A program made the translations under genes and the position numbers. 64,000 nt of DNA from Monoglobus pectinilyticus (GTDB lineage: Bacteria > Bacillota > Clostridia > Monoglobales > Monoglobaceae): contig NZ_CP020991.1 in assembly GCF_002874775.1 (NCBI RefSeq), forward strand, positions 124,001-188,000, written 5' to 3'. Positions 1 to 64,000 of the stretch are shown here, piece after piece. The notes below the pieces were generated by a model, which made no database searches, was not told the DNA's origin, and saw nothing but the letters and a program-made list of their open reading frames with translations. The first letter of the stretch is position 1. Each line of letters starts with the position of its first letter.

Positions 1-29
1 TATTGTTTATATATTGATAGGAGAGTATT

Positions 30-1778
30 ATGTCTTATGATGGGTTTGTTACACATAGTGTTGTTCATGAATTAAACGGTAAAATTTTAGGGGGTAAAAT
101 TGATAAAATATACCAGCCTGAAAGCGATGAAATAATAATTTCGGTCAGAACATTTGATGGGAATTACCGTTTATTATTATCAGCCAGCGCATCAAATGCC
201 AGAGTGCATTTAACGACATCAAAACGTGAAAATCCAATGACGCCGCCTATGCTATGTATGCTAATGAGAAAGCACTTATTAGGCGGCAAAATTATCGGAA
301 TAGAACAAGTAGATTTTGATAGAATTATTAAAATTGATATAGAATGTTATAATGAACTTGGCGATTTAGGAGTTAAATCAATTATTTCTGAAATAATGGG
401 CAGACACAGCAATATAATTTTTATTGATGAAAATAATAAAATTTTGGATAGTGCAAAACATGTGGATTTTACAGTGAGTGCAGTTCGCCAAATACTGCCG
501 GGATTTGTTTATCAGCTTCCTCCAAAGCAGGAAAAGATGTCGCCTAAGGAGTTTTCTCTGCTTGATTTTATTAATGATTTTACTAAAGAAGATAAGGATA
601 TTTTGCTGGATAAGTTCCTGTTAGGTAAAATTATGGGTTTGAGTCCGCTTATTGCAAGGGAAATAGTATATAGATTTTCAAATCACACAAAAATCGCAAA
701 AAGAGAAATTAATGATTATAAATTTGCTGCCACAGTGGATTTATTTCTTAAAGATATTGTTTCAGATAAGTATTCACCGTGTCTTGTTTTAGAAAAAGAT
801 ACAGGAAAGCCGATGTATTTTTCATGTGTAGAATTAACTCAATATGAAAATGTTGCTGAAATTAATATATTAGATTCAATATCTGAGATAATTGATAAAT
901 ATTATTTAACAAGGGCTTCTCAGGAGAGAATGAAGCAAAAAAGTGCAAATATTTTGAAATTAGTCCACAACAATATTGATAGATGCACTAAAAAGCTTGT
1001 TATGCATCGTGAAAATTTAGAAAAAGCGAAAAATAGAGATAAGTATAAAATTTGCGGAGATTTATTGACGGCAAATATGTATAGGGTAAAATTTGGTATG
1101 GATGAAGTCTGTGTGGAAAATTACTATGATAATAATTCTGAATTAAAAATAAAGCTTGATCCAAATATATCTCCTTCTCAAAATGCTCAGAAATACTATA
1201 AAAAATATAATAAAGCGAAAGTAACAGAAAAATATGCCGAAGAACAAATTGTAGGTGCTGAAGAAGAACTTGAGTATTTAGAAACTGTTCAGGAAAGTAT
1301 ATTAAAGGCAGAAAGCCCTAGAGACTTATCTGAAATAAAAGAAGAGTTGGCAGAACAAGGATATATCTCTAATACTGCTTCAAAGAAAAAGAAGAAAACT
1401 CAAAAATCTATGCCCATGAAGTTTATATCAAGCGATGGCTATGAGATTTTAGTAGGACGGAATAATAAGCAAAATGATGAAGTCACAATTCGTATGTCAT
1501 ATTCTACTGATATTTGGCTTCATACAAAAAATATTCCGGGTTCGCATACTTTAATTAGAACAAATGGTTCAGGCGAAGTACCGGATAGTACAATACTTGA
1601 AGCTGCTCAGCTAGCGGCATATTATAGTAAAGCTAAAAATTCGGCTCAGGTTCCTGTAGATTATACACAAATAAAGAATGTAAAAAAACCAAACGGTGCT
1701 AAACCGGGCTTTGTAATTTATGAAAAAAATAATACTGTTTATGTAACTCCAAAATTATTTGAAAAAGTTACAGAATAA
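30..1778 (+). CDS. rqcH: RqcH/NFACT family ribosome quality control protein
   Basis: Predicted to bind obstructed 50S subunits carrying peptidyl-tRNA and recruit tRNA-Ala for C-terminal alanine tailing of stalled nascent chains; older annotations call the family fibronectin-binding protein FbpA. The 582-residue length fits. The N-terminal NFACT-N domain holds the pair D97-R98 (VDFDRII), the position and residues known to be needed in Bacillus RqcH. A long charged coiled-coil region follows (about 300-430), then the C-terminal NFACT-R domain with WLHTKNIPGSHTLI near residue 500. ATG is preceded by GGAGAG at the right spacing. It stands alone and faces folC. Family assignment is by motif and architecture and I am confident of it. 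Confidence 0.93.
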   Translation: MSYDGFVTHSVVHELNGKILGGKIDKIYQPESDEIIISVRTFDGNYRLLLSASASNARVHLTTSKRENPMTPPMLCMLMRKHLLGGKIIGIEQVDFDRIIKIDIECYNELGDLGVKSIISEIMGRHSNIIFIDENNKILDSAKHVDFTVSAVRQILPGFVYQLPPKQEKMSPKEFSLLDFINDFTKEDKDILLDKFLLGKIMGLSPLIAREIVYRFSNHTKIAKREINDYKFAATVDLFLKDIVSDKYSPCLVLEKDTGKPMYFSCVELTQYENVAEINILDSISEIIDKYYLTRASQERMKQKSANILKLVHNNIDRCTKKLVMHRENLEKAKNRDKYKICGDLLTANMYRVKFGMDEVCVENYYDNNSELKIKLDPNISPSQNAQKYYKKYNKAKVTEKYAEEQIVGAEEELEYLETVQESILKAESPRDLSEIKEELAEQGYISNTASKKKKKTQKSMPMKFISSDGYEILVGRNNKQNDEVTIRMSYSTDIWLHTKNIPGSHTLIRTNGSGEVPDSTILEAAQLAAYYSKAKNSAQVPVDYTQIKNVKKPNGAKPGFVIYEKNNTVYVTPKLFEKVTE

Positions 1779-1955
1779 ATGTTTAAGTAAAATATTGTTT
1801 TTTTAGATAAAATATAAGTTTTTATGATAGTTAATAAGTAAACTTGTTATTTTAGTAATTATGAACGTATTTTTTTAGATTGAAAAATGTCTTTATTTAG
1901 TATAGTTTAAAAATGTCTTTTAACTATATATTTTTATTTGGATTAATGATCTAAT
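1779..1955. other. AT-rich intergenic stretch, no gene seen
   Basis: Very AT-rich gap between convergent rqcH and folC. The only structure seen is two copies of AAAAATGTCTTT about 24 nt apart (near 1885 and 1909), followed by the hairpin at 1956. No convincing ORF or RNA gene. Confidence 0.5.
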
Positions 1956-1979
1956 TCAGCTTCCCAAATGGGAAGCTGA
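1956..1979. terminator. Perfect hairpin between convergent rqcH and folC
   Basis: An 11-bp perfect inverted repeat (TCAGCTTCCCA / TGGGAAGCTGA) with a 2-nt loop lies between the 3' ends of two convergent genes. Neither strand has a long U tract after the stem, so it is a plausible bidirectional terminator by position and strength rather than a textbook intrinsic one. Confidence 0.55.
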
Positions 1980-2006
1980 TAATGTATTTGCCGAAATTTT
2001 TAATAA

Positions 2007-3269
2007 TTAACTATTTTTTTCTTCATAGTATTTCTTTATTTCACCAGCTAAAAATAATGAACCTATAACACATAATAACTCATCTTTATGAAGTATTTTC
2101 ACAACTTCATTAAATGCAGAAATTGGATTTGAATTAATATCTGAGACGATGTTATTTTTCATAAAAATATTCTTTATAGTACCTGAATCCAAACATCGCG
2201 GCATATTTATTTCTGTTGCAGTTATTTTTGATTTTTCTGAGATAGCATAATCAGAAATCAAATTAATAATTGATTCATAATCTTTATCAGACATAAAAGC
2301 AACTAAAAAATGAATTTTTTTATTCAGACTTTTTAAAGATTTTAAGAAAGAATTTATTGCCTGCGGATTATGTGCGCCGTCGACGATAATATTCGGTGCA
2401 ATAAACTCAAATCTTCCTTCTATGTTTGCATGTTTTAAGCCATTTGTTATACAATCAGAAGAAATAGCATATCCTTGATTTAATAAACTATTGATAATTT
2501 CAATAGCTGTAACTGCATTATAAGTTTGAAATCTGCCATTTAATGTTAAATCATAGCGCGTTCCTTTATATTCAAAAGAATTTTTATAAGGTTCCGGAAG
2601 CGTTGGTAATTCCGGAATGATTAAATTAGAGTTTTTTTCTTGACATATTAATCTAATATTATCAAATACTTTTGATTCTTGAATAGGATATAAAACCACA
2701 TCTGAATTTTTCTTAATTATCCCGGCTTTTTCTTTTGAAATTTCATCTATGGTATTGCCGAGATATTGACAATGGTCTAATCCAATTGCAGTAAACCCTA
2801 CTACCAAAGGATTTTTAATAATATTTGTAGCGTCTAATTTACCTCCAAGGCCAACTTCAAGAATAACAAAATCACAGTTTTGTCTATTAAAATATTCAAA
2901 CGCAACAGCAGTGTCAAAAGCGAACTCTGATACAAATGCGTCATATTTTTCTGTTATTTTTTTTACATATGACGCGATATCAGCTAAATCAGAATTGCTT
3001 ATAGGTACACCATTAATTTTAATTCGTTCATTAAAGAATTTTAAAAATGGCGATGTAAATAATCCTGTTTTATAACCTGCTTCTGTCAGTATTTGTGAAA
3101 CCATTGTACAGGTTGAGCCTTTGCCGTTTGTTCCTCCAATATGTATAAATTTTAAATTATCTTGAGGGTTTCCCATTTTGTTTAAAAGTTTTTCTAGCAG
3201 AGCATTACCCAAAATACGGTTAAATTTAGGAATACTATGTATATATTCTAATGTTTCTTTATAGTTCAT
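2007..3269 (-). CDS. folC: Folylpolyglutamate synthase / dihydrofolate synthase
   Basis: Mur-ligase-like ATP-dependent enzyme that adds glutamate to dihydropteroate and/or to tetrahydrofolates, retaining folates in the cytoplasm. The P-loop GTNGKGS is at residues 46-52; the central region has LEVGLGGKLDATN and the C-terminal domain IIVDGAHNP, all typical of FolC. Start chosen at ATG 3269 (MNYKETLEYI), preceded by AGGAGG that lies inside the end of hisF; the frame is open 13 codons further upstream but only inside hisF. One nucleotide separates the hisF stop from this ATG, so the two are very likely translationally coupled. Product is 420 residues, normal for the family. Confidence 0.93.
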   Translation of the reverse strand: MNYKETLEYIHSIPKFNRILGNALLEKLLNKMGNPQDNLKFIHIGGTNGKGSTCTMVSQILTEAGYKTGLFTSPFLKFFNERIKINGVPISNSDLADIASYVKKITEKYDAFVSEFAFDTAVAFEYFNRQNCDFVILEVGLGGKLDATNIIKNPLVVGFTAIGLDHCQYLGNTIDEISKEKAGIIKKNSDVVLYPIQESKVFDNIRLICQEKNSNLIIPELPTLPEPYKNSFEYKGTRYDLTLNGRFQTYNAVTAIEIINSLLNQGYAISSDCITNGLKHANIEGRFEFIAPNIIVDGAHNPQAINSFLKSLKSLNKKIHFLVAFMSDKDYESIINLISDYAISEKSKITATEINMPRCLDSGTIKNIFMKNNIVSDINSNPISAFNEVVKILHKDELLCVIGSLFLAGEIKKYYEEKNS

Positions 3270-3270
3270 A

Positions 3271-4035
3271 TTATTCTGTCCTCCTGACAGAAACACCCTC
3301 GTTTTCAAGATAATTTTTTAAATCACAAATTTCTATTTCTCTAAAATGGAAAAGTGAAGCGGCAAGTGCAGCGTCAGCTTTGCCGTCAGTTAATGCATCT
3401 TTGAAATGTGACATGTTTCCGGCGCCGCCGGAGGCTATTACAGGAATTGAAACATTTTCAGATATAGTTTTTGTTAATTCTATATCGTAACCATTTTTGG
3501 TTCCATCACAATCCATAGAAGTTAATAGAATTTCTCCGGCACCTAAACTCTCAGCCTTTTTTGCCCACTCTAAAGCGTCAAGCCCGGTGTCTATACGACC
3601 GCCGTTTATATAAACATTCCAGCTTCCGTATTCATTTCTTTTTGCATCAATTGCAACTACAACGCATTGACTTCCAAATTTTTGGGCTGCCTCTGATATG
3701 AGTTGAGGATTTCGTATAGCAGATGAATTTATTGAAATTTTATCCGCACCTTGCAGCAGAAGTTCTCTGAAATCATCAACAGATTTAATTCCCCCTCCTA
3801 CGGTAAATGGTATGAAAACAGTCTCGGCAACTTTTTTGGCCATTTCTATAACTGTTCCTCTAGCTTCATGCGTAGCGGTAATATCAAGAAAAACAAGTTC
3901 ATCTGCGCCGGCTTCGTTATATATCTTTGCCACTTCAACAGGATCGCCGGCATCAATTAAATTAACAAAGTTAACTCCTTTTACAACTCTGCCGTTTTTT
4001 ACGTCAAGACATGGTATGATTCGCTTTGCAAACAT
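3271..4035 (-). CDS. hisF: Imidazole glycerol phosphate synthase, cyclase subunit
   Basis: TIM-barrel subunit that joins ammonia delivered by HisH to PRFAR, giving imidazole glycerol phosphate and AICAR in histidine biosynthesis. It starts with the family signature [15 protein letters not shown], with catalytic D11 in the first strand; FTVGGGIKS and [10 protein letters not shown] are the phosphate-binding loops. Length of 254 is standard. It lies 14 nt downstream of hisH and 1 nt upstream of folC. No other histidine gene is in the window, so the pathway must be split across the chromosome. Confidence 0.96.
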
Positions 4036-4049
4036 TTTATTTCTCCTTT

Positions 4050-4655
4050 TTATAAATTGCCAAAGTTCTTTAAAACTTTCAATCCTTCATTTCCACTTTT
4101 TTCAGGATGAAACTGTGTTGCAAAAATATTATTTTTATGCACAGCAATCGGAAGTTCAGTTCCATATTCAGTTACAGCGGATATAATTTCCTTATCTTTT
4201 GGATTAATATAATATGAATGAACAAAATACATATATGGTTCTTCACTTAATCCTTGAAAAATAGGACAGTTTTTGTCGTACTTTATTGAATTCCAGCCTA
4301 TATGAGGAATTTTAAGGCTGCCCTGTTTTGAAATCTTGATACAATTTCCATCAAATATTTTGAGACCGGGTTCATTAGGTGATTCCTCACTTGTTTCAAA
4401 TAAAAGCTGGAGCCCAAGGCATATTCCCAAAAAAGGTACGTTATTTTCTATAACTTGATGTATACACTGAGTTAGATAAGCTTTATTAATAGAATTCATA
4501 CAGTCGCCGAAAGCACCGACGCCGGGAAGAATTACCTTGTCTGCAGAAATTATTTCATCCGGTTTTGAGGTTATTTTAGCTTTAAATCCCAAAAATTCCA
4601 AAGCTTTTTCTACAGACCGAAGATTGCCGGCTCCATAATCAATAATCGCTATCAT
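4050..4655 (-). CDS. hisH: Imidazole glycerol phosphate synthase, glutamine amidotransferase subunit
   Basis: Class I glutaminase that makes ammonia for HisF. The nucleophile C79 sits in [10 protein letters not shown] and the H183/E185 pair in FHPEK, completing the Cys-His-Glu triad. [12 protein letters not shown] at the N terminus and [10 protein letters not shown] match the family. At 201 residues it is full length. First gene of hisH-hisF-folC; a TTGAAA-17-TATAAT promoter lies 41 nt upstream and an AAGGAG ribosome site precedes the ATG. Confidence 0.95.
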
Positions 4656-4695
4656 CGTGATCTCCTTAAAGTTTTGTCAATATAATATGAATTCA

Positions 4696-4724
4696 ATTAT
4701 ACTATTTTATAATAATTATTTCAA
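4696..4724 (-). promoter_or_regulatory. Sigma-A promoter of hisH-hisF-folC
   Basis: On the minus strand TTGAAA (4724-4719), a 17-nt spacer and TATAAT (4701-4696) lie just upstream of hisH. Near-consensus hexamers with ideal spacing. Confidence 0.7.
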
Positions 4725-4789
4725 GAGTAATTGAGAAAAATATTGCTGTAATTTTACATAATTCGTTGACTTAAACAGTAAAATATTAC

Positions 4790-4818
4790 TTGCCATATCA
4801 TTTGGTTTGTAGTATAAT
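4790..4818 (+). promoter_or_regulatory. Sigma-A promoter of the fmt operon
   Basis: TTGCCA (4790-4795), a 17-nt spacer and a perfect TATAAT (4813-4818) stand 56 nt before fmt, back to back with the hisH promoter. Confidence 0.7.
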
Positions 4819-4874
4819 GACAAAAGGTATAATTTACTATAATGACGTTTATTACTGAAATCAGGTGACAGAAA

Positions 4875-5810
4875 ATGAAAGTATTATTTATGGGAACGCC
4901 GGATTTTGCGGTGCCTTGTCTTGAATCAATCATTAAAAGTGAAAATAATAATGTTATTGGAGTTGTAACACAGCCTGATAAACCAAAAGGAAGAGGTCAT
5001 AAGCTTCAGCCTACACCTGTTAAAGCAAAAGCAGTTGAATATAATATACCTGTGTTTCAGCCGGAAACTTTAAAAAATAGAAGTTTTGAAGATGAATTAA
5101 AACAGCTGAATCCTGATATTATTGTTGTAGTAGCATATGGTCAGATATTACCTGAATATATTTTAAATTTTCCTAAGTTCGGCTGTATAAATGTTCATGC
5201 GTCATTGCTTCCTAAATACCGCGGTGCAGCGCCGATACAATGGAGCGTAATAAACGGAGACACAACAACCGGAGTTACTACAATGTATATGGCTAAATCC
5301 CTTGATACAGGGGATATGATACAAAAAGCTGAAATTCAAATAGGCGATGAAGAAACTGCCGGAGAACTTCACGATAGATTATCTCTTATAGGAGCAGATT
5401 TGATTGTTGAAACAATAAAAAAACTTTCTGAAGGCAAGGCGATCAGAGTACCTCAAAATGATTCACTATCGTCTTACGCTCCTATGCTTAATAAAGAAAC
5501 CGGTCATATTGATTGGAATAAAAATTCTTCTGATATAATCAATTTAATCCGCGGAACAAATCCATGGCCAGGAGCTTTTACAAGTTATAAATCTGAAATA
5601 ATGAAAATATATAAAGCATATAAAGGCAATACTAACACAGTTGGTAAACCCGGAGAAATAATAGGAATAAAAAATAAAAAAATAGAGGTTTGCTGCGGTA
5701 ACTCAAGTTCAATATTAATTGATGAAATACAGTTTAAGGGCGGAAAACGTATGAATGTTTCAAGTTACTTAAACGGTCATAGTATAGATATCGGTGAAAT
5801 TTTAAATTAG
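4875..5810 (+). CDS. fmt: Methionyl-tRNA formyltransferase
   Basis: Formylates Met-tRNA(fMet) with 10-formyl-tetrahydrofolate, for initiation. MGTPDFAVP at residues 6-14 opens the Rossmann domain; N106 and H108 in NVHASLLPKYRGAAP are catalytic, with SLDTGDMI holding the catalytic Asp. A C-terminal OB-like domain follows, for 311 residues in all. It is the first gene of a long operon whose order (fmt, zinc peptidase, rsmB, rlmN, prpC, prkC, rsgA, rpe, thiN) is common in Firmicutes; priA and def, often just upstream, are absent here. Confidence 0.96.
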   Translation: MKVLFMGTPDFAVPCLESIIKSENNNVIGVVTQPDKPKGRGHKLQPTPVKAKAVEYNIPVFQPETLKNRSFEDELKQLNPDIIVVVAYGQILPEYILNFPKFGCINVHASLLPKYRGAAPIQWSVINGDTTTGVTTMYMAKSLDTGDMIQKAEIQIGDEETAGELHDRLSLIGADLIVETIKKLSEGKAIRVPQNDSLSSYAPMLNKETGHIDWNKNSSDIINLIRGTNPWPGAFTSYKSEIMKIYKAYKGNTNTVGKPGEIIGIKNKKIEVCCGNSSSILIDEIQFKGGKRMNVSSYLNGHSIDIGEILN

Positions 5811-5821
5811 GAGGTAATTAA

Positions 5822-6532
5822 ATGTATTTTGGTTTATTTGACCCTACAATGTATTTGCTGATTCCTGCAATTATATTAGCTTTATGGGCTCAAACAAAGG
5901 TTTCAAGTACCTTTAACAAATATTCAAAGATAGCAAATGCACGCGGTTTGACAGGTTCAGACGCGGCGAGAATGATATTAGACAAAAATGGTTTGTATTC
6001 GGTTAAAATTCAGCATATAAGCGGAAGTTTAACTGATAATTTTGACCCAAGAACCAATGTTGTAAATTTATCTGACGCAACTTATATGAGTAACAGTATA
6101 GGTGCAATAGGTGTTGCGGCACATGAATGCGGTCACGCCGTTCAATATGCAACCGGATATACTCCGATAAGAATTAGAAATGGAATTTTTCCAGTTGTAA
6201 GCATATGCAGTAAGCTTTCTATGCCAATTATTCTATTAGGATTTATACTTACAGCTTTCGGCGGTATGGCTCCTTTAATTGTGGATATTGGTATAATATT
6301 GTATTCAGCTACCGTTGTTTTTCAGCTTATTACTCTTCCGGTTGAGTTTAATGCCAGCAGCCGTGCTTTAAAAACTTTGGAATCATATCAAATGTTGGGT
6401 TCTGAAGAGATAAAAGGTGCTAAAAAAGTTTTATCGGCTGCCGCTATGACTTATGTTGCCGCAGCTTTTTCTGCGCTTATGACATTGCTGAGGCTTGTTT
6501 TGTTATCATCTAACAACAATAGAAGAGATTAG
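5822..6532 (+). CDS. Membrane neutral zinc metallopeptidase (YugP type)
   Basis: 236-residue integral membrane protein of the COG2738/YugP family. It has an N-terminal membrane segment, then HECGH at residues 101-105 (zinc ligands H101 and H105, catalytic E102), then two hydrophobic helices around 127-175 and a last one near 205-230. The substrate is not known for the family. AGGAGG precedes the ATG, 11 nt after fmt and 8 nt before rsmB, a conserved placement in clostridial fmt operons. Function beyond zinc-dependent membrane proteolysis is inference. Confidence 0.85.
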   Translation: MYFGLFDPTMYLLIPAIILALWAQTKVSSTFNKYSKIANARGLTGSDAARMILDKNGLYSVKIQHISGSLTDNFDPRTNVVNLSDATYMSNSIGAIGVAAHECGHAVQYATGYTPIRIRNGIFPVVSICSKLSMPIILLGFILTAFGGMAPLIVDIGIILYSATVVFQLITLPVEFNASSRALKTLESYQMLGSEEIKGAKKVLSAAAMTYVAAAFSALMTLLRLVLLSSNNNRRD

Positions 6533-6540
6533 GAGTATTC

Positions 6541-7851
6541 ATGAATTCAAGAGATATTTCATTGTCGATATTAAATAAATATGATTATGACAAGGCTTAT
6601 GTTAATAAATTATTAGCAGATACTTTTAAAAATAAAAATATAGACAATAAAGATAAAGGTTTAATTAATGAACTGGTATTGGGAAGTATAGAAAATCGGT
6701 ATTTGCTTGATTTTATAATTTCCCAATTTTCTAAAATTAAAATTAAAAAAATGTCTGTATCAGTAAGAAATATTCTTGAAATGGGAACTTATCAATTATT
6801 ATTTCTTGATAAAATTCCTGATTCAGCTGTGTGTAATGAAAGTGTTAAGCTTGCAAAAAAATATGCAAATCGTTCGTCCGGTTTTATAAATGCAGTGTTG
6901 AGAAATATAAGCCGCAATAAATATAATATAAAATATCCTGATAAGACAGAAGATAAAATAGGGTATCTTTCTATATACTACTCATTTCCAAAATGGATAG
7001 TTGAAAAATTAGTTGACCAATTTGGATTTGAATTTTGCGAAGATATTTTAAAATCTTCGTTTAAAACATATTATCCGGCTATACGTGCAAATATATTGAA
7101 AGTGCCTAATGATGGAAATGGTAAAGTTAAAACTGACGAGTTTATTGATACTTTAAAATCTGAGAATATTAATATAATTCCTAATGAAGATATACAAAAT
7201 TGTTTTTGGGTAAATGGAAAACTTGATATAAATAATTCTGAAAGCTATAAAAATGGTTTATATACAATTCAGAATCCTAGTTCACAATTAACGGCTATAA
7301 CGTTAGACCCAAAACCGAATGAGATAATTATAGACGTATGTGCGGCACCCGGTGGAAAGACCACCCACATAGCTGAGCTTATGAAAAATAAGGGGCGCGT
7401 TTTGGCTTTTGATATTTATCAGCATAAAATTGATTTAATAAATAAGTCGGCAAATCGTCTTGGAATAGATATAATAGAAGCAGTTAAACATGATTCTTCT
7501 ATATTTAAGCCCGAACTTGTTGAATATGCTGATAGAGTTTTAGTTGACGCTCCTTGTTCTGGGTTTGGCGTGATACATACTAAACCGGATATTAAGTGGC
7601 ATAGAAATGAGAATGATATTAAAGAATTAATAAAAATACAGGAAAAAATTCTTTCCGTTTCGTCAAAATATGTTAAAAAAGGCGGTACATTGGTATACAG
7701 TACTTGTACAATTTTGAAAGATGAAAATGAAATTCAGATTTCAAAGTTTCTTTCAGAAAATAGAGACTATAAATTGATTTCAGAGAAAAGATTGTTTACT
7801 CATATTGACGGAGGAAGCGGTTTTTATATTGCTAAATTAAAGAGGATTTAG
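6541..7851 (+). CDS. rsmB: 16S rRNA (cytosine967-C5)-methyltransferase
   Basis: S-adenosylmethionine-dependent m5C methylase of 16S rRNA. The N-terminal half is the NusB-like RNA-binding domain. The C-terminal half is the methylase, with the SAM loop VCAAPGGKTTH, the catalytic cysteine C389 in STCTI and the release cysteine C339 in DAPCSGFG. At 436 residues it is full length. It sits 8 nt after the peptidase and 13 nt before rlmN, grouped with other ribosome-modifying genes. Confidence 0.95.
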   Translation: MNSRDISLSILNKYDYDKAYVNKLLADTFKNKNIDNKDKGLINELVLGSIENRYLLDFIISQFSKIKIKKMSVSVRNILEMGTYQLLFLDKIPDSAVCNESVKLAKKYANRSSGFINAVLRNISRNKYNIKYPDKTEDKIGYLSIYYSFPKWIVEKLVDQFGFEFCEDILKSSFKTYYPAIRANILKVPNDGNGKVKTDEFIDTLKSENINIIPNEDIQNCFWVNGKLDINNSESYKNGLYTIQNPSSQLTAITLDPKPNEIIIDVCAAPGGKTTHIAELMKNKGRVLAFDIYQHKIDLINKSANRLGIDIIEAVKHDSSIFKPELVEYADRVLVDAPCSGFGVIHTKPDIKWHRNENDIKELIKIQEKILSVSSKYVKKGGTLVYSTCTILKDENEIQISKFLSENRDYKLISEKRLFTHIDGGSGFYIAKLKRI

Positions 7852-7864
7852 AGGCTTAATATTC

Positions 7865-8887
7865 ATGGATAAAATAAATTTAAAAGATTTGACATTAGAA
7901 GAACTTCAAGATTATATAATTAATCTTGGAGAACCGAAATTCAGAGCACTGCAAATATATAAATGGATATACAGCGGTGTGCGGAATTTTGAAGAAATGA
8001 CTAATATTTCTAAAACGTTAAGAGATAAGCTGAAATCTAATACTACTATCGGAAATCTTGCAATTAATAAAAAGTTCATATCAACTCTTGACGGAACCAG
8101 GAGATATTTGATACAATTATCGGATAATAATTATATTGAATCTGTACTTATGAAATATAAACATGGTTATTCAATTTGTATCTCATCTCAGGTTGGATGT
8201 GCAATGGGATGTAAGTTTTGTGCTTCAACTAAAAATGGTAAAATACGCAATCTCTCAGCCGGTGAGATAATTGATCAAATTATCACTGTTGAAAGGGATG
8301 TTGGTGAACGCATTTCAAACGTTGTCATGATGGGTGTTGGCGAACCGTTGGACAACTTTGATAATATAGTAAAATTTATAAAAAATGTAAATAATCCAAA
8401 CGGTTTGAATATTGGGCAAAGACATATAACCATATCTACTTGCGGTATTGTTGAAAGAATTTATGAATTGGCAGATTTGAATTTTCAAATTACTTTAGCT
8501 ATTTCACTGCATGCAACAAATGATGAAACCAGGAATGATATTATGCCTGTAAATAAAAAATATAATATTTTAAAATTGCTTGAAGCATGTAAATATTACG
8601 TGAATAAAACAGGCAGGAGAATCACATTTGAGTATACTCTTATTAATAAAAAGAATGATTATACTCAGAATGCAGAAGAACTCTCAAATTTATTAAAAGG
8701 TATTTTATGCCATGTTAATTTAATTCCGGTTAATTCAGTATATGGGACTGGATTTGTACCAGGCAGTGAAAGAAATATAAGAGAATTCCAAAATATTCTC
8801 GAAAAGAATGGTATACCGGCAACAGTTCGGCGTGAAATGGGAAGTGACATCTCAGCTGCGTGCGGTCAGTTGCGTTCACAGATATAA
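7865..8887 (+). CDS. rlmN: 23S rRNA (adenine2503-C2)-methyltransferase / tRNA A37 methylase
   Basis: Radical SAM enzyme that methylates C2 of A2503 in 23S rRNA, and in some bacteria A37 of tRNA. The [4Fe-4S] cluster motif is C112-x3-C116-x2-C119 (CAMGCKFC). GVGEPLDNFDN follows, and the conserved C-terminal cysteine needed for the covalent RNA intermediate is in AACGQLR near the end. Length of 340 is normal. No Cfr-like features are evident, and the placement between rsmB and prpC is the conserved one, so rlmN is preferred over cfr. Confidence 0.95.
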   Translation: MDKINLKDLTLEELQDYIINLGEPKFRALQIYKWIYSGVRNFEEMTNISKTLRDKLKSNTTIGNLAINKKFISTLDGTRRYLIQLSDNNYIESVLMKYKHGYSICISSQVGCAMGCKFCASTKNGKIRNLSAGEIIDQIITVERDVGERISNVVMMGVGEPLDNFDNIVKFIKNVNNPNGLNIGQRHITISTCGIVERIYELADLNFQITLAISLHATNDETRNDIMPVNKKYNILKLLEACKYYVNKTGRRITFEYTLINKKNDYTQNAEELSNLLKGILCHVNLIPVNSVYGTGFVPGSERNIREFQNILEKNGIPATVRREMGSDISAACGQLRSQI

Positions 8888-8910
8888 ACAATAAGGAAGG
8901 AGCGTTGACA

Positions 8911-9672
8911 ATGAAATTTGATGTTTATGGCGTTACTGACACTGGATGTGTTCGTCAGCTCAATGAAGATAATTTTTGTATTTGTGGATTTGAGAACAAT
9001 AATGAACCTGGATATTGTGTCGTTGCTGATGGAATGGGCGGTCATAATGCCGGAGAGGTAGCAAGCCAGCTGGCTATTGACTTTATTACTGAATCCCTCA
9101 ATGATATACTTCAAAACAGTGAAAATCCTGATGTGCCAAGAAGAATTAATGATGCCTTAAATTCTGCAAACGAGAGTATTTATAAAATGGCAAGAGAAGA
9201 CAAAAATCGGAACGGTATGGGAACAACCACGGTTATATGTACATTTGCCAATGGTGAGGGATATATAGCCAATGTAGGTGACAGCCGTGCTTATGCTTGC
9301 AGAAATGATGAAATTTATCAAATCACTATTGATCATTCTATTGTTGAAGAGATGGTTGCTAATGGTTCAATTACCCGTGAGGAAGCTAGAGTGCATCCAC
9401 AGAAAAACATTATAACGCGGGCTATAGGAAGTGAGAAAACCACAAAAGCTGATATATTTGAATATGAATATAAACCTGGGGATAGTATTATTATATGCAG
9501 TGATGGACTCTCAGGAATGGTTGAGGACGCTACTATTTTGAAGACGGTTCAGGATGGTAAAAGTTCAAAAGAGATTGCCGATAATTTGTGTGAGTTGGCA
9601 AAGAAAAATGGCGGGGTTGATAATATAACTGTTATAGCCATTAGAATTATGGAGGAGGAGAGTTCCATATGA
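8911..9672 (+). CDS. prpC: PP2C-family Ser/Thr protein phosphatase (PrpC/Stp)
   Basis: Mn/Mg-dependent cytoplasmic phosphatase that reverses phosphorylation by the kinase encoded next door. Motifs: RQLNEDNF, VVADGMGGHNAGE (metal-binding Asp), GNGMGTTTV-like segment and NVGDSRAYA, then DGLSGMVED and GGVDNITV. Start set at ATG 8911 (MKFDVYG), with GGAAGG just upstream; a longer reading would start inside rlmN and add 17 unconserved residues. Product 253 residues. Its stop overlaps the kinase start as ATGA, so both partners are made together. Confidence 0.94.
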   Translation: MKFDVYGVTDTGCVRQLNEDNFCICGFENNNEPGYCVVADGMGGHNAGEVASQLAIDFITESLNDILQNSENPDVPRRINDALNSANESIYKMAREDKNRNGMGTTTVICTFANGEGYIANVGDSRAYACRNDEIYQITIDHSIVEEMVANGSITREEARVHPQKNIITRAIGSEKTTKADIFEYEYKPGDSIIICSDGLSGMVEDATILKTVQDGKSSKEIADNLCELAKKNGGVDNITVIAIRIMEEESSI

Positions 9673-11711
9673 ATATGATTGGTAAAGAAATAGATGGAAG
9701 ATATGAAATTCTTGAGGAAATCGGCAAGGGTGGAATGGCACATGTTTATAAATCACGGGATAAGTCACTAAATAGACTTGTTGCAGTAAAGGTTCTTAAA
9801 GAGGATTATAAAGATGATAAGGAATTTGTACGTCGGTTTAATGTAGAGGCTCAAGCGGCGGCCAGTCTGTCAAATCCACATATTGTTTCTATATACGATG
9901 TTGGATGCGAAAATGGAATGCATTATATTGTTATGGAATATATTGAAGGAGAAACTTTAAAAGAGTATATAGACCGAGTTGGAGTTCTTCCCTGGCGTGA
10001 AGCTGCAAATTATTCCATTCAGATTTGTGAAGGTATAGAGGAAGCTCATAATAACTCAGTTATACACAGAGATATAAAGCCGCAAAATATAATAATGGCT
10101 TCTGATGGTGTGCTAAAAGTAACAGACTTCGGTATTGCAAGAGCATCTACTCAGGCGACAATGACCATGGCGAACAATAATACAATTGGAACCGCACATT
10201 ATTTGTCTCCGGAGCAAGCTAGAGGCGGATATACAGATGAGCGGACGGACATTTATTCTATGGGTGTTGTTATGTATGAAATGCTTACAGGACAACTTCC
10301 GTTTGATGATAACAGTCCTGTGGCTATTGCTATAAAGCACCTTCAGGAAACGGCTACACCTATAACAGATATAAATCCTGACGTTCCTAATGCATTGGAA
10401 CAAATTGTTATGAAAGCCATGTCAAAAGAACAAGACAGCAGGTATTCTTCTATAACAGATATGATTTCAGATATTAAAAAAGTTTTGGCTAATCCAAATG
10501 TAAATCTTTTTGCGGCAGGCAGACGAAGTTTACCTGTTGATAATCAGGTAAACGATGCAGCTTCAAATACAATAAAAATGCCTAGAACATTTGTGGATTC
10601 TAATCTTGATGAACAAATGATACCTGGATATGATTTAGATGATTATGATGAGCAGGATGAAGAATACGAAGCTATGGAACGTTTAAATGAAAAAAGAGCC
10701 AAAAGATTGAAAAAAAAGAAAGAACGTAAAATTGCTTTTATTGCCTTTTTGTCTGCACTTGCCGTTTTAGCAGTTGGATTTGCGGCTGCTTTTGCATTTA
10801 CCGGTGGTTTTGGTATTTTTGGCGTAGAGAAAGATTCTATTCAAATACCTAATGTAGTTGGTATGACTATTAAAGACGCTCAATCTCAGTATGGCAAAAG
10901 CTTTAGTATCATTGAACAAAACAGAACTGAAAGTACAAAACCGGCAGGAACAATATTAGAACAAACTCCGGCTGGAGGAGATACAGTTTCCAAAAGAGAC
11001 AACATCATTATCAGAGTAGTAGTTAGCCTAGGAAGCAGTTCTGTTACTCTTGATGATTATACTGGAATCAAATATGATAAGGCAAAAGAAGAATTAGAAA
11101 AGTTAGGTTTAAAGTGCAGTAAAATAGAAAAAGTTGACCCTGAAATAGAGGCAGGACTAATTATTAGTCAGGAACCTAAGTCCGGCAGTTCGGTTGCAGC
11201 AGGAGATATGATTACATTTACTGTTAGCAAGGGACCGGAAAGTACACCGGAACCTTCTCTTGTGCCAAATAAAAATTCTAATAATGACTCGAATAATCAC
11301 TCAAATAATGAGAACAGTTCGTCATCAAATAATAAACCGAATTCGAATGATTCGTCAAGTAACTCGTCAAATAATGACAAAAATGATGAGAATTCTTCTA
11401 ATAATAGTGGAAGCAATTCAAGTTCAGGCGGTTCAGGTAACACTACAAATGAGGGCTCTAGCTCAGGCAGCAGTACCGGTTCGGGAACCAGCACAGGCTC
11501 AGGCAGCGGAAGCGGAACAGGTTCAGAAACCGGATCAGGAAGCGAGTCGGGTTCTGAGGGCGGCACAGGTTCAGGCGGAGGAAGCGGATCCGGATCTGAA
11601 AGTGGTTCAGGAAGCGGTTCAGAGACTGGCTCTGGTGGTTCCGGCAGTGAAAGCGGAATGGGTAGCGGAACAGGTTCTGAAGGCGGAAGCGGCAATGGTT
11701 TAGAGGATTAA
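9669..11711 (+). CDS. prkC: PASTA-domain membrane Ser/Thr kinase with Ser-Gly-rich tail
   Basis: Eukaryotic-type kinase that senses muropeptides or lipid II and controls growth, division and germination. Cytoplasmic kinase: VAVKVL (ATP lysine), HRDIKPQN near residue 135, DFGIAR and the activation loop with APE-like SPEQ. A charged juxtamembrane stretch precedes one membrane helix at about 355-378. Outside are only two PASTA repeats (about 395-460 and 465-530), then roughly 150 residues made almost entirely of Ser, Gly, Asn, Thr and Glu. Typical PrkC has three or more PASTA repeats and no such tail. ATGA overlap with prpC; GGAGGAG precedes the start. Confidence 0.93.
   Translation: MNMIGKEIDGRYEILEEIGKGGMAHVYKSRDKSLNRLVAVKVLKEDYKDDKEFVRRFNVEAQAAASLSNPHIVSIYDVGCENGMHYIVMEYIEGETLKEYIDRVGVLPWREAANYSIQICEGIEEAHNNSVIHRDIKPQNIIMASDGVLKVTDFGIARASTQATMTMANNNTIGTAHYLSPEQARGGYTDERTDIYSMGVVMYEMLTGQLPFDDNSPVAIAIKHLQETATPITDINPDVPNALEQIVMKAMSKEQDSRYSSITDMISDIKKVLANPNVNLFAAGRRSLPVDNQVNDAASNTIKMPRTFVDSNLDEQMIPGYDLDDYDEQDEEYEAMERLNEKRAKRLKKKKERKIAFIAFLSALAVLAVGFAAAFAFTGGFGIFGVEKDSIQIPNVVGMTIKDAQSQYGKSFSIIEQNRTESTKPAGTILEQTPAGGDTVSKRDNIIIRVVVSLGSSSVTLDDYTGIKYDKAKEELEKLGLKCSKIEKVDPEIEAGLIISQEPKSGSSVAAGDMITFTVSKGPESTPEPSLVPNKNSNNDSNNHSNNENSSSSNNKPNSNDSSSNSSNNDKNDENSSNNSGSNSSSGGSGNTTNEGSSSGSSTGSGTSTGSGSGSGTGSETGSGSESGSEGGTGSGGGSGSGSESGSGSGSETGSGGSGSESGMGSGTGSEGGSGNGLED
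11455..11705 (+). repeat. Degenerate in-frame hexamer repeats encoding Ser-Gly tail
   Basis: Short repeats of the form GGTTCAGGC / GGAAGCGGA and variants run through the 3' end of the kinase gene and encode (S/T/E)-G dipeptides. Internal purity is low enough that the tract has diverged, but it is the type of sequence that changes length by slippage or unequal crossing-over. It also creates long open frames in other phases that are not genes. Confidence 0.75.
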
Positions 11712-11714
11712 TAT

Positions 11715-12605
11715 ATGCCGGAAAAAAATCAATTTGAAATACAGGGTAAAATTTTTAAAGGTATCGGTGGTTTTTATTACGTTAAAGCCGGTAATTTTAT
11801 TTATGAATGCAGAGCTAGAGGGCGTTTTAGAAAAGATGGAATAACTCCATTGGTTGGTGATGAAGTTAATTGTTTGATTGATAAAACTTCAAATACAGGT
11901 ATGATTAGTAATATAATGTCTAGAACTAATTCTTTAATACGCCCTCCTGTTGCCAATGTAACACAAATAGCTATAGTCGTTTCAGTCACTAATCCGAAAC
12001 CTAATTTAAAAACTGTTGATAAACTTATATCATCAGCTATATATGCTAATATAAAGCCATTAATATGTATTAATAAAACCGATTTACAAAATGGCGAAAA
12101 CCTTTTTGAAATATATTCGAAAATAGGATTTAAAACTCTTTATATAAGCGCTGAAAGTAAAGAAAATATAGATATGCTTATTGAAAAGCTCTCAGGAGAA
12201 GTCACGGTATTTGCCGGAAATTCGGGTGTTGGAAAATCAAGTTTACTCAACTGCATATTAAAAGACGCTAATCTTGAGACCGGAACGGTGAGCAGCAAAA
12301 TAGAACGCGGACGTCATACTACCAGACACAGTGAATTAATACCGCTTGATAACAACGGAGGATATATTATAGACACACCCGGGTTTAGTTCATTCTCTGT
12401 AAGCGGTTTTGATGAACATGAGCTTTATAAGCTTTTTCCTGAATTTATAGAGTATTCCGATAATTGCAGATTTGCCGACTGCAGTCATACCGTTGAACAG
12501 GGCTGCTCTGTACTTGAAGCGGTAGAAACCGGTGAAATCAGTAAATCCAGACATGAAAGTTATGTCGAACAATATAAGGAAATTCTAGATAGTAAAACTT
12601 TTTGA
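11715..12605 (+). CDS. rsgA: Ribosome small subunit-dependent GTPase A
   Basis: Circularly permuted GTPase (YloQ/EngC) that checks late 30S maturation. The N-terminal OB fold is followed by G4 (NKTDLQ, near 118) before G1 (GNSGVGKSS, near 168) and G3 (DTPGFS), the permuted order that defines the family. The C-terminal zinc knuckle is CRFADCSHTVEQGCSV, supplying Cys-Cys-His-Cys. 296 residues, 3 nt after prkC. It shares an operon with the rRNA methylases and the kinase, matching known PrkC-CpgA links in Bacillus. Confidence 0.96.
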   Translation: MPEKNQFEIQGKIFKGIGGFYYVKAGNFIYECRARGRFRKDGITPLVGDEVNCLIDKTSNTGMISNIMSRTNSLIRPPVANVTQIAIVVSVTNPKPNLKTVDKLISSAIYANIKPLICINKTDLQNGENLFEIYSKIGFKTLYISAESKENIDMLIEKLSGEVTVFAGNSGVGKSSLLNCILKDANLETGTVSSKIERGRHTTRHSELIPLDNNGGYIIDTPGFSSFSVSGFDEHELYKLFPEFIEYSDNCRFADCSHTVEQGCSVLEAVETGEISKSRHESYVEQYKEILDSKTF

Positions 12606-12623
12606 TAACGGGGGATAAATAAA

Positions 12624-13316
12624 ATGTCCAAAATAATTATTTCACCTTCAATATTATCTGCTGACCCTGCCAATTTAGAACGTGATGTTAGGCTGGTAGA
12701 AGAGGCTGGAGCTGAGTATCTCCATATTGATATTATGGACGGACATTTTGTTCCAAATTTAAGTTATTCGGCAAATGTAATAAGAGCTTTAAGAAAGAAA
12801 TCAAACTTAATATTTGACGTTCATTTAATGCTTCAAGATGCTGACAAATTCATTGATGAATTTGCAGAAGCCGGTTCTGATATAATTACAGTTCATCAGG
12901 AGGCAGTTCCAAACTTAAAAGAAACACTTAAAAATATTCACTCATTTGGAAAAAAGGCAGGAGTAAGTTTAAAACCCGGAACTCCTGTAGATATGATTTT
13001 AAATGTTTTGGATTTGACTGATGTGGTTCTGCTTATGACTGTTGAGCCCGGATTTGGAGGGCAAAGTTATCTTCATCAAGTAGATAAAAAAATCTCTGAA
13101 TTATATAAGATTATCAATAATCAAAATCTAAATATCGGGATAGAGGTTGATGGAGGGATAACTGAGGAAAATGTGAACAGACCTGTAAGAGCAGGTGCAA
13201 ACATTATTGTTTCAGGCTCAGCAATTTTTAATTCTAACAACATAAAAGATACGATAAATAAAATGCGTAAGAAAGCGGAACAAGGAGTACAAGAACGTGA
13301 AATCAATAATTTTTAG
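12624..13316 (+). CDS. rpe: Ribulose-phosphate 3-epimerase
   Basis: TIM-barrel metalloenzyme interconverting ribulose 5-phosphate and xylulose 5-phosphate in the pentose phosphate pathway. Signatures: SILSADPANL, HIDIMDGHFVPN (metal-binding His and Asp), DVHLMLQD, VEPGFGGQ, EVDGGIT and VSGSAIF. 230 residues, full length. GGGG ribosome site before the ATG; overlaps thiN by 20 nt, the same order as in Bacillus and Clostridium. Confidence 0.96.
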   Translation: MSKIIISPSILSADPANLERDVRLVEEAGAEYLHIDIMDGHFVPNLSYSANVIRALRKKSNLIFDVHLMLQDADKFIDEFAEAGSDIITVHQEAVPNLKETLKNIHSFGKKAGVSLKPGTPVDMILNVLDLTDVVLLMTVEPGFGGQSYLHQVDKKISELYKIINNQNLNIGIEVDGGITEENVNRPVRAGANIIVSGSAIFNSNNIKDTINKMRKKAEQGVQEREINNF

Positions 13317-13926
13317 CGGCGCTTATATAGAAAACTATGATTATTTGTCTGAAATTAATTTTGATGAATATCTAATAATATGTGCGGATTCCGGATATAA
13401 ACACGCAGAGAATTTAAAAATAGTACCGGATGTTATTTTGGGCGACAATGATTCATATTTAAAAAAGTATCCTGATAATATTAAAAATCTTGTTTTTCCA
13501 CCAGAAAAAGATTTTACAGACACCCACGCAGCGATAGATTATGCTATTAATAATAATGCAGAAGAAATTTTAATTATTGGCGGTCTTGGCGGCAGGATAG
13601 ACCATGAATTTTCTCATTTTTGTCTTATGAATTATGCTTTGGATAAAGGAGTAAAACTAAAGTTGATTAATGACACAAATGAAATATGGATGGAAAATAA
13701 ACCTTTTAAACTTAAAAAATCTAAAAGAAAATATGTTTCATTCTTTCCTTATGCAGGAGCTGTATTGAATTTTTCAATAAAAGGTTTAAAATATGAGACA
13801 ACAAATATGCGTTTGGTTCCAAACCGAGTTCAAGCGTCGAGCAATGAGTTTTGTGATTCTGATACTGCAATTGTAACCTTTGACAGCGGACTTGTTATTG
13901 TTATGTTATGTGACGACAGATATTAA
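13297..13926 (+). CDS. thiN: Thiamine diphosphokinase
   Basis: Transfers pyrophosphate from ATP to thiamine to give thiamine diphosphate. N-terminal domain with ICADSGYKHA, PDVILGDNDS and KDFTDTHAAI (metal/ATP binding Asp residues), then GGLGGRIDHEF; the C-terminal beta domain binds thiamine. 209 residues. Starts at a GTG inside the end of rpe with GGAG about 9 nt before it, so translation is likely coupled. Last enzyme of the operon. Confidence 0.92.
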   Translation: MKSIIFSGAYIENYDYLSEINFDEYLIICADSGYKHAENLKIVPDVILGDNDSYLKKYPDNIKNLVFPPEKDFTDTHAAIDYAINNNAEEILIIGGLGGRIDHEFSHFCLMNYALDKGVKLKLINDTNEIWMENKPFKLKKSKRKYVSFFPYAGAVLNFSIKGLKYETTNMRLVPNRVQASSNEFCDSDTAIVTFDSGLVIVMLCDDRY

Positions 13927-13946
13927 TTTTAAGTGGAGATTTTGCA

Positions 13947-14471
13947 ATGAAATATATATTAAAGACCTTGTCGTATTTTGTATTAATTACCATTGTAGCT
14001 GTATACAGTTCATCATGCTCTTTAAGTGATAAATCTGAGAGTATAAGTCCTTCTCCAGCCCCAAGTATTGGAGTGAGTAATAATACGGCTTTCAGCGATA
14101 TATTTTCTGAGTTTAACGAATTAAAAAATGTATCAGCAGCCCTGTTAAATAGTAAAACTGATTTAGTTTGGTGGCAGAAATTTGATTCAATATATAATAA
14201 TGTGAATGCAGTATATGAAGAAAATAATGCTATTAATATGAGCGGTAAACTCGGCGGTATGGATAAGTCTTTATCACAAGCGTTGGTAAGTGTTTCGTCA
14301 TCATATAAAGACGCATTTGATATTATGAACGCAGCAAAAGACAATGATGATTCGGAAATACAGCAATATGCTTATAATGATTTTTCAAATAAAATATCTT
14401 CTGCAAATAATCAATGGGAACATGTTTTAGAAACATTGATTGAAACATCTCCGCCTGATAGTAGTCAATAA
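13947..14471 (+). CDS. Small secreted lipoprotein of unknown function
   Basis: 174 residues beginning with a Lys-bearing n-region and a hydrophobic stretch (residues 5-22) that ends in YSSSC, a loose lipobox, so lipid attachment at that Cys is likely but not certain. The rest is mostly helical and polar, with no motif I recognise. GTGGAG precedes the ATG; it lies 20 nt after thiN and just before the bidirectional terminator, so it is probably the last gene of the fmt operon. Confidence 0.65.
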   Translation: MKYILKTLSYFVLITIVAVYSSSCSLSDKSESISPSPAPSIGVSNNTAFSDIFSEFNELKNVSAALLNSKTDLVWWQKFDSIYNNVNAVYEENNAINMSGKLGGMDKSLSQALVSVSSSYKDAFDIMNAAKDNDDSEIQQYAYNDFSNKISSANNQWEHVLETLIETSPPDSSQ

Positions 14472-14585
14472 AACAATTATTTATATATTGTTAATTTAAA
14501 ATAAAATTATATTTTAGCTATTTGTCGTTAAACCATCTATATAGTTTGTCGTATATAGAGTATATATTATAAAATAAGTTATAAT

Positions 14586-14638
14586 ATTAATATAAGACCC
14601 CAGCGTGTAAGAAACTACGCATGGGGTCTTATATTAAT
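14586..14638. terminator. Long bidirectional terminator
   Basis: Perfect 17-bp arms (14586-14602 and 14622-14638, ATTAATATAAGACCCCA and its complement) with an inner GCGT/ACGC stem. It sits between the convergent lipoprotein and tyrS genes. A/T-rich stem ends give U-rich 3' sides on both strands. Confidence 0.85.
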
Positions 14639-14652
14639 GAGATTATATTCAA

Positions 14653-15885
14653 CTATGCCTTTACTATCTTTAAAAATTTCTTTTTACCTTTTTTTACTAT
14701 CATTTCGTTTTCATTTTCGAAATAAGTATTATCAATAATTGTCGAAACGTCAGAAATTTTCTCGTTATTCACTGTCAGTCCATTTTGCTGTATAAGTCTT
14801 CTGCCTTCAGCTTTTGATGGTATGAGTCCAACCTGAACCAATAAATCAAGTACATTTATTCCTGCATTGATAATTGAAGCATCAACAGTTTCCGATGGCA
14901 TATCAGCTGCATTTCCACCTGAAAATATAGCCATAGCCGCATCATTTGCTTTTTTTGCTTCTTCTTCACCATGCACCATTTTTGTAACTTCATATGCTAA
15001 TAAGCATTTCGCTTTGTTTAGTTCAGCACCTTCACATTTTTCATATTCAGCAATTTCTTCAAGCGGTAGAAATGTAACCAATTTTAGAAGTCTTATTACA
15101 TCGGCATCATCAACATTTCTCCAATATTGGTAAAACTCATAAGGTGAAACTTTCTCAGGGTCAAGCCAAAGAGCTCCTTTTTCTGTTTTACCCATCTTTT
15201 TGCCCTCGCTTGTTGTAAGCAGAGTAAATGTCATACCATAAGCCTGTTTGCCGTCTTTACGCCTGATTAATTCAATACCTCCGAGAATATTAGACCATTG
15301 GTCGTCTCCCCCAAACTCCATAATAACGCCGTAATCTTTATGAAGCTTATAAAAATCATAGCTTTGCATCAGCATATAGTTGAATTCTAAGAATGAAAGC
15401 CCTTTTTCTAATCTTGTTTTAAAACATTCAAATGTCAGCATTCTGTTAACAGAAAAGTGAACGCCTACGTCGCGTAGAAAGTCAATATAATTCAGTTTCA
15501 GCAGCCAATCAGCATTGTTGACCATTATAGCATTCTCACCGTCAAAATTGATGAATTTAGACATCTGTTTTTTAAAGTTGTCTGCATTATGCTGAATAAC
15601 TTCCTGAGTTATCATAGGGCGCATATCAGCTTTTCCTGTTGGATCGCCGACCATGGTAGTACCTCCGCCCAATAAAACAATAGGTCTGTGTCCTGCGTTC
15701 TGCATATGTTTCATTACTATAAGCTGCATAAAATGACCTATATGAAGACTGTCAGCAGTTGGATCAAAGCCAATATAAAATGTTATTTTCTCTTTTCCGA
15801 GAAGCTCTCTGATTTCATCTTCATGAGTGGTTTGGGCAATTAAGCCTCTTTCTTTCAGGGTGTCAAAAACATTTTTATTATTCAT
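14653..15885 (-). CDS. tyrS: Tyrosyl-tRNA synthetase
   Basis: Class I synthetase. HIGH is at residues 48-51 (DSLHIGHF) and the KMSKS loop reads KKMGKTEKG; the tyrosine pocket has QSYDFYKL and GGDDQWSN; an S4 RNA-binding domain ends the protein. Start set at ATG 15885 (MNNKNVF), with AAAGGAGA about 8 nt upstream; this overlaps the aspS stop by 8 nt. Product 410 residues. No T-box leader precedes it, which is unusual for a Firmicute tyrS but explained by its place at the end of a long operon. Confidence 0.94.
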
Positions 15886-17701
15886 TGTCCGAATTCTCCT
15901 TTTCTCCATCATCTACTGGTACAGTTATTTCAATCCCCAGTTCTTCCAATTGTTTTTTATCAACATAACTAGGCGATTTCAGCATTAATTCTGATGCAGT
16001 TTGAACTTTTGGGAAAGCAATTACGTCACGTATTGAATCGCAGCCTGCCATAATCATAACAAGTCTGTCAAGACCATAGGCTAGTCCGCCATGCGGTGGA
16101 GTACCATATTTAAATGCCTCCATTAAATGACCAAAACGCTCCCAAGCTTCATCATGCGTGAAACCAAGTGCTTTGAACATTCTTTCTTGTAAATCAGAAT
16201 TAAATATTCTTAAGCTTCCGCCGCCGATTTCGCTTCCGTTTAAAATAATATCGTATGCTTTTGCTCTAACGTTTTGAGGTTCAGTTTCTAGTTTTTCGAT
16301 ATCCTCATCTACCGGATGTGTAAATGGGTGGTGTTTAGCAACGTATCTGTCTTCCTCCTCAGAATACTCAAAGAGAGGGAAGTCAGTAACCCAAAGAAAA
16401 TTAAATTTAGAATTATCAATAAGGTCGAATTGACGTGCCACTTCAAGACGCAGATTACCAAGAGCATCATATACCACATCGTTTTTATCAGCAATTATAA
16501 GTATTGCGTCGCCGGGAACAGCGTCAGTTTTAGAAAGTATTGAATTAATCTCATCATCTGATAAAAACTTGGTTATTTGTGAACGCAAAGAATCATCTTC
16601 AACAACAATCCAAGACATTCCTTTAGCCTTATATGTCTTAACATATTCAGAGAGTGCATCAAGCTTCTTCCTGGATAACTTGTTCCCAAGACCTTTTACA
16701 TTTATACAGCGAACGCTTCCGCCATTTTCAACGGCGCCGGAGAACACTTTAAAACCGCAGTTTTTTACTTCATCAGAAATATCTATAAACTCCAAACCAA
16801 ATCTTGTATCTGGTTTATCTGAACCAAATCTATTCATTGCCTCATTATATGGCATTCTTATAAAAGGAGTTTCTATGTCAATTCCCATAGCTTCTTTAAA
16901 AACTTTTTTTAAAAAGCCTTCATTTATGTTTATTATCGTGTCAATATCTACAAATGATAGTTCCATGTCAAGCTGTGTAAATTCGGGTTGACGGTCTGCT
17001 CTTAAATCCTCATCTCTAAAACATCTGACAACTTGAAAATACCTGTCATATCCGGCAAGCATAAGCATTTGTTTATATTGCTGCGGAGACTGCGGCAAAG
17101 CGTAAAATTTTCCTTGCTGAACCCTGCTGGGGACCAAATAATCTCGAGCGCCTTCAGGAGTACTTTTGGTGAGCATAGGAGTTTCAATCTCTAAAAAACC
17201 GTTTGCATCAAAATAATCACGAGCAATTTTAGTAACTTTGTGACGCAGCATCATATTTTTTTGCATATCAGGACGCCTTAAATCAAGGTATCTATATTTT
17301 AATCTTAGTGCGTCATTAGTGTCAATGTTTTCCTCGATATAGAAAGGAGGTGTTTCGGATGAGTTAAGAACCCTTAGCTCAGTAACAAAAACTTCAATTT
17401 CACCGGTAGGCATATTTTTATTGACATTTTCAGGCGTTCTCCTGAGAACCTTACCTTTAACAGCAATAACATATTCTCCTTTTAAATGCTCGGATTTTTC
17501 AAATACATCTTTGTCAGTTGAATCGTTAAAAGCTAATTGTACTATACCGGTTCTGTCACGCAGCGTAACAAAATTTACGCCTCCAAGTTTTCTGTTTTTT
17601 GCTACCCACCCCATAAGTACGACTTCTTTGTTTTCATCTGAGGCATTAAGCTCACCGCACATATTTGTGCGTTTCATATCAGACAATGTTTCAAATTCCA
17701 T
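15878..17701 (-). CDS. aspS: Aspartyl-tRNA synthetase
   Basis: Class II synthetase of bacterial type, 607 residues: N-terminal OB anticodon-binding domain, catalytic core with motif 2 ([14 protein letters not shown]), the GAD insertion domain, and motif 3 ([13 protein letters not shown]). Whether it is discriminating or also charges Asn-tRNA cannot be decided here. 39 nt after hisS and overlapping tyrS by 8 nt. The hisS-aspS pair is a usual Firmicute arrangement. Confidence 0.95.
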
Positions 17702-17740
17702 TTATCTTTCTCCTTAAAATAAATTATAAACAAGATAATA

Positions 17741-18997
17741 TCATTTTTTTATTATATTATAAATCGAATCACAGGATAATTCTACAACAGTTTCTTCGCC
17801 TGTTCCCATGTTTTTCAATGAAGCCTTATTGTTTAAAACTTCATCATCTCCGATAACAATACTATAACATGCTCCTAGTTTATTTGCATATTTCATTTGT
17901 GCTTTAACGCTCCTGTCACATAAATCGCGTTCAGCCCAAAGACCTTTATTTCTTAAATCATATACTAACTTTTGTGCGGTTAAGCTGGCATTATCGCCAA
18001 TTGAAGCTACAAATATATTCGGACCCAAACTTTCTCCAAGTTCGATTCCTTGGCTTTTTAAAATTAAAATCAGTCGCTCAATACCCATAGCAAATCCTAT
18101 ACCAGGAGTTGGCTTGCCGCCTAATTCTTCAACAAGTCCATTATATCTGCCGCCGCCGCATACTGTAGACTGAGCTCCGAGAGCGTCAGATGTTATTTCA
18201 AACACTGTTTTTGTGTAATAATCAAGCCCTCTGACAATATTTGGATCAATAGCATATTTTATATTAAGTTTATCTAAATATGATGTCAGCTGATTAAAAT
18301 GAGAATCACAATCCTCACATAAATAATCAATCATACGCGGAGCATCAGCACAAACTTCTTGGCATACCGGTGATTTGCAGTCGATAATCCGCATTGGATT
18401 TTTCTCAAGTCTATCTTTACAAGTATCACATAATTTATCAATATGGCTGCTGAAATATTTTTTTAGTTCTTCATTATACTTTGGCTTGCATTTTTCACAC
18501 CCAATACTGTTTAAATTAAGTGATAAGTCTTTTACACCAAGAGTTTTAAAAAAGTCAAAAGCAAGAGTTATTATTTCAGCGTCTGTGGCGCTTGAATCGC
18601 TTCCAAAACATTCAAGACCGAACTGGTGAAACTCCCGGAGTCTGCCGGATTGAGGCTTCTCATATCTATAGCAAGAAATTAAATAATATAACTTTGTGGG
18701 TTGAGGATTCGCATAAAGCGAATTTTCAATGTAACTTCTAACCAATGAAGCGGTTCCCTCTGGACGCAAAGTAATGCTACGCCCGCCCTTATCGTTGAAT
18801 GTATACATTTCTTTTTGAACCACGTCTGTCGTGTCCCCAACTCCTCGGCTAAAAAGAGAAGTATCCTCGAAAACAGGAGTACGAATTTCTTTATAGCCGT
18901 ATTTAGCACAAATTTCATGAGCCGTATTTTCAATCAGTCTCCAAATTTTTGAATCGTTTGGCAGTATATCTTCGGTGCCTCTTGGCTTTTTTATCAT
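17741..18997 (-). CDS. hisS: Histidyl-tRNA synthetase
   Basis: Class II synthetase, 418 residues. KKPRGTEDILP at the N terminus, motif 2 (CYRYEKPQSGRLREFHQFG), the histidine-specific motifs GLDYYTKTVFE and CGGGRYNGLVEELGG, motif 3 GFAMGIERL, and the C-terminal anticodon domain. Full-length HisS rather than the HisZ paralog because motif 2 and the C-terminal domain are intact. Its start overlaps the upstream FAH gene by 4 nt. Confidence 0.95.
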   Translation of the reverse strand: MIKKPRGTEDILPNDSKIWRLIENTAHEICAKYGYKEIRTPVFEDTSLFSRGVGDTTDVVQKEMYTFNDKGGRSITLRPEGTASLVRSYIENSLYANPQPTKLYYLISCYRYEKPQSGRLREFHQFGLECFGSDSSATDAEIITLAFDFFKTLGVKDLSLNLNSIGCEKCKPKYNEELKKYFSSHIDKLCDTCKDRLEKNPMRIIDCKSPVCQEVCADAPRMIDYLCEDCDSHFNQLTSYLDKLNIKYAIDPNIVRGLDYYTKTVFEITSDALGAQSTVCGGGRYNGLVEELGGKPTPGIGFAMGIERLILILKSQGIELGESLGPNIFVASIGDNASLTAQKLVYDLRNKGLWAERDLCDRSVKAQMKYANKLGACYSIVIGDDEVLNNKASLKNMGTGEETVVELSCDSIYNIIKK

Positions 18998-19764
18998 TTT
19001 TGCCTCTCCTTTACAAAATTTGTTAATGTCCCAATACCATCAATTTCAACCTCCACTGTATCTCCTATATTCATAGAACCAATACCGGAGGGAGTACCCG
19101 TTGTAATGATGTCTCCGGGATAAAGAGTCATGATTTGCGATATTGCAGAAACTAAATAATCAGTTTTAAATATAAAATTTGATGTATTGGATTCCTGCAT
19201 TACTTTTCCGTTAAGGCGCAAACGAATATCAGCGTTATCAGGATCTAATTCTGTCTCTATAAATGGTCCTATTGGAGCAAATGTGTCAAATCCTTTAGCT
19301 CTTGTCCACTGTGAATCAAGCCTTTGCAAATCACGAGCGGTAATATCATTTAAACAAGTATAGCCGAGAATATATTTTTTAGCTTCAGATTCGCTTACGT
19401 ATGATGCGGTTTCTCCAATAACTATTGCTAACTCAGCCTCATAATCAACTTGTTCTGACATATCAGGATATATAATATTATCCATATTACCAATAACAGA
19501 AGAGGATGGCTTTAAAAACAGAGCAGGAAATTTAGGAATATTCAGCCCCATTTCATTTGCATGATTCGCATAATTTAATCCTACTGCAACTATTTTTGAG
19601 GGTTCGCACGGCGGAAGAATTTTAACTTCATTTCTATTAACATTTGTACTTGTATATGAAAAGAAATCAAAAATATCTCCTTCAATTAATTCAAACATAT
19701 TTGAAGAACTATCATACTTTGCGTAATAAATCTCATCATTATATAATATTCTGGCAAATTTCAT
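18994..19764 (-). CDS. Fumarylacetoacetate hydrolase-family protein
   Basis: 256-residue FAH-fold enzyme. Such proteins hydrolyse or decarboxylate acylpyruvates and oxaloacetate, or isomerise 2-hydroxyhepta-2,4-diene-1,7-dioate. Metal ligands are visible in DYEAELAIVIG (two Glu) and NDITARD (Asp), and GLNYANHANEMG and TTGTPSGIG are family signatures. The true substrate is not evident. It is placed between ysxC and hisS with a 4-nt overlap, so it is co-translated with a tRNA synthetase, a context that suggests metabolite housekeeping rather than an aromatic degradation pathway. Confidence 0.85.
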   Translation of the reverse strand: MKFARILYNDEIYYAKYDSSSNMFELIEGDIFDFFSYTSTNVNRNEVKILPPCEPSKIVAVGLNYANHANEMGLNIPKFPALFLKPSSSVIGNMDNIIYPDMSEQVDYEAELAIVIGETASYVSESEAKKYILGYTCLNDITARDLQRLDSQWTRAKGFDTFAPIGPFIETELDPDNADIRLRLNGKVMQESNTSNFIFKTDYLVSAISQIMTLYPGDIITTGTPSGIGSMNIGDTVEVEIDGIGTLTNFVKERQK

Positions 19765-19778
19765 TATTTCATCTCCGT

Positions 19779-20387
19779 TTATTTTTCTGATATAGAATAA
19801 TTTGAAAGGATTTCATCAAATAAAGCTATCAAATCATTTCGTCCGGTACGCTTTTCGGCAGAAAATGGAATTAATATTGAATTATTATCCATTTGTAAAT
19901 CATTATAAATCTCGGTTAAATTTTTGTCAATTTGTGATTTCTTTAATTTATCAATTTTTGTTGCAACAACAATTGTATTAAAATTATAATGTCTTATCCA
20001 ATCCGCCATTGTAATATCATCTTTTGACGGTGCATGTCTAGCATCGACTAACTGAATAACTTGAACTAAATTATATCTTTTTGATAGATAAGTATCAATC
20101 ATGGCTGACCATTTTTCTTGCTCAGCTTTTGAAACTTTAGCATATCCATAGCCGGGTAAATCCACAATCCTGTATCTGTCTTTTTGAATTTGATAGAAAT
20201 TTATTGTGGCGGTTTTTCCTGGAGTACTGCTTGTTCTTGCAAGTTTATTTCTATTTGTCAGGCAATTTATTAAAGAGGATTTTCCAACATTCGAACGGCC
20301 AACAAGAGCTATTTCAGGAACTAATGTATCAGGATATTGTTCAAATGAAACTGCGGTTTTAAGTAAATCTACTTCAACAAAATCCAT
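19779..20387 (-). CDS. ysxC: Ribosome biogenesis GTP-binding protein YsxC/EngB
   Basis: Essential TrmE-Era class GTPase needed for late 50S assembly. G1 GRSNVGKSSL, G2/G3 TPGKTATINF and DLPGYGYA, G4 TKIDK, G5 FSAEKRTG. Start set at ATG 20387 (MDFVEVDLLK); GAGG is 8 nt upstream. A GTG three codons earlier would leave no room for the ribosome site. 202 residues. Directly after lon, the order found in Bacillus. Confidence 0.94.
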   Translation of the reverse strand: MDFVEVDLLKTAVSFEQYPDTLVPEIALVGRSNVGKSSLINCLTNRNKLARTSSTPGKTATINFYQIQKDRYRIVDLPGYGYAKVSKAEQEKWSAMIDTYLSKRYNLVQVIQLVDARHAPSKDDITMADWIRHYNFNTIVVATKIDKLKKSQIDKNLTEIYNDLQMDNNSILIPFSAEKRTGRNDLIALFDEILSNYSISEK

Positions 20388-20413
20388 TCGTATCACCTCA
20401 TCAAATTTATATA

Positions 20414-22837
20414 TTACAGTTTTGCAATCGTTACATTGCTTATATCATTTTTTATATATAGTTCATTGTCAAGGGGCAATAAGTTATTCCCACTTTTTTT
20501 TACAGGCAATGACGGTTTGAATGGTTTAGTTAATGCATTTTCCAAAACATCAACCATATTTTTAGCAAAGATAAACTCAATATTATTTTTAACTATATCA
20601 GGAAGCTCTTCATAATCTGCTTTATTTTCAAACGGTATAATAACTTTTTTTATACCTATTCTTAAAGCTGCCAATGTTTTTTCTTTTAAGCCTCCGATTG
20701 GAAGAACTTTTCCTCTTAGTGTTATCTCTCCTGTCATTGCAACGTCATGTTTTACAGGTTTGCCGGTTAAAGCAGAAATCATAGCTGTTGCCATGGTAAT
20801 TCCGGCAGATGGTCCATCCTTTGGTATTGCTCCTTCAGGAATATGAATGTGCAAATCATAATTTTTATAAAAATCAGACTTAATTCCAAATTTATAACTG
20901 TTTGAACGTATAAAGCTATATCCGGCCTTTGCAGATTCTTTCATTACATCGCCAAGATTACCGGTAAGCTCAAGTTTTCCTGTACCGTCCATAATATTAA
21001 CCTCGACGGATAATGTTTCTCCTCCAACTTCTGTCCATGCTAACCCATTAACTATTCCTACAGAATCTTTCTTTTCGATTGAGCTGTCGTTATAGATTTT
21101 TTTGCCTAAAAATTCATTTAAGTTTTTCCTTGTAACGCTTATATAAAAATCATTATCTTCCGCAACTTTAACAGCAACTTTTCTGCAAACCTTAGAAATT
21201 GCTCTTTCTAAATTTCTAACGCCGGATTCACGTGTATACCCGTTAATTATTTCTTTAATACCACTGTCGGTAATATTTAAATTATGGCTAGTAAGTCCAT
21301 TATTTTTACGTTGTTTTTGAATTAAATATTTTTTTGCGATATTGAGTTTTTCATCTTCTGTATATCCAGAAACTTCAATTATGTCCATTCTGTCCAAAAG
21401 AGGACGAGGAATATTTTCAAGACTGTTCGCAGAAGCTATGAACATAACGTTGGATAAATCGAAAGGAAGCTCAATATAATTATCTCTAAAGCTTTTATTT
21501 TGTTCTGGGTCTAAAACCTCAAGCATAGCTGAAGTTGGGTCACCGCTGATATCTTTCGTCATTTTATCTATTTCATCCAATAGTATAACAGGGTTATTTA
21601 CATTGGCGCGCTTTATAGCATCAATTATTCTTCCGGGCATTGCACCGACATATGTTTTTCTATGACCTCGAATTTCAGACTCATTATGTACGCCGCCTAA
21701 ACTTAGCCTAATATATTTCCTGCCTATGGATTTTGCCAAAGAGCTGACTATTGAAGTTTTTCCGGTTCCGGGAGGACCAACTAAGCATAAAATATTTCCG
21801 TTTACCTTATTTGTAAGTTTGCTTACTGCAATGTACTCTAAAACTCTTTCTTTAACCTTATCCAAACCATAATGGTCTCTGTCCAGCTGCGTTTTTGCTG
21901 CTTTTATGTCAAGAGTTTCATCGCCGGTTATATCCCATGGCAGAGCTATTATGGTTTCTATATATCCTTGAATAACAGCATATTCCTGTGAATGCGGGGG
22001 AGTTTTAGTAAGCCTTGAGAATTCATCATTCAGCTTGTCCATGACTTCTTTTGGTAAATTTCTGTCTTTGATGCTCTCACGATATTTTTTTATATCAGAG
22101 TCGTTTTCTTCGCCTTCGCCTAATTCTTCCTGAATTACTTTAAGTTTTTCTCTGAGTACATAATCACGCTGATTATTATCAAGATTTTCCTGAACCTGAT
22201 CCATTACACTTTTCTCTATATCAAGTAGATCAATTTCTTCAGACATTATTGTTATAAGCTGTTCCATTCTTTCAAGAACGTTCACTTTATCCAGAACCGT
22301 TTGTTTAAGAGCAGGTTTTATAGGAATATTTGATATAATGACATCAGTCATTTCACCAGGATCGTCAATTGCGAGCAGAGCGCTTATGGCCTCAGGAGAT
22401 GCCTTATCATACAGTTCAAGATAGTCCTCTGTCAAACGCTGAATTTTTCGAATTAAGATTTGAGTATATGTATCATCATCAGAATTAATATCGTCAAGCT
22501 TAGTAACATTAACTTGTATATACTTTCCTAAATCTTCAAAATCATTTATGCTTGCTCTTGATTTTCCCTCAACAAGTATTCTTATAGAACCATCAGGAAG
22601 ACGAAGAATTTGACGTATTTCGCATATAGTTCCAATTTCAGCTAAGTCTGATTTAACCGGAGACTCAACTAAAAAATCATTTTGATAACACAAAAATATC
22701 AATTTATTTTTCTGCATTGCCGCTTCTACAGCGTCAATCGACCTTGGTCTGCCAACATCAAAATGAAGTGCCATGCCCGGAAAGACAATAAGTCCTCTAA
22801 GCGGAACGAGGGGCAGTGTATATTTATTATCTATCAT
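20414..22837 (-). CDS. lon: ATP-dependent protease Lon
   Basis: Soluble AAA+ serine protease for damaged and short-lived regulatory proteins. 807 residues: N-terminal substrate-binding LON domain ([11 protein letters not shown]), coiled-coil, AAA+ module with Walker A GPPGTGKT near residue 355 and Walker B ILLDEIDK, sensor FIASAN, and the protease domain with the catalytic Ser in PKDGPSAG near 674 and Lys in [11 protein letters not shown]. LonA type, no membrane anchor. First gene of a six-gene operon with ysxC, FAH, hisS, aspS and tyrS. Confidence 0.97.
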
Positions 22838-22871
22838 ATTTATTATACCTTAACTTTCTATATGAATTTAA

Positions 22872-22893
22872 TGCCGTGTAAAAATACTCGGCA
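22872..22893 (-). promoter_or_regulatory. Dyad in the lon leader
   Basis: TGCCG-A-GTA-TTTT-TAC-A-CGGCA: eight paired bases per side around one A/A mismatch and a T4 centre, between the lon -10 box and the start codon. It could be an operator for a stress repressor or a 5'-UTR hairpin. It does not match the CIRCE element (TTAGCACTC) or the CtsR heptad repeat. Confidence 0.45.
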
Positions 22894-22900
22894 GAAGTTA

Positions 22901-22929
22901 ATTATACTATTAATATATATAAATATCAA
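22901..22929 (-). promoter_or_regulatory. Sigma-A promoter of the lon operon
   Basis: On the minus strand TTGATA (22929-22924), 17-nt spacer, TATAAT (22906-22901), about 64 nt before the lon ATG. Confidence 0.65.
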
Positions 22930-23082
22930 GTATTTCCGCAAAATTCTACTGTATAAATTCTTATAAAAACATAAGAAGTTTTTGTGCAACGAATAAACAA
23001 ATAAACGAAAATTTACAGATTATAGTATAATAGTCAAATTTGCGTTTTAAATCAATATAAATTACTTTTATTTGCATATCAA

Positions 23083-23111
23083 TTGAAATATAAAATATAT
23101 TGTGATATAAT
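23083..23111 (+). promoter_or_regulatory. Extended -10 promoter of the CmpB-type gene
   Basis: TTGAAA (23083-23088), 17-nt spacer, TATAAT (23106-23111) preceded by TGA, i.e. an extended -10, 28 nt before the start codon at 23139. Divergent from the lon promoter. The remaining ~150 nt between them is plain AT-rich sequence. Confidence 0.6.
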
Positions 23112-23138
23112 AGATAAAATATTGGGGGAAGTGATATT

Positions 23139-23954
23139 ATGAGTTTACTCATATATAAAGCGTTGTGTTATTTTTTTATATATGGATTTTTAGGCTGGTG
23201 CTGTGAAGTCATATATGCCGCAATAATTGACGGAAAGTTCGTTAACCGCGGATTTCTAAACGGACCCATATGTCCTATATATGGGTTTGGGGTTTTATTT
23301 GTTTTAACTTTATTGGAACCGATTAGAGAAAATTTTTTATTTTTATTTATAGGGTCGGTTATATTAACATCAGTGCTTGAATTTATAACAGGATTTTTGC
23401 TTGAAAAAGTATTTAAAATGAAATGGTGGGATTACTCAAACGAACGTTTTAATATTCACGGTTACATATGTTTAAAGTTTTCAATTATTTGGGGATTGGC
23501 ATGCTTAATAGTAGTCGATATAATACATCCATTTTTTATGAAGGCTGTGGAAATAAATCCAATAAATATTGGTATTATCACAATTGGTATATTAAGTGTT
23601 TTATTTATATCTGACATTATCTCAACAATTATTGGAATTAACAGAACAAACAGATATTTAAAATTATTGTCAAAATCAGGCAGTCAGCTTAGAAAGATTT
23701 CTGAATCTATAGGTGAAAATATTTCTGACAAAACAATTCAATTTACTCAAAAAAGTGAAAATATAAAAAATGATGTAAAAGAAAAACGTCAAAAAGCCAT
23801 AAATGATATGGAAAAGCATAGAGCGGCTATTCAGAGAAAACAAGAGGATATATTAAAGAATATGCCTATGACTGCAAAACGTATACGTTCCGCATTTCCC
23901 GACTTAAAATTATTTGAGTATTGGGATAATAAGAATAAAGAAAATAAAAAATAA
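23139..23954 (+). CDS. CmpB-type putative ABC transporter membrane protein (PF06541)
   Basis: 271 residues: several hydrophobic helices (about 5-25, 50-75, 78-100, 115-135, 145-165) and a charged coiled-coil tail of some 85 residues. The segment GFLGWCCEVIYAAI with GFLNGPICPIYGFG is the hallmark of the family named for a putative type-IV ABC permease. No ATPase gene is near, so the transport role is only a family label. Strong AGGAG-like GGGGGAAG ribosome site before the ATG. Confidence 0.75.
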   Translation: MSLLIYKALCYFFIYGFLGWCCEVIYAAIIDGKFVNRGFLNGPICPIYGFGVLFVLTLLEPIRENFLFLFIGSVILTSVLEFITGFLLEKVFKMKWWDYSNERFNIHGYICLKFSIIWGLACLIVVDIIHPFFMKAVEINPINIGIITIGILSVLFISDIISTIIGINRTNRYLKLLSKSGSQLRKISESIGENISDKTIQFTQKSENIKNDVKEKRQKAINDMEKHRAAIQRKQEDILKNMPMTAKRIRSAFPDLKLFEYWDNKNKENKK

Positions 23955-23994
23955 TTTATAATATAAAATAAAATTTGGAGGAAGTAACATAAGT

Positions 23995-24951
23995 ATGATT
24001 AAAAGATTAGTTTCTGTAGTATCCATCATTTTAATTTCCGTATTGTTATTTTGCTCATGCAATCAGATTGCATCAGTTAAAAATGATGATAAAATAAGTG
24101 TAGTCGCCACAATTTTTCCGGCCTATGATTTTGTTCGTGAGGTCTCTCGCGGTACAGACGACATAGATTTAAAACTTTTGCTTAAGCCCGGTTCGGAAGC
24201 GCATTCATATGAACCAACCCCGCAGGATATAATTGCTATACAAAATTGTGATGTCTTTATTTATGTTGGCGGAGAATCCGATGAATGGGTAAAAAATATT
24301 TTGTCATCGATTGACACTAATTCAATAAATATAGTTTCTATGATGGATTGTGTTGAGCTTGTTAAGGAAGAAACAGTTGAGGGAATGGAAGAAGAGAAGA
24401 ATGCAAAAGAAACATATGAGCCGGAATATGATGAACATGTTTGGACATCTCCTAGAAACGCGATAAAAATTGTTGATAAAATCAATTCTTCAATGGCAGA
24501 ATCAAGACCTGTTAATAAAGAAATTTATAATAATAACACTATAAGTTATAATGAAAAGCTAGAACAGCTTGATAAAGATTTTCATGAAATTGTGAAGTCA
24601 GGCAAACGAAATACAATCGTCTTCGGCGACAGATTTCCATTTAGATACTTTGCTGATGAATATGGATTAGAATATTATGCAGCTTTTCCGGGGTGTTCGG
24701 AAGAAACGGAAGCTAGTGCAAAAACAGTTTCATTTTTAATAGATAAAATTAAAACAGAAAATATTCCTGTAGTATTATATCCTGAATTGTCAAATCAAAA
24801 GGTTGCAAAAACAATATGCGAGTCTACAGGGGCTGTTCCGCTCCAGTTCAATTCATGCCATAATTTAACAAATGATGAATTTGAAAACGGCGCAACATAC
24901 TTGAGTCTTATGAAAGAAAATATAAACACGCTGCAGCGTGCATTAAACTGA
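23995..24951 (+). CDS. Metal ABC transporter substrate-binding lipoprotein (ZnuA-like)
   Basis: Cluster A-I (ZnuA/AdcA/TroA type) solute-binding protein for Zn or Mn at the outer face of the membrane, 318 residues. Signal peptide ends in the lipobox LLFCSC with Cys as first mature residue. Metal-site segments: GSEAHSYEPTP, DEHVWTSPRNA, GDRFPFRYFADEYG. A Glu-rich loop stands where many ZnuA have a His-rich loop. No permease or ATPase gene adjoins it, so it must serve a transporter encoded elsewhere. BaiN-like gene follows after 13 nt. Confidence 0.85.
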   Translation: MIKRLVSVVSIILISVLLFCSCNQIASVKNDDKISVVATIFPAYDFVREVSRGTDDIDLKLLLKPGSEAHSYEPTPQDIIAIQNCDVFIYVGGESDEWVKNILSSIDTNSINIVSMMDCVELVKEETVEGMEEEKNAKETYEPEYDEHVWTSPRNAIKIVDKINSSMAESRPVNKEIYNNNTISYNEKLEQLDKDFHEIVKSGKRNTIVFGDRFPFRYFADEYGLEYYAAFPGCSEETEASAKTVSFLIDKIKTENIPVVLYPELSNQKVAKTICESTGAVPLQFNSCHNLTNDEFENGATYLSLMKENINTLQRALN

Positions 24952-24964
24952 ATATGGAGATATT

Positions 24965-26224
24965 ATGAGTGATTTTAGCAGAAAAAATGTTATAGTTATT
25001 GGCGGAGGGCCTGCCGGAATGATTGCGGCAGGCACAGCGGCAGAACGAGGAAACAATGTTAAATTAATTGAGCAGAATAAGATTTTGGGTAAAAAGCTAT
25101 TAATAACCGGCAAGGGCAGATGTAATTTAACCAACGCTTGCGACGATGTTGAAACACTGATACAAAATGTGCCTACTAACGGGAATTTTTTATACAGTGC
25201 ATTTTATACATTTTCCAATATGGAGGTTATCGAATTTTTTAATAAGCTTGGCGTTGAAACTAAAGTTGAGCGCGGAAATAGAGTCTTTCCGGTTAGCGAT
25301 AAAAGTTCCGACATTGTAGAAGCGCTTAGAAATTATATTATAAAAAACAACGTTGAAATAATTAATGACAGAGTGGATTCTATACTTACGGTTAATAATG
25401 ATTCTGATGAGAAAAGCATGGTTTCCGGTGTTATATGCAGTAACAGAGGGAAGATATTCGCAGACAGGGTAATTATTGCTACGGGGGGTATGTCATATCA
25501 AAAGACAGGCTCAACAGGCGATGGATATTTTTGGGCTGAAGAGCTTGGACATACTATAACGGATATTCGGCCTTCTTTAGTTCCTGTTATAGTAAAAGAA
25601 GATTGGATTCAAGATGTTTTAGGACTTACTTTAAAAAATATATCAATTAAAGTAAAGAACTCAAAAAACAAAACTATATATACTGATTTTGGTGAAATGA
25701 TGTTTGCACATTTTGGATTAACAGGTCCTGTAATCCTTAGTGCAAGCGCGCATATGAAAAATATTAAATCTGAACATTATATGATAGAACTTGATTTAAA
25801 ACCCGGACTGAGTGAAAATCAGCTTGATGAAAGGATTTTACGTGATTTTAGTGAAAATTTAAATAAAGATTTTAAGAATAGTTTAAATAAGCTAATGCCT
25901 AAAAAATTAATAGATCCAATTATTGAGATGTCTGAAATTGATCCGTTAAAAAAGGTTAATTCAATAACTAAATCCGAAAGAACTGCGTTAGTAAAACTGC
26001 TAAAGTGTATTAAATTCAGCGTAGTTGATTTTTGTCCTATAGAGCAGGCTATAGTAACGTCTGGAGGAATAAATGTTAAAGAAATAAATCCATCAACTAT
26101 GGAATCTAAAATCGTTGACGGATTATTCTTTGCCGGAGAAATAATTGACGTTGACGCTTATACCGGCGGATTTAATTTACAAATAGCGTTTTCGAGCGGC
26201 TTTCTTGCGGGAACGTCGTGCTGA
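24965..26224 (+). CDS. BaiN/HI0933-family FAD-dependent oxidoreductase
   Basis: Flavoprotein of the HI0933 (YhiN/BaiN) family, 419 residues. N-terminal FAD-binding GGGPAGMIAAG, then LGKKLLITGKGRCNLTN, the strongest family signature; middle domain with GLTGPVILSAS; C-terminal VTSGGINVKEI and GLFFAGEIIDVDAYTGGFN. Some gut members reduce bile-acid intermediates, but the family is broad and near-universal in Clostridia, so no substrate is assigned. Its last 48 nt overlap the end of the acyltransferase gene on the other strand. Confidence 0.9.
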   Translation: MSDFSRKNVIVIGGGPAGMIAAGTAAERGNNVKLIEQNKILGKKLLITGKGRCNLTNACDDVETLIQNVPTNGNFLYSAFYTFSNMEVIEFFNKLGVETKVERGNRVFPVSDKSSDIVEALRNYIIKNNVEIINDRVDSILTVNNDSDEKSMVSGVICSNRGKIFADRVIIATGGMSYQKTGSTGDGYFWAEELGHTITDIRPSLVPVIVKEDWIQDVLGLTLKNISIKVKNSKNKTIYTDFGEMMFAHFGLTGPVILSASAHMKNIKSEHYMIELDLKPGLSENQLDERILRDFSENLNKDFKNSLNKLMPKKLIDPIIEMSEIDPLKKVNSITKSERTALVKLLKCIKFSVVDFCPIEQAIVTSGGINVKEINPSTMESKIVDGLFFAGEIIDVDAYTGGFNLQIAFSSGFLAGTSC

Positions 26225-27262
26225 ACTGCGCTGAAATGATGACTTAAAGTTTCTGTATAGAGTTGCGGAAATTACACAGAATATTATTGATAAAGCATAT
26301 GTAATAACAGCAGTAATTATAAATCTTGATATAGTATCTGTAACTTTAATTCCATTTAAAATTTCATAAGTCGAAGTGATTATCAAACAATGCACAAGAT
26401 ATATGTTGTAAGAGGCTCCGGAAATGCTGATAAAGAATCCTTTTCCACGGCTTTCCAGGGATTCAGTAAGACCATACGCGTATTGGTAAAAACCAAATGT
26501 TGAGAACAGACAGAATAATATCACTATTGTAGGTGAGAAAGGATTGTTTATAACACCGCCATACTCCATATATGAAGTTACGCAGTGAAGTATTGCAAAA
26601 ACAAGCCAGCCTGCATAGACCAAAAGTCTTGATTTGCTTAAGAAACGTAAGAACTCATTATAATACATTCCGGCGTACATTCCAAGTATCCAAAACACCA
26701 AGTATGACGGAAATATCTTATGCGTATATTCAGTCGAAGATATCAGCATTCTGAATCCTATTGAACATACGACAGCTATAAAGATTATTATTGTATTGAA
26801 AAGCTTAGATTTATGCTTGCTGAGTAAAATCCAAAGCGGCATAAGCAGATAGAACTGCATTATTAAGACAACAAAATAAAATTGAGCAGATAAATCTCCG
26901 TTCAAAATATATTTTATCAATGAAACCGGATTAAATTCATAAATATGGAAAGCATAAACAAAGATGATATAATATATGACGACCATAATTATATACGGCA
27001 GATATATTTTTCTGATTCTATCTAATAGAAACGGCGCGTATGTAAATTTTCTTTCGCTGAATTTATAAAATAATTTTAACGCACTTGTAAAAATAAAAGC
27101 AGGTACAGCAAAAGTAGTGAGTTTCGTAACTGTGAAAAACACTATAGATAAAACGCTCCATTTCGGAAATACATTTATGCCCTCTGAAAGCAAATGTATT
27201 AATATAACAAACATACAGAGGAAGAATTCAAAAACTGAAACTTCCGTAATTTTTCTTTTCAT
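26177..27262 (-). CDS. Membrane acyltransferase 3 family protein
   Basis: 361 residues with about ten hydrophobic segments and the acyltransferase-3 start FEFFLCMFVILIHLLSEG, where the His after VILI is the conserved catalytic-region His. These enzymes move acetyl, succinyl or similar groups onto cell-wall or exopolysaccharide sugars. The last ~20 residues are Arg/Ser/Lys rich and are encoded antisense to the end of the BaiN-like gene. GAGGGATG ribosome site before the ATG. The acceptor is unknown. Confidence 0.82.
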   Translation of the reverse strand: MKRKITEVSVFEFFLCMFVILIHLLSEGINVFPKWSVLSIVFFTVTKLTTFAVPAFIFTSALKLFYKFSERKFTYAPFLLDRIRKIYLPYIIMVVIYYIIFVYAFHIYEFNPVSLIKYILNGDLSAQFYFVVLIMQFYLLMPLWILLSKHKSKLFNTIIIFIAVVCSIGFRMLISSTEYTHKIFPSYLVFWILGMYAGMYYNEFLRFLSKSRLLVYAGWLVFAILHCVTSYMEYGGVINNPFSPTIVILFCLFSTFGFYQYAYGLTESLESRGKGFFISISGASYNIYLVHCLIITSTYEILNGIKVTDTISRFIITAVITYALSIIFCVISATLYRNFKSSFQRSSARRSRKKAARKRYL

Positions 27263-27325
27263 ATAACATCCCTCTACATAATAGTATTTATATTTTACAC
27301 TATTTTCATATTTAAGTCAATGCTT

Positions 27326-27380
27326 AATAAAACTACATAAATTTTATAAAAAGATTATAAAAAGTTTATGTAGTTTTATT
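27326..27380. promoter_or_regulatory. 16-bp-arm palindrome upstream of pflB
   Basis: Perfect inverted repeat AATAAAACTACATAAA (27326-27341) and its complement (27365-27380) around a 23-nt AT-rich centre holding two copies of TATAAAAAG. It lies in the divergent gap between the acyltransferase and pflB, ending 12 nt before the pflB -35 box: position of an operator rather than a terminator, since both flanking genes start here. Confidence 0.7.
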
Positions 27381-27391
27381 GTATATTATAG

Positions 27392-27420
27392 TTGAATAGT
27401 TGTGCAAGGTCTGGTATAAT
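27392..27420 (+). promoter_or_regulatory. Sigma-A promoter of pflB
   Basis: TTGAAT (27392-27397), 17-nt spacer, perfect TATAAT (27415-27420). The transcript would have about 55 nt of leader before the ATG. Confidence 0.7.
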
Positions 27421-27480
27421 CAAACTTGCCGATATACAACATATTGTAGAATATGGAAATTTTATTTAGGAGGAACTGCT

Positions 27481-29718
27481 ATGACAAACTTAGGTTGGCA
27501 AGGTTTTAAAGATGGTGTTTGGAAAGATACAATAAATGTTGAAGATTTTATTAGAAATAATTATACTGAATATAAAGGCGACGAAAGTTTTTTGTGTGAC
27601 AGAAGCGAAAAAACTGATGCTGTATATAAAATAACCAGAGAACTTATTCTCGAAGAAATAAAAAAGGGAATAATAGATGTTGAAACAGAAAAAGTTTCAG
27701 GTATTGATAATTTTGACCCTGGTTATATTGATAAAGATAATGAAGTAATCGTGGGTCTTCAAACGGACAAGCCGTTAAAAAGAATAGTAAATCCATATGG
27801 TGGAATGAGAATGGTTGAACAATCATTAAATGAGTATGGATATAAACTTAATAAAGACATTGAGAACCATTTCAAAGAATATAGAAAGACACATAATGAC
27901 GGCGTATTTGACGCCTATACCTCAAAAATGAGGGCTGCCAGATCAGTTGGATTAATGACTGGTTTGCCTGACGCATATGGAAGAGGAAGAATTATTGGTG
28001 ACTATAGAAGAATCGCTCTTTATGGAGTGGATAGACTGATTGAAGAGAAAAAGAAAGATTTTGAACTAAAGGAATCTCTTCCTGCGTCAGATGATGTTAT
28101 CAGAATCAGGGAAGAAATACGTATGCAGATTAAAGCTCTTAATCAGATAAAAAGTATGGCTGAAAAATATGGATTTGATATTTCTAATCCTGCAAAAGAC
28201 GCTAGAGAGGCGATACAATTTACGTATTTTGGATATTTGGCCGGTGTTAAAGAAAATAATGGAGCTGCAATGTCATTTGGCAGAAATTCTGCATTTTTTG
28301 ATATTTATATCTCACGAGATATAGAAAATGGAGTTTTGACAGAGGAAGAGGCTCAGGAGTTGATTGACCAGCTTGTCATAAAACTTAGATTGGTTCGTCA
28401 TTTAAGAACACCCGAATATAACGAACTGTTTTCGGGCGATCCAACATGGGTAACAGAATCAATAGGCGGAATGGGTGCAGACGGAAGAACAATGGTCACA
28501 AAGACGTCTTATAGAATGCTCCATACTCTGACAAATCTTGACCCGGCACCGGAACCTAATATGACAGTTTTATGGAGTAATAGTTTGCCTGAGGCATTTA
28601 AAAACTACTGTGCAAAAATGAGCATTGAGACAGACGCTATACAATATGAAAACGATGACCTTATGCGCCCTCTCTATGGAGATGACTATGGTATAGCTTG
28701 CTGTGTATCATCTATGGAACTGGGCAAAAGAATGCAGTTTTTTGGTGCACGCGTTAATCTTGCTAAAACTTTACTAATGTCAATGAATGACGGTGTTGAT
28801 GCGCTTAAGGGCTTGAAGGTTTTGAAATGCACTGAACCAATGACAGATGATGAATATTTAGATTACGAAAAGGTTAAAGCGTCTTATTTTAAATGCTTGG
28901 AAGAAGTTGCCGAACTCTACGTTAATACTATGAACACTATACACTATATGCATGATAAATACGCATATGAAGCTGGACAAATGGCGCTTCATGATACAGA
29001 TGTAAAACGTTTCATGGCGTTTGGAGTTGCCGGATTGTCAGTTGTTGCGGATTCATTATCTGCAATAAAATTTGCAAAGGTAAAGCCTATACGTGATGAA
29101 AACGGTTTAGCTTATGACTTTGAAACCATAGGTGATTTTCCGAAGTATGGAAATGATGACGATAAAGTAGACAGCATTGCTGTTGAGGTTTTAGAAAAAT
29201 TCTTTAATGAATTAAAGAAACACCCAACTTACAGAAATGCAGAACATACGCTTTCTGTATTAACAATAACCTCAAACGTTGTGTATGGTAAAAAGACCGG
29301 AACAACACCTGATGGACGTAAAAAAGGTGAACCTTTGGCTCCTGGTGCTAATCCAATGCATGGAAGAGACGTAAACGGCGCTTTGGCTTCACTAAATTCA
29401 GTAGCTAAGCTAAAATTTGCTGACTGTTGTCAAGATGGAATTTCTAATACCTTTTCAATTATTCCTGATGCTCTTGGAAAGAGTGAAGAAGCAAAGGTTA
29501 CAAACTTAGTTGGGCTTTTAGACGGCTATTTTAAACAGGGAGGATTCCATCTCAACGTTAATGTATTAAATAGAGAAACATTGGAAGACGCTATGGAACA
29601 CCCGGATAAATATCCAACACTTACAATAAGGGTATCAGGATATGCTGTAAACTTCAACAGACTTACACGTGAACAGCAGCTTGAGGTAATATCCAGAACA
29701 TTCCATGAGTCTATGTAA
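27481..29718 (+). CDS. pflB: Pyruvate formate-lyase (formate C-acetyltransferase)
   Basis: Glycyl-radical enzyme turning pyruvate and CoA into acetyl-CoA and formate under anaerobic conditions. The catalytic pair C407-C408 is in GIACCVSSM and the radical glycine G720 in [10 protein letters not shown] near the C terminus. Product 745 residues from ATG 27481 (MTNLGWQGF), which has AGGAGG 7 nt upstream; a longer open frame upstream includes the promoter and is not coding. Sequence around the pocket fits PFL rather than diol or choline lyases. pflA follows. Confidence 0.96.
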
Positions 29719-29778
29719 CGTGTAAAGTGTATTTGTTTACACGTTGATATAAGAGAAGATAATATTGATATTATAGCA

Positions 29779-29817
29779 AACGCCATCTGTAAAGAATATA
29801 GCTTTACGGATGGCGTT
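29779..29817 (+). terminator. Hairpin between pflB and pflA
   Basis: AACGCCATCTGTAAAG (29779-29794) pairs with CTTTACGGATGGCGTT (29802-29817), 16 bp with one G-U. No U tract follows directly, so it may be a partial terminator or mRNA-stabilising element that sets pflB above pflA. Confidence 0.6.
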
Positions 29818-29872
29818 AAAGCATTTATTTGTTGCTAAAAACAATATGTTAAATTTACGCAGGTGATATATT

Positions 29873-30643
29873 ATGGAAAATGAAAATATAATAAAAAGTA
29901 ATACTGATATAATCGGTAATATACATTCTTTTGAAAGTATGGGAAGTGTTGACGGTCCCGGAATACGTTCTGTTGTTTTTTTTCAGGGATGCAGTTTAAG
30001 ATGCGCTTTTTGCCATAATCCTGATACTTGGGGAACCGAACCTAATAAAGTTATTACTACCGCTGATTTAATAAAAAAAATCCTGCGGTTTAAACCTTAT
30101 TATGATTCATCCGGCGGCGGTGTAACATTTTCTGGAGGCGAACCGCTTCTTCAGCCTGAATTCTTGCTTGACATATTAAAAAAATGCAAACAAAACAATA
30201 TCCATACTGCGTTGGACACATCCGGAGTAGGTCATAAAGGGGACAAAAAGTTCAGACCTGATTATAAAGAAATACTCAAATATACTGACCTGGTTTTGCT
30301 GGACGTTAAGCATACTCGTTCTGAAATGTATAAAGAGATTACTTGTGTAGATATGAGTTTTTTTATGGAATTTCTTGACACGCTCAATTCTTCAGATACG
30401 GATGTTTGGATAAGAGCTGTAATTATCCCCGGAATAAATGACAATATGGATTATATAAAAGAGTTAGAAAAATTTTCTAAAAATATTAATAATGTTAAGA
30501 AATTTGAACTTTTGCCGTATCATACTCTTGGAGTAAATAAATATAAAGAACTTGGTATTAAATATAGATTGGAAAAACTTCCTCCCATGGATAAGAAAAA
30601 AACAAAAGAGTGGGAAGGATTATTAAATAATTCATTAGTATAA
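29873..30643 (+). CDS. pflA: Pyruvate formate-lyase activating enzyme
   Basis: Radical SAM activase that makes the glycyl radical on PflB. Cluster motif C40-x3-C44-x2-C47 in GCSLRCAFCHNPDTW, then the SAM motif SGGGVTFSGGEP and the substrate-binding LLDVKH. 256 residues. AGGTGA precedes the ATG; 154 nt after pflB with a hairpin in between. It is the last recognised chromosomal protein gene before the tRNA junction. Confidence 0.95.
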   Translation: MENENIIKSNTDIIGNIHSFESMGSVDGPGIRSVVFFQGCSLRCAFCHNPDTWGTEPNKVITTADLIKKILRFKPYYDSSGGGVTFSGGEPLLQPEFLLDILKKCKQNNIHTALDTSGVGHKGDKKFRPDYKEILKYTDLVLLDVKHTRSEMYKEITCVDMSFFMEFLDTLNSSDTDVWIRAVIIPGINDNMDYIKELEKFSKNINNVKKFELLPYHTLGVNKYKELGIKYRLEKLPPMDKKKTKEWEGLLNNSLV

Positions 30644-30668
30644 AGTGTGATTTTTTTATATTTTCCAC

Positions 30669-30697
30669 TTGACAATAAAGGTCTTGTTGTATATAAT
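30669..30697 (+). promoter_or_regulatory. Consensus promoter of the tRNA-Arg region
   Basis: TTGACA (30669-30674), 17-nt spacer, TATAAT (30692-30697): both hexamers perfect. Transcription would start about 15 nt before the truncated tRNA at 30720 and continue into the intact tRNA at 30842. Confidence 0.85.
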
Positions 30698-30719
30698 TAA
30701 ACGGTTGATTATTTAATTT

Positions 30720-30758
30720 GCCCTCTTAGTTAAGTGGATATAACAAGCCCCTCCTAAG
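30720..30758 (+). pseudogene. Truncated tRNA-Arg(CCU), 5' half only
   Basis: GCCCTCT acceptor strand, TA, D arm GTTA/TAAC with loop AGTGGATA, the 5' side of the anticodon stem AGCCC and the loop CTCCTAA (anticodon CCT) plus one base G are all present. The 3' side of the anticodon stem, the variable loop, the T arm and the acceptor 3' strand are gone, replaced by unrelated sequence including a CGCCTTT/AAAGGCG hairpin (30775-30793). It sits right behind a perfect promoter, so it was a working gene. The break just 3' of the anticodon loop is a classic tyrosine-recombinase target. Confidence 0.8.
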
Positions 30759-30841
30759 AATATGTTATAACGACCGCCTTTCGGGCAAAGGCGATTGACA
30801 TTGAGTAAGTTTAAGACTAAAATTGAATAGATTTTAAAGAT

Positions 30842-30918
30842 GTTTCCGTAGCTCAGCTGGATAGAGCGACCGCCTCCTAAGCGGTAGGTCGGGTGTTCGA
30901 ATCACCTCGGGAACGCCA
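30842..30918 (+). tRNA. tRNA-Arg(CCT), intact, CCA encoded
   Basis: 77 nt cloverleaf. Acceptor GTTTCCG/CGGGAAC (one T-G), D arm AGCTCAGCTGGATAGAGC, anticodon stem ACCGC/GCGGT with loop CTCCTAA (anticodon CCT, reads AGG), T arm GGGTGTTCGAATCACCT-like, discriminator G and encoded CCA. Its sequence differs clearly from the truncated tRNA of the same anticodon 84 nt upstream, so the two are not tandem copies. Served by the promoter at 30669 if transcription reads through the remnant. Confidence 0.93.
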
Positions 30919-30925
30919 AAAACTC

Positions 30926-30967
30926 CGCCGGAAAACCCAGTAAAATCAAGGGTTTCCGGCGTTTTTT
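30926..30967 (+). terminator. Intrinsic terminator after tRNA-Arg
   Basis: CGCCGGAAAACCC (30926-30938) pairs with GGGTTTCCGGCG (30950-30961) with one bulged A, followed by six T. Strong GC stem directly behind the tRNA. Confidence 0.88.
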
Positions 30968-31006
30968 CATTTTTACGGAAAAAGTGAAAAATCGTAAAAT
31001 TCACAG

Positions 31007-31173
31007 ATTTTCATTAGCAAAATCTCCGTCAGCTAATGGAAATTAGGACGAATGTCGTCCGCCTTTCAGGTGAACGACTTGCTAATAAAAATTAGCAGGA
31101 TTTTCGCTATTTTGCTAATGAAAATGCCCTCTCTGCTAATGGCAGAAAAATTCGAGCAAAATTCCTGCTAATG
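31007..31173. repeat. Cluster of GCTAAT repeats at the element's left end
   Basis: Seven copies of GCTAAT or its complement in about 165 nt: 31013, 31032, 31081, 31091, 31114, 31135 and 31167. Two copies are extended to a 17-nt identical inverted pair, ATTTTGCTAATGAAAAT at 31109-31125 and its complement at 31007-31023; 31081-31096 is itself a dyad (GCTAAT-AAAA-ATTAGC). Placement just inside an element end suggests arm-type integrase or excisionase sites, or replication iterons. Confidence 0.75.
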
Positions 31174-31288
31174 AATAAGGCGTTCGTTACCCTGTTAATT
31201 CGTTCATTTAGGGGTGGTCAAGCGACAATCGCACACTACTTCTATGCCATTTCTTATTATATAATTGCGGTAACAGGAGGTGGTTGTT

Positions 31289-31468
31289 TTGAAAGAACAA
31301 AAATATCATTTATACCTTTCCAAGGACGAATACAGCGAAGTGCTGCAATCACTTATCCGTTTGAAGAACAGCCTGATAGCACAAGGCAGATACACGGACG
31401 CAGCAGATGATATTCTTTGCAAGGTGCTTTCAGCCAAGAAAAGAAAGTTCAAAATCAAATATATCTGA
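31289..31468 (+). CDS. Small element protein, paralog of the one at 55460
   Basis: 59 residues, KEQKYHLYLSKDEYSEVL... ending in AKKRKFKIKYI. No function known to me. Start is a TTG at 31289, set by AGGAGG at 31275-31280; no ATG is in a suitable place. The same plan (K-E-x-x-Y-H, a middle T-D-A-x-D-D, and a basic K-K-x-K-F-K end) occurs in the protein at 55460-55663 of the same element, so the two are homologous. A terminator follows after 8 nt. Confidence 0.7.
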   Translation: MKEQKYHLYLSKDEYSEVLQSLIRLKNSLIAQGRYTDAADDILCKVLSAKKRKFKIKYI

Positions 31469-31476
31469 ACACGAAT

Positions 31477-31508
31477 AAAGACCGCCTACACTTTTGTAAG
31501 CGGTCTTT
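31477..31508. terminator. Terminator between small gene and DUF3784 gene
   Basis: AAAGACCGC (31477-31485) pairs with GCGGTCTTT (31500-31508); the A/T-rich stem ends give U-rich tails on both strands. Sits between convergent genes. Confidence 0.75.
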
Positions 31509-31543
31509 GCTAATTTAGAGTAAGTTAGACAAACTGGAATTTA

Positions 31544-31765
31544 TTAGGCAAACAGAATAAGTGCAACACCTGTGATAAGCAGAACTATACCAACAACAAA
31601 CTCTATCATTCCCACTTTCTTTGCGTATTCTTCTTTCTTCCGACCGGCTTTGAAATCCGCCTCAAAACCGTTGATAAGATTGTATTTCTTTTTAAAGTAA
31701 ATGAAGTATCCAAACAGAAGGAATGCCAATCCCAGAACTACAGCCAATACCTTTAGGAATATCAT
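31544..31765 (-). CDS. DUF3784-like small membrane protein
   Basis: 73 residues with two membrane helices (about 3-22 and 52-71) joined by a basic cytoplasmic stretch KKKYNLINGFEADFKAGRK; the KKYNLINGF segment is typical of DUF3784. GGAGGTG precedes the ATG. It is the only gene in the element on the minus strand, set between the left-end repeats and the parA leader. Function unknown. Confidence 0.7.
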   Translation of the reverse strand: MIFLKVLAVVLGLAFLLFGYFIYFKKKYNLINGFEADFKAGRKKEEYAKKVGMIEFVVGIVLLITGVALILFA

Positions 31766-31955
31766 ATAAACACCTCCACAAAAAATTCAAATTTGTCTTT
31801 CTCTTAATTTCCTATTATACACCAAAATTATGAATATTTCTACCCGCCGTCTATTGACCTCAATTAAGAGGAAAGTAGGTGGCTTTTTTTGTTAGCAAAA
31901 AAATTTTCAAGAAATTTTGAAAAAACACCCCCCAAAAACGCTCTCCCATTTCAAA

Positions 31956-32349
31956 CAAGTGAAGGGGTTAATTCCGAGCCACGAAAAGGTCAGCCCTTTC
32001 ACTTGTATTTTGACAACTGAATAAACCATTCACTAAGACTTTAATTCTGATGATTTTAGCCACCTTATCGGGTACGCCGTGACTTCTGCATTGCAGAACA
32101 GCGAGAACTCCCGGTATAGGTAACAGGTTGCCCCTGTTACGGCGATGACAGTCAGAAGGATAATGATACTTCTCTACGGAGCTGGCGGAGTACCCGGCAG
32201 AGGTGAAATTCCTATGATACAGATTAGCAGTCTGTTCCTTAGTGACTTCCCGTGAGCTTATTGCTCGGCAAGGGGTGTTGAGAACAAATATTGCCCGACC
32301 GGTTAGGAAATGAGCCGGTCAAGTACATAGCCATACTGCGATGGCTATG
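31956..32349 (+). ncRNA. Structured leader region upstream of parA (candidate RNA element)
   Basis: Some 390 nt without an ORF but dense in stems: 31956-32005 (CAAGTGAAGGG/CCCTTTCACTTG), 32084-32098 (TTCTGC-ATT-GCAGAA), 32120-32140 (GTAACAGG/CCTGTTAC), GAGCTTATTGCTC, 32297-32320 (GACCGG/CCGGTC) and a perfect 9-bp stem at 32326-32349 ending 11 nt before the parA ribosome site. Long-range pairs CGGGTAC (32069) with GTACCCG (32190) and CGCCGT (32075) with ACGGCG (32139) are mutually competing, as in an RNA switch. Could instead be a DNA-level replication or partition site. Confidence 0.55.
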
Positions 32350-32375
32350 AATTTCACGAAAGGAGGACGCACAAA

Positions 32376-33200
32376 GTGTCGAACTGCAAAACGATTGCGA
32401 TATGCAATCAAAAAGGCGGAGTTGGAAAGACGACCACTACGGTAAACCTCGGCGTCGGTCTTGCAATGCAGGGAAAGAAAGTGCTGCTCATAGACGCAGA
32501 CCCACAGGGCGACTTAACCACTTGTCTCGGTTGGCAGGATACAGACAACTTGGGTATCACGCTTGCAACGAAACTCACAGATGTCATAAATGAAACGATG
32601 AATGACCCTACGGTCGGTATTCTGCACCACGACGAAGGTGTTGACCTTATTCCGGCAAACCTTGAGCTTTCAGCAATGGAGTTTAACCTTGTCAACGCAA
32701 TGAGCAGAGAGACGGCATTGAGAAACTATCTCAGCGAAGTGAAGGAGAAATACGACTATATCTTAATAGATTGTATGCCTTCCCTCGGAATGGTAACAAT
32801 CAATGCTCTATCTGCGGCAGACAGCGTAATAATTCCTGTTCAGGCTCAGTATTTACCGGCAAAAGGTATGACGCAGCTTGTTCAGACCATTTCACGAGTT
32901 AAGAAGCGTATCAATCCGGGCTTAAAGATTGACGGTATGCTTCTCACTTTGGTGGATAGCCGTACCAACCTCGCCAAAAGCACGGTAGAAGCTCTGAGAG
33001 AGAACTTCGGTAGTCAAATCAAGATGTATCGAACATATATCCCGATTGCCGTAAAAGCCGCAGAGACTTCTTCCAAAGGCAAGAGCATTTTTGCCTACGA
33101 ACCGGGCAGCACGGTGTCAAAAGCGTACACCGAATTTACAAAGGAGGTGTTAGCCGATGGCAGGAAGAAAGAGCGACTTCACTCTCACGAAGCTCGATGA
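32376..33200 (+). CDS. parA: ParA/Soj-family ATPase
   Basis: Deviant Walker A ATPase that, with ParB, positions or stabilises the element, and in related elements may help regulate transfer. KGGVGKTTT at residues 13-21, then LIDADPQGDLT and the Walker B-like YILIDCMPSLG. 274 residues. Start is GTG with AGGAGG 9 nt upstream at 32361-32366. Its last 44 nt overlap parB. Located behind a 390-nt structured leader. Confidence 0.92.
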   Translation: MSNCKTIAICNQKGGVGKTTTTVNLGVGLAMQGKKVLLIDADPQGDLTTCLGWQDTDNLGITLATKLTDVINETMNDPTVGILHHDEGVDLIPANLELSAMEFNLVNAMSRETALRNYLSEVKEKYDYILIDCMPSLGMVTINALSAADSVIIPVQAQYLPAKGMTQLVQTISRVKKRINPGLKIDGMLLTLVDSRTNLAKSTVEALRENFGSQIKMYRTYIPIAVKAAETSSKGKSIFAYEPGSTVSKAYTEFTKEVLADGRKKERLHSHEAR

Positions 33201-34101
33201 CTTATTCTCGACGCAGGAACAGAGAGATGAAGAAAAACTTTCAAAAATCCGAGATATTCCCTTGACTGAGATTGACGATTTCCCCGACCACCCTTTTAAG
33301 GTGCGTGATGACGAGGATATGGCACAGCTCATTGAGAGTATTAAGGAACGAGGGGTAATCACTCCGGCGACGGTAAGGCAGAAAGAGGACGGCAGATACG
33401 AACTCATATCGGGACACAGACGAAAGCGAGCCTGTGAGCTTGCCGGGTTTGATACTCTCCGTTGTGAGGTCGTTGAACTGAACCGAGACGAAGCCACGAT
33501 TTTAATGGTTGAGAGCAACTACCAAAGGTCGCAGATACTTCCCTCGGAAAAAGCCTATGCCTACAAAATGCGTTTGGAAGCATTGAGCAGACAAGGCAAA
33601 AGAACAGACCTAACTTCCGACCCAGTGGGTTGGAAGTCAAGCGGAAAAGAAACAGCACAACTAATTGGAGAGCAGTCGGGTGACAGTCAAACCCAAGTTC
33701 GCAGATATATTCGCCTTACAAACCTTGTTCCCGAACTTTTGGAATATGTTGATGAGGGGCGAATTAAAATGCGACCGGCGGTTGAATTGTCTTTTCTCGA
33801 TGAGGACAGTCAGCGTGATGTGGTTGATGAAATCGACCTGAACGACGCAACCCCGTCCCACGACCAAACAATCCGTATGCGAAAGTTCTTTGAGGAGGGC
33901 AAGCTCACAACCGAAGCAATCCAAGCGATTATGTCGGAGGAAAAACCAAACCAAAGGGAGAAAATTGTTTTGAGGGGCGATAGGGTTCGACAGCTTATCC
34001 CGAAGAATATTCCCATAAGCCAAACGGAGGATTTTGTGTGCAAGGCATTGGAGCATTACAACAAGTTTCTGCGAAGCAGAGCCGACCGTGACAGCCGATA
34101 G
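33157..34101 (+). CDS. parB: ParB/Spo0J-family DNA-binding protein
   Basis: 314 residues. N-terminal ParB domain with the CTPase-type motif SGHRRKRAC and the preceding ITPATVRQ, ESNYQRSQILPSEKAYAY, then the helix-turn-helix that reads parS-like sites and a C-terminal dimer region. AAGGAGG lies 12 nt upstream, inside parA; 44-nt overlap with parA in another frame implies coupled translation. No chromosomal-type parS palindrome is seen nearby, so the target site is unknown. Confidence 0.9.
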   Translation: MAGRKSDFTLTKLDDLFSTQEQRDEEKLSKIRDIPLTEIDDFPDHPFKVRDDEDMAQLIESIKERGVITPATVRQKEDGRYELISGHRRKRACELAGFDTLRCEVVELNRDEATILMVESNYQRSQILPSEKAYAYKMRLEALSRQGKRTDLTSDPVGWKSSGKETAQLIGEQSGDSQTQVRRYIRLTNLVPELLEYVDEGRIKMRPAVELSFLDEDSQRDVVDEIDLNDATPSHDQTIRMRKFFEEGKLTTEAIQAIMSEEKPNQREKIVLRGDRVRQLIPKNIPISQTEDFVCKALEHYNKFLRSRADRDSR

Positions 34102-34334
34102 CCTTCCCCCTTTCTCACACTCTAACCCCTATATATACCGGCTATTAACCTGCTGAAAAATATACTCTATCTCCCTTGAGTATATCTATCTCTAATAACA
34201 TATAGCTGTCTATAAAAGGGTTCGCACATTTGGAGCAAAAGCAAAATGTCTGCTACGATAAAAAGTTCAGCCAATCGCACCTTTGATGTTTTGACCGGTT
34301 TTGATTACGATTAAGGCAGAAAGGAGCGATGGAT
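34102..34334 (+). promoter_or_regulatory. AT-rich gap with ATATACTC dyad, probable promoter region
   Basis: 233 nt without a gene. It holds a perfect 8-bp inverted repeat ATATACTC/GAGTATAT (34160-34185) with a pyrimidine-rich 10-nt centre. No promoter with both hexamers is convincing. Serves as the leader of the lipoprotein and adhesin genes. Confidence 0.45.
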
Positions 34335-35039
34335 ATGAAAAACAGGCTGATACCTTGTGTTCTTGCCTGCCTGATGATTTTCCTCGTAGGTTGTAACGGT
34401 AACACAGCCAAAGAAGCTGCACAGGAGATTACGAAAACAGAGACTTCTTTTCCGGCTGGTAATACCGAAACAGATTCTCAGGAAGAAACGGCAGAAGAAC
34501 CGGAAAGCACGACAGTTCAGGAAGAAACACCGATTACGGCAGAAGAAAGCCAATCAACCGCTGAAAGGCAGACGGTTGCGACTGTTCAGACAAAACCGGC
34601 GGAAGAAAAAACGGCTGATACTCCTGCAACCGAAAAGCCAAAGGCAGAGCCACCGAAGCAGACAACCACGCAGGCTGAACCCGAAAAACAAACGGAACAG
34701 CCAAAAGAACAGACAACTGCCGAACAAAAGCCGGTTGAAAAACCGACTGAAAAGCCGGCAGAACCGAAACCGACAGAGCCGCACAAGCAGACATTCGATG
34801 TCAGCCCTTATGTTAGTTACGCAAAAGAGTATGCGGTAAGCATAGGGCTTTCTCTTGACATCACGGCGACAGAATGTTGGGACAACCCCATATCCGCAAA
34901 TCCTAACCGAAGCGGTATCAAGTCTGATATTGAAAGCAGACTGAACCGATACAAGAACAGCGAGGGTTTTACCGCTGTGTGGATATGGACAGAAAAGCTA
35001 TCCGATACGGATTACAACATCTATATCGGCTACTGCTAA
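34335..35039 (+). CDS. Element-encoded lipoprotein with Thr/Glu/Pro/Lys-rich stalk
   Basis: 234 residues. Signal peptide with lipobox FLVGC; then a ~120-residue low-complexity stalk rich in T, E, P, K, Q (repeats of the type EKPTEKPAEPKPTEP); then a ~75-residue globular C-terminal domain from SPYVSYAKEYAVSIGLSLDI to the end, with ECWDNPI. ATG 34335 chosen because AAAGGAG is 9 nt upstream; the earlier ATG at 34329 is too close. The stalk should lift the small domain through the cell wall. Placed directly before the adhesin; function unknown, perhaps surface or entry exclusion. Confidence 0.75.
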   Translation: MKNRLIPCVLACLMIFLVGCNGNTAKEAAQEITKTETSFPAGNTETDSQEETAEEPESTTVQEETPITAEESQSTAERQTVATVQTKPAEEKTADTPATEKPKAEPPKQTTTQAEPEKQTEQPKEQTTAEQKPVEKPTEKPAEPKPTEPHKQTFDVSPYVSYAKEYAVSIGLSLDITATECWDNPISANPNRSGIKSDIESRLNRYKNSEGFTAVWIWTEKLSDTDYNIYIGYC

Positions 35040-35109
35040 AACAAAATAATTTTAAGCGGACGCACTGAGTAAAATCGGTGCGTTTTTGCATTTCAAGGAG
35101 GAAAACGCA

Positions 35110-38100
35110 ATGGTTAAAACAAAATTCAAGAAAGCCGTCTCGCTTATGTTGGCGGCGGTTATGAGCCTTACTGCTTTTACGGGCATTGGGGCAACGACAG
35201 CCTTTGCAGCCGTAGGAGAAAAAGCCGATGTGTACCTCGTCGATTATCCCCGAAGCGGAGATACCAATAACAACGGCGAATGGGGACACGGCAATCTCAA
35301 CTATATGAACGGTTGGAAAGGCTTGTCCACAAAATATACAGGACTTCGTGCAATGGGTTCGTATTCGGGCAATATTGCCTACTGTATTGAACCGGGTACA
35401 GGTCAGCGGACTGGAGATACTCTCACCGAAAAGGACGAGAACTTCTTTAATAACATCAGCCCGAACGGAACGATTTCCGGCGATGACATTCGCCTGCTTA
35501 TCGGTCGTATCTTGCAGTACGGCTACCGTGGAGGTATTTCGACAAGCTGGAAGTCGCAGAATGAAAGCGACGCAAACTGCATCGCACACGCTTATGCCAC
35601 TCAGATTTTGATTTGGGAAACGATTGTCGGAGAAAGAGACGCAGGCTTTAATCACGTTTCTACCAGCGGATACAATGCCGTGCTTGAATGTGTAAGCACT
35701 GCACACCCACTCCGCAGTAAAATCTTGTCGTACTACAACAGTATGGTAACAAGTGTTCAGAATCACACCAAAGTGCCGAGCTTCTGCACAAGGTCAAGCG
35801 GTTCTGCAAAGGTAAACGAGCTTGAATGGAACGGAAGCAAGTATGTTGCTACTCTCACCGATACAAACGGTGTGCTTGGCAATTACAACTTCTCGGCAAA
35901 CATTGACGGGGTTTCTTTCTCTGTCAGCGGAAACAAATTGACTGTTTCGATGGAGAAAGCTCCGAGCAAGGAATTTACCATCACAGCCGCAAAAAAGAAC
36001 GGTGTCCGCAGAGGTGTTGTCGTATGGTCTGACGGTATCCATCAGAACGGAAACGGCATTCAGGATGTGGTCACTTATGCTCAGGAGGTCAGTGACCCTG
36101 TCAGCGGCTTTGTCAAAATGAAGGTAAGCTACGGCTCTTGTCAGATTGTAAAGACAAGTGAGGACGGAAAGGTTGACGGCATTCAGTTTACCATAAGCGG
36201 TAACGGTGTCAATCAGACTGTAACAACCGCAAACGGCGGTAAATTCCAACTGGATAACCTTATGCCCGGTGTTTACACGGTAACAGAACAGTCTATCGAC
36301 AAATATGTTCCGCAGGAGGTTCACAGAGTAACTGTTGTTGCCGGTCAGGTGTCAAAGGTCAATTTCAATAATGTTCTCAAAAGAGGTAATCTTCAGGTCA
36401 TCAAATCTTCTGAGGATAACTTGGTTGAGGGCGTTACCTTCCATCTTTACGGCACATCTCTTTCCGGTATTGCTGTCGATGAGTATGCCGTGACAGATAA
36501 GAACGGTGTTGCTTCTTTTGATGATGTGCTTATCAGCGGCACTACCCCATACACCATTGAGGAAGTGGATACCGCAATCCGTTATGTTGTGCCTGCAAAT
36601 CAGACCGCACCGATTAACTGGAAAGAAGTAACCACAAGAAACTTCACGAACATTCTCAAAAAGTTCAGCGTAACCGTAACAAAGAGCGACCGAGAGGAAG
36701 GCACACCGCAGGGCGACGCTACCCTTGCCGGAGCAGTTTACGGTATCTATAAAGGCGAAACCCTTGTGGACAAGTATGTGACGGATAAGAACGGGCAGTT
36801 TACCACAAAGGAATATGTCTGTGATAATGACTGGACAATCCGTGAAATCACGCCGTCCGAGGGTTATCTGCTTGATACGACTGTTCACAAGGTCGGTGCT
36901 GAACCGCAGCTTTATACGGTGGAACACAATCAGACAGCAAATGATGTTACCGAACAGGTTATGAAAGGCAATATCGCCATTATCAAGCACACCGATGACG
37001 GCGAAACTCAGATTGAAACACCGGAAAACGGAGCAACCTTTGAAATCTATCTCAAATCTTCCGGCAGTTTTGACGCAGCAGAAGAAGATGAAAGAGATGT
37101 CATTGTCTGTGATGAAAACGGTTTCGGGCAGACAAAGGATATGCCTTACGGCGTATATACCGTTCATCAGACCTCCGGTTGGGAAGGTCGTGAGCTGATG
37201 AAGAACTTTGATGTGTTCATTGCTCAGGACGGACAGACCTACCGCTATCTTATCAACAACGCAAACTTTGAAAGCTATATCAAGGTTGTCAAGGTGGACG
37301 CAGAAAGCGGTAAAAACATTCCTTATGCCGGTGCAGGCTTCAAAATCTTTGACCCTGACGGCAATCAGGTAACAATGACCTTCACTTATCCTACTCCGAC
37401 AACGATTGATACTTTCTACACCGACGCAAACGGACAGCTTGTGACACCGGAAAAACTGGAATACGGCAAGGGATATTCTCTTGTAGAAGTTCAGGCTCCT
37501 TACGGATATGTGCTTGACAGCACACCGGTGTACTTTGATGTGGCAGAGGAACATTCTTCCGATGAGGGTGGTATTACCGTGATTAAGGTCGATAAGCCTA
37601 ATATGGCACAGAAAGGTACAGTCAGCATTGAAAAGACCGGCGAGGTGTTTTCAGGGGTAAATATCTCCGGCGTGGAAAACGCCGATGTGATTTATCAGCC
37701 TGTCTATGAAGTGAAAGGTCTTGCAGGTGCAGTTTATGAGATTAGCGCAGCAGAAGATATTATCACTCCCGACGGTACACTCCGTTATGCAAAGGGCGAG
37801 GTAGTAGATACTGTTACCACAGATGAAAACGGACTTGCCAAGAGTAAGGAGCTTTATCTCGGAAAATATACGGTGGTTGAAATTACTGCACCGGAGGGTA
37901 TGGTCATCAACAAAGAAGCTCACGATGTTGAGCTGACTTATGCCGGTCAGGAAGTGTCTGTAACCGAAACCGCCACAAGCTTTGTAAACGACAGGCAGAA
38001 AGTAGCGGTAAGTCTTGAAAAGACTATTGAAAAGAACGACATCTTCAATATCGGCAACGGCGATGAAATGAAGAATATCAGCTTCGGACTTTTCGCCGCA

Positions 38101-39360
38101 GAAGAACTTGTTTCTGCAAGCGGTACTTCTATTCCGGCAGACGGACTGATTGAGATTATCTCACTTTCCGAGAACGGCAAGGCTGTTATCAAAACCGACC
38201 TTCCTTTCGGAAGCTACTATGTAAAGGAACTTGCCACCGATGAGCATTATATCCTTACCGACGCCAAGTATCCGTTCACTTTCAGCTATGCCGGTCAGGA
38301 TACCGCAAATGTTGAGATTGCGGTCAATGACGGCAAGCCGATTGAAAACAAGCTCATTTACGGTTCTGTTTCCGGTAAGAAGATTACCGAAAACGGCGAA
38401 GCACTGGGAGGTGCTGTAATCGGTCTGTTTAAGGCTGATGAAACCGAATTTACAAAAGAAAATGCTTTGATGACTGCTACCTCCCAAAAAGACGGTAGCT
38501 TTTCTTTTGAGAAAGTACCGTATGGCAACTGGCTTGTAAGAGAAATCGAGCAGCCGGAGGGCTTCGTGCTTGATGAAACTTCTTATGAAGTTAAAATCTC
38601 CGAGGTCGCTCAGGTCATTGAGGTCGAAATCGTCAATGAGTATGTTCACGGCAATATCAAGTTGACTAAGGTCGATGAAGATTACCCGGACAACAAGCTG
38701 ACAGGAGCGACCTTTGAGGTTTACAAAGATGTAAACGGCGACGGTAAACTGGATGACGCCGACGAGCTTATCGGAACTCTCTCCGAAACCTCTACCGGTA
38801 TTTACGAGATGAAGGAACTTCTTTACGGAAAATACCTTGTAAGAGAAACCAAAGCACCGGATGGCTTTGAGCTTGATAAGGGTGTGTACTCTGTTTTCAT
38901 TGAAAAAGATGAAACCACCTACGAGGTAGAAAACAAAGCCGGCGTCGGCTTTATTAACACAGCTATGAAAGGAAACCTGAAAATCGTTAAAACTTCCTCT
39001 GACGGTAAGGTTGAAGGCTTCACTTTCAGAGTTACAGGAGTAAACGGTTACGACCGAAGCTTCACGACCGATAAGAACGGCGAAATCATTATCGAGGGAC
39101 TTCGTATCGGCGATTACACCATTTCCGAGGTTCAGGATAGTGTTTCTGCTTCCTATGTGCTTCCTGCGGATAAGATTGCAACCGTAAAGGTCGGTTCTAC
39201 TACCGTTGTGGAAATGCACAATGAGCTGAGAGATACACCAAAGACCGGAGATAACAGCAATGTGGGCTTGTGGACGGCACTTGCGGGACTTTCTGCCCTC
39301 GGTATTGTCGGCACAGCCGTTGTTGCGTACAGAAAAAAGAAGAAGGAGGACAATGAGTAA
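35110..39360 (+). CDS. Giant thioester (TQXA) Cna-B repeat surface adhesin with sortase signal
   Basis: 1,416-residue wall protein. Signal peptide (1-32, ending AFAA). TQXA thioester domain with C92 in AYCIEPG and Q165 in ATQILIW, which can form an internal Cys-Gln thioester reactive to host or partner amines. Then about ten SpaA/Cna-B repeats, each starting like GNLQVIKSSED or GNIKLTKVDED and containing GAxFEIY and VxEI/E segments for Lys-Asn isopeptide bonds. Ends with the sortase motif TPKTG (1376-1380), a hydrophobic helix and RKKKKEDNE. AAGGAGG precedes the ATG. A class B sortase is encoded 22 kb downstream on the same element. Confidence 0.92.
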   Translation: MVKTKFKKAVSLMLAAVMSLTAFTGIGATTAFAAVGEKADVYLVDYPRSGDTNNNGEWGHGNLNYMNGWKGLSTKYTGLRAMGSYSGNIAYCIEPGTGQRTGDTLTEKDENFFNNISPNGTISGDDIRLLIGRILQYGYRGGISTSWKSQNESDANCIAHAYATQILIWETIVGERDAGFNHVSTSGYNAVLECVSTAHPLRSKILSYYNSMVTSVQNHTKVPSFCTRSSGSAKVNELEWNGSKYVATLTDTNGVLGNYNFSANIDGVSFSVSGNKLTVSMEKAPSKEFTITAAKKNGVRRGVVVWSDGIHQNGNGIQDVVTYAQEVSDPVSGFVKMKVSYGSCQIVKTSEDGKVDGIQFTISGNGVNQTVTTANGGKFQLDNLMPGVYTVTEQSIDKYVPQEVHRVTVVAGQVSKVNFNNVLKRGNLQVIKSSEDNLVEGVTFHLYGTSLSGIAVDEYAVTDKNGVASFDDVLISGTTPYTIEEVDTAIRYVVPANQTAPINWKEVTTRNFTNILKKFSVTVTKSDREEGTPQGDATLAGAVYGIYKGETLVDKYVTDKNGQFTTKEYVCDNDWTIREITPSEGYLLDTTVHKVGAEPQLYTVEHNQTANDVTEQVMKGNIAIIKHTDDGETQIETPENGATFEIYLKSSGSFDAAEEDERDVIVCDENGFGQTKDMPYGVYTVHQTSGWEGRELMKNFDVFIAQDGQTYRYLINNANFESYIKVVKVDAESGKNIPYAGAGFKIFDPDGNQVTMTFTYPTPTTIDTFYTDANGQLVTPEKLEYGKGYSLVEVQAPYGYVLDSTPVYFDVAEEHSSDEGGITVIKVDKPNMAQKGTVSIEKTGEVFSGVNISGVENADVIYQPVYEVKGLAGAVYEISAAEDIITPDGTLRYAKGEVVDTVTTDENGLAKSKELYLGKYTVVEITAPEGMVINKEAHDVELTYAGQEVSVTETATSFVNDRQKVAVSLEKTIEKNDIFNIGNGDEMKNISFGLFAAEELVSASGTSIPADGLIEIISLSENGKAVIKTDLPFGSYYVKELATDEHYILTDAKYPFTFSYAGQDTANVEIAVNDGKPIENKLIYGSVSGKKITENGEALGGAVIGLFKADETEFTKENALMTATSQKDGSFSFEKVPYGNWLVREIEQPEGFVLDETSYEVKISEVAQVIEVEIVNEYVHGNIKLTKVDEDYPDNKLTGATFEVYKDVNGDGKLDDADELIGTLSETSTGIYEMKELLYGKYLVRETKAPDGFELDKGVYSVFIEKDETTYEVENKAGVGFINTAMKGNLKIVKTSSDGKVEGFTFRVTGVNGYDRSFTTDKNGEIIIEGLRIGDYTISEVQDSVSASYVLPADKIATVKVGSTTVVEMHNELRDTPKTGDNSNVGLWTALAGLSALGIVGTAVVAYRKKKKEDNE

Positions 39361-39449
39361 TGGACGCTAAAACAATCGTAGCAGTTGTATTAGTCGCCTT
39401 TATTATCGGCGGCTTTATCTTCTTGCAGATTAAGAACAGAAAGAAATAA
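39360..39449 (+). CDS. 29-residue single-span membrane peptide
   Basis: ATG overlaps the adhesin stop (TAATG), giving a 29-residue peptide: MDAK, one hydrophobic helix (about 5-22, rich in V, I, F, G), then QIKNRKK. AAGGAGGA near the adhesin end is in place as its ribosome site. No family recognised. Tight coupling suggests a role with the adhesin (export or anchoring) or a T4SS helper; its reading frame is clean and it is followed by the next gene's leader. Confidence 0.6.
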   Translation: MDAKTIVAVVLVAFIIGGFIFLQIKNRKK

Positions 39450-39508
39450 GGAACGCTTGTGTGGGCGGAGTGAAAACTTCGCCCACCGTTCTTTTACGGA
39501 GGTGCATT

Positions 39509-39802
39509 ATGAATAAGCAAAAGACGGTTGACAGCAAGGTGCTTGCAATACTCAGAGAATGCCCCGAAACGAGGTATGACGATATGCAGCTTATCCTTTG
39601 CTATTACAACCGATACAGCTATATGAGAGTCGGAGATTTACCGCTTGAGGATATAGTCAACAACTATAAAGGCTACGGCTTGCCGTGCTTTGAGACTATC
39701 CGCAGAGCAAGACAGAGAGTGCAATCCCTATTTCCCGAACTGTCAAGGCAGTGCAGTGGCTGCGACTGCGGAAACATCAGAATTGTGATTGAAGTAAGCT
39801 GA
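39509..39802 (+). CDS. Conserved element protein, 97 residues, function unknown
   Basis: 97-residue, helix-rich protein. It contains CYYNRYSYMRVGDLPLEDIV and a basic FETIRRARQRVQ helix, compatible with a small DNA-binding regulator, though no helix-turn-helix can be fixed by eye. The C terminus has a CSGCDCG cluster. Start at ATG 39509 with ACGGAGG 8 nt upstream. First of five unrecognised genes between the adhesin and the helicase. Confidence 0.65.
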   Translation: MNKQKTVDSKVLAILRECPETRYDDMQLILCYYNRYSYMRVGDLPLEDIVNNYKGYGLPCFETIRRARQRVQSLFPELSRQCSGCDCGNIRIVIEVS

Positions 39803-39811
39803 GGTGTGGAT

Positions 39812-40405
39812 ATGAACGAGGGAAAAAGAAAAATCGGTGAATACACTGTTCTTTGCTCGGTCAATGTGGGCGAAAAGGAAGTTATCTTGGCTTCCAATGA
39901 GCAAAGTACAAACGGCGATAAATTTATGTGCGGCTTTGCAGAGCGAAACGACCTGTTTGAACTGTGTTCGGAATGTATGGTAAGCGATGACTATATCGAA
40001 ATCGTACACCTTTTCGGAAGCCGTGTGGCAAATGAAGCGGAGCTTTTCAAGGAACAGGTCGAAAAACTGGATATTCCAATCACACTCATAACAGAAGCCG
40101 ACTGTATCCCCGACCACTATTCCAAAGACATCAACGGCAAAATCATAGCCATTGACCCCAAGGTATTAAAGCCTGAATTTCAGAGAGCCGACAGACAGCT
40201 CTACTATGTTACAGGTGGTTTCGGTGCGTCGGCAAACAGCCGTGGAAGTGCCGTGTTTTGTACCAATCTTCACACCGGCAAATCAACCCGATATGAAAGA
40301 ATGGATGTTATGGGCGAAATAAAGCCTGAGCGTCTGCCTGAATGGGCAAAGGAAAAGGCACAAGAGCTTTCAAACAAGAAGCGAAATAAAGACAAAGAAC
40401 GATAA
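39812..40405 (+). CDS. Conserved element protein, 197 residues, function unknown
   Basis: 197 residues in two parts: an N-terminal half with EYTVLCSVNVGEKEVILASN, and a C-terminal half YYVTGGFGASANSRGSAVF followed by TNLHTGKSTRYERMDVMG and a basic tail. The C-terminal module is of a kind that recurs in proteins of these elements. Start at ATG 39812 with GAGG 7 nt upstream, rather than the GTG two codons earlier. 9 nt after the previous gene. Confidence 0.65.
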   Translation: MNEGKRKIGEYTVLCSVNVGEKEVILASNEQSTNGDKFMCGFAERNDLFELCSECMVSDDYIEIVHLFGSRVANEAELFKEQVEKLDIPITLITEADCIPDHYSKDINGKIIAIDPKVLKPEFQRADRQLYYVTGGFGASANSRGSAVFCTNLHTGKSTRYERMDVMGEIKPERLPEWAKEKAQELSNKKRNKDKER

Positions 40406-40418
40406 GGAGGACAAAGCA

Positions 40419-40652
40419 ATGAAGGAAAATTTCACTTTTCAGCAAAAGACAAAGCTTCTGACGAAACTGTTTGACGCAGGCTGCAATACCGAAAAGAAAT
40501 TGCAGCAGCTCGACATGGAGAGCATTTTGAAAATTCCGGGTATCACTATTCCGGATATGAGTCTGATTATCGAGTTTCAGAAGCAGACCAAAGCCAATAA
40601 GCTGTTCTCTTATTTGGGAGGTGGCACTGATGAGCAGGCAGGAACAGAATGA
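40419..40652 (+). CDS. Conserved element protein, 77 residues, function unknown
   Basis: 77 residues, mostly helical and amphipathic (FTFQQKTKLLTKLFDAG, then SILKIPGITIPDMSLIIEFQ). AAGGAGG precedes the ATG. Overlaps the next gene by 23 nt. No domain recognised. Confidence 0.6.
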   Translation: MKENFTFQQKTKLLTKLFDAGCNTEKKLQQLDMESILKIPGITIPDMSLIIEFQKQTKANKLFSYLGGGTDEQAGTE

Positions 40653-41187
40653 CCGCCATATCATTTGGAGCGACATTAGCCTTGACCTTGATGATTGGCG
40701 AGAGTCTTTGGAGGAACTGTATCCCGGATATTCCGATGATGAGCTTTACGACATTATGGTAAAATCCAATGCCGAAAATCTTTATGATGAACGAGTAAAT
40801 CTCAATATTCAGCTTTCACAGCCGATTATTGTTATCGGCGACCTCGGCAGATGGAACGGCAGAGTGTCGGGCTACAAGATGATTGATTCCGGCAACATTA
40901 AGGACTCCCTTTATTCCGATACCGATTACAACGAATGGTATGTGGATAAGTACGGCGACCTTCGTGCCGACGCCGTTCATCACGACGGTACAAACCATTA
41001 TCTTTACCGTGTATTCAAAGACGGTGTTACCGATACGCAGATTGAAAATCTGCAAGATAAAATCTATAACGGAAAAGCCACAAGAGCCGACATCACACGA
41101 GTTACCAAAAGGCTCGGCGATGACATTGCCGGAGTTTATGGTTTTCCTATTCCAAAGCAAAGACAAACAAACGAACAAGCGAGGTGA
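40630..41187 (+). CDS. Conserved element protein, 185 residues, function unknown
   Basis: 185 residues, acidic N-terminal half with LEELYPGYSDDELYDIM, then IIVIGDLGRWNGRVSGYKMI and a C-terminal part NHYLYRVFKDG. ATG 40630 has GGGAGGTGG upstream and lies inside the end of the preceding gene. No catalytic motif that I recognise; it could be an anti-restriction or host-takeover protein by context only. Confidence 0.6.
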   Translation: MSRQEQNDRHIIWSDISLDLDDWRESLEELYPGYSDDELYDIMVKSNAENLYDERVNLNIQLSQPIIVIGDLGRWNGRVSGYKMIDSGNIKDSLYSDTDYNEWYVDKYGDLRADAVHHDGTNHYLYRVFKDGVTDTQIENLQDKIYNGKATRADITRVTKRLGDDIAGVYGFPIPKQRQTNEQAR

Positions 41188-41192
41188 TGAAA

Positions 41193-41876
41193 ATGGATTA
41201 CAGAGTATTGACCGAAGCAGAGCGTAAATACACCTTCAGCCAAAGTCAGCAGCTCTCTATGCAGACCGGTCTTATCGGATATTTGAGAGCCGACTTCGGT
41301 TCTAACGGGAACGAGTTTTGGACGACTTGGAACGATTTCAGAAAAGACTTGAAAACCGATGAATTTAAGGCTGAATTTGATGAAGTCATAAACGGATTGC
41401 GTGACGGCGATGTTTTGTCCGGCAGAAAGGCTATGTCCTCTTACTGTTATTCCACTCCCGACAGCTCCTTTAATGATGACTGCAACCACTACGGCATCCG
41501 TCTTGATACGGGAAAGTACAGCTATCTTATGAGATTTAACCCCAACAGGGGCGAGTACAATCTGTACTGCTATTGCTATCAGAAAGAGTGGCTAAATGCC
41601 CACTTGAAAAACGCTGAGCGAGGTATCCGATTTATCAACCCGCACTATCAGGAGCAGTTTCGCATTGCGGACGGAGAAAAAATCTCAATCAAGCTCGGCG
41701 ACGGCAAAACAATGGAGAGAACTTGCAGATATATCGACGACTACCATTTGGAGGTCGGCACAAATCTCTACCATATCTGCGAATTTGCCGAGCTTTGCGA
41801 GAGAAACGGTCATACCGTAGAACCAGCCGCAAAAGAAAACACGAAATCCGCAAAGGACAAAGAAAAAACACGATAA
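41193..41876 (+). CDS. Conserved element protein, 227 residues, function unknown
   Basis: 227 residues: DYRVLTEAERKYTFSQSQQL, then a Tyr- and Phe-rich middle (CNHYGIRLDTG, YNLYCYCYQKEW) and a Lys-rich tail. ATG 41193 chosen for GAGG 8 nt upstream; ATG 41187 overlapping the previous stop is also possible. Ends 15 nt before the giant helicase gene, so the two are likely co-transcribed. No function assigned. Confidence 0.6.
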   Translation: MDYRVLTEAERKYTFSQSQQLSMQTGLIGYLRADFGSNGNEFWTTWNDFRKDLKTDEFKAEFDEVINGLRDGDVLSGRKAMSSYCYSTPDSSFNDDCNHYGIRLDTGKYSYLMRFNPNRGEYNLYCYCYQKEWLNAHLKNAERGIRFINPHYQEQFRIADGEKISIKLGDGKTMERTCRYIDDYHLEVGTNLYHICEFAELCERNGHTVEPAAKENTKSAKDKEKTR

Positions 41877-41891
41877 GGAGGTGCAGACGAG

Positions 41892-44800
41892 GTGGCAAGA
41901 AAATTTGACCTGATTTCAGAGCTGTATGAAAGAACCTGTTTTGCAGTTACAGACAATCCGGTAAACTGGCAATCGTTTCTGAAAACAGCAGGCAGAAATT
42001 TCAGGCTCCGATTTGATGAACAGCTTCTCATTTATGCCCAAAGACCCGACGCAACAGCCGTGCTTGAAATCGAACGATGGAACGGTACTTTCGGTCGCTG
42101 GGTAAACCGAGGAGCAAAGGGTATTGCCGTATTTGAGGACACAGACAGAAGCCGTCAAAGGCTGATTCATTACTTTGATATATCGGACACCCACGAAAGT
42201 CGACATTCCCGCCCTGTTCCGATTTGGGAGATGAGACCCGAATATGAAGCAGAAGTTATTGAAACACTTGAAAATACTTTCGGTGCGGTAAACGATACAA
42301 CGAGTATTGAAAATGTCGTCAAAGAGAGCATTGCCAATGCCGTTGAGGATAACATCGCAGACTATATCTCCGACTTTATGAGTTTGGGTGCAGGAAGCGA
42401 TATTGAGTATTTGTCTGCCGACGAAGCAAATGCCTTGTATTTGGAGCTTGTCAGAAACAGCGTATCATATATGGTTATGGCACGATTGGGACTGAACGCA
42501 GACAAGGTCTATTCTCCCGATGACTTTGCCGGTATTTCAAGTTTTAATTCACAGGAAGTTCTCAATGCGGTGGGTATTGCTACAAGCGACATTGCAGAAA
42601 TGGCGTTGCTCCCTGTCAGCAGAACAATCAGCACGCTCAGCAAGGAAAATCGCATAATTGATGAACAGGAGCAATCCGAATACAATAAAGACATCAAAGA
42701 CGAAAGGAGTCAAAGCGATGAGCGAAATCACATACACGATGGTGGGAGATTACAATCTTCCGAACCTGAAACTGCCGGAGCAGACGGAAGTGACTCTCGG
42801 CAGATGGTCGCAGATGAGGAGAACTTATCTGAAGGAACATCACAAAATCCTGTACTACAATCTTCTGACGAAAGGGATTCTGAACAGTCACTTGGCGGAG
42901 GTTCAGCAGAGAGCCAGCGAACTGGAGGAAACTCTCGTGAAGCAGATGGCACAGAAAGCCGGGCTGACGGAGCAGATGAAAGCGGAAGATATGATGAAGT
43001 GGGTTCGCCTGATGAACAACATCAGGAACTCGGCACAGGAAATCGTGAAGAATCAGGTAATATTCGCTTAGAGTATTACGACAGAAACCACGAGGACAAG
43101 AGCCTGCCGTTTTTCGGTGGCGATGATACTATCCGAGAGATACTCGGTACTACCCCGCATTTGTCCGCTTCAAAGGAAGAAATCAAAGACTTCTATGAGA
43201 GAAATACGGACAATGCGACCCGTACCGAATATATCAAGGGTATCTTCAATAACGACTACACCCGGCTTACCTTAAACGACGGCAGGCTTGTGGGATACAA
43301 AACATTTCAGAATGTCCTCCACTTGTGGGAGGGTGAATACGAAAACAGAACCGCTCAGAGTTTCTACGACTGGGGCGTTATCGCACAGCATTTTGAAGCA
43401 ATGAGACTTTTGGGAGAATTGACCGATACAATGAAACCGATTCCGTCTATGGACGGTCAGTTGACTCTCATTATGGGAAATCAGGCAGAGGAACAAAAAA
43501 CCTCTGCCTTTACTTTTTCTCAGGAAATCATAGACGCTGTATTGACCCGTGGAAGCGGAGTTTCCGAGGGTAAAATGCGTATCTATGAGCAGTTTGAAAA
43601 GAGCATTTCCGCAAAAGAGAACGCCGACTTCTTGAAAAACGAATACGGTTGGGGCGGCTCTTATCCGGTCATCATCGGTGCAGGCATTGACGAACAGCAC
43701 GACGGAAAAGGTATCACAATTTCAAAAGGTATCGGAAGCGACAAGCCGCACATTACTCTTTCTTGGTCTCAGGTGGAAAAGCGTATCGGAGACCTTATCC
43801 GTATGGACAGATACCTAAACCCAAAGGAAAAAGAAAAGTACCCTGAATGGCTTGAAAAGCAGGAAGAACGGCGAGCCGAGCTTGCAGAGCAGAGAAAAAA
43901 CCGTGAGATACTTTCTACCGCACCGCCTGAACCTGAAAACAAAGAGGACGAGCCGGAAGCGCAGTATGAATATCATCTCGGCGACAGCGTGTATATTGGG
44001 GCTTCTCAGTATGAGATTTTGTCCTTTGATGAAAACCGTGTAATGCTCTATGACTTCGATATGCCCTTATTCAACAAGGAACTTTCAAGGGAAGAATTTG
44101 ACCGCAAAGTGCGTGAAAATCCGATGAACGACCACTTGAAGGTCAGTGTATTACCGGCGGAAGAAAAAACCGTTACAGGCGAAAATAAAGCTCAAAACGA
44201 TACTGAAACCGTACCGGATTTCAGTCCGAAAACCGGTTATGACGACGCCTTCTTTATTGACCGGGACAATGAAAGTGTAACTTGGATGTACTATAACCCC
44301 GACAGCAATGCCGGAGGTCAGTATGTTACAAATACTCTTTCTTTTGACGAGATACAGCAAGTCGCACGGGAGTATGACTCGGCAGAGGATTTCTTTGATT
44401 ATCTCGGTAGCATTGCAAATCAGGAGCTTGCCGATGTAGGTACGGAATGGTTTGTGGACGCAGACCGAGAATTTCACAGGACACCGGATTTGACCGACTG
44501 TACCTCTGCCACAATGGAAGCTCTTATTGAAAACACTGAAAGAGCTGATATGGTGGCAACAAATATCGGGAATGTACCGATTGAGGATTACAGAGAAATC
44601 GTTGCTACTCAAAACGGTTTTGACAGCGATGAGGAAATGTATAACGAGGGTGTTCGTATCGGCAACGGTTACGACAAAGAGCCTGAACCGATTGTCCCCG
44701 CTTGGGAGCAAAAGAAAAAGTCAAAAGTAAAGAGCTTTGACCTCCACCCGGATATTCCTATGTCCGAACGACACAACTTTGACCTTGCCAATAATCAGGT

Positions 44801-47800
44801 TGAAGAAGTGAACAAGAAAGAACGCTTCCACCGAAACTATGCAGCAATAAAAGTCCTGAGAGATTGTCAAAACGAAAACCGTTTTGCAACACCTGACGAG
44901 CAGAAAATCTTGTCGAGATATGTCGGTTGGGGCGGTATTCCCGAAGCCTTCGACGAACGAGCAGGAGCTTGGCATACAGAGTATGCAATGCTGAAAAACA
45001 TCCTGACGCCGGAGGAATATGCGTCGGCAAGAGAAAGCACACTGACTGCATTTTACACTCCGCCCGAAGTATCTACCGCCATTTACAAGGTGTTGGAACA
45101 GATGGGATTTCAGGAGGGCAACCTGCTTGAGCCGTCCTGCGGTATCGGTAATTTCATCGGTATGCTGCCCAAGTCAATGGAAAACGCAAAGGTTTACGGT
45201 GTTGAGCTTGATACCATTTCAGCCGGTATCGCTCAGCAGCTTTATCAGAAATCTTCCATTGCGGCACAGGGCTTTGAGGAAGTAAATGTCCCCGACAGCT
45301 TCTTTGACGGCATTATCGGCAATGTGCCTTTCGGAGATTTCAAAGTCTCCGATAAACGATACGACAAGTACAATTTCTTAATCCACGATTATTTCTTTGC
45401 AAAATCGCTTGATAAGTTACGCCCCGGCGGTGTGATGGCTCTTGTGACAAGCAAAGGAACTATGGACAAGGAAAACTCCAATGTGCGTAAATATATCGCA
45501 CAGAGGGCGGAGCTTCTCGGAGCAATCAGACTTCCGAACGACACCTTCAAAGGTAATGCCGGGACAGAGGTCGTATCCGATATTCTGTTTCTGCAAAAGC
45601 GAGACAGACTCATAGATATTGAGCCGGATTGGGTTCATCTTGACACCGACGAAAACGGTATAAGGATGAACTCATATTTTGTTCAGCACCCGGAAATGAT
45701 ACTCGGCGAAATGAAAATGGTAAGCGGTCGCTTCGGACCGGAAGCAACCTGTGAACCGTTTGAAAATGCCGACCTTTCGGAGCTTTTGAACGAAGCAGTC
45801 TCAAACATTCACGGAGAAATCTCCGAATACGAGGTTGCCGACGAACTGGAGGAAGAAGATAATTCTATCCCGGCAGACCCTATGGTAAGGAACTTCTCTT
45901 ACACTGTTTTAGACGATAAAATCTATTTCCGTGAGAACTCCCGTATGTCCCCGGTGGAGGTATCTGCAACCGCTGAGAACCGCATTAAGGGTATGATTGG
46001 GATAAGAGATTGCGTCCGTAACTTGATTGAACTGCAAACCGAGGATTACCCGGACAGCGAAATCAAACAGGCACAGGATAAGCTGAACACACTGTATGAC
46101 AGCTTTACAAAGAAGTACGGACTGATTAACAGCCGTGCCAATACTTCTGCCTTTTCCGACGACAGCTCCTATGCTCTGCTCTCCGCTCTTGAGGTTATCA
46201 ATGAAGATGGCGAACTGGAACGCAAGGCGGATATGTTCTTCAAAAGGACGATTAAACCGCACAAGCCGGTAACGGAGGTTGACACCGCAGACGAGGCTCT
46301 CGCTGTCTCTATGGGCGAAAAAGCAGCCATTGATATGGAATATATGATGGAGTTGTCCGGCAAAAGTGAGGAGGAATTATTCGCTGACTTAAAGGGTGTA
46401 ATCTTCTTAAATCCCCTTTATGAGTACGGTAATTCCTATGAGCCGAAGTATCTGATGGCAGACGAATATCTGTCGGGCAATGTTCGTGAGAAGCTGGCGA
46501 CAGCCAAAAGGTCTGCGGCACTGTATCCCGAAGATTACACCGTCAATGTGCAGGCACTTGAAAAGGTGCAGCCAAAGGATTTGACGGCAAGCGAGATTTC
46601 CGTAAGGCTCGGTGCGACTTGGATACCGCCCGAAATATTCCAACAGTTTATGTTTGAGTTTCTCGACACCCCACGCTATGCACAATGGAATATCAAGGTT
46701 CACTACTCTCAGTTTACCGGCGAATGGAACATTGAGGGAAAGAGCTACGACCGTTCCAATGTAAAAGCGTACAGCACATACGGTACTTCCCGCATCAACG
46801 CATATAAGATAATTGAGGAAACACTGAACCTGAAAGATGTCCGAATCTTTGACTATATCGAAGATGAGGAAGGCAGAAAGAAAGCCGTTCTCAATAAAAA
46901 AGAGACGGCAATCGCACAGGCAAAGCAGGAACTCATAAAGCAGGGCTTTCAGGACTGGATATGGGCTGACCCTGCCCGCCGAGAAAAACTCACGAAGATG
47001 TATAACGAAAAGTTCAACAGTATAAGACCCCGTGAGTACGACGGAAGCCACATTGTTTTCAACGGTATGAACCCGGAAATCGAACTCCGTGAACATCAGA
47101 AAAATGCGGTTGCACACATTCTGTACGGCGGTAATACGCTGTTAGCACACGCAGTCGGTGCGGGCAAGACCTTTGAAATGGTAGCCGCCGCTATGGAGTC
47201 CAAACGACTGGGACTTTGCAATAAGTCGCTGTTCGTAGTGCCAAATCACTTAACCGAGCAATGGGCGGCGGAGTTCTTACAACTCTATCCGGCGGCGAAT
47301 ATTCTCGTAGCGACAAAGCGAGATTTTGAGACAAAGAACCGCAAAAAGTTCTGCGGTCGAATTGCCACGGGAGATTATGACGCCGTAATCATCGGTCATT
47401 CTCAGTTTGAGAAAATCCCGATGTCCATTGAAAGACAGAGGGCAATTCTTGAGCAGCAGCTTGAAGAACTGACAGACGGTATTATGGATTTGAAGCGAAA
47501 CCGTGGAGAAAACTTCTCCATTAAACAGCTTGAAAAGTCTAAAAAGTCCGTGAAACAAAAGCTGGAAAAGCTCAACGACCAAAGCCGAAAGGACGATGTT
47601 GTTACCTTTGAAGAACTCGGTGTGGACAGGCTTTTTATTGACGAGAGTCATTATTACAAGAACCTCTATCTTTACACCAAAATGCGTAATGTGGGCGGTA
47701 TCGCTCAAACGGAAGCACAGAAATCCTCCGACCTGTTTATGAAGTGCCGATACCTTGACGAGCTTACAGGCGGTCGAGGAACGGTATTTGCAACCGGTAC

Positions 47801-49556
47801 TCCTATCTCAAACAGTATGGTGGAGCTATATACCATTCAGCGATACTTGCAGTACAACACGCTTGTCAAAAACAACTTGCAGCACTTCGACTCGTGGGCA
47901 AGTACCTTTGGAGAGACTGTAACAGCCGTTGAGCTTACCCCGGAGGGAACGGGTTACAGAGCGAAAACCCGCTTTGCGAAATTCTACAACCTACCGGAGC
48001 TTATGGCGATGTTTAAGGAGGTCGCCGACATCAAGACGGCGGATATGCTGGAACTGCCTGTGCCGGAAGCACACTTCCACAATGTTGCGGTCAAGCCTTC
48101 GGAAATGCAGAAAGAGATGGTTGCTTCCCTTGCGGAACGAGCCGAGAAAGTCCGTGGCGGCGGTGTAGATTCGAGTGTAGATAATATGCTTAAAATTACA
48201 AACGACGGCAGGAAGTTAGCACTTGACCAGCGTATGCTTAACGATATGCTGCCTGATTTTGAGGGCAGTAAAATCAACGCCTGCGTCGATAACATCTACC
48301 GTATTTGGGAGGAAACAGCCGATAAAAAATCGGCACAGCTTGTGTTCTGCGACCTCTCAACTCCAAAGAATGACGGAACATTCTCGGTATATAACGACAT
48401 CAGAAAGAAGCTCATAGAGCGTGGTGTCCCCGAAAGCGAAGTCCGCTTTATCCACGAAGCAGATACCGATGTGAAGAAAAAAGAACTGTTCCAAAAGACC
48501 CGTAAAGGCGAGGTCAGAGTGCTTCTCGGCTCTACGCAAAAGATGGGAGCCGGCACGAATGTTCAGGACAGACTTATCGCACTTCACGATGTGGATTGCC
48601 CGTGGAGACCGTCAGACTTGGAGCAGCGTTCCGGTCGAATTATCCGTCAGGGTAACTCAAATCCTGATGTAGATATTTACCGCTATGTAACGGAGCAGAC
48701 CTTTGACGCATATCTCTATCAGCTTGTAGAGGGAAAGCAAAAGTTCGCCAGTCAGATTATGACGAGCAAATCCCCGGTGCGTTCTGCCGAGGATATTGAT
48801 GAAACCGCCCTTTCCTATGCAGAGATTAAAATGCTTGCCACCGGCAACCCGTATATTAAGGAGAAGATGGATTTGGACATTCAAGTTCAAAAGCTGAAGC
48901 TCTTAAAATCCAACTTTCTATCTGAAAAATACGCTTTGGAAGATAAGATAATCAAATATTATCCGCAGCGAATTACAGCTTTGGAAAACCGTATTGAAGG
49001 ATTGAAGCAAGATGTAGAAACTGCGAAACAGCACCCGAAACCAACGGACGACCGATTTGTCGGTATGGAGGTTAAGGGTGTTTTTTATTCCGAAAAAGCC
49101 GACGCCGGTAAAGCAATCATTGAAGCCTGCAAGCAGATGAACAGCCCCGACCCTATTCCTCTCGGCAAGTACCGAGGGTTTGAAACGGAACTGCTTTTTA
49201 ATACCGCAGAGCGAAATTATGAGGTTCGACTGAAAGGTGCGACAAGCAGAAATGTTCCTCTCGGTGATGACGCACACGGCAATATTATCCGTCTTGATAA
49301 CGGCATTGAGAGATTTGCCGAGAGCTTGTCGCTTGCGGAAAATGACCTTGAGAACACCACAAATCAGTTGGAAACCGCAAAGAAAGAAGTCCAAAAACCG
49401 TTTATCCAAGAGGAAGAACTAAAGACAAAGCTTGCCCGCTTGGACGAGCTGAATATCTTGCTCAATATGGATAAGCGAGAAAACGAAATTGTCGGCGGCG
49501 AACCCGATGAGGGCGAAGTGCCGAACACACGAAAGGAGAAAACCTATGAACGATAA
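41892..49556 (+). CDS. Giant ArdC-like / N6-adenine methylase / SNF2 helicase protein
   Basis: 2,554-residue hallmark protein of Tn1549/CTn elements. Order: ArdC-like ssDNA-binding N terminus (residues 1-110); an acidic Ser/Gly/Gln linker at about 276-394 that shares its DNA with a tnpV gene in the +1 frame; a series of small uncharacterised domains; a methylase with SAM-site LEPSCGIGNF and motif IV as GNVPFG near 1143; then an SNF2-type helicase with Walker A GAGKT near 1755, DESH near 1915 and QRSGRIIRQGN near 2245; coiled-coil tail. GTG start behind AAGGAGG. Probably shields and processes the incoming DNA; motif IV departs from NPPY. Confidence 0.9.
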   Translation: MARKFDLISELYERTCFAVTDNPVNWQSFLKTAGRNFRLRFDEQLLIYAQRPDATAVLEIERWNGTFGRWVNRGAKGIAVFEDTDRSRQRLIHYFDISDTHESRHSRPVPIWEMRPEYEAEVIETLENTFGAVNDTTSIENVVKESIANAVEDNIADYISDFMSLGAGSDIEYLSADEANALYLELVRNSVSYMVMARLGLNADKVYSPDDFAGISSFNSQEVLNAVGIATSDIAEMALLPVSRTISTLSKENRIIDEQEQSEYNKDIKDERSQSDERNHIHDGGRLQSSEPETAGADGSDSRQMVADEENLSEGTSQNPVLQSSDERDSEQSLGGGSAESQRTGGNSREADGTESRADGADESGRYDEVGSPDEQHQELGTGNREESGNIRLEYYDRNHEDKSLPFFGGDDTIREILGTTPHLSASKEEIKDFYERNTDNATRTEYIKGIFNNDYTRLTLNDGRLVGYKTFQNVLHLWEGEYENRTAQSFYDWGVIAQHFEAMRLLGELTDTMKPIPSMDGQLTLIMGNQAEEQKTSAFTFSQEIIDAVLTRGSGVSEGKMRIYEQFEKSISAKENADFLKNEYGWGGSYPVIIGAGIDEQHDGKGITISKGIGSDKPHITLSWSQVEKRIGDLIRMDRYLNPKEKEKYPEWLEKQEERRAELAEQRKNREILSTAPPEPENKEDEPEAQYEYHLGDSVYIGASQYEILSFDENRVMLYDFDMPLFNKELSREEFDRKVRENPMNDHLKVSVLPAEEKTVTGENKAQNDTETVPDFSPKTGYDDAFFIDRDNESVTWMYYNPDSNAGGQYVTNTLSFDEIQQVAREYDSAEDFFDYLGSIANQELADVGTEWFVDADREFHRTPDLTDCTSATMEALIENTERADMVATNIGNVPIEDYREIVATQNGFDSDEEMYNEGVRIGNGYDKEPEPIVPAWEQKKKSKVKSFDLHPDIPMSERHNFDLANNQVEEVNKKERFHRNYAAIKVLRDCQNENRFATPDEQKILSRYVGWGGIPEAFDERAGAWHTEYAMLKNILTPEEYASARESTLTAFYTPPEVSTAIYKVLEQMGFQEGNLLEPSCGIGNFIGMLPKSMENAKVYGVELDTISAGIAQQLYQKSSIAAQGFEEVNVPDSFFDGIIGNVPFGDFKVSDKRYDKYNFLIHDYFFAKSLDKLRPGGVMALVTSKGTMDKENSNVRKYIAQRAELLGAIRLPNDTFKGNAGTEVVSDILFLQKRDRLIDIEPDWVHLDTDENGIRMNSYFVQHPEMILGEMKMVSGRFGPEATCEPFENADLSELLNEAVSNIHGEISEYEVADELEEEDNSIPADPMVRNFSYTVLDDKIYFRENSRMSPVEVSATAENRIKGMIGIRDCVRNLIELQTEDYPDSEIKQAQDKLNTLYDSFTKKYGLINSRANTSAFSDDSSYALLSALEVINEDGELERKADMFFKRTIKPHKPVTEVDTADEALAVSMGEKAAIDMEYMMELSGKSEEELFADLKGVIFLNPLYEYGNSYEPKYLMADEYLSGNVREKLATAKRSAALYPEDYTVNVQALEKVQPKDLTASEISVRLGATWIPPEIFQQFMFEFLDTPRYAQWNIKVHYSQFTGEWNIEGKSYDRSNVKAYSTYGTSRINAYKIIEETLNLKDVRIFDYIEDEEGRKKAVLNKKETAIAQAKQELIKQGFQDWIWADPARREKLTKMYNEKFNSIRPREYDGSHIVFNGMNPEIELREHQKNAVAHILYGGNTLLAHAVGAGKTFEMVAAAMESKRLGLCNKSLFVVPNHLTEQWAAEFLQLYPAANILVATKRDFETKNRKKFCGRIATGDYDAVIIGHSQFEKIPMSIERQRAILEQQLEELTDGIMDLKRNRGENFSIKQLEKSKKSVKQKLEKLNDQSRKDDVVTFEELGVDRLFIDESHYYKNLYLYTKMRNVGGIAQTEAQKSSDLFMKCRYLDELTGGRGTVFATGTPISNSMVELYTIQRYLQYNTLVKNNLQHFDSWASTFGETVTAVELTPEGTGYRAKTRFAKFYNLPELMAMFKEVADIKTADMLELPVPEAHFHNVAVKPSEMQKEMVASLAERAEKVRGGGVDSSVDNMLKITNDGRKLALDQRMLNDMLPDFEGSKINACVDNIYRIWEETADKKSAQLVFCDLSTPKNDGTFSVYNDIRKKLIERGVPESEVRFIHEADTDVKKKELFQKTRKGEVRVLLGSTQKMGAGTNVQDRLIALHDVDCPWRPSDLEQRSGRIIRQGNSNPDVDIYRYVTEQTFDAYLYQLVEGKQKFASQIMTSKSPVRSAEDIDETALSYAEIKMLATGNPYIKEKMDLDIQVQKLKLLKSNFLSEKYALEDKIIKYYPQRITALENRIEGLKQDVETAKQHPKPTDDRFVGMEVKGVFYSEKADAGKAIIEACKQMNSPDPIPLGKYRGFETELLFNTAERNYEVRLKGATSRNVPLGDDAHGNIIRLDNGIERFAESLSLAENDLENTTNQLETAKKEVQKPFIQEEELKTKLARLDELNILLNMDKRENEIVGGEPDEGEVPNTRKEKTYER
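42718..43071 (+). CDS. tnpV: TnpV-family transposon protein nested in +1 frame of the helicase gene
   Basis: 117 residues starting MSEITYTMVGDYNLPNLKLP, with LGRWSQMRRTYLKEHH, HLAEV and MKWVRLMNNIRNSAQEIV: all hallmarks of TnpV from Tn4451-type transposons. Start ATG 42718 has a clean AAAGGAG 8 nt upstream. The gene lies wholly inside the helicase ORF, in the +1 phase, over a segment that in the helicase frame is low-complexity linker. That contrast says the TnpV frame is the older one and the linker was created by its in-phase insertion. The function of TnpV itself is not established. Confidence 0.85.
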   Translation: MSEITYTMVGDYNLPNLKLPEQTEVTLGRWSQMRRTYLKEHHKILYYNLLTKGILNSHLAEVQQRASELEETLVKQMAQKAGLTEQMKAEDMMKWVRLMNNIRNSAQEIVKNQVIFA

Positions 49557-49938
49557 AATGACACCCGATAAGGAAAGAGAAAACTGCCCTTGCAGAAAAG
49601 CAATCATTAACCCTTTTGACGCAATGATGATGGTTGTGGTCAGGAGACTTGATAAAGCATATCTCGAATTGAAAAGAAGCAAACCGCCCGCAAAGGAAGC
49701 AGAATTTGCCCTTAGAAATGCAAAGCTTTCTTTCTACGGAGAGTTGGTTCGACAGAGCATTGAAACGGTGTTTTCGCCGGAAGAAATCATTGCTTTGTAT
49801 GAAAACGACGACCTTGCGGGAGGTGCTTGGACTGTTTGGAATGACATCGGCTGCCCTGTTGATAAGATACTCATTATCATTGCAAAGCTCAGTATCAACG
49901 AACCGATACAGAAAGCGGTTGCCGATTTGCTGATGTAG
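49546..49938 (+). CDS. Conserved element protein, 130 residues, function unknown
   Basis: 130 residues, helical, with a short CPCRKAIINPFDAMMM N-terminal motif and no membrane segment. ATG 49546 has GAAAGGAG upstream and overlaps the helicase stop by 11 nt, so it is coupled to it. Conserved position between helicase and toprim gene in this element class. No domain recognised. Confidence 0.65.
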   Translation: MNDKMTPDKERENCPCRKAIINPFDAMMMVVVRRLDKAYLELKRSKPPAKEAEFALRNAKLSFYGELVRQSIETVFSPEEIIALYENDDLAGGAWTVWNDIGCPVDKILIIIAKLSINEPIQKAVADLLM

Positions 49939-49954
49939 AACGGCGGTGATAATT

Positions 49955-50908
49955 ATGCCGTATATTGCACCGGAAGTCATAACCGAAGCCAAACGAATGG
50001 ATTTATTAACCTATCTTAGAGAGTATGAACCGGGCGAGCTTGTTAAATTTTCAAGTAACACCTACACCACAAGAACCCACGACAGCTTGAAGATTTCCAA
50101 CGGCAAATGGATGTGGTGGTCGAGAGGTATCGGGGGCAAATCTGCCCTCGATTACCTTATCAAAGTCCGTGGAATGGATTTTGTGGAGGCGGTTCAGACC
50201 ATTATGGGAAACGGTTCAGTCAGCTTTCCGACTTGTGAAAACATCAAAAGTTATGAGAACCAGCCTTTGCTTCTGCCTGAAAAAAGCCCCACTACCGATG
50301 TGGTATTTGATTATCTTTTCGGGCGTGGGATTGATTATGAAATTATCAACTACTGCTTGGAACAGAAGCTAATCATCGAGTCGCTCCCATATCATAATGC
50401 TGTTTTTATCGGCTATGACGAGAACAAAGAACCTAAATACGCCGCATACAGAGCAACAAATCAATCAAGAATTATGGGCGACTGCACCGGAAGCAAAAAG
50501 CAATATTCTTTCCGCCTGACTGCCGAGAACACCGGAGAGGTTCATCTTTTTGAGTGTGCCATTGACCTGCTTTCCTATGCAACTTTGATGAAGCTGGAGG
50601 GCAAAGACTGGCGACAGTTTAACCTTGTTTCTCTTGCGGGAGTGTATTCCCCAAAGCAGAAAATCGAGGACTCGAAAGTGCCTGTTACACTCGGCAGGCT
50701 GCTTGAAAAGGACAAAACAATCAGGCGAATTGTTCTTCATTTGGACAATGATATTGCCGGAAGAAAAGCGACCAAAGCGTTGCAGACGATTCTTTCAGAT
50801 AAGTATGAAGTCGTTGACGACCCTCCCCAATATGGGAAAGATGTCAACGACTTTCTTTGTAAACGCTTGGGAATAAAAGATAAAACCGAAAGGAGTTTTG
50901 CACGATGA
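49955..50908 (+). CDS. DUF3991/toprim domain protein (primase-like)
   Basis: 317 residues. N-terminal DUF3991-type region with SNTYTTRTHDSLKISNGKWMW-like sequence and GGKSALDYLI, then a toprim domain: Glu in HLFECAIDLLSY and the metal-binding LDNDIAGRKA. Lacks a primase polymerase core and a zinc finger, so it probably accompanies the relaxase in strand processing or priming. ATG 49955 (MPYIAPEV) taken; GTG 49946 is possible. Overlaps the next gene as ATGA. Confidence 0.85.
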   Translation: MPYIAPEVITEAKRMDLLTYLREYEPGELVKFSSNTYTTRTHDSLKISNGKWMWWSRGIGGKSALDYLIKVRGMDFVEAVQTIMGNGSVSFPTCENIKSYENQPLLLPEKSPTTDVVFDYLFGRGIDYEIINYCLEQKLIIESLPYHNAVFIGYDENKEPKYAAYRATNQSRIMGDCTGSKKQYSFRLTAENTGEVHLFECAIDLLSYATLMKLEGKDWRQFNLVSLAGVYSPKQKIEDSKVPVTLGRLLEKDKTIRRIVLHLDNDIAGRKATKALQTILSDKYEVVDDPPQYGKDVNDFLCKRLGIKDKTERSFAR

Positions 50909-51822
50909 AACTAAAAGAAATCAGAGAAATGTACCCGGAGGGAACGCAGATTGTACTCACTGAAATGGCTGGCGAAAGTCAAATGCCCTACGGTCTGAAA
51001 GGAACGGTTAAATTCGTTGACGACGCCGGACAGATTCATATGAGTTGGGAAAACGGAAGCTCCCTCGCCTTGAATATTAACGAGGATACCTTTGAAAAGG
51101 TAGAAGCACCTGAGAAGATTTCCGTCATTCTTGTTGAGCCGGGCAGGTATCCGAAGCTCATTGAAATCGAGGATACGCTTGAAGCAATGCAGTCTCTTGT
51201 GGAGGGAGATATTGAAGAATATATGCCCTTTGAGGACGAAGTTGCCATCATCTGCAACGATGAAGGAAAGATGAACGGCTTGCCGTTGAACAGGGCAGTT
51301 TATTCCGAGCCTGAGAATGTTGAGATGAGTTATCCGCAGTTGAAAGCTCATTTCCGGCAGGCAGAAAAAGAAAGAAACCACACGACCGGATATATTGTTT
51401 TTACGGATGACAGCTTTGACAAGCCTTACACAGAGGAACAAAGAACCTATGTTGTCAGCAGTAACAATAAGGCTTTCATTGAGGGTATGGGAGGATATTC
51501 TATCTATGCTTCTTCCCTTGACGGCTCGGATAAATGTGTGCGACTGGAAGCGTATATGGCTGATGAACACGGCGGCAAGGATGGTTGGAAGATTGAAAAA
51601 TGTTATGTGAAAGACGACAGCAACCGTGAAATGCTCGACATTATTGCCGGCAAGTTCTTCATTGCATACGCACCGATTGAGTCGGAAAAGTTCCTCAGTA
51701 TGCCGAAAGAACTGGCTCGTAAGTACGAGGAAAAGTTCAAATACCCGGAGAGATTTTATAAGTCCTTGGACGGTATTGAAGCAAAGCCGTATAAGCCTGT
51801 CTCAAAGGATATGGAGAGATAA
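50905..51822 (+). CDS. DUF4314/DUF3846 protein
   Basis: 305 residues. N-terminal DUF4314-like domain (GLKGTVKFVDDAGQIHMSW, residues 28-50) and then a DUF3846-like domain (ISVILVEPGRYPKLIEI, EVAIICNDEGKMNGLPLNRA). The C-terminal third is helical. Both domain families occur almost only in mobile elements and have no proven function. ATGA overlap with the toprim gene; it precedes the probable oriT. Confidence 0.8.
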   Translation: MKLKEIREMYPEGTQIVLTEMAGESQMPYGLKGTVKFVDDAGQIHMSWENGSSLALNINEDTFEKVEAPEKISVILVEPGRYPKLIEIEDTLEAMQSLVEGDIEEYMPFEDEVAIICNDEGKMNGLPLNRAVYSEPENVEMSYPQLKAHFRQAEKERNHTTGYIVFTDDSFDKPYTEEQRTYVVSSNNKAFIEGMGGYSIYASSLDGSDKCVRLEAYMADEHGGKDGWKIEKCYVKDDSNREMLDIIAGKFFIAYAPIESEKFLSMPKELARKYEEKFKYPERFYKSLDGIEAKPYKPVSKDMER

Positions 51823-51955
51823 GAGTCAATCTATGGGGCAACCCTGAGTGTCTGCATAATCTTAGCGAGCAGACCATTTATGGACAGGAATGTCCAAAAC
51901 GGTACACTCGTTAGGGGTTGCCCCTAATACCCCAAGCAAGAAAGGAGCATAAGCT
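51823..51955 (+). other. Probable oriT region
   Basis: 133 nt gap before mobC. Outer stem 51835-51851 (GGGGCAACCCTGAGTGT) pairs with 51904-51924 (ACACTC and GGGGTTGCCCC with small bulges). Inside are GTCTGC/GCAGAC (51850-51855, 51869-51874) and TGGACA-GGAA-TGTCCA (51881-51896). Cruciform-like structure immediately upstream of mobC and the relaxase is where oriT lies in MOBP systems. The nick site cannot be placed by eye. Confidence 0.6.
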
Positions 51956-52099
51956 TTGCGGGAGATAGTATTGGTCGCCGCCGGGTTACTCATCGGCGGC
52001 TTTTTCGGAGTAACAACAATGTGCCTGTTTCAGATAAACCGGGACAGACACTATATTTACAGAAAGGACAGCGATAAAAATGAGCAAGAGAAACATTGA
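51956..52099 (+). CDS. DUF3789-like small membrane protein
   Basis: 47 residues: TTG start behind AAAGGAG (51941), one membrane helix IVLVAAGLLIGGFFGVTTMC, then LFQINRDRHYIYRK. The GGFFGVTTMCLFQINR stretch is typical of DUF3789. Overlaps mobC by 20 nt in another frame. Too short for routine gene calling. Position between oriT and mobC is shared with related elements; role unknown. Confidence 0.7.
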   Translation: MREIVLVAAGLLIGGFFGVTTMCLFQINRDRHYIYRKDSDKNEQEKH

Positions 52100-52421
52100 A
52101 AAGCACATTCTGATGAACAAGGCAGAAGCTCAGGATTTGCAGAAAAAAGCAAAGCGGGCGTGTCTTTCCGAAGGCGGACTTATCCGTTTGCTTCTCAGAG
52201 GATACGAGCCGAGAGAAAAGCCCGATGAAAGATTTTACGATGTTATGCGTGAGCTTTCCGCTATCGGCAACAACATCAATCAGCTTGCGGCGAAAGCAAA
52301 CACCCTCGGATTTGTGGACGCACCGCAGCTCAAAAAGGAAGCCGAGCGTTGGCACAAGTTTCAGGCTGATGTGGAGCGTACTTTTTTAAGACCCGATAAG
52401 AGCGATATGAAATGGCAGTAA
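52080..52421 (+). CDS. mobC: MobC-family relaxosome protein
   Basis: 113-residue helical DNA-binding accessory of the relaxosome. RNIEKHILMNKAEAQDLQKK gives the ribbon-helix-helix-like start, and the family motif is ELSAIGNNINQLAAKANTLG at about 60-79. It should bind oriT and assist the relaxase. Overlaps the relaxase gene by 10 nt and DUF3789 by 20 nt, so the three are translated as a unit. Confidence 0.88.
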   Translation: MSKRNIEKHILMNKAEAQDLQKKAKRACLSEGGLIRLLLRGYEPREKPDERFYDVMRELSAIGNNINQLAAKANTLGFVDAPQLKKEAERWHKFQADVERTFLRPDKSDMKWQ

Positions 52422-53782
52422 GTAAATTGTGGTCGGTCACATCAAGGCTCGGTCAGGTAATCGACTATGCCGCCAATCCCGAAAAGACGGCGGCAGACAT
52501 TTACACCGAGGAACAGTATCAGGCTCTCCGTGATGTTCTCAGCTATGCAAAGGACGAAGAAAAAACCGAGCGTGAGTTTTTCGTAGAGGGTATCAACTGC
52601 AACCCTGCGACCGCAAGAGACCAGTTTATATCTGTAAAAAAAGCATACGGCAAAGACGACGGCATTCAAGCCTATCACGGATACCTGAGCTTTAAGGAAC
52701 AGGACATATCCCCGGAGCTTGCACAGAAAATCGGAATGGAATTTGCAAACGAAGTGTGGGGCAAAAGATTTCAGGTGGTGGTTACTACTCATCTGAACAC
52801 GAAACACCTGCACTGTCATTATGTAATAAACTCCGTTTCCTTTGTGGACGGCAAGCGGTTATGGGGCGACGAAAAAGCGTGGTTCAAGTTTCGTTTGGTT
52901 GCCGACTGCCTTTGTGAAAAGTACGGACTGTATTACAATCCGAACCCAAACCGCAGTAAGCAATCCTCTTATTACTACAAGCAGGAACAAGCCGGTATGC
53001 CGAGCCGATATTCAATGACCCGTGACGCCATTGATGAAGCGATTGCACACAGCACCAACTTAAAGACCTTTGATTATATCCTGACTCAGATGGGCTATGA
53101 ACATTGTCTCAGCGACAGTCGAAAGTATTGGACGATTGTCCCGAAAGGATACAAGAAGCCGATACGACTTAAATCACTCGGAGAGAATTATACCGAGGAC
53201 GCAATCAAGCGTAGGCTGACGGAAAATCAAAAGGTTCTTATCGTTCCTTTTGCAAAGGAAACGGTAAGAGTCAGGCAGTACCGAATGCCCACAAGAGAAC
53301 ACAAAGTCAAAAAGGTCGGCGGACTGTATGGGCTGTATCTGCATTACTGCTATAAGCTGGGTTATCTGCCGAAGTACAAAAAACAGAATACCGCAAGGCT
53401 TCACTATCTTTTGAAAGAAGATTTGCTGAAGCTCGACAAAATCACTCAGGAGACAAGGCTGCTTGGACGGGAGAACATTTCTACCGACGAGCAGCTTTTC
53501 TCATATAAAGAGTCCGTGTTGTCGCAAATCAAATCCTTGACTGACGATAGAACGCACCTGCGAAAACAGTTAAGAAGAAATTTGAGTGACGATGAGCTAT
53601 CAAATGTCAAAGAGCAGATTACGGCAATCACGAGCAAGCTGTGGACTCTCCGCAAAGAGGTCGGTCTTTGTGATGACATAGCCGAAAGGTCAAAGGTTAT
53701 TGAAGCCAACCTTGAAACGGTAAGAGTTTACGAAGAAAAACAAGAACGAAAGGAGCAGAACCGTAATGACAAACGGAGGTGA
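52412..53782 (+). CDS. MOBP-type relaxase
   Basis: 456-residue transesterase that nicks oriT and leads the strand into the recipient. Catalytic Y19 (VIDYAANPEKT) and the metal-binding histidines H127, H132, H134 and H136 in THLNTKHLHCHYVIN. The C-terminal third is coiled-coil with a Lys/Arg/Glu tail. The name MobL/Orf-type relaxase of Tn1549 elements would also fit. 10-nt overlap with mobC and 17-nt overlap with pcfB. Confidence 0.92.
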   Translation: MAVSKLWSVTSRLGQVIDYAANPEKTAADIYTEEQYQALRDVLSYAKDEEKTEREFFVEGINCNPATARDQFISVKKAYGKDDGIQAYHGYLSFKEQDISPELAQKIGMEFANEVWGKRFQVVVTTHLNTKHLHCHYVINSVSFVDGKRLWGDEKAWFKFRLVADCLCEKYGLYYNPNPNRSKQSSYYYKQEQAGMPSRYSMTRDAIDEAIAHSTNLKTFDYILTQMGYEHCLSDSRKYWTIVPKGYKKPIRLKSLGENYTEDAIKRRLTENQKVLIVPFAKETVRVRQYRMPTREHKVKKVGGLYGLYLHYCYKLGYLPKYKKQNTARLHYLLKEDLLKLDKITQETRLLGRENISTDEQLFSYKESVLSQIKSLTDDRTHLRKQLRRNLSDDELSNVKEQITAITSKLWTLRKEVGLCDDIAERSKVIEANLETVRVYEEKQERKEQNRNDKRR

Positions 53783-54560
53783 TGCGGCAGAACAGGTCGT
53801 CAGGCTATCGCTTGAAGGCTTTGAAGTAGCCGCAAAATTAAGCGGAGCGGCAGCAAAGAATATTGCCGTTCTTTTAGTCTCTGTTCTCAAACAGGAACAG
53901 AAAACAAAAGGCAAGGCTCGACTTACTAATATGATTAAGTCGGGCAAGGAGCTGAAGGTGTTTTCTATCCCCAACAAGGACTTGAAGAAGTTTACCGAGC
54001 AGGCAAAACGCTACGGCGTTCTCTACTGCGTACTCAGGGATAAAAACACAAAGGGCGATAATGTCCCGATTGATATTATTGCCCGTGCAGAGGACGCTTC
54101 CAAAATTCAGAGAATCGTTGAGAGATTTGAACTCGGTAAAGTTGATAAGGCTGCGATTGTCACCGAGTCTCAGAAGGCTGTCGAAAAGCGTGAAGCTTTG
54201 GAGAAAGACAAGCCGACGAAAACCAAAAACGAAATCATCACTGAGGAAGCCGTCAGAAAACCTATTCAGAAAGAGGGGTATTCCCAGTCAAACCCCACAG
54301 TCGCCAAAACGGACAAAAACCCTCCGTCAAGGCACGACTCCGAGCCGGTAGATATGCAAACTGATAAGGGTACTGTAAGCGACAGACAGAGAAAGCCGTC
54401 GGTAAAAGCAAAGCTTGACCGATATAAGGCACAGTCCAAGCAGCAGAAAGAAGCAGAACGCAAAGAGCCGGAGGTATCAAAGCCGGAAGTCAAGAACGCC
54501 CCGGCACAGACCGTACACCAGCAGCCGAAACCTAAAAGCAAAAATGTGAAAGAGAGGTAA
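53766..54560 (+). CDS. pcfB: PcfB-family (DUF3801) relaxosome-coupling protein
   Basis: 264 residues. N-terminal DUF3801 domain (about 1-125) with EGFEVAAKLSGAAAKNIAVLL and KELKVFSIPNKDLKKF; the rest is a long Lys/Glu/Pro-rich disordered tail. PcfB of pCF10 links the relaxosome to the coupling protein. Its place between relaxase and virD4 fits. Overlaps the relaxase by 17 nt. Confidence 0.85.
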   Translation: MTNGGDAAEQVVRLSLEGFEVAAKLSGAAAKNIAVLLVSVLKQEQKTKGKARLTNMIKSGKELKVFSIPNKDLKKFTEQAKRYGVLYCVLRDKNTKGDNVPIDIIARAEDASKIQRIVERFELGKVDKAAIVTESQKAVEKREALEKDKPTKTKNEIITEEAVRKPIQKEGYSQSNPTVAKTDKNPPSRHDSEPVDMQTDKGTVSDRQRKPSVKAKLDRYKAQSKQQKEAERKEPEVSKPEVKNAPAQTVHQQPKPKSKNVKER

Positions 54561-54565
54561 TCACA

Positions 54566-55450
54566 ATGACAAACAATTTTACCCCTGCTAAGGCAGGACA
54601 GCAGAGCAAACGACTTTCCAAAGAGGAATATGCCGAGAAGATGAAGGCTGAAAAAGAAGCCGTATATCAGATGGCGGACGACACCGCAAAGGCGATTGTT
54701 TCCGACCCGGAAAAGTTCAAAGCCTTCCTTGATACGCAGAGCCGTCTTGACAGATACTCTGCGGTCAACGCACTTCTGATTTTCAAGCAGCTTCCCGAAG
54801 CAAGCCAGCTTAAAAACTTTGATGACTGGAGCAAAGATAATGTGAAAATTCAGAAAGGTGCGAAAAGCATTTCCATTCTTGAACCTGTCGAGTATGCAAA
54901 GAAAGACGGTACGACCGGCATTTCCTACAATGTGAAAAAGGTCTTTGATGTTTCGCAGACCAACGGCAAAAGACCGCCTGCACCGACTGTCAACCGTGAC
55001 CCGAAAGCACTCATTACCGTTATGCTGGATTCTTCCCCGGTTGAAGTGGAAGCAACAAATGAGCTTCCGTATCCCAATATGGCGGCGTTTTATAACAACG
55101 AGGAACAGACCTTGTATGTAAAGCGTGATGTGGGAGACAGCGTAGCGGTCGCTCAGTGCGTAGCACAGGAGCTTGGCCACGCACAGCTCTCTATCAACAG
55201 CGACAGTTACAGCAGAGCGGATATGGGCTTTCAGGCAGTATGTATCGGCTATATGCTTTGCAAAAAGTACGGCGTCGATACACAGAATTTTGCTATCAAC
55301 CGTATCCCTGAAAAGCTCGCCGGCAAAGAGCCGAAGGACATTCGCTATGAGCTTTCCAAAACGAGAAACGCAATGGCGGATATTCACTCCCGTGTTTCCG
55401 ATGAGCTTTACAAGAAAAAGCAGGAACGAAGCAAAGACTACGAAAGATAA
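54566..55450 (+). CDS. ArdC-like N-domain plus degenerate zincin protein
   Basis: 294 residues. ArdC-like N-terminal domain with YSAVNALLIFKQLPEAS and FDDWSKDNVKIQKGAKSI (about 60-115), then a metallopeptidase-fold part. The HExxH helix reads AQELGHA, so the first zinc His is Gln and the peptidase may be inactive. ArdC-type proteins protect entering single-stranded DNA from restriction. The 6 nt after pcfB and 9 nt before the next gene put it in the transfer operon. Confidence 0.8.
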   Translation: MTNNFTPAKAGQQSKRLSKEEYAEKMKAEKEAVYQMADDTAKAIVSDPEKFKAFLDTQSRLDRYSAVNALLIFKQLPEASQLKNFDDWSKDNVKIQKGAKSISILEPVEYAKKDGTTGISYNVKKVFDVSQTNGKRPPAPTVNRDPKALITVMLDSSPVEVEATNELPYPNMAAFYNNEEQTLYVKRDVGDSVAVAQCVAQELGHAQLSINSDSYSRADMGFQAVCIGYMLCKKYGVDTQNFAINRIPEKLAGKEPKDIRYELSKTRNAMADIHSRVSDELYKKKQERSKDYER

Positions 55451-55459
55451 GGTGAGACT

Positions 55460-55663
55460 ATGGCGAAGGAAGAAATGTATCATATCGCATTGGACGATTA
55501 TGAACACGGCATTATTATCCGTTCTCTCAACGACGAGAAAACAGATTTGATGAACGAGGGCAAATCTACCGATGCGGTGGACGACCTTATCATCAAGGTC
55601 GGAACTGCCCCAAAGAAAAAGTTCAAAGTTATCGAAAAGGAACGCTCCTGTGAATCGAGATAA
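55460..55663 (+). CDS. Small element protein, paralog of the one at 31289
   Basis: 67 residues starting MAKEEMYHIALDDYEHGIII, with STDAVDDLIIKV and the basic end KKKFKVIEKE. Aligns end to end with the 59-residue protein at 31289-31468 (shared Y-H, T-D-A-x-D-D, K-K-x-K-F-K). AGGTGAG precedes the ATG. Overlaps virD4 by 14 nt. Function unknown. Confidence 0.7.
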   Translation: MAKEEMYHIALDDYEHGIIIRSLNDEKTDLMNEGKSTDAVDDLIIKVGTAPKKKFKVIEKERSCESR

Positions 55664-57446
55664 CGAGAGGCAGTCTGCTATTATTCTTTCCGTCATCGGT
55701 ATTATCCCGGTCGTATGGCTGGCACTTCTGATTGCACCCTCTGTAAAAGGAGGATTGCCGGAAATACTGCCGAGCCTATTAACAGCGTTCAACGAACCAT
55801 TTCATATTGAGCTATGCGAGGACAGCCTAAAAACTGTCCTCGTTTTGCTTCTCTGCTATGCAATGGGTATTGGGATTTACTTCTCAACACAGAAGAATTA
55901 CCGAAGGCGTGAAGAACACGGTTCTGCAAAATGGGGCAATGCAAGAGCCGTAAACAAAAAATACAGACAGTCTCCGGCTTCTGCAAATAAGCTGATGACG
56001 CAAAATGTCTGTATCGGACTCAATGCGAAGAAACACCGAAGAAACTTAAACACCCTTGTGTGCGGCGGTTCGGGAGCCGGTAAGACAAGGTTTTACTGCA
56101 AGCCGAATCTTATGCAGTGCAACACATCATTTGTCATTCTTGACCCAAAGGGCGAAATTCTCCGAGATACCGGAAAGCTGCTTGAAAGCAAAGGCTATGA
56201 AGTCCGTGTTCTCGATTTGATTTCAATGGAGAAAAGCCATTGCTATAACCCGTTTGTCTATTTGCAGAATGACAACGATGTGCAAAAGCTCGTGACGAAC
56301 CTTTTTAAGAGTACCACTCCGAAAGGAAGTCAATCACAAGACCCCTTTTGGGATACCTCGGCTTCAATGCTTTTGCTTGCACTTGTATTTTATCTTCATT
56401 ATGAAGCACCCGAAGATGAACAGAACTTTGCAATGATAATGGAAATGCTCAGAGCCGGTGCGATTGAGGACGAGGAGGACACAAGACCTTCTCCTCTTGA
56501 TGAACTGTTTGCGGAATTGGAGATGTCGAATCCCGACCACATTGCTTTGAAGTATTACCGTTCCTATCATTCAGGTGCGGCGAAAACCTTAAAGTCCATA
56601 CAGATAACCCTTGCGGCAAGACTGGAAAAGTTCAACCTTGAAAGTCTTGCTTCTTTAACCACCACAGACGAGCTTGACCTCCCGTCACTCGGAGAGAAAA
56701 AGGTCGCTCTGTTCGCTTTGATACCGGATAACGATTCCAGCTTTAACTTCTTGGTATCTATCCTTTACACACAGCTTTTTCAGCAGTTGTTTTATGCTGC
56801 CGACCATATTCACGGCGGCTCGCTTCCCGTTCCCGTTCATTTTTTGATGGACGAGTTTGCGAATGTTTCACTCCCTGATGACTTCGACAAAATTCTTTCG
56901 GTTATGCGTTCCCGTGGGGTATCGGTAAGTATTATCTTGCAGAACTTGGCACAGCTTAAAGCCTTGTTTGAAAAGCAATGGGAAAGCATTGTAGGTAACT
57001 GCGACGAGTTTTTATATCTCGGCGGCAACGAGCAAAGCACCCACAAATATGTGTCCGAGCTTCTCGGCAAGGAAACCATTGATACCAACACTTTCGGAAA
57101 AAGTACCGGTCGAAGCGGCAACTACTCCACAAATTATCAGATTAGCGGTCGAGAGCTTCTTACTCCTGATGAGGTTCGTATGCTTGATAACCAATATGCA
57201 ATTCTGTTTATTCGTGGAGAACGCCCCGTTATGGACTTCAAGTACGACATCTTGAAGCACCCGAATGTGGCACTTACAACCGATGGAAAGGCTTCTGCAT
57301 ATAAACACGGCGAAGTGACCATCAAGCACTCATCAATTTCCGTTCTTTCTATTGACCCGGAAGAACTTCCGGAGGAAAGCTACGGAGAAACCAATTACGA
57401 ACTTCTGTCCGATGAGGATTTTGAAGTGAATAAAAACTTATTTTAA
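55650..57446 (+). CDS. virD4: VirD4/TraG-type coupling protein
   Basis: 598-residue ATPase that feeds the relaxase-DNA complex into the channel. Two N-terminal helices (about 10-32, 58-80), Walker A GGSGAGKT near 140, Walker B VHFLMDEFANV, then the TraG motif ILQNLAQLKALFEKQWESI. Start set at GTG 55650, with AAAGG about 10 nt upstream; the longer frame runs inside the preceding gene. 14 nt after its stop begins Maff2. Confidence 0.93.
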   Translation: MNRDNERQSAIILSVIGIIPVVWLALLIAPSVKGGLPEILPSLLTAFNEPFHIELCEDSLKTVLVLLLCYAMGIGIYFSTQKNYRRREEHGSAKWGNARAVNKKYRQSPASANKLMTQNVCIGLNAKKHRRNLNTLVCGGSGAGKTRFYCKPNLMQCNTSFVILDPKGEILRDTGKLLESKGYEVRVLDLISMEKSHCYNPFVYLQNDNDVQKLVTNLFKSTTPKGSQSQDPFWDTSASMLLLALVFYLHYEAPEDEQNFAMIMEMLRAGAIEDEEDTRPSPLDELFAELEMSNPDHIALKYYRSYHSGAAKTLKSIQITLAARLEKFNLESLASLTTTDELDLPSLGEKKVALFALIPDNDSSFNFLVSILYTQLFQQLFYAADHIHGGSLPVPVHFLMDEFANVSLPDDFDKILSVMRSRGVSVSIILQNLAQLKALFEKQWESIVGNCDEFLYLGGNEQSTHKYVSELLGKETIDTNTFGKSTGRSGNYSTNYQISGRELLTPDEVRMLDNQYAILFIRGERPVMDFKYDILKHPNVALTTDGKASAYKHGEVTIKHSSISVLSIDPEELPEESYGETNYELLSDEDFEVNKNLF

Positions 57447-57460
57447 CGGAGGAAAACACA

Positions 57461-57820
57461 ATGAACATTTTTAAGAAGAACAACGAAAAGAAAACTACTC
57501 AGAAGCTGCCTATGACCGGAAAGGTTCAGAAAGGCTTCCGTGCTTACTGCGCCGTAATCGCAGCAGCAACTCTTGTTTGCGGTATGAGCGTTACCGCTTT
57601 TGCCGCCAGCGACCCGATTACCGTAGTCAACAATCTGTCCGATTTCATCTTCGGTCTTATCCGTGCCATCGGTCTTATCCTGCTTGGCTTCGGTATCGTT
57701 CAGGTCGGTCTCTCTTTGAAGTCTCACGACCCGTCTCAGAGAGCCAACGGTTTCCTGACTCTTGCAGGCGGTATCATCATTACCTTTGCAAAGGAAATCC
57801 TTACCCTTATTACCGGTTAA
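57461..57820 (+). CDS. Maff2-family protein, candidate VirB2-like pilin
   Basis: 119 residues. A cleavable-looking signal (about 22-44, ending TAFAA) followed by a short polar stretch and two hydrophobic segments (about 55-80 and 94-115) joined by SLKSHDPSQRANG. This two-helix, signal-bearing plan is that of VirB2/TrbC pilins. Family is named only Maff2; pilin role is inference from topology and from its place between virD4 and the virB6-like gene. Followed by a 12-bp perfect hairpin. Confidence 0.8.
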   Translation: MNIFKKNNEKKTTQKLPMTGKVQKGFRAYCAVIAAATLVCGMSVTAFAASDPITVVNNLSDFIFGLIRAIGLILLGFGIVQVGLSLKSHDPSQRANGFLTLAGGIIITFAKEILTLITG

Positions 57821-57839
57821 GAGAACACAGTTATCAAAC

Positions 57840-57869
57840 GGGGCATACCTGGCATTTCAGGTATGCCCC
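57840..57869 (+). terminator. Perfect 12-bp hairpin after Maff2
   Basis: GGGGCATACCTG and its exact complement around a 6-nt loop, in the 73-nt gap before the virB6-like gene. No U tract follows (TAATCTT), so it may act as a 3' mRNA stabiliser or partial terminator that raises the candidate pilin over downstream genes. Confidence 0.7.
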
Positions 57870-57893
57870 TAATCTTAAAGGAGGTGCAAACAG

Positions 57894-58730
57894 ATGAGTG
57901 ATAACTGGGTAGTTCAGAACCTCGAAAATGCCCTTGAAACTTGGAACAGCAAGCTTTCGGAAATATGGCAGTTGCTAACCACTTCGCCGCAACAGTTCAA
58001 AGGCGGCAGTATTTGGTCGGTAATGGTGAATATCAACGGAGCAGTTCAGGCTATCGGTCTTGCCCTGCTTGTTCTGTTTTTTGTTGTCGGTGTGGTTCGC
58101 ACCTGCGGAAGTTTTACCGATGTAAAGAAACCGGAACACGCATTAAAGCTGTTTATCCGCTTTGCCATTGCCAAAGGTGTGATTACCTACGGGCTGGAGC
58201 TTATGCTTGCCCTGTTCGACATCGTACAAGGTACGATTTCAACCATTATGACATCTGCGGGATTCGGTACGCCCAATCAAACAACTTTACCTGCTGAAAT
58301 GGTAACAACCATTGAAAGCTGCGGATTTTTTGAAAGTATCCCATTGTGGGCGGTTACTCTTATCGGCGGACTGTTTATCACGGTCTTGTCGTTCATTATG
58401 ATAATGACGGTGTACGGACGATTTTTCAAGCTGTATATGTACACTGCTCTCGCTCCGATACCGCTTTCCACATTTGCCGGAGAACCGTCGCAGAATGTGG
58501 GTAAGAGCTTTATAAAGAGCTACTGTGCCGTTTTGCTTGAGGGAGCAGTAATTGTACTTGCTTGTATCATCTTCTCCCTATTTGCTTCTACGCCGCCGGT
58601 AGTGAACCCTGACGCAGCAGCCGTTACTCAGGTATGGGCATATATCGGCGAACTGGTATTCAATATGCTTGTGCTTGTCGGTGCGGTTAAGATGAGCGAC
58701 CGAATTATCCGTGAAATGATGGGCTTATAA
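57894..58730 (+). CDS. VirB6/TrbL-like membrane channel protein
   Basis: 278-residue polytopic protein with about six hydrophobic segments (about 43-68, 95-115, 150-180, 205-225, 245-265) and an N-terminal amphipathic part VVQNLENALETWNSKLSEIW. It fits the CD0411/TrbL-like class that forms the inner-membrane part of Gram-positive T4SS. AAAGGAGG lies before the ATG. Conserved order Maff2, this gene, small Cys protein, PrgI, VirB4. Confidence 0.85.
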   Translation: MSDNWVVQNLENALETWNSKLSEIWQLLTTSPQQFKGGSIWSVMVNINGAVQAIGLALLVLFFVVGVVRTCGSFTDVKKPEHALKLFIRFAIAKGVITYGLELMLALFDIVQGTISTIMTSAGFGTPNQTTLPAEMVTTIESCGFFESIPLWAVTLIGGLFITVLSFIMIMTVYGRFFKLYMYTALAPIPLSTFAGEPSQNVGKSFIKSYCAVLLEGAVIVLACIIFSLFASTPPVVNPDAAAVTQVWAYIGELVFNMLVLVGAVKMSDRIIREMMGL

Positions 58731-58744
58731 CGGGAGGTTCTCTG

Positions 58745-58930
58745 ATGAAGAAAAACAAGAATAATAACGATAGATGGCAGGGCTATACGCCTGCCGACTG
58801 CGACTGCAAATATTGTGTGTATTACGGAGGAAAGAAAAACGGCAATGTGATTTGCCTTGCGGACACCTGCGTCTGCTCTGATGAAATCCGTCACGCAAAA
58901 CAAGCATATCGCAGAGAAAGGAGCTTTTGA
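58745..58930 (+). CDS. Small cysteine-rich protein
   Basis: 61 residues with seven Cys: CDCKYC, then after a loop VICLADTCVC. The paired clusters suggest a zinc- or disulphide-stabilised fold; no signal peptide, so cytoplasmic zinc is likelier. Basic ends. CGGGAGG precedes the ATG and the stop overlaps the prgI start (TGATG). Domain known to occur in these elements, with no proven role. Confidence 0.75.
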   Translation: MKKNKNNNDRWQGYTPADCDCKYCVYYGGKKNGNVICLADTCVCSDEIRHAKQAYRRERSF

Positions 58931-59295
58931 TGGAAGTCAAAATTAACCGAGAGATACGAAATTACACAGAGTCAATGTTTTTTGGACTGTCGCTCAGACA
59001 GTTCATTTTTTCTGTCCTCGCCTGTGCGGTAGCGGTAGGACTTTACTTCCTCCTAAAACCGTACCTCGGAACAGAAACTGTATCGTGGGTGTGCATTTTG
59101 GGAGCTGCCCCTTTTGCGGCTCTCGGCTTTGTGAAATACAACGGAATGACGGCTGAGAAATTTATATGGGCGTGGATAAAGTCCGAGTTCCTTATGCCGA
59201 AAAAGCTGGTCTTTCATTCCACCAACACCTATTACGAATTGATGAAACCGACAATCGAACAAAAACAGAAGGAGGCTTATAAGAACAATGATTAA
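58930..59295 (+). CDS. prgI: PrgI-family T4SS membrane protein (VirB3-like)
   Basis: 121 residues. INREIRNYTESMFFGLSLRQ then two membrane helices (about 22-42 and 49-66) and FVKYNGMTAEKFIWAWIKSE, the PrgI family layout that corresponds to VirB3 next to VirB4. ATG 58930 with AAAGGAG upstream. Overlaps virB4 by 8 nt. Confidence 0.88.
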   Translation: MEVKINREIRNYTESMFFGLSLRQFIFSVLACAVAVGLYFLLKPYLGTETVSWVCILGAAPFAALGFVKYNGMTAEKFIWAWIKSEFLMPKKLVFHSTNTYYELMKPTIEQKQKEAYKNND

Positions 59296-61621
59296 AACTC
59301 TTACAAACCTGTTAAAGCAGGACAAAGAAAAGTTCGTAGTACCAAAGGGCGTACAGGATTGTATTCCCATTACCGCTATTTATGATGACGGCATTTTCCG
59401 TGTAGGCAAGGACAAGTATTCCAAAAGCTTCAAGTTCACGGATATTAACTATGCCGTAGCGAGCCGTGAGGATAAGGAAGCAATGTTCCTTGAATACTCC
59501 GAGCTTCTCAACTCTCTTGACAGCGGAGCTACTACAAAGCTGACTATCAACAACAGACGGCTTAACCGTCTTGACTTTGAGAAAACCATTCTTATCCCCG
59601 AAACCGGCGATGAGCTTGATGTTTACCGAGAGGAATATAACAAAATGCTTCTCGACAAGGCAACCGGGGCAAATGCCATCGTTCAGGATAAATATGTTAC
59701 TATCTCCATCAATAAAAAGAGCGTGGAGGACGCACGAACCTATTTTGCCCGTGTCGGTGCTGACCTGATTGCCCACTTTGCAAGACTCGGAAGCAAATGT
59801 GTGGAGCTTGAAACCGATGAGAGACTGAGAATTGTCCACGATTTCTTCCGTGTCGGGGAGGAAACCGCCTACCACTTCAATATTAAGGAAACGAGAAAGA
59901 AGGGACACGATTTCAAGGATTATGTTTGCCCCGATACAATGGAATTTGAAAAGGACTACTTCAAAATGGGAAACCGTTACGGGAGAGTCCTTTTTCTTCG
60001 TGAGTACGCTTCCTATATCAAGGACAGTATGGTAGCCGAGCTTACCGACCTGAACCGCAACCTGATGATGTCCATTGACATCGTACCTGTTCCTACCGAT
60101 GAAGCGGTGCGAGAAGCAGAGAGCAGACTGCTTGGGGTTGAGACGAATATAACCAACTGGCAGAGAAAGCAGAATCAGAACAATAACTTTTCCGCTACCG
60201 TTCCGTATGATATGGAACAGCAGAAAAAGGAAATGAAGGAGTTCCTTGATGACCTTACCACTCGTGATCAGCGAATGATGTTCGCTGTACTCACTATGGT
60301 TCATACTGCGGACTCCAAAGAACAGCTTGATAACGACACCGAAGCTCTGCTTACTACGGCAAGAAAGCATTTGTGCCAGTTTGCCGTTCTCAAGTATCAG
60401 CAGATGGACGGACTGAATACGGCTATGCCCTTTGGAACACGCAAGATTGACGCATTCAGAACCCTTACCACAGAAAGCCTTGCGGTCTTTATTCCCTTCA
60501 GGGTTCAGGACATTTACCACGAAAACGGCATTTACTACGGTCAGAATGTCATCAGTAAAAATATGATTATTGCCGACCGCAGACAGCTACTCAACGGCAA
60601 CTCTTTTATTCTCGGCGTATCCGGCGGCGGAAAATCCTTTGCGGCAAAGGGTGAAATTGAAAATATCATTCTTTCCTCCAATGCAGATGTTATTATCATA
60701 GACCCTGAGCGAGAGTATTCGCAGCTTGTAAAAGCTCTCGGCGGCGAAATAATCAATATTTCCGCTACTTCTCCGAGCCATATCAATGCGATGGATATGA
60801 ACAAGGAATACGGCGACGGAGCAAACCCGGTTATCCTGAAATCCGAGTTCATTATGTCCCTTTGCGAACAGCTTATCGGCGGTACAAACCTCGGAGCAAA
60901 GCAGAAATCTATCATCGACCGTTGTACGGCAAGTGTTTACCGAGACTATCAGCAGAGAGGATATACCGGTACTGTTCCTACCTTGCAGGATTTTCGTGCG
61001 GAGCTTTTGAAACAGGACGAGCCGGAAGCAAAGGAAATCGCCCTTGCTATCGAGCTGTTTACTCACGGTTCTTTGAATACCTTTGCAAAGCCAACCAATG
61101 TTGATACGGATAACCGACTTATCTGTTATGACATTCTTGACCTCGGCAAGCAGCTTATGCCTATCGGTATGCTTGTCGTCCTCGACTCTATTCTGAACCG
61201 TATTACACAGAACCGTGCTAAAGGTAAGCAGACCTTTATCTTCATTGATGAAATCTACCTCCTGTTCCAGCACGAGTATTCTGCAAACTTCCTGTTTACG
61301 CTTTGGAAGCGTGTAAGAAAGTACGGCGCTTATGCCACCGGCATTACACAGAATGTGGACGACCTTTTGCAGAGCCATACAGCGAGAACTATGCTTGCAA
61401 ACAGCGAGTTTTTGATTATGCTCAATCAGGCGTCAACCGACAGAATTGAGCTTGCAAAGCTCCTTAACATTTCTGACCTCCAGCTTTCGTATATCACGAA
61501 TGTTGACGCAGGACACGGATTGATTAAGGTCGGCAGTTCGCTTGTGCCGTTTGCAAATAAGTTCCCGAAGAATACGAAGCTGTATAAGCTGATGACAACC
61601 AAACCGGGCGAGGGTGCATAA
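59288..61621 (+). CDS. virB4: VirB4/TraE-type T4SS ATPase
   Basis: 777-residue energising ATPase of the secretion channel. N-terminal VirB4 domain, then Walker A GVSGGGKS near residue 443, Walker B TFIFIDEIYLLF, and the conserved GAYATGITQNVDDLL and SEFLIMLNQ segments. Length is typical. Overlaps prgI by 8 nt; 37 nt before the sortase. Confidence 0.94.
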   Translation: MIKTLTNLLKQDKEKFVVPKGVQDCIPITAIYDDGIFRVGKDKYSKSFKFTDINYAVASREDKEAMFLEYSELLNSLDSGATTKLTINNRRLNRLDFEKTILIPETGDELDVYREEYNKMLLDKATGANAIVQDKYVTISINKKSVEDARTYFARVGADLIAHFARLGSKCVELETDERLRIVHDFFRVGEETAYHFNIKETRKKGHDFKDYVCPDTMEFEKDYFKMGNRYGRVLFLREYASYIKDSMVAELTDLNRNLMMSIDIVPVPTDEAVREAESRLLGVETNITNWQRKQNQNNNFSATVPYDMEQQKKEMKEFLDDLTTRDQRMMFAVLTMVHTADSKEQLDNDTEALLTTARKHLCQFAVLKYQQMDGLNTAMPFGTRKIDAFRTLTTESLAVFIPFRVQDIYHENGIYYGQNVISKNMIIADRRQLLNGNSFILGVSGGGKSFAAKGEIENIILSSNADVIIIDPEREYSQLVKALGGEIINISATSPSHINAMDMNKEYGDGANPVILKSEFIMSLCEQLIGGTNLGAKQKSIIDRCTASVYRDYQQRGYTGTVPTLQDFRAELLKQDEPEAKEIALAIELFTHGSLNTFAKPTNVDTDNRLICYDILDLGKQLMPIGMLVVLDSILNRITQNRAKGKQTFIFIDEIYLLFQHEYSANFLFTLWKRVRKYGAYATGITQNVDDLLQSHTARTMLANSEFLIMLNQASTDRIELAKLLNISDLQLSYITNVDAGHGLIKVGSSLVPFANKFPKNTKLYKLMTTKPGEGA

Positions 61622-61658
61622 CCCTTGCCCTATTCTGTAAATGAGAAAGGAAACACCT

Positions 61659-62429
61659 ATGAAAAACAAAATCTATATTGCCATAATCTGTGCTTTCAGC
61701 ATTGTATTTGCCGTCAGTTCAGGTTTTCTCATCAAGCACTATTGCGACTCTGCAAAGCAGGCTGAGATGTACGACAATCTGATTGAGGTTGTGGAGACCG
61801 AGCCTGAAGAAACCACAGAGCTGATGAACTACTCCGAAGAAAAGACCTTTATCCCGGAGTATCAGGAGCTTTATCTGCAAAATAACGATATGGTCGGCTG
61901 GATTAAGGTTGAGGACACAAAAATCAATTATCCCGTTATGCAGTCAAAGGACAACCCGAACTTCTATCTGAAGCACGGCTTTGATAAGGCATACACCGAC
62001 TACGGCTGTCCTTATGTTCAGGAAAACTGCGATATGGAACTGCCAAGCGACAATATCATTATCTACGGTCATCATATGAACGACGGCTCTATGTTCGCCG
62101 GTCTTATGAAATTCAAGGACAAGAGCTTTTGGGAAAAGCACAAAACAGTATCCTTTGATACGCTGACCGATAGACAGACCTATGAAGTAATTGCCGTGTT
62201 CAAAACCGTAGTATATACGGATAGTCCCGACAGCTTCAAATATTATCAGTTCGTCAATGCGGACACCGCCGAGGATTTCACTGCCTATGTTGAGAAGTGC
62301 AAGAAACTGTCGCTTTACGAAACCGGCATAACCGCCGAATACGGCGACAAGCTCCTGACCCTTTCCACCTGTGAGTATTCCCGGACAAACGGCAGACTTG
62401 TTGTAGTGGCGAAGCTAATAAACGAATAA
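61659..62429 (+). CDS. Class B sortase
   Basis: 256-residue membrane-anchored transpeptidase. N-terminal anchor (about 5-25), then the SrtB fold: NYPVMQSKDNPNFYLKH, catalytic H139 in IYGHHMNDGSMFAG, catalytic C238 in TLSTCEY and R246. ATG 61659 has AAAGGAAAC upstream. Lies among the channel genes, as in C. difficile-type CTns. Its likely substrate is the TPKTG adhesin at 35110, and perhaps channel proteins; this pairing is inference. Confidence 0.9.
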   Translation: MKNKIYIAIICAFSIVFAVSSGFLIKHYCDSAKQAEMYDNLIEVVETEPEETTELMNYSEEKTFIPEYQELYLQNNDMVGWIKVEDTKINYPVMQSKDNPNFYLKHGFDKAYTDYGCPYVQENCDMELPSDNIIIYGHHMNDGSMFAGLMKFKDKSFWEKHKTVSFDTLTDRQTYEVIAVFKTVVYTDSPDSFKYYQFVNADTAEDFTAYVEKCKKLSLYETGITAEYGDKLLTLSTCEYSRTNGRLVVVAKLINE

Positions 62430-62469
62430 TACAACAGGTAGTTCAGCCTGCATAGGAAGGAGGGATTGT

Positions 62470-64000
62470 ATGGCTGATATTAAAACGAAAGACAATGCAA
62501 AAGGTACGATACGAACAATAGATAAGGCTGCCGTCGCAACCCAACGAATGAAGCAGGCGTATATCGCAACAAAAGAAAAGGCGGAGCGGTCGGTAAATGC
62601 CAACAGCAGTTCTGCCGAGGAATACGCTTCCGATAAACTGGAAAGCGGTATTGACGAGGTGTTTCACGATGGTGCCTATGCGTTTGACAAGGCGGGACGA
62701 AAGGGACTTGAAACCACAAAAGAGAATATCCGCACCGCAAAGGACGGTATTCAGCGTTTCAAGCAGCAGCGAGCCGAGCAGTCTTTGAGAAAACAGGCTT
62801 CGCAAAACACAAGCTCTGCGATTAAGACTGTCGATAAGGCGGAAAAGACCATAAAGCAGTCTGCCACTTCCTCCGGAAAGAAAACCATTAAGTTTGCCGG
62901 AAAAGAAGCAACAAAGACCGCACAGAAATCGGTTAAGACGGCTGAGCAGACTGCAAAGACTGCGATAAAAACCAGTCAGCAAGCGGCAAAAGCGGCACAG
63001 AAAACAGCTCAGGCGACAGTTAAGGCTTCGCAGAAAGCGGCACAGGCGGCAAAAGCCACAGCCAAAGCAACAGCCGCTACGATTAAAGCCGCAGCCAAAG
63101 CCACCATTGCCGCAGTAAAAGCAATCATAGCGGCGGTAAAAGGTCTTATTGCCGCTATCGCTGCCGGCGGTTGGGTTGCGGTGGTAGTAATTATTGTGCT
63201 ATGTCTTGTAGCCTTGATTGCAGGTTCTGTGTTCGGTATCTTCTTTTCGGGAGAGGATTCCGGCACGGGAATGTCAATGCAGACAGTCGTTCAGGAAATC
63301 AATCAGGAATATGATGACCGATTGGAACAGGAAAAGAACTCTGTAAGCTATGATGTGCTTGAAATGAGCGGAAGCAGAGCTGTTTGGAAAGATGTTCTTG
63401 CGGTCTATTCTGTTAAAGTGAATACCGACCCCGACAATCCGATGGAGGTTGCTACGGTTGATGAAACCAAGAAGCAGCTACTGTCGGATATTTTTTGGGA
63501 AATGAACGATATTTCTTCCCGAACGGAAACGAAAACCCATACCGAAATCGAAGAAAGCGACGACGGACACGGCAACATCGTACAGACCGAAACCACAGTA
63601 ACAGAAACTTTCCTGTATATCACGGTATCGCACAAGACCGTTGATGAAATGGCGGCTATGTACGGATTTAATCAGGAGCAGAAAGAGTATCTTGCCGAGC
63701 TGCTAAAGGACGAAAACAATCAACTATGGTCTCAGGTGCTTTACGGTATCGGATACAGCGACGACCAAATCGTAACGGTTGCCTTGTCACAGGTGGGTAA
63801 TGTAGGCGGTCAGCCTTACTGGTCTTGGTACGGATTTGACTCCCGTGTAGAATGGTGTGCCTGCTTCGTCTCTTGGTGTGCTAACGAGTGCGGATATATC
63901 GACGCCGGTATTATTCCAAAGTATGCCGGCTGTGTAAACGGTGTACAATGGTTCAGAGACCGAGGACAGTGGGCAGACGGTTCGTATGAGCCTTCGCCCG
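62470..64000 (+). CDS. CHAP-domain peptidoglycan hydrolase of the T4SS (3' end outside window)
   Basis: Open for 510 codons to the window edge. Residues 1-235 are a Lys/Ala/Thr-rich helical repeat region (units such as KTAQKS, KTAEQT, KAAQKT), then a membrane helix (about 236-257), then a VirB8-like or linker part, then a CHAP domain with C463 in [10 protein letters not shown]. This is the VirB1-like lytic enzyme that opens the wall for the channel. GGAAGGAGG precedes ATG 62470. A second hydrolase domain often follows; the C terminus is not seen here. Confidence 0.85.

Follow-up and report, generated by a model that had tools for sequence, protein, structure and literature searches.

A tnpV gene nested within SNF2 helicase/methylase genes of conjugative elements: a probable case of old and stable dual coding

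Described systems and the nested gene of the window

Outside viruses, long overlapping genes on the same strand are regarded as uncommon and as evolutionarily transient. The Rz and Rz1 genes of phage lambda encode short lysis proteins, both of them functional, and their products work together. That system resembles the locus described here in that one gene is fully contained in a second gene of the same strand and in another frame, is kept in relatives and has un-nested variants. It differs in that Rz and Rz1 are two short proteins, whereas here the host gene encodes a helicase of 2,500 residues, of which the nested product is only a supposed partner. The laoB and pop genes of E. coli are, like the present pair, bacterial overlapping coding omitted by annotation; in the consulted parts of the two reports (PMC5810103, PMC7103648) they are antisense and limited to a single lineage, whereas the helicase and tnpV share a strand and their overlap is family-wide.

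The TnpV proteins of Tn4451 and Tn6104-6106 belong to family PF14198, whose full profile is matched by the gene studied here. Those relatives are free-standing, separate genes on small mobile elements, and the second, helicase-type frame was closed in all 50 free-standing tnpV genes compared (two sets of 25). A role for TnpV as a lambda Xis-like excision factor has been postulated (PMC3158075, consulted in part); lambda-Xis, transposase and tet-leader roles gained no support in our analysis. The snf2 gene of ICESa2603-family elements is treated as an insertion site, with no nested gene described there, in the consulted portions of two papers (PMC12942858, PMC9815147). In its S. agalactiae copy (L278), the iterated profile detected a diverged frame resembling TnpV and lying in the same register (E 3e-12); the S. 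suis att string had no match in L278. A description of the helicase/tnpV overlap was not found in the open-access literature searched and, as far as those searches go, the family-wide nested gene appears undescribed so far.

The window, a stretch of 64,000 nucleotides from Monoglobus pectinilyticus, contains on the plus strand a gene of 2,554 codons with a GTG start (41892..49556). Pfam domains were found in its product for N6 DNA methylase (PF02384, residues 1042-1238, 45015..45605) and for SNF2 and Helicase_C (PF00176, residues 1748-1923, and PF00271, residues 2171-2254; together 47133..48653), and it is this combination in one protein that marks the SNF2 helicase/methylases of Gram-positive conjugative elements. 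A mobC-like gene (52080-52421, Pfam NikA-like/MobC) and a relaxase gene (52412-53782) lie downstream on the same strand in the same element (52080..53782). The N-terminal domain of the helicase (residues 1-270, 41892..42701), represented by an alignment (A1) and used as a search handle, is called helN below.

As the sequence-only reading had claimed, a complete tnpV gene lies wholly within the helicase ORF, in its +1 frame. It runs from ATG to stop at 42718..43071 on the plus strand, encodes 117 residues and is preceded by its own Shine-Dalgarno (SD) sequence AAAGGAG (42703..42709), 8 nt upstream of the ATG; the first codon position of tnpV is the second of the helicase. The protein matched the TnpV profile from 1 to 111 of 111 (E 4.9e-43; 146.1 bits against a cut-off of 27). 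The Pfam model demands sequence only, and the window's tnpV is nested in a helicase gene, not a separate transposon gene. In the helicase frame the same DNA (42717..43073) gives a hydrophilic linker rich in S, G, D, E and Q (residues 276-394), which also agrees with the earlier description. TnpV is the recognisable, structured product of the two, as the earlier description also held; its AlphaFold model was confident (mean pLDDT 91.5), with a predicted beta hairpin and five helices. A PDB sequence search with TnpV gave nothing credible, the best match being a designed protein at E 0.02. The observation in the window is thus confirmed, and the nesting extends further than first noted, to nearly all of the family examined.

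Copies of helN 97-100% identical to that of the window were present in records named as several genera (L044-L049), suggesting that the element was transferred recently. Just past the end of the window (5557-11206 of L312), the region has another tnpV, a free-standing one, that precedes IS-like, ribosomal-protection-like and efflux-like genes.

Distribution of the nested gene across the helicase family

Relatives were gathered by alignment A1 of helN alone, which excludes the overlap. With helN, matches were obtained in 99 of 391 class genomes and 30 of 398 phylum genomes; 80 loci were kept of 559 in genome_contigs, 33 loci came from viral_contigs (where query P0001 found no relative), and 7 of 107 matching plasmid records were taken. 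A further 60 places were picked by hand from the class-genome matches listed, leaving out the weakest ArdC-type ones. The collected loci were next divided into stop-to-stop frames, which were searched with the TnpV profile. A helicase gene was considered eligible when it had full helN, at least 900 nt after it, and a frame open for at least 600 nt beyond, as was the case for 187 of 236 helN-match loci. The remaining loci were set aside before counting; they were 32 partial helN matches, 10 short contigs and 7 interrupted helicases, among which 4, 2 and 3, respectively, carried the nested gene.

A complete TnpV-family gene was found at the same place and in the +1 frame in 184 of the 187 eligible helicase genes, and three were without it. 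The 184 nested loci comprised 171 distinct overlap sequences; grouping them by helN identity below 80, 60 and 50% gave 102, 63 and 33 clusters, respectively. Across all helicase loci, the TnpV profile gave 216 matches at E<1e-4, of which 214 were in the +1 frame within the helicase ORF; the other two had the +1 register outside the open helicase ORF (one in an interrupted helicase, the other in L216, whose tnpV is separate and lies upstream). No match fell in any other frame, and a reversed-sequence control reached a best E of 0.35.

The nested gene reaches Enterococcus, Anaerococcus, Cohnella, Virgibacillus, Ruminococcus plasmids and the snf2 of the streptococcal element; the most distant cases (streptococcal and Peptoniphilaceae-like) were recognised solely by the iterated profile. 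The overlap seems to persist through divergence below 50% identity in many Clostridia and some Bacilli elements, and provides a large ready data set on two reading frames sharing one sequence. In Listeria pLI100, which lies outside the 184/187 count, the nested tnpV was present in a shortened host gene. In one branch of the family (L225-L232, L278) the ordinary TnpV is replaced by a nested variant that has diverged and has a longer, acidic N-terminus, and one interrupted helicase (L189) had two TnpV copies about 0.5 kb apart.

Annotation was shown to omit one gene or the other of the nested pair. Eight annotated records with the pair were compared, and none annotated both genes in full (the plasmid gene table being incomplete): two (L034, L279) had tnpV but lacked the N-terminal part of the helicase, five (L276, L277, L280, L281, L282) had the host gene without tnpV, and one (L278) had neither gene.

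Constraint on the two frames and the start of tnpV

Substitutions were compared in 57 disjoint pairs of nested loci, with helN as the outside reference. At helicase codon positions 1, 2 and 3, the values were 0.142, 0.101 and 0.358 in helN, and 0.269, 0.150 and 0.109 in the overlap. Position 3 of the helicase was therefore the most conserved inside the overlap, indicating the rhythm of the TnpV frame. Helicase-silent fourfold sites had changed at 91 of 2,017 positions (4.5%) in the overlap compared with 1,734 of 4,492 (38.6%) in helN, and the overlap was lower in all 57 pairs. TnpV-silent fourfold sites had changed at 520 of 1,966 positions (26.4%), which was also below the helN value (in 45 of 57 pairs, p 1.2e-7), indicating that the helicase frame is constrained as well, less strongly. 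Taken together, these comparisons indicate purifying selection in both frames, stronger in the TnpV frame. Constraint confined to the helicase frame, which the sequence-only reading had named as a refuting result, was not seen.

Of 207 nested loci, 206 had a helicase frame without interruption up to and across the stop of tnpV. When the codons of one frame were shuffled synonymously, keeping its amino acids and its codon set (400 shuffles per locus, 91 loci below 70% helicase-domain identity), the median share of shuffles in which the other frame stayed open was 2.3% (helicase) or 2.8% (TnpV); the double open frame is more than a chance effect. Helicase-frame identity was above the shuffle expectation in 57 of 57 pairs, a count that is overstated because the pairs share ancestry. 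T at would-be stop sites was seen in 0 of 1,681, which is a consequence of picking open loci and gives no separate proof.

The far stronger constraint in the TnpV frame raises the alternative that TnpV alone matters, and that the helicase frame is just kept open while the content of the linker is unselected. We consider this unlikely, because TnpV-silent sites diverge less than the silent sites of helN, as given above, and because T is halved even at sites where no stop threatens: TnpV fourfold sites with no stop at stake had 12.9% T and 47.1% G, compared with 25.3% and 24.4% at helN fourfold sites. Moreover, the hydropathy of the helicase-type frame was lower in the nested genes than in free-standing tnpV (-1.37 vs -0.87), with GC also differing (0.51 vs 0.40). 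A second alternative concerns how TnpV would be made, namely by a programmed +1 frameshift that adds it to the helicase N-terminal domain as a C-terminal extension, with no internal start. An SD-like sequence can promote frameshifting, and the TnpV frame was open for a median of 24 codons upstream. However, among 110 nested loci below 80% helN identity tnpV started with ATG in 107, at a spaced SD, and known +1 shift-like strings were present within 60 nt in only 4 of 110 (three strings searched). We regard frameshifting as very improbable.

An SD of at least 5 nt was found at 85% of the 110 nested tnpV starts compared with 4.9% of 4,309 other +1-frame ATGs in helicase genes, and one of 6 nt at 58% compared with 1.0%; for each tnpV the best among several close start positions was counted, so that the comparison leans somewhat towards tnpV. 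Nested tnpV is thus probably started at its own ribosome site. We propose that a single mRNA of the conjugative element would carry the helicase/methylase gene. Ribosomes coming from the helicase start would read the overlap as a flexible hydrophilic linker joining the N-terminal domain to the rest of the protein, and other ribosomes would initiate at the internal AAAGGAG/ATG to make a compact TnpV of 117 residues in the +1 frame, so that both frames of the shared stretch would be translated.

Age, origin and possible role of the nesting

The three eligible helicases without nested TnpV (L327, L328, L329) have short linkers, with the N-terminal domain fused to the helicase, and serve as natural un-nested controls. 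A QLSLF-type motif, which resembles the sliding-clamp binding motif, lies 33-54 residues beyond the N-terminal domain in these three and 117-257 residues (median 135.5) beyond it in nested helicases; the latter lengths come from the 18 of 107 nested loci having this clamp-motif anchor. The motif was found at the tnpV stop, where the linker ends, in 13 of 107 nested loci (e.g. L015, L027), and in the linker of all three TnpV-less helicases (L216, L220, L222); the window's helicase has none. As predicted earlier, homologues without nested TnpV therefore have a shorter linker at the same spot, and an equally long linker without TnpV, which the earlier reading had named as a refuting result, was not seen among the three.

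In L327 a separate tnpV precedes the helicase by about 95 nt; in L328 one lies about 1.4 kb before the helicase, after parA-parB. These two of the three un-nested helicases speak against the earlier idea that the nesting is merely a way for tnpV to travel with ICEs. No tnpV was found within 18.8 kb of the helicase in L329, so the helicase may be able to do without TnpV, or may receive it from another locus, since that genome (G124) has 7 other TnpV matches.

Helicase-domain and TnpV distances were strongly correlated (Mantel r 0.82, 64 loci; 0 of 2,000 permutations), as is expected of long joint descent. In the helN tree (rows L271, L281 and L223 dropped), the three TnpV-less helicases fell inside the tree, requiring 2 changes, with weak support, long branches and no root. 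The TnpV trees (one with L271, L281, L282 and L276 dropped) were poorly resolved at 114 columns; the labels nested and free-standing needed 7 or 8 changes on them, of which starred branches force 1 or 2.

The sequence-only reading had favoured birth by insertion in this element, with a mobile tnpV that landed in the window's helicase and chanced to keep its frame open. TnpV is indeed free-standing on other elements, and the short linkers of TnpV-less helicases would fit such an event; but the constant position and frame of the nested gene in 184 of 187 helicases, the co-divergence of helN with TnpV, and the position of the TnpV-less helicases within the weakly supported helN tree all oppose it, and we find a recent insertion hardly credible. 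Nesting instead seems to be old and stable in the helicase family. Its first event could have been an insertion into the linker, or a fusion of neighbouring genes across tnpV. According to the latter account, which concerns origin and not dual coding, tnpV would once have stood between a gene for the N-terminal domain and one for the helicase, and the three would have become one frame that passes through tnpV in its second frame, with some lineages later un-nested. It draws on free-standing ArdC-like proteins that match the first part of helN (L268, L269 and others), on an ArdC-like gene (5195-6934 of L329) adjoining a TnpV-less helicase, and on the tnpV directly before the helicase in L327. 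However, the helicases of L327, L328 and L329 already include the N-terminal domain, joined by a short linker, no intermediate was found, and the tree is unrooted and weak; we hold this ancient fusion as a tentative account, plausible yet short of an even chance.

Judging from position alone, TnpV would most likely be a small protein that assists the helicase as a partner, or assists the step of DNA processing served by the helicase, and nesting would keep both genes together and co-expressed. We give the whole proposal, comprising a true dual-coding stretch, an old and stable nesting, an internal start and TnpV as partner of the helicase, a probability of roughly 0.85. TnpV, an uncharacterised family, would thereby gain a probable partner and, if both frames are used, one DNA stretch seems to have served as the code of two proteins over a very long period. 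More speculatively, the helicase gene might be a two-protein gene throughout the family and nested TnpV its dedicated and near-obligatory partner, with nesting locking dose, timing and inheritance, and the free-standing TnpVs of small transposons and beside tet genes might be escapees; we offer this stronger version as a conjecture that may well be wrong.

Among free-standing tnpV loci (L313-L315 repeat L003-L005), the flanks of 35 of 53 had none of 15 neighbour queries, so that most lie away from the mobilisation genes searched for, a point against the proposal; an association of tnpV with mobC/relaxase genes was dropped, being seen at only 8 of 53. The TnpV of L328 was nearest to one free-standing copy (L023), and then to the nested TnpVs of helicases that neighbour the L328 helicase in the helN tree; a contig with this free-standing copy (L330) has the same parA-parB-tnpV order. 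In L292, L295, L303, L304 and L308, a leader of about 250-300 nt, tnpV and 35-50 nt past its stop were common to otherwise unrelated flanks. An Rfam search gave a tRNA as its only match and nothing at this place. The leader was matched in 21 of 291 genomes; it was more conserved than the gene, a hairpin followed the stop, and leader and tnpV may possibly form a small mobile unit.
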